33,897 nt of DNA from Betaproteobacteria bacterium (GTDB lineage Bacteria > Pseudomonadota > Gammaproteobacteria > Burkholderiales > CAIKXV01): the NCBI GenBank assembly GCA_947458835.1, contig CANHBC010000015.1, positions 1 through 33,897 on the forward strand. Reading direction: 5' to 3'. Of this stretch, positions 1 through 33,897 are shown one piece after another (within the stretch, counting starts at the first letter, position 1; each line of letters begins with the position of its first letter). The position numbers and the translations under genes are program-made. A model generated the notes under the pieces. It saw nothing but the letters and a program-made list of their open reading frames with translations. It searched no databases and was not told where the DNA came from.

Positions 1-582
1 CTGTGCGCGGTGCTCGCGCTGGCGCCACTGGGCGGCTTGCGACCGGCCGCGGCCCAGGCCGCGCTGGCCCGGGTCGGTGACCCGGCGCCCGCGTTCACCC
101 TGCCTTCGATCGACGGACGCACGGTATCGCTGTCGGACTTCAAGGGCCGGTACGTGGTGCTCGAGTGGTGGAACAGCGATTGCTACGCGATCAACACCCA
201 CTATGGCGCGGGCGCGATGCAGGCGGCGCAGCGGCGCGCGCGCGCCGGCGGCACTGTCTGGCTGTCGATCGACTCGACCCATCCCTCGCACCCGAGCTTC
301 CTCGACGCGAAGCGGGCCGCCGCGATGCTGCGCCAGTGGAAGGGCAGCCAGGCCGCGATGCTGCAGGATCCCGACGGCCGCACCGGGCGCGCCTACGGTG
401 CGATGGTGACCCCGCATGCGTACGTCATCGATCCTTCCGGACGGCTGATCTACGCCGGCGCCATCGACGACCAGCGGACGATGCGCGACCCGCGCAAGGC
501 GCGCAACCTGCCGCTCGCGGCGATCGAGGAAGCGCGGGCCGGGCAGCCGGTATCGCGCCCGCTCAGCCAGGCCTACGGGTGA
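1..582 (+). CDS. Redoxin / peroxiredoxin-like thiol protein, 5'-truncated; possible selenoprotein
   Basis: The gene is cut by the window edge; 193 codons are visible before a UGA at 580-582. The visible part opens with a hydrophobic stretch ending in Ala-Ala-Ala-Gln-Ala, which looks like the end of an export signal, so the mature protein is probably periplasmic. A thioredoxin-fold AhpC/TSA-type domain follows: VGDPAPAFTLPSIDGRTVSL near codons 25-44, one Cys at codon 61 (181-183), then HYGAGAMQ, TPHAYVID and YAGAIDD. These match the PRX-like redoxin family, known or inferred to act in thiol-disulfide or peroxide chemistry. Two oddities stand out. The usual Cys-Pro-Phe-Val is Cys-Tyr-Ala-Ile here. 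The protein also stops at Tyr-Gly just where relatives have a conserved Cys, and the frame continues after the UGA as Gly-Ile-Lys-Tyr-Ala-Gly to a UAG at 601-603. The true start lies outside the window. Family assignment is good; exact activity is unknown. Confidence 0.8.
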   Translation: MCAVLALAPLGGLRPAAAQAALARVGDPAPAFTLPSIDGRTVSLSDFKGRYVVLEWWNSDCYAINTHYGAGAMQAAQRRARAGGTVWLSIDSTHPSHPSFLDAKRAAAMLRQWKGSQAAMLQDPDGRTGRAYGAMVTPHAYVIDPSGRLIYAGAIDDQRTMRDPRKARNLPLAAIEEARAGQPVSRPLSQAYG

Positions 583-603
583 GGCATCAAGTACGCGGGC
601 TAG
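580..603 (+). other. In-frame UGA with conserved-looking C-terminal extension (candidate Sec codon)
   Basis: UGA at 580-582 is followed in frame by codons for Gly-Ile-Lys-Tyr-Ala-Gly and then UAG at 601-603. Recalled relatives end Pro-Tyr-Gly-Cys-Ser-Val-Lys-Tyr, so the UGA aligns with the C-terminal Cys and the following residues keep the hydrophobic-Lys-Tyr pattern. Reading the UGA as selenocysteine would give a 200-codon visible product. A single C-to-A change (or miscall) at 582 from a UGC Cys codon gives the same picture. The extension overlaps the 3' end of the convergent NUDIX gene by 17 nt. The selenocysteine reading is inference. Confidence 0.45.
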
Positions 604-1165
604 TCTGGCCCGCCTCCGCCGCCGTGCCGGCCAGGCCGCGTCGAGCGAGCCAGTAGGCGCCGAGCATCGTCTTGGTCTCGGTCTGCTCGCCGGAGTCGAC
701 CTGGCGCAGGACCTCTTCCAGCGGCAGCAGCACCGTCGCGACGAACTCGCCGTCCTCGCCCGGGTGACCCTCGTGCACCAGCCCGGTAGCGATGTAGTAG
801 TCGATCCGCTCATCGGCGTAGCCGACGCAGGGGTGCACGGTGAACGCGAACTCGAGCGACCCCGCGCGGTAGCCGGTCTCCTCGAGCAGTTCGCGCTCGG
901 CGGTGGTGCGCGAGGACTCACCGGCATCGATCTTGCCCGCCGGGAACTCGAGGGTCTCGCGGCCCACCGGATAGCGGTACTGCCGCACCAGCACCAGCCG
1001 CCCGTCGTCGAGCACTGGCAGGATGATCGCCGCGCCCGGGTGCCGGATGTACTCGCGCAGGGCCTCGCGGCCGTCGGGCAGCCGCACCCGGTCGCGCCGC
1101 ACCTTCAGCAGCGCGCCCTCGAACATGGCGGTGGAGTCGATGCGCGTTTCGGTGAAGTCGTCCAT
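587..1165 (-). CDS. nudF: NUDIX hydrolase, ADP-ribose pyrophosphatase type
   Basis: The 192-residue protein carries a complete Nudix box at residues 77-99: Gly77, Glu83, then RELLEETGY at 91-99, which fits GX5EX7REUXEEXGU. The preceding stretch LVLVRQYRYPVGRETLEFPAGK is typical of the ADP-ribose diphosphatase subgroup, which hydrolyses ADP-ribose to AMP and ribose 5-phosphate in the cytoplasm. A GGGGAGG ribosome-binding site precedes the ATG. The gene begins 31 nt after nuoN and is probably the last cistron of the nuo operon. Betaproteobacterial nuo operons often end this way, usually with a small DUF2818 gene in between, which is absent here. It ends 4 nt from the UGA of the convergent redoxin gene. 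The substrate is inferred from the family; GDP-mannose or other sugar nucleotides are possible. Confidence 0.85.
   Translation of the reverse strand: MDDFTETRIDSTAMFEGALLKVRRDRVRLPDGREALREYIRHPGAAIILPVLDDGRLVLVRQYRYPVGRETLEFPAGKIDAGESSRTTAERELLEETGYRAGSLEFAFTVHPCVGYADERIDYYIATGLVHEGHPGEDGEFVATVLLPLEEVLRQVDSGEQTETKTMLGAYWLARRGLAGTAAEAGQTSPRT
595..613 (+). promoter_or_regulatory. Stem-loop just after the redoxin UGA: SECIS-like, or convergent terminator hairpin
   Basis: Positions 595-602 (GCGGGCUA) pair with 606-613 (UGGCCCGC). That gives six Watson-Crick G-C pairs, one U-G and one A-U, closing a GUC triloop. The apical G is at 603, with 20 nt between it and the UGA; bacterial SECIS elements are described as having about 16-37 nt and a G early in the apical loop. 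No bulged U is seen in the stem, unlike E. coli fdhF. The same hairpin lies in the convergent redoxin/NUDIX junction, so a termination role is equally possible. No U-tract follows on either strand. Confidence 0.45.
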
Positions 1166-1196
1166 GCCTGCCCTCCCCGGGCGGCGGCCCGACGGA

Positions 1197-2642
1197 CTAC
1201 AGGGACCGCTGGATCGCCATCAGGCACCAGGCCATCAGCGGCTGCGGCAGCAGGCCCAGCGCCAGTACTGCAAGGCCATTGACCGTCATCAGCACCCGGG
1301 CGTCAGCGGTCGCGCTGAGCGGCGTCGTGTCCACCGGTTCATCGAAGTACATCAGCTTGACGATGCGCAGGTAGTAGAACGCACCGACCAGCGACATCAG
1401 CACGGCAAACACCGCCAGCCAGACGAGTCCGATATCCACCACCGCCGAGAGCACCGTGAGCTTGGCGTAGAAGCCGACCATCGGCGGCAGGCCGGCCATC
1501 GAGAACATCAGCAGGAGCATCAGAAATGCCTGCCAGGGCGCGCGCCGGGACAGCCCGCGATAGTCATCCAGCTGGTCCGCCTCGAAGCCGGAGCGTGCCA
1601 GCAGCAGGATCATCCCGAAGGTGCCGAGGTTCATCAGCACGTAGACCGCGACGTAGAACATTGCCGCTGCGAACCCGAACGCATTGCCGGCGAGGAAGCC
1701 CAGCAGCAGGAAACCCATGTGCGAGATGCTGGAGTACGCCAGCATCCGCTTGAGGTTGGTCTGCGCGATAGCCGCGAAGTTGCCCAGCGCGAGGGACAGC
1801 ACCGCCATCACGACCAGCATGCTCCGCCAGTCGGCGGTCAGCCCGCCCAGTGCCTCGCCGAGGATGCGCATGAAGAACGCGAACGCAGCCACCTTCGGCG
1901 CCGAGCTGATCAGCAGCGTCACCGCGGTGGGCGCACCGTGGTAGACGTCGGGCACCCACATGTGGAAGGGCACGACGCCCAGCTTGAAACCCAGCCCGGC
2001 CACGATGAACACCAGGCCGAACACCAGCACCGTGCGGTTGCCTTCCCCGCGAGCGATGATCGAGGCGATATCCCCGACCTGCAGCGTGCCGGTCGCACCG
2101 TACACCATCGACATGCCGTAGAGCAGCATGCCCGAGGCGAGCGCGCCCAGGATGAAGTACTTCATGGCCGCTTCGGTGGCGGCCACCGAGTCGCGCTGCA
2201 GCGCGATCATCGCGTACAGCGACAGCGACAGCAGTTCCAGTCCCAGGTAGAGCGTGATGAAGTGGTTGGCCGACACCATCACCATCATGCCCAGCACCGA
2301 GAACAGCGTCAGCGTGAAGAACTCGCCGCGATACATGCCGCGGTCGGCGAGGTAGCGCCGGGAATAGACCAGCAGCATCGACACCGCGCCGAGGATCATC
2401 AGCTTGAGTGCGTCGGCCAGCGGATCATCGATGAACATCGCGCTGAAGGTGAACGCGGTGCCGGTGGTGGCGGTCGCGAGCACGATGACCGCGCAGGCCA
2501 CCAGCACGAGCTGCGACAGCACCTGGGTGACCCAGCGCCGCTCGTCGCGGATGAACAGGTCAACCAGCAGCACCGCGCAGGCCGCGGCCAGCAGGAACAG
2601 CTCGGGCGCCGCCGGGGCGAGGTCGGGGAACGGGATTTTCAT
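1197..2642 (-). CDS. nuoN: NADH-quinone oxidoreductase subunit N
   Basis: NuoN is one of the three antiporter-like, proton-pumping membrane subunits of respiratory complex I in the inner membrane. The 481-residue protein is almost entirely hydrophobic, consistent with about 14 membrane helices. It keeps the expected channel residues: Glu136 in [14 protein letters not shown] and Lys220 in the segment [20 protein letters not shown]. The start is taken at the ATG at 2642-2640 ([10 protein letters not shown]), which gives the family length and lies 1 nt after the nuoM stop, suggesting translational coupling. An ATG 33 nt upstream is in frame but would add a non-hydrophobic tail and overlap nuoM. 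It is the last nuo gene; a NUDIX gene follows. No separate regulation is visible. Confidence 0.96.
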
Positions 2643-2643
2643 G

Positions 2644-4128
2644 TCAGCGTGCCGGCAGTTTGCTCTGGCCGACATGGGCGACCAGGTCGTTGACCGAGGT
2701 ATGCAGTACTTCGGTGAAGGGCAGCGGCCACAGGCCCATGCCGAGCACCGCGACCGCCAGCACCCCGAGTACCAGCGCCTCGCGGGCGGAGAGATCCTTG
2801 AGGCCGGCGACGGCGGCGTTGGCGACGTCGCCGAACACCACCCTGCGGTACATCCACAACGTGTAGGCGGCGCCGAAGATCAGCGTGGTCGCGGCAAGCA
2901 CGGCGTACCAGAAGCTCACCTCGATGGCCGCCATGATCACCATGAACTCGCCGACGAAGCCGCTGGTACCCGGGAGCCCGGCGTTGGCCATCGCGAACAG
3001 CATGAAGAACGCGGCGAACACCGGCATCGTGTTGGCGACCCCGCCGTAGTCGGCGATGGCGCGACTGTGCACGCGGTCGTAGAGCACGCCTACGCACAGG
3101 AACATCGCCGCGGAGATGAAGCCGTGGGACACCATCTGCACGATCGCGCCCTCGATGCCGAGCGCGTTGAACAGGAAGATGCCCAGCGTGACGAAGCCCA
3201 TGTGCGCGATCGACGAATAGGCGATCAGCTTCTTCATGTCGGTCTGCACCAGCGCGACCAGTCCGATGTAGACGACTGCCACCAGCGACAGCGCGACCAC
3301 TATCCCGGCCAGCGCCTGGCTCGCGTCGGGCACCACCGGCAGCGAGAAGCGCAGGAAGCCGTAGCCACCCAGCTTGAGCATGATCGCGGCCAGCACCACG
3401 GAGCCGCCCGTGGGCGCCTCGACGTGCGCATCGGGCAGCCAGGTGTGCACCGGCCACATCGGGATCTTCACCGCGAACGCGAGGAAGAACGCGATGAAGA
3501 TCAGCACCTGAGCATGGAACGGGATCGGCAGGCGGTACCACTCCGAGAGGGCGAAGCTGCCGTCGGAGAGCAGGAACAGGTAGATCAGCGCCACCAGCAT
3601 CAGCAGCGAGCCGAGCAGCGTGTACAGGAAGAACTTGACCGAGGCATAGACCCGGTTCGGGCCGCCCCAGATGCCGATCACGATGAACATCGGGATCAGC
3701 GTGGCCTCGAAGAAGAAGTAGAACAGCAGCGCATCCATCGAGCAGAACACGCCGTTCATCAGGCCCGACAGGACGAGGAAGGCGGCCATGTACTGCGCCA
3801 CCCGGCTGTCGATCACCTTCCAGCCGGCGATGACCACCAGCACGGTGGTGAAGCTGTTGAGCAGGATCAGCAGCAGCGAGATACCGTCGATGCCCAGGTG
3901 GTAGTTGACGTTGAACGCCGGCACCCACGGCACGAACTCGACGAACTGCAGCCCGGAATGCTGCGGGTCGAAGCCGGTCCAGAGGGGCAGCGTCACCGCG
4001 AAGCCGGCGAGCGCCCCCGCGAGGGCGAGGATCCGCGCGAGGCCGGCATTGCGGTCGGAGCCGGTGGCCAGCACGAGGATCGCGCTGGCGATGGGCACCC
4101 AGATGGCCAGAGTCAGCAGCGGAGTCAT
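2644..4128 (-). CDS. nuoM: NADH-quinone oxidoreductase subunit M
   Basis: NuoM is the central antiporter-like subunit of the complex I membrane arm and translocates protons in the inner membrane. It has 494 residues, the usual length, with about 14 predicted helices starting at [16 protein letters not shown]. Conserved proton-channel residues can be seen: Glu141 in [12 protein letters not shown], Lys221 in [17 protein letters not shown], and Lys252 in MLKLGGYGF. The gene follows nuoL after 34 nt and is almost contiguous with nuoN (1 nt). That is the standard nuoL-M-N order, which places the distal pumping subunits last in the operon. Confidence 0.97.
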
Positions 4129-4162
4129 GTTCGGGTCGTCATTCTTCGATTCGTGTTGTCGG

Positions 4163-6172
4163 TCAGAACACCGCGCGGGTGCGCGCCAGCCACAGCAGCA
4201 GCAGGCCGAGTACGCCGATCAGCATGGTGAATGCATACGTGTAGAGGTAACCCGACTGCAGCTGGCGCGACAGGCGGGCGACCTGCCCGACCACCCAGGC
4301 GCTGCCGTTAACCATCACTCCGTCGATCAGCTTCACGTCCCCCACCTTCCACAGGAAGCTGCCCACCTTGCGCAGGCCGTCGCGGAACAGGAAGGCATAC
4401 AGCTCGTCGATGTAGTACTTGCCGAGCAGCAGCGCATGCAGCCCCTTCATCCGCGCCGCGATCGCGGCCGGCAGGTCGGGGCGCTTCAGGTACAGGTACC
4501 ACGCGAGCACCACGCCGGCCAACGCGAGCCAGAACGGAGCGGTCACGAAGCCGTGCAGGGCCATCTCGAGCGGGCCATGGGTGTGGGCGCGCAGGTGCTC
4601 CAGCGCGCCGTGGCCCTCGGCAACGAAGATCGCGCCGTCGAACCAGTTACCCAGGACCATCGGGGACAGCGCGAGGTAGCCGATCACCACCGACGGCACG
4701 GCCAGCGCCACCAGCGGCAGGGTGACCACCCACGGCGACTCGTGCGGCTTGCCGGCATGACCGTGGTCGTCGTGGCCGTGCTCGTCGTGCGGGTCGTGCG
4801 GTTTCAGGTGATAGCGCTCCTCGCCGTGGAACACGAGGAAGTACATGCGGAAGGAATAGAACGCGGTGATGAACACCCCGGCGACCACCGCGAAGGTGGC
4901 GAACCCGGCGCCCGCGATGCCGGCCTCGGACACCGCGATGATGATCGAGTCCTTCGAGTAGAAGCCGGACAGGAACGGGGTGCCGATCAGCGCCAGCGAG
5001 CCGATCAGCGAGGTGATCCAGGTCACCGGCATGTAGCGCCGCACGCCGCCCATCCAGCGGATGTCCTGGTTGTGGTGCATGCCGATGATCACCGACCCGG
5101 CCGCCAGGAACAGCAGCGCCTTGAAGAAGGCGTGGGTCATCAGGTGGAAGATCGCCACCGAATACGCCGAGGCGCCCAGGGCCACGGTCATGTAGCCAAG
5201 CTGTGACAGCGTCGAGTAGGCCACCACGCGCTTGATGTCGTTCTGGACGATGCCGAGCAGGCCCATGAACAGCGCGGTGATCGCACCGGTGACCAGAACC
5301 ACCGACAGCGCGGTGTCAGACAGCTCGAACAGCGGCGACATGCGCGCGACCATGAAGATCCCCGCGGTCACCATCGTAGCCGCATGGATCAGCGCCGAGA
5401 TCGGCGTCGGGCCTTCCATGGAATCGGGCAGCCACACGTGCAGCGGGAACTGCGCCGACTTGCCCATCGCGCCGATGAACAGCAGGATGCAGGTGACGGT
5501 CACCAGCGACCAGGTCGTGCCCGGCAGGAGCTCGATGCCCGCATCGGCCATCGAGGGCGCGCGTTCGAACACCGCCTGGTAATCGAGCGTGCCGAAAAAG
5601 GCGAGCACCAGCCCGATGCCGAGCAGGAAGCCGAAGTCGCCGACCCGGTTCACCAGGAAAGCCTTCAGGTTGGCATAGGTCGCCGTGGGCCGCTTGTACC
5701 AGAACCCGATCAGCAGATAGGACACCAGCCCGACCGCCTCCCAGCCGAAGAACAGCTGCAGGAAGTTGTTGCTCATGACCAGCATGAGCATCGAGAAGGT
5801 GAACAGCGAGATGTAGGCGAAGAAGCGCTGGTAGCCCGGGTCGTCGTGCATGTAGCCGATGGTGTAGACGTGCACCATCAGCGACACCGACGTGACCACC
5901 AGCATCATGGTGGCGGTCAGGCTGTCGATCAGGAAGCCGACCTCCAGCCGGAGGTCGCCGGAGGTGAGCCAGGTGTAGACCGTGCCGTTGAACGTGTTGC
6001 CCGCCAGGACGTCGAAGAACACCCAGATCGAGCCGGCCAGGGACACCGCCACCCCGGCGATGGTCACCACATGCGCCCCGGTGCGCCCGACCGCGCGCCC
6101 GAACAGGCCAGCGACCAGCGCGCCGAACAGCGGTGCAAGGGGGATCAGCAGGTATACCGTCTGCATCGTCAT
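4163..6172 (-). CDS. nuoL: NADH-quinone oxidoreductase subunit L
   Basis: NuoL is the most distal proton-pumping subunit of complex I and carries the long lateral amphipathic helix. The protein has 669 residues. Visible landmarks are Glu145 in [18 protein letters not shown], Lys238 in [20 protein letters not shown], His344/Lys351 in [15 protein letters not shown], and Asp409 in YSKDSI. A loop at residues 449-477 is very rich in His and acidic residues (nine His). Such loops are, as I recall, common in betaproteobacterial NuoL. The C-terminal 150 residues form the lateral helix and its anchor. The first ATG is preferred over a second ATG two codons later because GAGG lies 8 nt before it. The nuoK stop is 10 nt upstream. 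Confidence 0.97.
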
Positions 6173-6182
6173 CGCGGCGCCC

Positions 6183-6488
6183 TCACCCTTTCAGCGTGTC
6201 GAGGTCGTCGACGTGGATGGTGCGCAGGTTGCGGAACAGCGCGACCAGGATCGCCAGGCCGATCGCCGATTCGGCGGCGGCCACGGTCAGGATGAAGAAT
6301 ACGAACACCTGCCCGGCGAGGTCCTGCAGGTAGTAGCTGAAGGCGATGAAGTTGAGGTTCACCGCGAGCAGGTTCAGCTCGATCGCCATCAGCAGGATGA
6401 TCACGTTCTTCCGGTTGAGGAAGATGCCGAGCACGCTGATCGCAAACAGGATCGCGCCCAGGATCAGGTAGTACGACAGCGGTACCAA
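6183..6488 (-). CDS. nuoK: NADH-quinone oxidoreductase subunit K (TTG start)
   Basis: NuoK is a small three-helix membrane subunit of complex I related to MrpC. Starting at TTG (6488-6486) gives [18 protein letters not shown] and exactly 101 residues, the usual NuoK length. GGGGAG lies about 8 nt upstream of the TTG. The in-frame ATG far upstream (about 6626) would add 46 polar residues and run into the nuoJ 3' end, so it is rejected. The two membrane glutamates essential for proton transfer are present as Glu37 ([11 protein letters not shown]) and Glu73 ([10 protein letters not shown]). The gene lies 76 nt after nuoJ and 10 nt before nuoL. Confidence 0.95.
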
Positions 6489-6564
6489 CGGCTTGGCTCC
6501 CCTCGTGTTCTGGCTTGTATCGGTCGCCGTCCGGGACTGCGGTTGCAGGCCCGCGACGGCAGTG

Positions 6565-7224
6565 TCATTTCGGCGGCTGCGGTGGCTGCTCCGTCCCGTC
6601 ACCGGGCGGCGGTCCGGACACGCCACGCGGTTCAGAGGGCATCGAGACCAGCCTGACGCGGCCCTCGCGCCGCGCTGCGACCTGTACCGCCGGGTCGATG
6701 CTGCGCGTGTTCTTGCGCTCGCGCAGCGTCAGCGCGATCGCCGCCACGATCGCCACCAGCAGGATCACCGCGGCGAGTTCGAACGGATACAGGTATTCGG
6801 TGTACAGCACCATGCCGATCGCGCGGGTGTTGCTGTATCCCTCGGCCGCCTCGGGCGGCGGCGGGCGCATCGACAGGCCGAAGTACGGGCCGAGCAGCGT
6901 GGCGGCCATCACGACCAGCAGCAGCACGGCCACCGGCAGCGCGATCGGCAGGATGTTCCAGAAGCCCTCGCGCATGCGGTCGATGTTGATGTCGAGCATC
7001 ATCACGACGAACAGGAACAGCACCATCACCGCGCCGACGTACACCAGGATCAGCGTGATGGCGAGGAACTCGGCGTGCAGCAGCAGCCAGAGCCCGGCGG
7101 CCGCGGCGAACGACAGCACCAGGAACAGCGCCGCGTGCACCGGGTTGCGCGCGGTGATCACCCGCAGCGCCGAGAGCACGAGCACCGCGGCCAGCACGAA
7201 AAAGACGACCGCCTGGAAGTTCAT
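6565..7224 (-). CDS. nuoJ: NADH-quinone oxidoreductase subunit J
   Basis: NuoJ is a membrane subunit of complex I, with five helices expected. Its third helix takes part in coupling quinone reduction to proton pumping. The 219-residue protein contains the family signature around residues 61-79 ([19 protein letters not shown]). A conserved [13 protein letters not shown] stretch lies at residues 27-39. The C-terminal tail beyond about residue 190 is hydrophilic and Pro-rich ([16 protein letters not shown]), which is variable in the family. GAGG is spaced 7 nt before the ATG. The gene sits 57 nt after nuoI and 76 nt before nuoK; both gaps are larger than elsewhere in the operon, but I see no convincing internal promoter in them. 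Confidence 0.95.
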
Positions 7225-7281
7225 CGGACCACCTCGGTCGCGGCCGGGGTCTGGGGGGCCGGCATCGGGCCGGCGCTTCGG

Positions 7282-7773
7282 TCAGCGGTAGTTCGCATCG
7301 GCCATCCTGTCGCGGGCGATCTGTTCCTCGTAGCGGTCGCCGATCGCCAGCAGCATTTCCTTGGTGTAGACGAGGTCGCCGCGCCGCTCGCCGTGGTATT
7401 CCAGCGTGCGCGTCTCGACGATGGAGTCGACCGGGCAGGACTCCTCGCACAGCCCGCAGAAGATGCACTTCGTGAGGTCGATGTCGTAGCGCGTCGTGCG
7501 GCGGGTGCCGTCGTCGCGCACGTCGGACTCGATGGTGATCGCCATCGCCGGGCACACCGCCTCGCACAGCTTGCAGGCGATACAGCGTTCCTCGCCGTTC
7601 GGGTAGCGGCGCAGCGCGTGCAGGCCGCGGAAGCGTGGGCTCTGCGGCGTCTTCTCCTCGGGGTACTGCACGGTGATCTTGCGTGCGAACAGGTTGCGTC
7701 CGGTCAGCATCATGCCGCGGAGCAGCTCGAGCAGCAGGAACGACCGGAAGAAATGCGTGATGCGGGTCATCAT
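7282..7773 (-). CDS. nuoI: NADH-quinone oxidoreductase subunit I (two 4Fe-4S clusters)
   Basis: NuoI is the ferredoxin-like subunit of the complex I peripheral arm. It holds clusters N6a and N6b, which pass electrons toward NuoB and quinone. The two CxxCxxCxxxCP motifs are complete: Cys64, 67, 70, 74 and Cys103, 106, 109, 113. An N-terminal amphipathic segment ([14 protein letters not shown]) anchors it at the membrane. The start at 7773 gives 163 residues, the normal size; AGAGG lies 6 nt before this ATG. A second ATG follows immediately (7770) and could also be used. A longer in-frame start at 7809 overlaps nuoH and is rejected. Confidence 0.96.
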
Positions 7774-7799
7774 CGGGGGCCTCTGCGCAGGTCCATGGC

Positions 7800-8888
7800 T
7801 CAGAACCACCAGCTGAACGGGGGCCAGTCGCGCACCGGGTCCATCATCGCGACGCCGACGACGAGGATCCAGACGAGCGTCAGCGGGATGAACACCTTCC
7901 AGCCCAGGCGCATGATCTGGTCATAGCGGTAGCGCGGGAAGGTGGCGCGCAGCCACAGGAAGCAGAACAGCAGGAACGCGATCTTCAGGAACAACCAGTG
8001 CGCGCCGGGGCCGAACAGCAGGCCGACGACCGGGATCGCAGCCAGCGAATCGACCTGCACCGGCGGCAGCCATCCGCCGAGGAACATCAGCGAGGCGAGC
8101 GCCGAGATCAGGATCATGTTCGCGTATTCGGCGAGGAAGAACACGGCGAACGCGGTGCCGGAGTACTCGACGTGGAAACCAGCCACGATCTCCGACTCGC
8201 CCTCGGCGACGTCGAACGGGGCGCGGTTGGTCTCGGCCACGCCGGCGATGAAGTAGACGAGGAACAGCGGCAGCAGCGGCAACAGGTTCCAGGTCCAGAA
8301 GCCGCCGCCCTCCTGCGCCCGGACGATCGCCCCGAGGTTGAGGCTGCCCGACACCATCAGCACGCCGACCAGCGCGAAGCCCATCGCGATCTCGTAGGAC
8401 ACGATCTGCGCGGCCGAGCGCATCGCGCCGAGGAAGGCGTACTTCGAGTTCGACGCCCAGCCGGCGACGATCACGCCGTACACCCCCATCGAGGTCAGCG
8501 CGAGCACGTAGAGCAGGCTCGCGTCGATGTCCGCGAGCACCGTCCCGGGGCCGAACGGCAGGACCGCCCAGGCCGCCAGCGCCGGCATGATCGACAGCGT
8601 CGGCGCGATCAGGAACAGGAACCGGTTGGAGCCGGTCGGGACGATGATCTCTTTGAAGATCAGCTTGAATACGTCGGCGAACGGCTGCGCCAGGCCAGCG
8701 GTCCAGCCCATGCCGAACGCCATCACCCGGTTCGGTCCGATGCGCAGCTGCATGTAGCCGATCACCTTGCGCTCGGCCAGCGTGAGGAAGGCGACGCAGA
8801 TGGTGATCGGAAGCACGATCGCGACGATCTTGACCAGGGTCCAGACCACCGGCCACGCCGGTCCGAGCAGGTTCTCGAAGAAGTCCAT
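7800..8888 (-). CDS. nuoH: NADH-quinone oxidoreductase subunit H
   Basis: NuoH is the membrane subunit at the junction of the two complex I arms and forms much of the quinone chamber. The protein has 362 residues and about eight helices. Signature segments include [19 protein letters not shown] (residues 38-56), where Glu39 is conserved. There is also the loop [20 protein letters not shown] with its cluster of acidic residues, and the helix-end motif [18 protein letters not shown]. The start MDFFENLLG is 12 nt after the nuoG stop. Gene order nuoG-H-I is standard. Confidence 0.97.
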
Positions 8889-8900
8889 TTCGTGGCCCTC

Positions 8901-11282
8901 TCAGCCCGCGGCGCCGGCGACCGCGGCCGGAGTCGCGACACGCTCGATCGACAGCACCCCCGAGCCGGGTGCGCCGAGCGTGAAGGTGGATTCGTGGCCG
9001 GCCGGCAGCAGCAGGCAGCCGGCGGGAAGACGTGGATCGGACAGCGCCGGAAACACCACCGACGCGTTACCGGCGACGATGCGCACCTGGTCGCCCGGCT
9101 GGAGCCCGGTGGCCTGCCACAGATCGCTGGCCAGCACGACCTCGACCGGTGCCGCGTCGCGGGTCTTCTGCAGCGGCGGCGAACGGCGAGCCAGCGGGTC
9201 GGCATCATGGATGCGCACCGGTGCGACGCGTTCGATGCCAGCGCGACGCGGCAGGGCGGCGTCGACCGCCAGCGGCGCAGCCAGGGCGTTGTCGCAGCCG
9301 GTCGCTGGCAGCCCGTCGGGGGCGACCGCGGCACGCACCGCCTCCGAAGATTCCTGGTCGAAGCCGTCCAGGCCGAGCAGGTTGCCGAGCACCCGCAACA
9401 CCTTCCAAGCCGGTCGCGTGTCGCCCAGCGGCCGTACCACCCCGGTGAAGGCCTGGGCACGGCCTTCGGTGCTGACGAAGGTGCCGGCGGTCTCGGTGAA
9501 CGGTGCGATCGGCAGGATCACGTCGGCATAGTCGATCGCCCGGTGCTCGAAGGGCGACAGCGCGACCACGAACCCGGCTGCCTGCATCGCCGCCAGCGCC
9601 GCAGCGCCGTCGGCGCAGTCGAGCTCCGGCTCGACGCCCAGCAACACGTAGGCCTTGCGTGGCTCGGCAATCATCGCCTGCGCATCCAGGCCGTCGCCGG
9701 CCGGCTGCGCCCCCGCAAGCGTCGCACCGACGCTGTTGGCCGCCACGCCGAGGTGGCCGAAGCGCGCCCCGACGAGGTCGGCCAGCGCCTGCGCCAGCAC
9801 CTCGAGTTCGGCGAAGCGCGGATGCTGCGCGGCGAGGTTTCCGAGCCAGACAACGCCGCGCTCGGCGCGCGCGAGGTCCTCGGCGAGGGCTCGTGCCGCC
9901 GGGGCCACGGCCACCGTCGCCAGCGCCGCATCGAGGTCGGCGGGCAGCGCGACGCCCTTCGCCGCGGCGGCTGCCTTTACCACCTGGGCGAGCGTGCCCA
10001 CCAGGTCGGACGGCGCGACCACGGTCTCGCTGGCGAGCGGCAGCAGCGGATCCTGGGCGAGCGGGTTGAGCAGGTGCACGCGCGCCTGGCGCTTCGCGGC
10101 CTGGCGGATGCGCTGCGTGATCAGCGGATGGTCCTTGCGCAGCACGCTGCCCACCACCAGGAAGGCGTCGGCCTGGCCGACCTCTGCCACCGGCAGCCCG
10201 AGCCAGGGCGCGCCCCTGCGCCTGCCGTCAAGCCGGAAGTCGACCTGCCGCAGCCGATGGTCGACGTTGCCGGTGCCCAGCCCGCGCATGAGCTTCGCGA
10301 GCAGGTGCAGTTCCTCGAGCGTCTGGTGCGGCGAGGCGAGCGCACCGATCGCCGCAGCGCCATCGCTGGCGACGATCGCCTTCAGGCGCGTGGCGACGAC
10401 TTCGAGCGCCTCGGGCCAGTCGACCTGCCGCCACCGGCCGTCGGTGCGTACCATCGGACGCGGCAGGCGGCGCTCGGAGTTGAGCGCCTCGTACGAGAAG
10501 CGGTCCTTGTCCGAGATCCAGCACTCGTTGACCGCCTCGTTCTCCAGCGGCAGCACACGCAGCACCCGGTTGCCCTTGACCTGCACCATCAGGTTGGCGC
10601 CCAGACTGTCGTGCGGGCTCACCGACCGGCGGCGGGTCAGCTCCCAGGTGCGCGCGGTGAAGCGGAACGGCTTGGAGGTGAGCGCGCCGACCGGGCAGAT
10701 GTCGATCATGTTGCCGGACAGCTCGGAGTCGACCGTGCGCGCGACGAACGGCATGATCTCGCTGTGCTCGCCACGCCCGGCCATGCCCAGTTCCATCACC
10801 CCGGCGATCTCCTGGCCGAAGCGCACGCAGCGCGTGCAGTGGATGCAGCGGGTCATGTCGGTCGAGATCAGCGGGCCGAGGTTCTTGTTCGGCACCACGC
10901 GCTTCATCTCGTCGTAGCGCGACTCGCTCGCGCCATAGCCGACGGCGAGGTCCTGCAACTGGCACTCGCCGCCCTGGTCGCAGATCGGGCAGTCGAGCGG
11001 GTGGTTGATCAGCAGAAACTCCATCACGCCCTTCTGCGCCTGCACGGCCTTGGGCGAATGGGTGAACACCTTCATGCCCTCGGTCACCGGCGTCGCGCAG
11101 GCCGGCAGCGGCTTGGGCGCCTTCTCGACCTCGACCAGGCACATCCGGCAGTTGGCGGCGATGCTGAGCTTGCGGTGGTAGCAGAAATGCGGCACGTAGA
11201 TGCCGAGCGCATTGGCGGCTTCCATCACCATCGCGCCGTCGCGCACCTCGACCGGCTTGCCGTCCACTTCCAGCTTGGCCAT
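8901..11282 (-). CDS. nuoG: NADH-quinone oxidoreductase subunit G
   Basis: NuoG is the largest peripheral-arm subunit of complex I and carries several Fe-S clusters between NuoF and NuoI. The 793-residue protein has an N-terminal 2Fe-2S ferredoxin domain (Cys34, 45, 48, 62). Next is the His-Cys motif His94, Cys98, Cys101, Cys107, and then a 4Fe-4S set Cys146, 149, 152, 196. The remaining roughly 590 residues form a molybdopterin-oxidoreductase-like domain that has no cofactor in complex I. I do not see the extra N7 Cys motif clearly after residue 220, which fits the common loss of N7. The ATG start MAKLEVDGKPVEV agrees with the family. It lies 16 nt after nuoF. Confidence 0.96.
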   Translation of the reverse strand: MAKLEVDGKPVEVRDGAMVMEAANALGIYVPHFCYHRKLSIAANCRMCLVEVEKAPKPLPACATPVTEGMKVFTHSPKAVQAQKGVMEFLLINHPLDCPICDQGGECQLQDLAVGYGASESRYDEMKRVVPNKNLGPLISTDMTRCIHCTRCVRFGQEIAGVMELGMAGRGEHSEIMPFVARTVDSELSGNMIDICPVGALTSKPFRFTARTWELTRRRSVSPHDSLGANLMVQVKGNRVLRVLPLENEAVNECWISDKDRFSYEALNSERRLPRPMVRTDGRWRQVDWPEALEVVATRLKAIVASDGAAAIGALASPHQTLEELHLLAKLMRGLGTGNVDHRLRQVDFRLDGRRRGAPWLGLPVAEVGQADAFLVVGSVLRKDHPLITQRIRQAAKRQARVHLLNPLAQDPLLPLASETVVAPSDLVGTLAQVVKAAAAAKGVALPADLDAALATVAVAPAARALAEDLARAERGVVWLGNLAAQHPRFAELEVLAQALADLVGARFGHLGVAANSVGATLAGAQPAGDGLDAQAMIAEPRKAYVLLGVEPELDCADGAAALAAMQAAGFVVALSPFEHRAIDYADVILPIAPFTETAGTFVSTEGRAQAFTGVVRPLGDTRPAWKVLRVLGNLLGLDGFDQESSEAVRAAVAPDGLPATGCDNALAAPLAVDAALPRRAGIERVAPVRIHDADPLARRSPPLQKTRDAAPVEVVLASDLWQATGLQPGDQVRIVAGNASVVFPALSDPRLPAGCLLLPAGHESTFTLGAPGSGVLSIERVATPAAVAGAAG

Positions 11283-11298
11283 CGTTGCTATCGCTCTC

Positions 11299-12612
11299 TC
11301 AGACGTTCGGGCCGACCAGGCACCGCTTGTGGTCGACGTGGTACTGGAACTCGTCGCGGAAGGCCTTGATGAAGGCCCGGACCGGCATCGCCGCCGCGTC
11401 GCCGAGCGCGCAGATCGTGCGGCCCTGGATGTTGTCGCAGAGGTTGAGCAGCAGGTCGAGGTCTTCCTGCCGCCCCTTCCCGTGCTCGATGCGGTCGACG
11501 ACCCGGTACAGCCAGCCGGTACCCTCTCGGCACGGCGTGCACTGGCCGCACGATTCCTCGTAGTAGAAGTACGACAGCCGATGCAGGCAGCGCACCATGC
11601 AGCGCGTCTCGTTCATGACGATCACCGCGCCGGAACCCAGGAACGACCCGGCCTTCTGGATCGAGTCGTAATCCATGTCGAGCGCCATCATCGTGTCGGC
11701 GGGCAGCACCGGCATCGACGATCCGCCGGGGATCACCGCCTTGAGCTTCACGCCGTCACGCATTCCGCCAGCCATCTCGAGCAGCTTCGCGAACGGCGTG
11801 CCGAGCCTGACCTCGTAGTTGCCCGGCCGCGCGACGTCGCCGCTCACCGAGAAGATCTTGGTGCCGCCGTTGTTCGGCTTGCCCAGGTTCAGGAAGGCCT
11901 CGCCGCCGTTGTTGATGATCCACGGCACCGCGGCGAAGGTCTCGGTGTTGTTGATCGTGGTCGGCTTGCCGTACAGGCCGAACGTGGCGGGGAACGGCGG
12001 CTTGAAGCGCGGCTGGCCCTTCTTGCCCTCGAGCGACTCGAGCAGCGCGGTTTCCTCGCCGCAGATGTACGCACCGTAGCCGTGGTGCGCGTGCAGCTGG
12101 AAACTGAAGTCGCTGCCCAGGATGCTGTCACCGAGGTAGCCCGCCGCGCGCGCTTCCTCGAGGGCCTCCTCGAAGCGCTCGTAGACGTCCCAGATCTCGC
12201 CGTGGATGTAGTTGTAGCCGACCGTGATGCCCATCGCATACGCACCGATCGCCATCCCCTCGATCAGGATGTGCGGGTTGTAGCGCATGATGTCCCGGTC
12301 CTTGAACGTGCCCGGCTCGCCCTCGTCGGAATTACACACGAGGTACTTCTGGCCGGTGTAGTTCTTCGGCATGAAGCTCCACTTCAGGCCGGTCGGGAAA
12401 CCGGCGCCACCACGCCCGCGCAGCGCGGACTTCTTCAGCTCGCCGATCACCACGTCGGGTGGGATCTTCTCGGAGAGGATCCTGCGGATCGCCTGGTAGC
12501 CGCCGCGCGCCTCGTAGTCGCGCAGGCGCCAGTTGGTGCCGTCCAGGCCCTTGAGGATCACCGCGTCCGGCCCGTAGATGCCGGTCTCGAACGGGGGCAG
12601 CGGCGCGTTCAT
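11299..12612 (-). CDS. nuoF: NADH-quinone oxidoreductase subunit F (NADH and FMN site)
   Basis: NuoF oxidises NADH, holds FMN and passes electrons to cluster N3; it sits at the cytoplasmic tip of complex I. With the start at 12612 the protein has 437 residues. The Gly-rich nucleotide-binding stretch is at residues 66-75 ([10 protein letters not shown]), [11 protein letters not shown] at 93-103, and [12 protein letters not shown] at 185-196. The N3 ligands are Cys355, 358, 361 and Cys401. The start is set by the ATGA overlap with the nuoE stop (12609-12612) and a strong AAGGAGG 7 nt upstream; an in-frame ATG at 12690 would lie inside nuoE. Confidence 0.97.
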
Positions 12613-13247
12613 CGGCCGCCCTCCTTCGGGCCGGCATGCTCGGCGCGCAGCTGGTCGAGCAGTGCGTCGAGCTTGTCGGCGGTCATCCACGACAGCATGG
12701 TGCGGTTGTTGCGGATCAGCACCGGGGCATCACCGCAGGCACCCATGCACTCGCCCTCCTTCAGCGTGAAGCAGCCGTCGGGGGTGGTCTCGCCGAAGCC
12801 GATGCCGAGCCGGCGCTTCAGGTGCTCGGCGGCATCGCCGGCGCCCTGCAGCTGGCAGGGCAGGTTGGTGCACAGCGTGAGCTTGTTGCGGCCCAACGGC
12901 GTGAGGTCGTACATCGTGTAGAAGGTGGCGACCTCGTACACCGCCACCGCGGGCATGCCGATGTGGCGGGCGACCGCGTCCATCGCGCCGGTCGACAGCC
13001 AGCCGAGTTCCTCCTGCACGATCGCGAGCGCGGCCATCACGGCAGACTGGCGCTGGTCGGGCGGGTACTTGGCGATCGCGCGGTCGATCCGGGCGATCGC
13101 GCCCGGCGACAGCACGACATCGCCCTCGACCCCGGCGTGGCCGGGGGTGTGGCCGCCGCTGGCCGGCGGCACGGCTGAACCTGGCACGGGTGCGTTCATC
13201 GCGCTGGGATCCATCTTTCTGTCATCGGTCGGCAGCGGCTCGCTCAT
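12609..13247 (-). CDS. nuoE: NADH-quinone oxidoreductase subunit E (2Fe-2S, N1a), extended N-terminus
   Basis: NuoE is the thioredoxin-fold subunit that binds cluster N1a beside NuoF. The four ligands are Cys126, Cys131, Cys167 and Cys171 (LCTNLPC and EGECMGAC). Helical-bundle residues such as [14 protein letters not shown] precede the fold. The protein has 212 residues, about 40-50 more than usual, because of a Pro/Gly/Ala-rich, apparently disordered N-terminus (residues 1-45). The upstream start is retained because its ATG overlaps the nuoD stop (ATGA, 13244-13247). Internal ATGs at residues 12 and 17 would shorten it and have weaker Shine-Dalgarno sequences, so the true start is not certain. 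Confidence 0.92.
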
Positions 13248-14497
13248 CGATCGATTTCACCGAAAACGATGTCCTGGGTGCCGATGATCGCGACCACGTC
13301 GGCGATCATGTGGCCACGGGACATCTCGTCGATCGCGGCCAGGTGCGGGAATCCGGGCGCACGGATCTTGAGCCGATACGGCTTGTTCGCCCCGTCCGAC
13401 ACCAGGTAGATGCCGAACTCGCCCTTCGGATGCTCGACCGCCGCGTAGGCCTCGCCGGCCGGCACGTGCATGCCCTCGGTGAAGAGCTTGAAGTGGTGGA
13501 TCAGCTCTTCCATGTTCATCTTCATGTCGACCCGGCGCGGAGCGGCGACCTTGTGGCTGTCGCTGATCACCGGACCCGGGTTCCTGCGCAGCCACTCGAC
13601 GCACTGGCGGATGATCCGGTTCGACTGGCGCATCTCCTCGATGCGGACCAGGTAGCGGTCATAGCAGTCGCCGTTGGTGCCCACCGGGATATCGAAGTCG
13701 ACCCTGTCGTACACCTCGTAAGGCTGCTTCTTGCGAAGATCCCACTCGATGCCCGAACCGCGCAGCATCGGGCCGGTGAACCCCAGCTGCAGCGCGCGCT
13801 CGGGCGTGACCACGCCGATGCCCACCGTGCGCTGCTTCCAGATGCGGTTGTCGGTGAGCAGCGTCTCGTATTCGTCGACGCAACCCGGGAAGCGCTCGGT
13901 GAACGCCTCGATGAAGTCGAGCAGCGAGCCCTGCCGCGTCTCGTTCAGGCGCCGGAGATCGGCTTCGCTGCGCAGCGGAGAGGGATCGTACTGCGGCATG
14001 CGCTCGGGCAGGTCGCGGTACACGCCACCCGGGCGATAGTAGGCCGCGTGCATGCGCGCGCCCGAAACCGCCTCGTAGCAGTCCATCAGGTCTTCGCGCT
14101 CGCGGAAGCAGTACAGGAAGACCGTCATCGCGCCGATGTCCAGCCCGTGGGCACCCAGCCACAGCAGGTGGTTCAGCGTGCGCGTGATCTCGTCGAACAT
14201 CACCCGGATGTACTGCGCGCGGATCGGCGGCACGACGCCGGTCAGCTTCTCGATCGCCATCACGTACGCGTGCTCGTTGCACATCATCGACACGTAGTCG
14301 AGGCGGTCCATGTACGGCACCGACTGCAGGAAGGTGCGCGTCTCGGCCAGCTTCTCGGTGGCCCGGTGCAGCAACCCGATGTGCGGGTCGGCACGCTCGA
14401 TCACCTCGCCATCGAGCTCCAGGACCAGGCGCAGCACGCCATGGGCCGCCGGATGCTGCGGCCCGAAGTTCATCGTGTAGTTCTTGATCTCGGCCAT
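13244..14497 (-). CDS. nuoD: NADH-quinone oxidoreductase subunit D (49-kDa, quinone site)
   Basis: NuoD is related to the NiFe-hydrogenase large subunit and forms the quinone headgroup site together with NuoB. The 417-residue protein starts [20 protein letters not shown], with the conserved quinone-site His in the PQHPAAHG loop (His15/His19). The Tyr-containing segment [18 protein letters not shown] is at residues 61-78. As expected for complex I, the hydrogenase Ni-binding Cys pairs are missing. It starts 8 nt after nuoC and overlaps nuoE by 4 nt. It is separate from nuoC, unlike the fused nuoCD of E. coli. Confidence 0.97.
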
Positions 14498-14505
14498 GCG
14501 CTCGT

Positions 14506-15120
14506 TCAGCCCTTGCGGAAGCCTTCGCTATCGGCGTAGTTCTGCTCGCGGATCACCCGCGGCACCACCTCGCGCGGTTCGATGCTGACCGGCTGGTAGA
14601 CCACCCGGCGCTGGTCCGGGTCGTAGCGCATCTCGACGTAGCCGGAGATCGGGAAATCCTTGCGGAACGGGTGCCCGACGAAGCCGTAGTCGGTGAGGAT
14701 GCGCCGAAGGTCAGGATGGCCCTCGAAGACGATGCCGAACAGGTCGAACGCCTCGCGCTCATACCAGTTGGCCGAGGCCCAGATGCCGGTCACCGACGGC
14801 AGCACCGGGAAGTCATCATCGGTGGCGAAACTGCGCAGCCGCAGCCGCGCATTGTGTTCGAGCGAGAGCAGGTGGTAGACCGCCGAGAACCGGGCGCCGT
14901 CCCAGGCGCCGTCGCCATGGCCCGACCAGTCGACGCCGCACAGGTCGACCAGCTGGGCAAAGCGCAGTTCGGCGTCGTCGCGCAGGCGGGTCATCACCTC
15001 GAGCAGGCGCGCCGCGGGCACCGTCACCGTCAATTCGTCGTGCACGCACTCGACCTTCGAGGCGGCGTCTCCCAGGGCGGCTTGTACCCTGGCCTGGAGC
15101 TGGTCCGGTGGCAGGCTCAT
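14506..15120 (-). CDS. nuoC: NADH-quinone oxidoreductase subunit C
   Basis: NuoC is the 30-kDa peripheral subunit that packs against NuoD and has no cofactor. The 204-residue protein contains the family signature at residues 121-143 ([10 protein letters not shown] followed by [11 protein letters not shown]). HPFRKDFP comes shortly after. The ATG overlaps the nuoB stop by four bases (ATGA, 15117-15120). The length is typical of a stand-alone NuoC. Confidence 0.96.
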
Positions 15121-15629
15121 CGTGCGATCGTGCTCTGACGCTTGATCTTGTTCTGCAACTGGATGATCCCGTAGAGCAGCGCCTCGGCGGTCGGCGGGCA
15201 GCCCGGCACGTAGATGTCCACCGGGACGATGCGATCACAGCCGCGCACCACGGAATACGAGTAGTGGTAGTAGCCGCCCCCGTTGGCGCACGAACCCATG
15301 GAGATGACCCAGCGCGGCTCGGCCATCTGGTCGTACACCTTGCGCAGGGCCGGCGCCATCTTGTTGCACAGCGTGCCGGCCACGATCATCACGTCCGACT
15401 GGCGCGGGCTCGGCCGGAAGATCACGCCGAAGCGGTCCATGTCGTAGCGCGCGGCCCCGGCATGCATCATCTCGACCGCGCAGCAGGCCAGGCCGAAGGT
15501 CATCGGCCAGAGCGAGCCGGTACGGGTCCAGTTGATCAGCTTGTCGGCCGAGGTGGTGACGAAGCCACGCTCGGCGCCGGGGAACACGGGCGCCTGGGCG
15601 CCGGGTCCGGATGCGGCCACTTCGCTCAT
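15117..15629 (-). CDS. nuoB: NADH-quinone oxidoreductase subunit B (4Fe-4S N2)
   Basis: NuoB carries N2, the last Fe-S cluster before quinone in complex I. Its ligands are visible as the tandem Cys49-Cys50 ([13 protein letters not shown]), Cys114 ([10 protein letters not shown]) and Cys144 ([15 protein letters not shown]). The protein has 170 residues. The first 20 residues are variable and Ala/Pro-rich, so the exact start is slightly uncertain. The ATG at 15629 is 25 nt after the nuoA stop, and the 3' end overlaps nuoC. Confidence 0.96.
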
Positions 15630-15654
15630 CGGTTGCTCCGGTCGCTGCGGGCGG

Positions 15655-16023
15655 TCATTCCCATTCGAGTGCGCCCTTCTTCCATTCGTAGATGAAGCCG
15701 ACCACCAGGATCATCAGGAACACGAACATCGCGCCGAGCCCGAACCAGCCGATGTCGCCGAGCACGACCGCCCACGGGAACATGAAGGCGATCTCGAGGT
15801 CGAACAGGATGAACAGGATCGCGACGAGGTAGTAGCGCACGTCGAACTTCATGCGCGCGTCCTCGAACGCCTCGAATCCGCACTCGTAGGGCGACAGCTT
15901 CTCGGCATCCGGCCGGTTGGCGCCGGTCGCGGAACTGGCGATCCAGCCAACCAGCGGAAGCACGAGCCCGAAAGCGAGGCCTACGCCGATGAACAACAGA
16001 ATGGGCAGGTAACTTTCCAGCAC
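15655..16023 (-). CDS. nuoA: NADH-quinone oxidoreductase subunit A (GTG start)
   Basis: NuoA is a small three-helix membrane subunit of complex I next to NuoH. The 122-residue protein shows the typical N-terminal helix, the loop segment SPYECGFE (residues 44-51), and the acidic helix motif [12 protein letters not shown] (74-85), which includes Asp75 and Glu77. Translation is assigned to a GTG at 16023-16021. An in-frame TAG lies six codons upstream and no ATG intervenes. The Shine-Dalgarno sequence is poor. It is the first gene of the nuo operon; 275 nt separate it from the upstream tRNA-Leu, with no convincing promoter in between. Confidence 0.95.
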
Positions 16024-16079
16024 AGCTAGCTCAACCGTCGACTAAGCAACATCTCGGACCCCCGGTTTTCCCGGTACAG

Positions 16080-16127
16080 CCTCGCGCGTCGGCTCCGCCT
16101 GCCGGAGGCAGGGCGGACCGTGCGAGG
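16080..16127. repeat. Large imperfect inverted repeat in the tRNA-Leu/nuoA spacer
   Basis: The outer arms CCTCGC (16080-16085) and GCGAGG (16122-16127) enclose an imperfect stem. Its perfect inner stem is CCTGCC/GGCAGG (16098-16103 and 16107-16112) around a GGA loop. The 48-nt element resembles a REP-type or mRNA-processing hairpin and has no U-tract. It lies 56 nt before the nuoA start. The rest of the spacer (16024-16298) shows no gene and no clear promoter. Function unknown. Confidence 0.5.
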
Positions 16128-16298
16128 GTCACGGTAACGCAGTTGGCGCCGATCCGGGCCAGCCGGCTCGTGGGCGGCGCGCGCTGCAATCACGCGTCTG
16201 GAGGCATCCGGCGCGGCGCGAGGGAACCGCTGTGCGCCACGCCATGCTGCCGATCCATCCTGAACCCGGCCCGTGCGTTGCACTTCGGCCGGAACTGC

Positions 16299-16383
16299 TG
16301 GTGCCCACGATCAGACTCGAACTGATACGGCTTTCGCCACTGCCCCCTCAAGACAGCGTGTCTACCAATTCCACCACGTGGGC
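16299..16383 (-). tRNA. tRNA-Leu (anticodon GAG)
   Basis: The 85-nt minus-strand sequence folds as a class II tRNA. The acceptor arms are GCCCACG and CGTGGGC, followed by A and an encoded CCA. The anticodon stem CTGTC/GGCAG surrounds the loop TTGAGGG, giving anticodon GAG. The variable arm is long (TGGCGAAAGCCGT), as expected of tRNA-Leu, and the T-arm is ATCAG-TTCGAGT-CTGAT. It lies between secG and nuoA, an arrangement common in Betaproteobacteria. It is probably released by processing from the tpiA-secG transcript. Confidence 0.95.
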
Positions 16384-16459
16384 TGAAACATTGCGCTGAA
16401 TCACTGCGACCCCGATATTGTCGCCTACTTTTGGCGTTCCGGGTTCATCGAATTCGAGT

Positions 16460-16894
16460 TTACTTCGGAATATCTTGCGCCTTCGAAGCACCCGTCGCAC
16501 CGGCGTCGGGCGCCGGCGCCACGGGTGCGGCCGGTACGGCACCCGCGGCAGGCGCCGAGGGCACCGGAACTGCAGCACCCGAAGGCGCCGGCGCACCCGG
16601 CACCGGGATCTGCGAGGCCGGTGACGCAGGCACGCGCTCCATCAGACCGCGCGATGCACTGCTGCTCGCCGCGACATAGGTCAGCACCAGGCTCGTGATG
16701 AAGAACAGCGTGGCCATGATCGCGGTCATGCGGCTCATGAAGTTCGCGGAACCACTGGACCCGAACAGGCTTCCGGCGGAACCGCTGCCGAAGGCAGCGC
16801 CCATGTCGGCGCCTTTGCCCTGCTGCAGCAGGACAAGCACGACGATCGCACCCGCCGCGAGCACGTGGAACAACAGAATGAAGGTCTGGAGCAT
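16460..16894 (-). CDS. secG: Protein-export membrane protein SecG
   Basis: SecG is the small accessory subunit of the SecYEG translocon in the inner membrane. Two hydrophobic helices are seen at about residues 3-23 and 56-76. Between them is the conserved Gly/Ser-rich loop (QQGKGADMGAAFGSGS, then SLFGSSGSANFMSR). The ATG at 16894 starts MLQTFILLFHVLAAG; longer in-frame starts would run into tpiA. The 144-residue length exceeds E. coli SecG (110) because of an Ala/Pro-rich C-terminal tail from about residue 81. The gene is 23 nt after tpiA, so the two are cotranscribed. Confidence 0.93.
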   Translation of the reverse strand: MLQTFILLFHVLAAGAIVVLVLLQQGKGADMGAAFGSGSAGSLFGSSGSANFMSRMTAIMATLFFITSLVLTYVAASSSASRGLMERVPASPASQIPVPGAPAPSGAAVPVPSAPAAGAVPAAPVAPAPDAGATGASKAQDIPK

Positions 16895-16917
16895 GTGGGT
16901 GTAGTCCTGTGGATCCG

Positions 16918-17658
16918 TCAGCCGAACGCGCGGCAGATCGGTTCGAAATCTTCGATCTTGAGCGATGCACCGCCGATCAGCCCACCATCGACGTCCGGCA
17001 TCGCGAACAGTTCGGCTGCGTTGGACGGCTTGACGCTGCCGCCGTAAAGCAGGGACATGCCGGCGCCGACGGCGCCAAGGCACGTGCGCAGGAAGCGGTG
17101 CACCGACTGTACCTGCTCCGGCGCGGCATTGCGCCCGGTTCCGATCGCCCATACCGGCTCGTAGGCGACCACGCATCGTGCCAGCCGTTCGTGGCCGAGC
17201 CGCTCGACGCAAACCGACAGCTGGCCGCCGACCACGGCCTCGGTCAGGTCGGACTCGCGCTCCTCGAGCGTCTCGCCCAGGCAGATGATCGGGGTCAGGC
17301 CGGCGTCCAGTGCTGCAGCCGCCTTGCCGGCCACCAGCGCGCTGGTCTCGCCATGGTTGGCACGCCGCTCGGAGTGCCCGACGATCGCGAACGACGCGCC
17401 GAACTCGGCGATCATCGCGCCCGACACCTCGCCGGTGTAGGCACCCGAAGCCTGTGCGCTGACGTCCTGCGCGCCCCAGCGCACCGCACTGCCCGCGAGC
17501 AGTTCCCGCGCCTGCGCGAGATAGGGGAACGGCACGCAGACCGATACCTCGGTCTCGCCAGGCACCGGGAACGCCGCGGCGCAGGCGCGCAGCAGCGCTG
17601 CGTTACCGGCCAGCGAGCCGTTCATCTTCCAGTTGCCTACGACGCGTCTCGTCCTCAT
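16918..17658 (-). CDS. tpiA: Triosephosphate isomerase
   Basis: This glycolytic enzyme interconverts dihydroxyacetone phosphate and glyceraldehyde 3-phosphate in the cytoplasm. The 246-residue TIM barrel has its catalytic residues in place: Asn9 and Lys11 (VGNWKMNG), His95 (IVGHSERR) and Glu167 (VAYEPVWAIGTG). The phosphate-binding loop YGGSVKPSNA lies near the C-terminus. The gene is headed by a near-consensus sigma70 promoter about 60 nt upstream of the ATG. It begins a transcription unit with secG, tRNA-Leu and probably nuo. Confidence 0.97.
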   Translation of the reverse strand: MRTRRVVGNWKMNGSLAGNAALLRACAAAFPVPGETEVSVCVPFPYLAQARELLAGSAVRWGAQDVSAQASGAYTGEVSGAMIAEFGASFAIVGHSERRANHGETSALVAGKAAAALDAGLTPIICLGETLEERESDLTEAVVGGQLSVCVERLGHERLARCVVAYEPVWAIGTGRNAAPEQVQSVHRFLRTCLGAVGAGMSLLYGGSVKPSNAAELFAMPDVDGGLIGGASLKIEDFEPICRAFG

Positions 17659-17720
17659 GTCCTGCCCCGCCCCCGGTACCGCGATGACACACGCCGCAGA
17701 TGCACGTGCTTAACCGCGGG

Positions 17721-17750
17721 ATTATACGGACCCGGTCCCGGGCGGGTCAA
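17721..17750 (-). promoter_or_regulatory. Sigma70 promoter for tpiA-secG-tRNA-Leu(-nuo)
   Basis: On the minus strand the -35 box TTGACC (17750-17745) and the perfect -10 box TATAAT (17726-17721) are separated by 18 nt. The predicted start is near 17714, about 56 nt before the tpiA ATG. The spacer contains an 11-nt inverted repeat, GGACC-C-GGTCC. It is the best promoter match I found in the window. Confidence 0.8.
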
Positions 17751-17772
17751 ACGAGCACAGACAGGCCGAGCA

Positions 17773-18594
17773 TCACCCGAAGCGGCCGGTGATGTAGTCC
17801 TCGGTCTCCTTGCGCTTCGGCTTGATGAAGATCGACTCGGTCTCCCCGACCTCGATCAGGTCGCCCAGGTACATGTAGGCGGTGTAGTCGGATACCCGAG
17901 CCGCCTGCTGCATGTTGTGGGTGACGATCACCACCGTGTAATCGCGCTTGAGCTCGTTGATCAGCTCCTCGATCTTGGCCGTGGAGATCGGGTCCAGCGC
18001 CGAGCACGGCTCGTCAAGCAGCAGCACCTCGGGCTTGATCGCGATACCGCGCGCGATGCACAGCCGCTGCTGCTGGCCGCCGGAGAGGCTGGTGCCGCTC
18101 TGGTGCAGCTTGTCCTTCACCTCGGTCCACAGCGCGGCGCGGTTGAGCGCCCACTCGACCCGCTCGTCCATGTCGGGGCGCGACAGCTTCTCGAACAGGC
18201 GGACGCCGAACGCGATGTTCTCGTAGATGGTCATCGGGAACGGCGTGGGCTTCTGGAACACCATGCCGACCCGGGCACGGATCAGCGACACGTCGTCGCG
18301 GGTGGTCAGGATGTCTTCCCCGTCGAGCAGGATGCGCCCTTCGGCGCGCTGCTCGGGGTAGAGCTCGTACATCCGGTTGAACACGCGCAGCAGGGTCGAC
18401 TTGCCACAGCCCGACGGCCCGATGAACGCGGTCACACGCTTCTCAGGGATGACCAGGTTGATGTTCTTCAGGGCGTGGTACTTGCCATAGTAGAAGTTCA
18501 GGTTGTCCACCTGGATCTTCGTACGCTCGGCGGCAGGCTGTGGCGGCGGCTCGGCCAGCGCGAGGTCACCGGTCGAAAGATCTGCAAGGGCCAT
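17773..18594 (-). CDS. pstB: Phosphate ABC transporter ATP-binding protein
   Basis: PstB is the ATPase of the high-affinity PstSCAB phosphate importer, on the cytoplasmic face of the inner membrane. The 273-residue protein has Walker [10 protein letters not shown] at residues 59-67, the signature [13 protein letters not shown] from 170, Walker B LLLDEP at 191-196, and the switch His in IVTHNMQQA. The first 25 residues are variable. pstB lies 3 nt after pstA and is the last pst gene. No phoU follows; instead the tpiA promoter starts 23 nt beyond its stop. Confidence 0.97.
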
Positions 18595-18597
18595 CGT

Positions 18598-19467
18598 TCA
18601 ATCCTTATTGCGGAACATCACGCGCGCGACGATGTTGAGCGCGAGTACGCCGAGGGTGATCAGGAACACGCCGGTCCACGCGAGCTGCTGCCAGTTCTCG
18701 AACGGGCTCAGCGCGAACTTGAAGATGGTCACCGGAAGGTTGGCCATCGGCTCGGACAGGTCGGCGCTCCAGAACTGGTTGGACAGCGCCGTGAACAGCA
18801 GCGGAGCCGTCTCGCCCGAGATGCGGGCGATCGCCAGCAGCACGCCGGTGACCACACCCGCGCGGGCGGCCTTCAGCGTCACCAGAATGATCACACGCCA
18901 CTTCGGGGCGCCCAGCGCGTAGGCCGCCTCGCGCAGCTGGTTGGGAATCAGCTGCAGCATGTTCTCGGTGGTGCGCACGACCACCGGGATGACGATCAGC
19001 GCGAGCGCAAGCACGCCGGCGAAGCCGGAGAAGCTGCGCGTCTTCGCGACCACCACCGCATAGATGAACAGGCCGATGACAATGGACGGCGCGGACAGCA
19101 GGATGTCGTTGACGAACCGCGTGACGTTGCCCAGCAGGGTGCGCTGGCCGTACTCGCCGAGGTAGACCCCGGCCAGCACCCCGATCGGCGTGCCGATCAG
19201 CGTGGCCAGCCCGACGATCAGCAGCGAGCCGAAGATCGCGTTCGCCAGGCCGCCGCCATCCACGTTTGGCGCCGGCGTCATCTCGGTGAAGGTGGCGATC
19301 GACAGGCCGTCGATGCCGCGGACCAACGTGTCGGCCAGGATCCAGATCAGCCAGACGAGGCCGAACGCCATGGCAGTCATCGACAGGGTCAGCGCGATGA
19401 TGTTGGTCCGCTTGCGGCGCTGGTGCATCGCAAGCCGCGCGGCATTGACCGTGGCGGCGGTGCTCAT
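18598..19467 (-). CDS. pstA: Phosphate ABC transporter permease PstA
   Basis: PstA is one of the two permeases of the phosphate importer. The 289-residue protein has about six membrane helices after a basic N-terminus (residues 1-22). The cytoplasmic EAA loop that contacts PstB is seen as [20 protein letters not shown], and a conserved [15 protein letters not shown] follows. GGGAGG precedes the ATG by 6 nt. The ATG overlaps the pstC stop (19464-19467), indicating coupled translation. Confidence 0.96.
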
Positions 19468-20477
19468 GTCCGGCCTCCCTCGGCCCGCTCCATCCGAACC
19501 AGCAACACCTTGGAGGCGGCGAGCACGACGAAGGTGATCAGGAACAGGATCAGCCCGAGCTGGATCAGCGAGGCTTCATGCAGGCTGCCCGGGCTGGCCT
19601 CCGAAAACTCGTTGGCCAGGGCGGAGGTGATGCTGTTTGCGGCATCGAACAGCGACACGCTGTTGAGCTGGTTCACGTTGCCGATCACGAAGGTGATCGC
19701 CATCGTCTCGCCGAGCGCCCGGCCCAGGCCGAGCATGACGCCGCCGATCACCCCCGTCTTCGTGTAGGGCAGCACCACCCGCCAGACCACTTCCCAGGTG
19801 GTAGCGCCCAGGCCGTAGGCCGATTCCTTCAGCATCGGCGGCGTGACCTCGAACACGTCGCGCATCACCGCCGCGATGAACGGGATGATCATGATGGCAA
19901 GGATCACCGAAGCGCAGAGGATGCCGATACCCACCGGCGGGCCCTGGAACAGCGCGCCCAGCCCGGGGACGTCACCAAATGCACTCTGCAGCGGGATCTG
20001 CACGTAGTCGGAGAAGAGCGGCGCGAAGACCAGCAGGCCCCACATGCCGTAGACGATCGACGGAATCGCCGCCAGCAGCTCGATCGCGGTGCCCAACGGG
20101 CGCCGCAGCCACCCCGGCGACAGTTCGGTCAGGAAGACCGCGATGCCGAAGCTCACCGGGACCGCAATCAGCAGCGCGATGATCGAGGTGACCAGCGTGC
20201 CGTAGATCATCACCAGACCGCCGAACCGCTCCTTCACCGGATCCCACTCGGCCGTCCACAGGAAGGACAGGCCGAACTCGCGCATCGACGGGATGGCACC
20301 GAAGATCAGCGAGACGATGATGCCCAGCAGCAGGCCGAGCGTGACGAGTGCCGCCCCGGTGGTCAGCGCCGCGAACACCCGGTCGCCGAAACGATCATCC
20401 CGACGGGTGCCCTTCGGCTGCGGCACATCCGGTTCGGCCCTCTGGCCTGCTGCACTTGCTGGCAGTGTCGCCTCCAT
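19464..20477 (-). CDS. pstC: Phosphate ABC transporter permease PstC
   Basis: PstC pairs with PstA to form the phosphate channel in the inner membrane. The 337-residue protein has a hydrophilic N-terminus of about 35 residues and then six or so helices. It contains the EAA loop [20 protein letters not shown] and the [14 protein letters not shown] segment, which mirrors the PstA helix. GGAG is spaced 8 nt before the ATG. The gene is separated from pstS by 74 nt that contain a strong hairpin, so its expression may be lower than that of pstS. Confidence 0.96.
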
Positions 20478-20507
20478 CTGGGATCTCCCGGCGTCGGACG
20501 CAGTGGC

Positions 20508-20526
20508 GGGCCGGGGATCCCGGCCC
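20508..20526 (-). terminator. pstS-pstC intercistronic hairpin (attenuating or mRNA-stabilising)
   Basis: GGGCCGGG (20508-20515) and CCCGGCCC (20519-20526) form a perfect 8-bp G-C stem with a 3-nt loop, 25 nt after the pstS stop. There is no U-tract. In transport operons such hairpins often protect the binding-protein mRNA and reduce read-through into the permease genes; that role is inferred here. Confidence 0.6.
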
Positions 20527-20551
20527 TGTTGGAAGGGGACGGAACTACCCC

Positions 20552-21595
<1,044 letters not shown>

Positions 21596-21633
21596 CGTGC
21601 GGTTTTCCTCGAAGGAGGGTCGGGTTGGCGCGG

Positions 21634-21667
21634 AGTCTATTGGCGCCAGATGACAGGACTGTGACGG
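21634..21667 (-). promoter_or_regulatory. Pho box and -10 element of pstSCAB
   Basis: On the minus strand two heptamers, CCGTCAC (21667-21661) and CTGTCAT (21656-21650), are separated by 4 nt. This is the 7-4-7 geometry of a PhoB site (consensus CTGTCAT repeats). Exactly 10 nt further is TAGACT (21639-21634), a 4-of-6 match to the -10 box. A PhoB site replacing the -35 at this spacing is the known arrangement for pst promoters. The predicted start is about 30 nt before the pstS ATG. Confidence 0.8.
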
Positions 21668-21677
21668 TCCATCCGAA

Positions 21678-21720
21678 GCAGGGCAGAAACCACCGCCCTG
21701 CCTGACCGGGCGTCAGGCAG
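21678..21720 (-). terminator. Two overlapping alternative hairpins at the end of glmM
   Basis: Stem 1 pairs 21698-21706 with 21712-21720 (9 bp, 5-nt loop) and includes the last glmM codons and stop. Stem 2 pairs 21678-21684 with 21695-21701 (7 bp, 10-nt loop). Four bases (21698-21701) are shared, so only one stem can form fully at a time. Neither has a U-tract. They may end glmM transcription or separate it from pstS. Confidence 0.5.
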
Positions 21721-23086
21721 CTTGCTCGATCGCCGCCGCGATCGATTCCGCGCAGCGCCGGGACAGCGCCTCCTGGTCGGATTCCACCATCACCCGCACC
21801 ACCGGCTCGGTGCCCGACGGGCGAAGCAGCACCCGCCCCCGGTCTCCCAGCGCCTCACCGGCGCTGGCCACCGCCCGGGCGACCGCCGGATCGTCCCGGT
21901 AAGCCTTCGGGTCGCCAGTACGCACGTTGATCAGTACCTGCGGGAACAGCACCAGCGACCCGGCGACCTCGGCCAGGCTGCGACCGCCTCGCTGCATCGC
22001 GGCAAGCACCTGCAGCGCCGAAACGATGCCGTCGCCCGTGGTGTGGCGGTCGAGGCACAGGATGTGACCCGAGTTCTCGCCACCGACCTGCCAGCCGCGC
22101 GCGCGCAACTGCTCGAGAACGTAGCGATCACCGACCGCCGCGCGAACGAACTCGATACCCCGCGCCGCCAGTACCCGTTCAAGAGCCAGGTTGGTCATCA
22201 GCGTGCCGACTACCCCGCCGACCAGTTCGCCATGTTCGTGGCGGTCGACCACGATGGCATGCAGCAACTGGTCGCCGTCGTAGAGGGTGCCATCCTGGTC
22301 GCACATCAGCAGCCGGTCGCCGTCGCCGTCGAGGGCAATGCCCAGGTGCGCCCGGTTCGCCAGCACCGCCTCGCGCAGCGCGGCCGGATGGGTGGCACCG
22401 AAGCTGCGGTTGATGTTGAAGCCGTCGGGCTGGTTACCGATCGGGATCACGTCGGCGCCGAGTTCATGGAACACCGGGCCGGCGACATGGTAGGTGGCGC
22501 CGTGGGCGCAGTCGACCACGATGCGCAGACCGCGCAGGTCGCGATCGGCCGGGAAGGTGCCCTTGCAGAACTCGATGTACCGTCCGCCGGCGTCGGTGAT
22601 CCGCCGTGCACGGCCCAGCTGTGCGGACTCGCGCGTCACCATCGGCTCGTCGACCACCCGCTCGATCTCGAGCTCGACCGCATCCGGCAGCTTGTTGCCG
22701 TCGCCGGAGAAGAACTTGATGCCGTTGTCCTCGTACGGGTTGTGCGAGGCACTGATCACGATCCCGGCCGACAACCGCAGCGCCCGGGCAAGGTAGGCCA
22801 CCGCCGGCGTGGGCATCGGACCGCAGAGGTAGACGTCCACGCCCGCGGCCGAGAGGCCGGCCTGCAGCGCCGATTCGAGCATGTAGCCCGATACCCGGGT
22901 GTCCTTGCCGATCACCACCGCCGGCTGCGCGGCGCGGATGCCAGCCCCGGGCGCATCCGTTCCGGTACCGTTTCCGGTGAGGACCCGGCCGGCCGCATTG
23001 CCCAGCCGCATCACGAAATCAGGGGTGATCGGGGGCTTGCCGACGCGTCCGCGGACGCCATCGGTGCCGAAATATCGTCGAGTCAA
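21713..23086 (-). CDS. glmM: Phosphoglucosamine mutase (TTG start)
   Basis: GlmM converts glucosamine 6-phosphate to glucosamine 1-phosphate for UDP-GlcNAc, peptidoglycan and LPS synthesis. The 457-residue protein has the phosphoserine loop ISASHNP (Ser114), the Mg-binding loop DGDGDR (253-258), the sugar-binding GENSGH (336-341), and the phosphate loop RPSGTEP (422-428). The start is TTG at 23086-23084, giving [14 protein letters not shown] as expected; its last two bases overlap the folP stop (TTGA). A Gly/Thr/Pro-rich insertion (about residues 37-55) between the first helix and VVIGKDTR is longer than in E. coli. The folP-glmM pairing is conserved in proteobacteria. Confidence 0.96.
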
Positions 23087-23940
23087 GGGGCAGGGCTTGA
23101 GACGGTGGGGAGGGAAGCGTCGAGTGCACGCCAGACCGCCAGGGCGTCGCGGGTCTCGCGCACGTCGTGCACACGGATTATGTCAGCCCCGTGAAGGGCG
23201 CACCACAACGCCCCACCCACACTGGCGGCCATCCGCTCCCCGGTCGCACGCCCGGTGATCGCGCCGAGCATCGACTTGCGCGACAGACCGACCAGCACCG
23301 CACAGCCGAGTTCACGGAAGCGCGGCAGGGCGCGCAGCAGCGCAAGGTTGTGCTCCAGCGTCTTGCCAAAGCCAATGCCAGGGTCGACGGCGATGCGCTC
23401 GCGCACCACGCCGGCGTGGACCAGCGCGTCGACCCGGCCAGCGAGAAAGGCATGGACCTCTTCCACCACATCGACATACCGGGGTTCGCGCTGCATCGTG
23501 GCTGGCGTGCCCTGCATGTGCATCACGCAGACGCCCGCCGCGCTGTCGGCCAGGGTCTCAAGGGCGCCGGGCGTACGCAGCCCCTGGATGTCGTTGATGA
23601 TCGACGCACCGGCGGCGATCGCCGCGCTCATCACCGCCGGCTTCACGGTGTCGACCGATACCGGCACGCCTGCATCGGCCAGTCCCTCGATCACCGGCAG
23701 CACTCGCCGCAGTTCGTCGGACACACCGACCTCGACCGCACCGGGACGGGTCGACTCGCCGCCGACATCGAGGATGTCGGCACCCTCGTCGATCAGCGCG
23801 CCACCGCGGGCGAGCGCCGCGGCGGCGTCCAGGAACTGCCCGCCGTCGGAGAACGAATCCGGCGTGACGTTGATCACGCCCATCAGGCGAGGCGTGTCGA
23901 GGGACAGGCGATGCCGCCCGCAGCTCCAGTATCGGCGCAC
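23083..23940 (-). CDS. folP: Dihydropteroate synthase (GTG start)
   Basis: FolP joins p-aminobenzoate to the pterin pyrophosphate in folate synthesis and is the sulfonamide target. The 285-residue TIM-barrel protein has both family signatures: [15 protein letters not shown] (residues 20-34) and [15 protein letters not shown] (53-67). It also has [27 protein letters not shown] and the terminal RVHDV. A GTG at 23940-23938 is taken as start; a GGGGG-type Shine-Dalgarno lies about 11 nt upstream. It begins 26 nt after ftsH and overlaps glmM. Confidence 0.96.
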
Positions 23941-23966
23941 GGCAGTACCGCCCCCTGCGGGTGGCG

Positions 23967-25883
<1,917 letters not shown>

Positions 25884-25935
25884 GCGCTGCTCCTGCAGGG
25901 GTCGCGCGCGGGGAATGACCCGCACGAAAGCAAAC

Positions 25936-25941
25936 ATTCTA
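25936..25941 (-). promoter_or_regulatory. Possible -10 box upstream of ftsH
   Basis: TAGAAT on the minus strand matches the -10 consensus at 5 of 6 positions and would place a start about 45 nt before the ftsH TTG. No good -35 is found 16-18 nt upstream, and I could not fit a sigma32-type promoter. Confidence 0.3.
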
Positions 25942-25953
25942 AACCTGAAACCG

Positions 25954-26047
25954 GCCGGGCACGCCCGGCTTCCCGTCCCGACCAACGCACCACCGGACGG
26001 GCAGGCTGCCGGGGCCGTCCTCACCACCGTTATCGGCCCGCGGGCCG
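25954..26047 (-). terminator. GC-rich hairpins in the rlmE-ftsH gap
   Basis: GCCGGGC/GCCCGGC (25954-25969, 2-nt loop) and the perfect 14-bp palindrome CGGCCCGCGGGCCG (26034-26047) lie within the 186-nt gap after rlmE. No U-tract follows either. They may weaken read-through from rlmE into ftsH. No gene is seen in this gap. Confidence 0.4.
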
Positions 26048-26069
26048 GGAAACTTGCGGCCCGGCCGCC

Positions 26070-26702
26070 CTACCCGCCGGCGGCCGCCTTCGGATGGCGT
26101 CCGAGCAGGAAGAGCTCGCTGCTGCGATCGCGCGAGGCCGCCGGCTTGCGGCTGGCGACCGTCCTGAAGGTTTCCATCATCTGCGCCCGGAAATCCGGGT
26201 ACCCCGCGCCCTGGAACGTCTTCACCAGGAAGGCGCCATCCGGCGCCAGCCTGCCGCGCGCGAAGTCCAGCGCCATTTCCGCCAGGTTCACCGCACGCGC
26301 CTGGTCCATCAGCGCGATTCCGGAGATATTGGGGGCCATATCGGAAAGCACAAGGTCGACCGGCCGGCCGCCGAGCCGGGCATCGATCTGCGCCAGCACT
26401 GCATCGTCGGTGAAATCGCCCTGGATGATCTCCACGCCGGGCAGCGGCGCGATCTCGAGCAGGTCGACCGCGATCAGGCGGCCGCCCGGCTGGATGCGCT
26501 TCACCGCGTACTGGGCCCAGCTCCCGGGCGCCGCGCCCAGGTCGACCACCGTCGAGCCCGGCCGCAGCAGCCGGTCCTTGCCGTCGATCTCGGTCAGTTT
26601 GTAGACCGCGCGTGAACGGAAACCTTCCTTGCGCGACAGCAGGACGTAGGCGTCGTTCTCGTGTTCCCTGAGCCAGGTATTGCTGCTGTTCGAGCGCTTC
26701 AT
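26070..26702 (-). CDS. rlmE: 23S rRNA 2'-O-methyltransferase RlmE (FtsJ/RrmJ)
   Basis: RlmE methylates the 2'-OH of U2552 in 23S rRNA of the 50S subunit using S-adenosylmethionine. The 210-residue protein keeps the K-D-K-E catalytic tetrad as Lys35 (RAVYKL), Asp121 (LSDMAPN), Lys161 (LVKTFQG) and Glu196 (SSELFLL). The SAM-binding motif VVDLGAAPGSW is at 52-62. The rlmE-ftsH order is conserved in many proteobacteria. The gene is divergent from yhbY across an 89-nt region with a strong inverted repeat. Confidence 0.96.
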   Translation of the reverse strand: MKRSNSSNTWLREHENDAYVLLSRKEGFRSRAVYKLTEIDGKDRLLRPGSTVVDLGAAPGSWAQYAVKRIQPGGRLIAVDLLEIAPLPGVEIIQGDFTDDAVLAQIDARLGGRPVDLVLSDMAPNISGIALMDQARAVNLAEMALDFARGRLAPDGAFLVKTFQGAGYPDFRAQMMETFRTVASRKPAASRDRSSELFLLGRHPKAAAGG

Positions 26703-26723
26703 CGCCGTGCCGGTCCGTCACCG

Positions 26724-26746
26724 GTCCCGCGCGGGATGCGCGGGAC
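26724..26746. repeat. Perfect 9-bp inverted repeat in the rlmE/yhbY divergent region
   Basis: GTCCCGCGC (26724-26732) and GCGCGGGAC (26738-26746) flank GGGAT. The repeat lies between the divergent starts of rlmE (26702) and yhbY (26792). It could be an operator or a leader hairpin for either gene. Convincing -35/-10 pairs are not visible here, though TACACT on the plus strand and TGTAAT on the minus strand overlap just beyond the repeat. Confidence 0.5.
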
Positions 26747-26791
26747 GGCTGTGCAGATTACACTCCGCCACCCTGCCGTGCCGGAGCACCG

Positions 26792-27154
26792 ATGCCCGCA
26801 ATCGAACTCACCCCCGCCGAGCGCAAGGCGCTGAAGGCCGAAGCCCATGCCCTGTCGCCAGTCGCCGCGATCGGCAAGGCCGGCATCACGCCGGCCGTCC
26901 TGAAGGAAATCGACCTCTGCCTGCGCAGCCATGCGCTGATCAAGGTACGCGCCGGCTCCGACGAACGCGAGGAGCGTGCCGGCTGGCTGCTCGAACTCGC
27001 AGCGCAGCTCGACTGTGCCCCGGTGCAGTCGATCGGCCGTGTACTGGTGCTCTGGCGGCCGAAGCCGGACGAACCGGCGGCCCCACCGTCGCGTGAGCGT
27101 AAACCGGCCGGACCGGCGCGCAAGCGCACCAAGCGCGCCTACCAGTCGCGCTGA
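26792..27154 (+). CDS. yhbY: Ribosome-associated RNA-binding protein YhbY (CRM domain)
   Basis: YhbY-family proteins bind pre-50S particles through a CRM domain and help assemble the large ribosomal subunit. The 120-residue protein spans a full CRM domain (about residues 1-90) with the GxxG-type loop IGKAGIT (27-33) and the closing strand IGRVLVLWRP (81-90). A basic, Pro/Lys/Arg-rich tail (100-120) follows and is longer than in E. coli. GGAG lies 5 nt before the ATG. Pairing with divergent rlmE, another 50S factor, is conserved. Confidence 0.93.
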   Translation: MPAIELTPAERKALKAEAHALSPVAAIGKAGITPAVLKEIDLCLRSHALIKVRAGSDEREERAGWLLELAAQLDCAPVQSIGRVLVLWRPKPDEPAAPPSRERKPAGPARKRTKRAYQSR

Positions 27155-27171
27155 TCCGCTGGCGAACGGCT

Positions 27172-27208
27172 GCGGCATGCCCACGGTCCCGCGGCCATGG
27201 GATGCCGC
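27172..27208. terminator. Convergent hairpin between yhbY and the DUF4149 gene
   Basis: GCGGCAT (27172-27178) pairs with ATGCCGC (27202-27208). The stem continues through CCCA/TGGG after a one-base bulge. An alternative stem CCCGCGG/CCGCGGG (27188-27194, 27205-27211) is also possible. It begins 17 nt after the yhbY stop and 15 nt before the end of the convergent gene, as expected of a bidirectional terminator, but no U-tract is present. Confidence 0.5.
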
Positions 27209-27222
27209 GGGGCGACGCGCGG

Positions 27223-27684
27223 TCAGCGCAGGCCAGTGCGCTGCAGCAGCACCATCGCGACCGCCAGCACGCACTGCACCAGGTAGAGCACGCTGGACAC
27301 GCCGTGCCAGGTTCCGAAGCGCTCCCGGAACACGCTCTCGACGATCTCCTTCGCCAGTGCCTGTTCGCGCAGTCCGGCAAGGATCGGTTGAACGCCGAAC
27401 TTGCCGACGAGCACCAGGGCCAGCATCAGCAGTACCACCCAGGTGAACCCTTGACGGAAGGCCGAGCCACCAAAGCGCACGGTGCGGAACAGCAGCAGCC
27501 AGGCCGCGCAGCCAATGCCGATCCAGGCGACGCTGTTGAACAGCGCGCCCGCAAGGCGCCCGGCAAGCGCGCGGTCCTCCAGCACCGAGAACAGCGTGGG
27601 CGCGACCAGCAGGCCGACCGTCCACAGCGAGCCGGCCCAGGCGGTGACCGCCAGCCAGTAGAGTGCTTCCCCGAGCCGCTTCAA
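27223..27684 (-). CDS. DUF4149 inner-membrane protein
   Basis: The 153-residue protein has four hydrophobic segments (about residues 6-30, 46-68, 78-96 and 131-150) and a pattern typical of DUF4149. Typical features are an N-terminal ALYWLAVTAWAGSLWTVGLL helix with VAPTLFSVL after it, and a polar loop containing ESVFRERFGTWHGVSS before the last helix. Its function is not known. It lies 10 nt after greA, so the two are probably cotranscribed; this greA-DUF4149 pairing is common in Betaproteobacteria. There is no signal for export or a catalytic motif. Confidence 0.85.
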   Translation of the reverse strand: MKRLGEALYWLAVTAWAGSLWTVGLLVAPTLFSVLEDRALAGRLAGALFNSVAWIGIGCAAWLLLFRTVRFGGSAFRQGFTWVVLLMLALVLVGKFGVQPILAGLREQALAKEIVESVFRERFGTWHGVSSVLYLVQCVLAVAMVLLQRTGLR

Positions 27685-27694
27685 GGGCGCCGCT

Positions 27695-28171
27695 TCAGAT
27701 GTACTTCACGTCGAGCACTTCGTACTCGCGCGCGCCGCCAGGGGCCTGCACCTCGGCGATGTCGCCGGCGTACTTGCCGATCAGCGCACGCGCGATCGGC
27801 GACGAGATGCTGATCTTCTGGTGCTTGATGTCAGCCTCGTCGTCGCCGACGATCTGGTAGGTGACCACGTCGCCGGAGGAGAGGTCCTCGAGCTCGACGG
27901 TAGCGCCGAACACCACCCGGCCCTCGGCGTCGAGCAGTTTCGGGTCGATCACCTGCGCGTTGGACAGCTTGCCCTCGAGTTCCGCGATGCGGCCCTCGAT
28001 GAAGCCCTGGCGCTCCTTGGCCGCGTCGTACTCGGCGTTCTCCGAGAGGTCGCCATGGGCGCGCGCCTCGCTGATCGCCGCGATCACTTCGTGCCGCGAC
28101 ACCGTCTTCAGGTGGTGCAGTTCGGCACGCATCTTCTCCGCGCCGATCACGGTCACCGGAACAGTCGCCAT
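27695..28171 (-). CDS. greA: Transcription elongation factor GreA
   Basis: GreA binds RNA polymerase and stimulates cleavage of backtracked RNA. The 158-residue protein has the N-terminal antiparallel coiled coil with the acidic tip GDLSENAEY (Asp41 and Glu44, the residues placed next to the active site). A C-terminal FKBP-like domain includes GATVELED and [17 protein letters not shown] lies 8 nt before the ATG. Immediately upstream is a C-rich leader made of two tandem 9-nt repeats. The gene follows carB after 80 nt, a conserved neighbourhood. Confidence 0.97.
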
Positions 28172-28186
28172 CGGTACAGCCTCGAT

Positions 28187-28204
28187 TGGATTGGGTGGAT
28201 TGGG
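28187..28204. repeat. Tandem 9-nt repeat / G-rich tract upstream of greA
   Basis: On the plus strand TGGATTGGG is repeated twice without a gap (28187-28195, 28196-28204). G-runs continue to 28217 (GGGG, then GGGGGG). The greA mRNA is therefore C-rich here and the DNA template strand G-rich; a G-quadruplex is conceivable on the template strand. Confidence 0.6.
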
Positions 28205-28251
28205 GTGGACAGGGGGGAGTGGAAGGCGACGAGCCGCTGCGGCGCCGGCGT

Positions 28252-31465
<3,214 letters not shown>

Positions 31466-31473
<8 letters not shown>

Positions 31474-32614
31474 GGCGCGCCTCCATCAGGCGGATGAAGC
31501 GGTCGAAGAGAGTGTCGATGTCGTGCGGTCCGGGGCTGGCTTCGGGGTGTCCCTGAAAACAGAAGGCAGGACGGTCGGTGCGCTCGAAGCCCTGCAGGCT
31601 GCCGTCGAACAGCGAAACATGCGTGACGCGGGCCGTGGACGGCAGCGTCGCCGGGTCGACTTCGAAGCCGTGGTTCTGGCTGGTGATCATCACGCGTTTC
31701 GTGTCGAGGTCCTGCACGGGGTGGTTGGCCCCGTGATGGCCGAACTTCATCTTGCGGGTCCGGGCGCCGCTGGCCAGCCCGAGCAGCTGGTGGCCAAGGC
31801 AGATGCCGAACAGCGGTACCTCGCGCTCGAGCAGCGTGCGGATCGCGGCAATTGCGTAGTCGCACGGCTCCGGATCGCCCGGCCCGTTGGACAGGAAGAC
31901 GCCGTCGGGTTTCATCGCGAGCACGTCGGCGGCAGGGGTCTGCGCCGGCACCACGGTCAGCTGGCAGCCGCGGGAGGCGAGCATGCGCAGGATGTTGCGC
32001 TTGACGCCGAAATCGTAGGCGACGACATGGAACCGCGGCTCGGGCGCGGCTGCATGGCCACTGCCGAGCGACCAGACGCCCTCGGTCCAGGCGTAGGGTT
32101 CGCTGCAGGTCACCGTGCGCGCGAGGTCCATCCCGGCGAGGCCGGGAAAGCCGCGGGCTGCAGCCACCGCACGCTCGGCATCAAGCGGAGCCCCGCCCTC
32201 GGCCGCGGCGACCAGGCAGGCGCCCTGCGCACCCTTCTCACGCAGGATGCGGGTGAGCTTGCGGGTATCGACCTCGGAGATGCCGGGCACGCCGGCGGCC
32301 TCGAGGTATTCGGTGAGCGACTGCGTCGAGCGGAAGTTGCTCGCGACCATCGACAGGTCACGGATCACCAGCCCGGCGGCGAACACGCGGGCCGACTCGA
32401 CGTCCTCGGGGTTCACGCCGACGTTCCCGATGTGCGGGTAGGTCAGGGTGACGATCTGGCCGGCGTAGGACGGATCGGTCAGGATCTCCTGGTAGCCGGC
32501 CATCGACGTGTTGAACACGACTTCCGCGACGGATTCGACCGGTGCACCGATCGAAAGGCCGTGAAAGACCGTTCCGTCGGCAAGCGCGAGCAAGGCGGGC
32601 GGACGGGTTGGCAC
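31466..32614 (-). CDS. carA: Carbamoyl-phosphate synthase small subunit (GTG start)
   Basis: CarA is the glutaminase subunit that channels ammonia to CarB. Starting at GTG (32614-32612) gives 382 residues, the E. coli length, beginning with the family pattern [19 protein letters not shown] is spaced 8 nt upstream. The N-terminal domain has [20 protein letters not shown]. The class I amidotransferase domain has Cys272 ([15 protein letters not shown]), His356 and Glu358 (FQGHPEAS). The frame stays open for 339 nt upstream, but that stretch looks non-conserved and runs past the presumed promoter. Confidence 0.96.
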
Positions 32615-32812
32615 GACAGGGACCTCTCCAGACTGGACCGGGAGGCGCGCCGCAGCGTGGCGCGCACCCGCCAACCCGCTGCCTCTCGGCAACGTGCGGA
32701 CGGGTCCGACACCCCTGCGGTGGCCCTCTCGGCCGTGTACATGGCAAGCGGGACTGGCACGTGCAGGCCCGGCCGCACGAGCCCGAGCTTCCACGCCGTC
32801 CCGCGGGATAGA
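32615..32812 (-). promoter_or_regulatory. Long structured carA leader
   Basis: If transcription starts near 32813, the carA mRNA has a leader of about 200 nt. Several perfect stems are visible in order: GGCC/GGCC (32722-32734) with loop GAGAG, CGGAC/GTCCG (32697-32708), TGCC/GGCA with a GAGA tetraloop (32680-32691), and GCGCGCC/GGCGCGC (32645-32665, 7-nt loop). The last is about 31 nt before the start codon. It may be a regulatory leader responding to pyrimidines or arginine; I recognise no known riboswitch. Confidence 0.45.
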
Positions 32813-32831
32813 TACGCGAAGTATACGCGAA
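32810..32831 (-). promoter_or_regulatory. carAB -10 region with tandem 11-nt direct repeats
   Basis: Two tandem 11-nt units (32821-32831 and 32810-32820; minus-strand core TTCGCGTAT) match at 9 of 11 positions. They overlap TATACT (32825-32820), a 5-of-6 match to the -10 box. No good -35 lies 17 nt upstream, which suggests activator dependence or a weak promoter. One helical turn separates the repeats, as for a protein binding side by side. Confidence 0.55.
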
Positions 32832-32832
32832 C

Positions 32833-32867
32833 GGCCACGGCCCCGCCTGCCGGCGCGGCCCGTGGCC
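32833..32867 (-). terminator. Hairpin after dapB
   Basis: GGCCACGG (32833-32840) and CCGTGGCC (32860-32867) form an 8-bp stem 9 nt past the dapB stop. No U-tract follows on the minus strand. It lies directly upstream of the carAB promoter repeats and probably separates dapB from carAB. Confidence 0.5.
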
Positions 32868-32876
32868 TTTCCGGGG

Positions 32877-33692
32877 TCAGCGGTCGCGCAACCCCAGCAC
32901 GTCCTGCATGTCGTACAGACCCGGGGCACGGCCGTCCAGCCAGCGTACGGCACGCAGCGCGCCTAGCGCGTAGTTGGCACGACTGGAGGAGCGGTGGGTG
33001 ATCTCGAGCCGCTCGCCAGCCCCGGCGAAAAAGACCGTATGGTCGCCGACGATGTCGCCGCCCCGCGCGGAATGGAAGCCGATCTCGCGCGCACCTCGCT
33101 CGCCGGTCAGGCCCTCGCGGCCATGGACCGCGTCGCGCGCCAGATCGCGGCCGAGCGCCGCCGCTGCCACCTCGCCCAGGCGCATGGCGGTGCCGGACGG
33201 GGCATCGACCTTGTGCCGGTGGTGGATCTCGAACACCTCGACATCGTAGGCGTCGCCCAGGATGCGCGCAGCGGTCTCGACCAGCTTGAAGGCGACGTTC
33301 ACGCCGACGCTCATGTTCGGGGCGAACACCAGCGGCAGGTCGCGCCCGGCATCGGCCAGCCGCTGGCGGCCGGCGGCATCGAAGCCGGTGGTGCCGATGA
33401 CGATCGCGACACCGGCGGCGCGACAGGCGTCCAGGTGGGCCAGCGTCGCCACCGGCAGGGTGAAGTCGACCAGGGCGTGCGCCCCGTCGAGCGCCTGCGC
33501 GACATCCGACGTCACGGTCACGCCGGTATGCACGCCCGCGCCATCGCCGGCATCGCGACCCAGCGCCGGACTGTCGGCGCGGTCAAGCGCGGCGTGCAGC
33601 CGCATCTGCGGTGCGCGGGTGACCGCTTCGACCAGCGTGCGTCCCATCCGGCCCGATGCGCCGGCAATCACCACGTTCAGGGTACGGTCCAT
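32877..33692 (-). CDS. dapB: 4-hydroxy-tetrahydrodipicolinate reductase
   Basis: DapB reduces 4-hydroxy-tetrahydrodipicolinate with NAD(P)H in the lysine/diaminopimelate pathway, which feeds peptidoglycan synthesis. With the ATG at 33692-33690 the protein has 271 residues. The nucleotide-binding loop is GASGRMG (11-17). The catalytic segment [15 protein letters not shown] (155-169) supplies His157/His158 and Lys161, and GTTG is at 100-103. AGGAG lies 9-10 nt upstream of the ATG. A longer in-frame start at 33767 falls in a hairpin-rich spacer and is rejected. The dapB-carA-carB order is conserved in Betaproteobacteria. Confidence 0.96.
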
Positions 33693-33721
33693 CGTGGGGC
33701 TCTCCTCGTTGCGTATGCGCC

Positions 33722-33761
33722 GGCCCTGCCCCGGGCCACCGGTGGGGTGTCCGGCAGGGCC
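33722..33761 (-). repeat. 40-nt stem-loop in the dapB leader
   Basis: GGCCCTGCC (33722-33730) and GGCAGGGCC (33753-33761) form a perfect 9-bp stem. The loop itself contains the palindrome CCACC-GGTGG (33736-33745). The element lies 30 nt before the dapB start, without a U-tract. Confidence 0.5.
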
Positions 33762-33779
33762 TGGCAACCGGCGTGCAGT

Positions 33780-33795
33780 GCGGCCCGAGGGCCGC
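33780..33795 (-). terminator. Hairpin after the edge gene (probable dnaJ)
   Basis: GCGGCCC (33780-33786) and GGGCCGC (33789-33795) form a 7-bp stem, starting 3 nt after the stop of the upstream gene on the minus strand. There is no U-tract. Confidence 0.45.
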
Positions 33796-33798
33796 GCA

Positions 33799-33897
33799 TC
33801 ACAGGCCGATGCGTTCGCGCATCCGGCCGAAGAAACCGCGCTGCGGCGCGGCCTCGGACTTGCCGGCTTCCGCAGCGCCAGCGCCGGACACGGCGGC
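33799..33897 (-). CDS. dnaJ: C-terminal end of a cut gene, probably chaperone DnaJ
   Basis: Only the last 32 codons are in the window, reading from the right edge to a TGA at 33801-33799. An Ala/Gly-rich linker leads into [12 protein letters not shown] at the very end. DnaJ proteins of Betaproteobacteria commonly end with a short Gly-Phe-Phe, Lys/Arg-rich helix of this kind, and dnaJ commonly precedes dapB there. That is context and weak similarity rather than proof; no zinc-finger or J-domain sequence is visible. Another gene could end similarly. Confidence 0.45.

Follow-up and report, generated by a model that had tools for sequence, protein, structure and literature searches.

Does the in-frame UGA near the end of a redoxin gene at the edge of a betaproteobacterial contig terminate the protein, or does it specify selenocysteine (Sec)? 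The window analysed here (i.e., the whole stretch of DNA, 33,897 nucleotides) corresponds to contig C15 in a draft genome of 3.76 Mb, and its lineage consists of uncultured betaproteobacteria, mostly from lakes. Comparative sequence analysis leads us to conclude with high confidence that the original observation is correct and that its interpretation is supported, i.e., that the UGA is most likely a Sec codon in a probably periplasmic, DsbD-linked redoxin; that Sec is actually inserted at UGA 580-582 is, if anything, predicted still more firmly. The argument concerns the following features of the window:

1..603, + strand: redoxin gene, truncated at its 5' end by the edge of the contig; reading frame 1-579, proposed Sec-UGA 580-582, tail 583-600, stop UAG 601-603
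181..183, + strand: TGC codon of Cys61 (Cys37 of the mature alignment), invariant; putative partner of Sec
580..582, + strand: proposed selenocysteine codon UGA (frame residue 194; column 170 of the mature alignment)
583..603, + strand: tail Gly-Ile-Lys-Tyr-Ala-Gly and true stop UAG; conserved, with silent changes
595..613, + strand: SECIS-like hairpin, 8-bp stem 595-602/606-613 and loop GUC 603-605; straddles the stop codon
587..1165, - strand: convergent NUDIX (nudF-like) gene, named from a NUDIX-like motif by reading

A redoxin frame that continues past its UGA

The frame holding the TGA carries an AhpC-TSA/Redoxin domain (E 4e-17), for which both PF00578 (62.8 bits; cut-off 26) and PF08534 (42.9 bits; cut-off 26.6) score over the Pfam gathering cut-off. 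Residues 1-24 resemble the end of a signal peptide, with the mature domain starting from about base 73; the copy in the window is without its 5' end, and this counts against the Sec reading. The preliminary description had the protein run Tyr-Gly-UGA-Gly-Ile-Lys-Tyr-Ala-Gly to a UAG at 601-603, which we confirmed in frame with the redoxin domain: TAC (574-576) and GGG (577-579) are followed by TGA (580-582), then GGC ATC AAG TAC GCG GGC (583-600) and TAG (601-603). Conventional annotation ends the redoxin immediately ahead of what would be its reactive residue. The remainder of the window (1197-33767, - strand) looks ordinary as read from its frames, with a nuo complex I cluster, secG, tpiA, pst, glmM, folP, ftsH, greA, carB, carA and dapB.

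Cysteine outside the genus, UGA within it

When 100 related genomes were searched at the protein level, an internal TGA at the redoxin C-terminus was recovered in all nine homologues from the same Burkholderiales genus (the window and eight others, 71-88% identical). These proteins end YG-UGA-[GNS][VI]KYAG-stop, with one extra Ser ahead of the stop in G004. Distant relatives from the same order (38-51% identical) end YG-Cys-[ST][VI]KY, then stop. Seven of the 80 loci obtained from a scan of genome contigs belong to the same genus, and every other C-terminus read has Cys. Overall, Cys occupies the Sec column (YGCSVKY) in some 80 homologues from many phyla, the sources of the Cys form including Acidobacteria, Spirochaetes, Omnitrophota, Verrucomicrobia, Melainabacteria and other Betaproteobacteria. 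Wider sampling gave the same picture, no internal TGA turning up outside this genus either order-wide (399 genomes, 62 with the redoxin) or class-wide (369 genomes, 12 with the redoxin). The preliminary description had relatives end YGCSVKY, with the UGA aligned to their second Cys; relatives outside the genus do show Cys there, and the proposed alignment of homologues came out in favour of Sec, with UGA in nine separate genus genomes, Cys in that column elsewhere, and a conserved tail. Terminal codons at four other loci (TGA in L011 and L019, TAG in L016 and L021) were considered as Sec sites and rejected as the ordinary ends of Cys forms. One genome that carries the Sec redoxin is titled Bordetella parapertussis (L041, CAMDXD010000061.1); it is a lake metagenome genome of this group and seems mislabelled.

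Across 53 aligned proteins, Cys37 and column 170 are both invariant (U counted as C) and are the only such Cys-type positions. The two invariant Cys that characterize the family, the second within YGC[ST][VI]KY, are thus both found in the genus, with U for the second C. In the tree, Sec forms make up one clade with full support, nested among betaproteobacterial Cys forms, a pattern most simply explained by one replacement of Cys with Sec. The stem branch of this clade is long (0.65), which counts against the Sec reading and makes some change of function possible.

Among the alternatives, the one that survives best, though we consider it improbable, is that the UGA is an ordinary stop, i.e., that the second Cys was lost, that the redoxin ends Tyr-Gly, and that the sequence downstream is a relic. 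The long stem branch would suit such a history, and UGA is the usual stop here, ending 24 of the 29 genes in the window; this same count led us to reject a reassigned UGA. A relic would decay, however, and in all nine species the tail Lys, Tyr, Ala and Gly are invariant and followed by the stop, though three of these codons change silently; the other two tail codons vary Gly/Asn/Ser and Val/Ile, much like the Cys family. Nor is the TGA replaced by TAA or TAG in any of the nine genus species. The conservation of the hairpin at a fixed distance and the presence of all sel genes, both described below, also speak against an ordinary stop.

A SECIS-like hairpin straddling the stop codon

Bacterial SECIS elements follow a published rule: a loop of 3-9 nt, a stem of 4-16 bp, a G in the first two loop positions, a spacing of 16-37 nt, and a stability of at most -7.5 kcal/mol (PMC13188914). 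The 8-bp stem (arms GCGGGCUA, 595-602, and UGGCCCGC, 606-613) with a GUC triloop, previously placed about 20 nt past the UGA, is indeed present with a spacing within this rule; 20 nt separate UGA and loop, G603 being the 21st nucleotide past the UGA. At -13.0 kcal/mol, 8 bp and 20 nt, the hairpin of the window satisfies the rule in full, and eight of the nine genus species pass it with a perfect stem. The exception, L003, has one stem mismatch and fails (perfect-stem score -3.9), which counts against the Sec reading. In G004, the hairpin has the loop AGUUA and a 6-bp stem and lies 18 nt past the UGA. The SelD gene of the window's own genome has a SECIS-like hairpin as well, with the loop GGU and an identical 20-nt spacing from its UGA.

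On the proposed SECIS check, the rule holds in the window and in eight of nine species, but a hairpin of this kind is by itself not rare, for in G+C-rich DNA such as this they often arise by chance. Among the TGA triplets of the window (both strands), 13% precede a rule-passing hairpin at -7.5 kcal/mol, and in 8 of 82 relatives the Cys codon is followed by a hairpin that passes -7.5 kcal/mol (in 4, by one that passes -12), such that a lone hairpin is weak evidence; only 1.4% of the TGA triplets precede one as stable as -13 kcal/mol. The stronger sign, and the one that exceeds chance, is that the hairpin is conserved across the genus at an unchanging distance. In eight species, identity is 95% over the 14 nt past the stop but only 55% over the 46 nt that follow. 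In the stem alignment, 98.6% of cells are paired, with two G-U changes and no two-sided compensatory change. An Rfam search of the window returned no match.

Another unlikely reading is that the hairpin is kept as a transcription end or through NUDIX coding, with Sec insertion being either SECIS-free or absent. The hairpin does sit between convergent genes, and in L001 and L008 it overlaps the NUDIX frame, the last codons of which (protein end AGQTSPRT) are antisense to it. However, the stem is without a following run of U in all nine sequences, on which ground an intrinsic terminator was rejected. Moreover, L003, L004, L006 and L007 retain the hairpin with their NUDIX gene ending 72-125 nt away from the UGA, and in G001, which has dsbD without an adjacent redoxin, the NUDIX frame lacks an AGQTSPRT-type tail. 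NUDIX coding is thus not the cause of hairpin conservation, and we rejected it on the basis of these five cases. Across the species, the ends of the NUDIX gene shift around the fixed hairpin.

Machinery for selenocysteine insertion

The presence of selA, selB, selC and selD had been named as a check, and all four are found in the window's genome. On its contig C4, selA (582 bits against TIGR00474), selB (419 bits) and tRNA-SeC (anticodon TCA) lie side by side as an operon. Within the genus, selD is encoded in 11 of 11 genomes, and every copy has a TGA in frame within its GGGUGCK motif, such that SelD is itself a selenoprotein. The tRNA-Sec was detected at 73-79 bits in 10 of the 11 genomes and SelB over the cut-off in nine, the remaining two being fragmented drafts. 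A second "redoxin" close to selD (L002) was rejected as a Sec protein; it matches PrxQ-type peroxiredoxins and is without a UGA. In G001, we observed two full-length selB genes, at C282:14056-15945 (L149; 435 bits) and C223:4380-6275 (L159; 417 bits), of which the copy on C282 adjoins tRNA-Sec and a selenium-type formate dehydrogenase; either duplication or contamination (5%) would account for the pair.

Low-level readthrough of UGA is known in bacteria, and given the conserved tail, a near-cognate tRNA (Trp, Cys or other) could be imagined to read the codon without selenium, yielding a mix of short and long protein. We regard this as very improbable: the UGA replaces an otherwise invariant Cys, a full Sec system and a UGA-containing SelD are present, and the hairpin conserved downstream, whose loop opens with G, fits SelB. 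Least probable of all is that TGC or TGT was misread or misassembled as TGA: although all of the genomes are drafts, mostly metagenome-assembled, the identical TGA occurs in nine assemblies of different species, and a shared identical error is not credible.

Genomic pairing with dsbD, and predicted export and fold

Directly upstream of the redoxin, in the genus and in most relatives across many phyla, lies dsbD. In L163, the full-length redoxin begins 32 nt past a dsbD with the domains DsbD_N, DsbD_TM and Thioredoxin_7; it has a signal-like leader (judged by eye), suggestive of a periplasmic protein. Export of the redoxin to the periplasm is thus considered highly probable from its sequence. 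In the window's genome, dsbD is found at the edge of contig C156 and the redoxin at the edge of the window, consistent with an assembly break.

An AlphaFold2 model (with U built as Cys) is confident and thioredoxin-like, with a pLDDT of 95.9, and positions Cys37 just ahead of a helix, as in thioredoxin folds. The nearest solved structures are 3u5r, 2ywi and 2cvb/2ywo (TM 0.81-0.86), of which 2ywi and 3u5r retain both Cys of the redoxin family. The canonical peroxiredoxin motif PxxxTxxC is absent; the genus instead has LEWWNS[DEQ]C, with Leu for Pro and Asn for Thr, and peroxidase activity is therefore possible, not assured.

Proposed mechanism

In the model that we favour, the C-terminal Cys of the family would have been replaced once by Sec, in an ancestor of this Burkholderiales genus. 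UGA 580-582 would be decoded by Sec-tRNA(UCA) and SelB, aided by the hairpin at 595-613, following which the ribosome would add six residues past Sec before terminating within the hairpin, at UAG 601-603. Once the protein is exported, Cys61 and Sec (Cys37 and Sec170 in mature-alignment numbering) would form a selenenylsulfide in the course of a peroxidase or disulfide-reductase cycle, and DsbD would then reduce this bond with electrons from the cytoplasm. The pairing of Cys61 with Sec is suggested by their being the only two invariant Cys-type positions in the 53 homologues; both this bond and DsbD as its reductant are put forward with moderate confidence. Sec would thus occupy the distal position of the redoxin, probably in a resolving or shuttling role.

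Relation to known redoxins and selenoproteins

The closest known proteins are those of the Cys-type PRX-like family ending YGCSVKY (2ywi from Geobacillus, 3u5r/SMc02350 from Sinorhizobium, and 2cvb/2ywo from Thermus), which share the fold and match over the full-length sequence. The Sec redoxin differs from them in having Sec at the C-terminal position and WWNSDCYAIN in place of NxxCPFV around the first Cys.

Mammalian thioredoxin reductase has its Sec very near the C-terminus and is hence truncated by conventional annotation. It is an unrelated flavoprotein with adjacent Cys and Sec, and the likeness is one of placement only. Among bacterial selenoproteins, a 2026 catalogue of 119 families includes redoxin types with UxxC, UxxU, UxxS, UGC, TxxU or similar motifs (PMC13188914). 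Of these, the PF08534 redoxin (UxxC) and the PF00578 Prx-like oxidoreductase (UxxC, UxxU) belong to the same Pfam families as the genus protein and likewise combine a thioredoxin-like fold with a Sec redox residue (PMC13188914). Their Sec, however, lies in an N-terminal motif; the genus redoxin lacks N-terminal UxxC/UxxU and has Cys there, with its proposed Sec seven residues from the C-terminus. The selenoprotein peroxiredoxin (TxxU) also pairs an AhpC-TSA domain with Sec (PMC13188914), but its Sec is peroxidatic, whereas that of the genus aligns with the distal Cys. Comparable in its working principle is the ScsB-TlpA-PprX pathway of Caulobacter, which scavenges peroxide in the envelope and resembles our proposal in that a DsbD-type membrane electron transporter feeds a periplasmic redoxin (PMC5403849); that pathway has no Sec, and the comparison implies no family kinship with PprX.

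A C-terminal YGU[GNS]xKY redoxin is absent from the 2026 catalogue of 119 families (PMC13188914). It is not covered by any model of NCBIfam release 20 (32 bits at best, cut-off 170). Neither deep-Sep nor the 2016 and 2022 surveys mention a fitting selenoprotein in their main texts, and a literature search confined largely to papers outside subscription found no DsbD-linked or C-terminal-Sec redoxins. The genus redoxin is thus predicted to be a Cys-to-Sec form, previously uncatalogued, of a known redoxin family.

Possible reasons for retaining the Sec machinery

Only two of the 11 genus genomes yielded a selenium-type formate dehydrogenase (TIGR01553 with TGA), each gene with one in-frame TGA:

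G001:C282:18903-21974 (L213): selenium-type formate dehydrogenase
G004:C259:2603-5776 (L214): selenium-type formate dehydrogenase

G004 has both this enzyme and the redoxin, and G001 the enzyme without the redoxin. The redoxin is absent from two of the 11 genomes, i.e., G001, from which it looks to have been lost, and G008, an 83% draft; these absences count against the Sec reading. At the corresponding site in G001 (L197, G001:C80:12969-18131), dsbD is followed directly by a PilZ-like frame and then the NUDIX gene. In the remaining species, the Sec proteins identified are SelD and the redoxin, with SelD alone in G008. With formate dehydrogenase in so few genomes, the redoxin may be the main reason that the Sec machinery is kept; that in most species of the genus this machinery serves chiefly or solely the redoxin, SelD itself aside, is a tentative suggestion, about which we are more doubtful than confident. 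On that view, the lineage would be retaining the 21st amino acid for the sake of a redoxin in the periplasm.

If true, our reading would enlarge the list of selenoproteins by a (sub)family whose Sec sits at the distal position of the redoxin and not in the N-terminal motif, and would bring selenium chemistry into the reductive pathway that DsbD serves in the cell envelope. With one Cys-to-Sec event, many Cys relatives, solved structures for the family, and a hairpin spanning the stop codon, the genus would also provide a clean test case for what Sec contributes.
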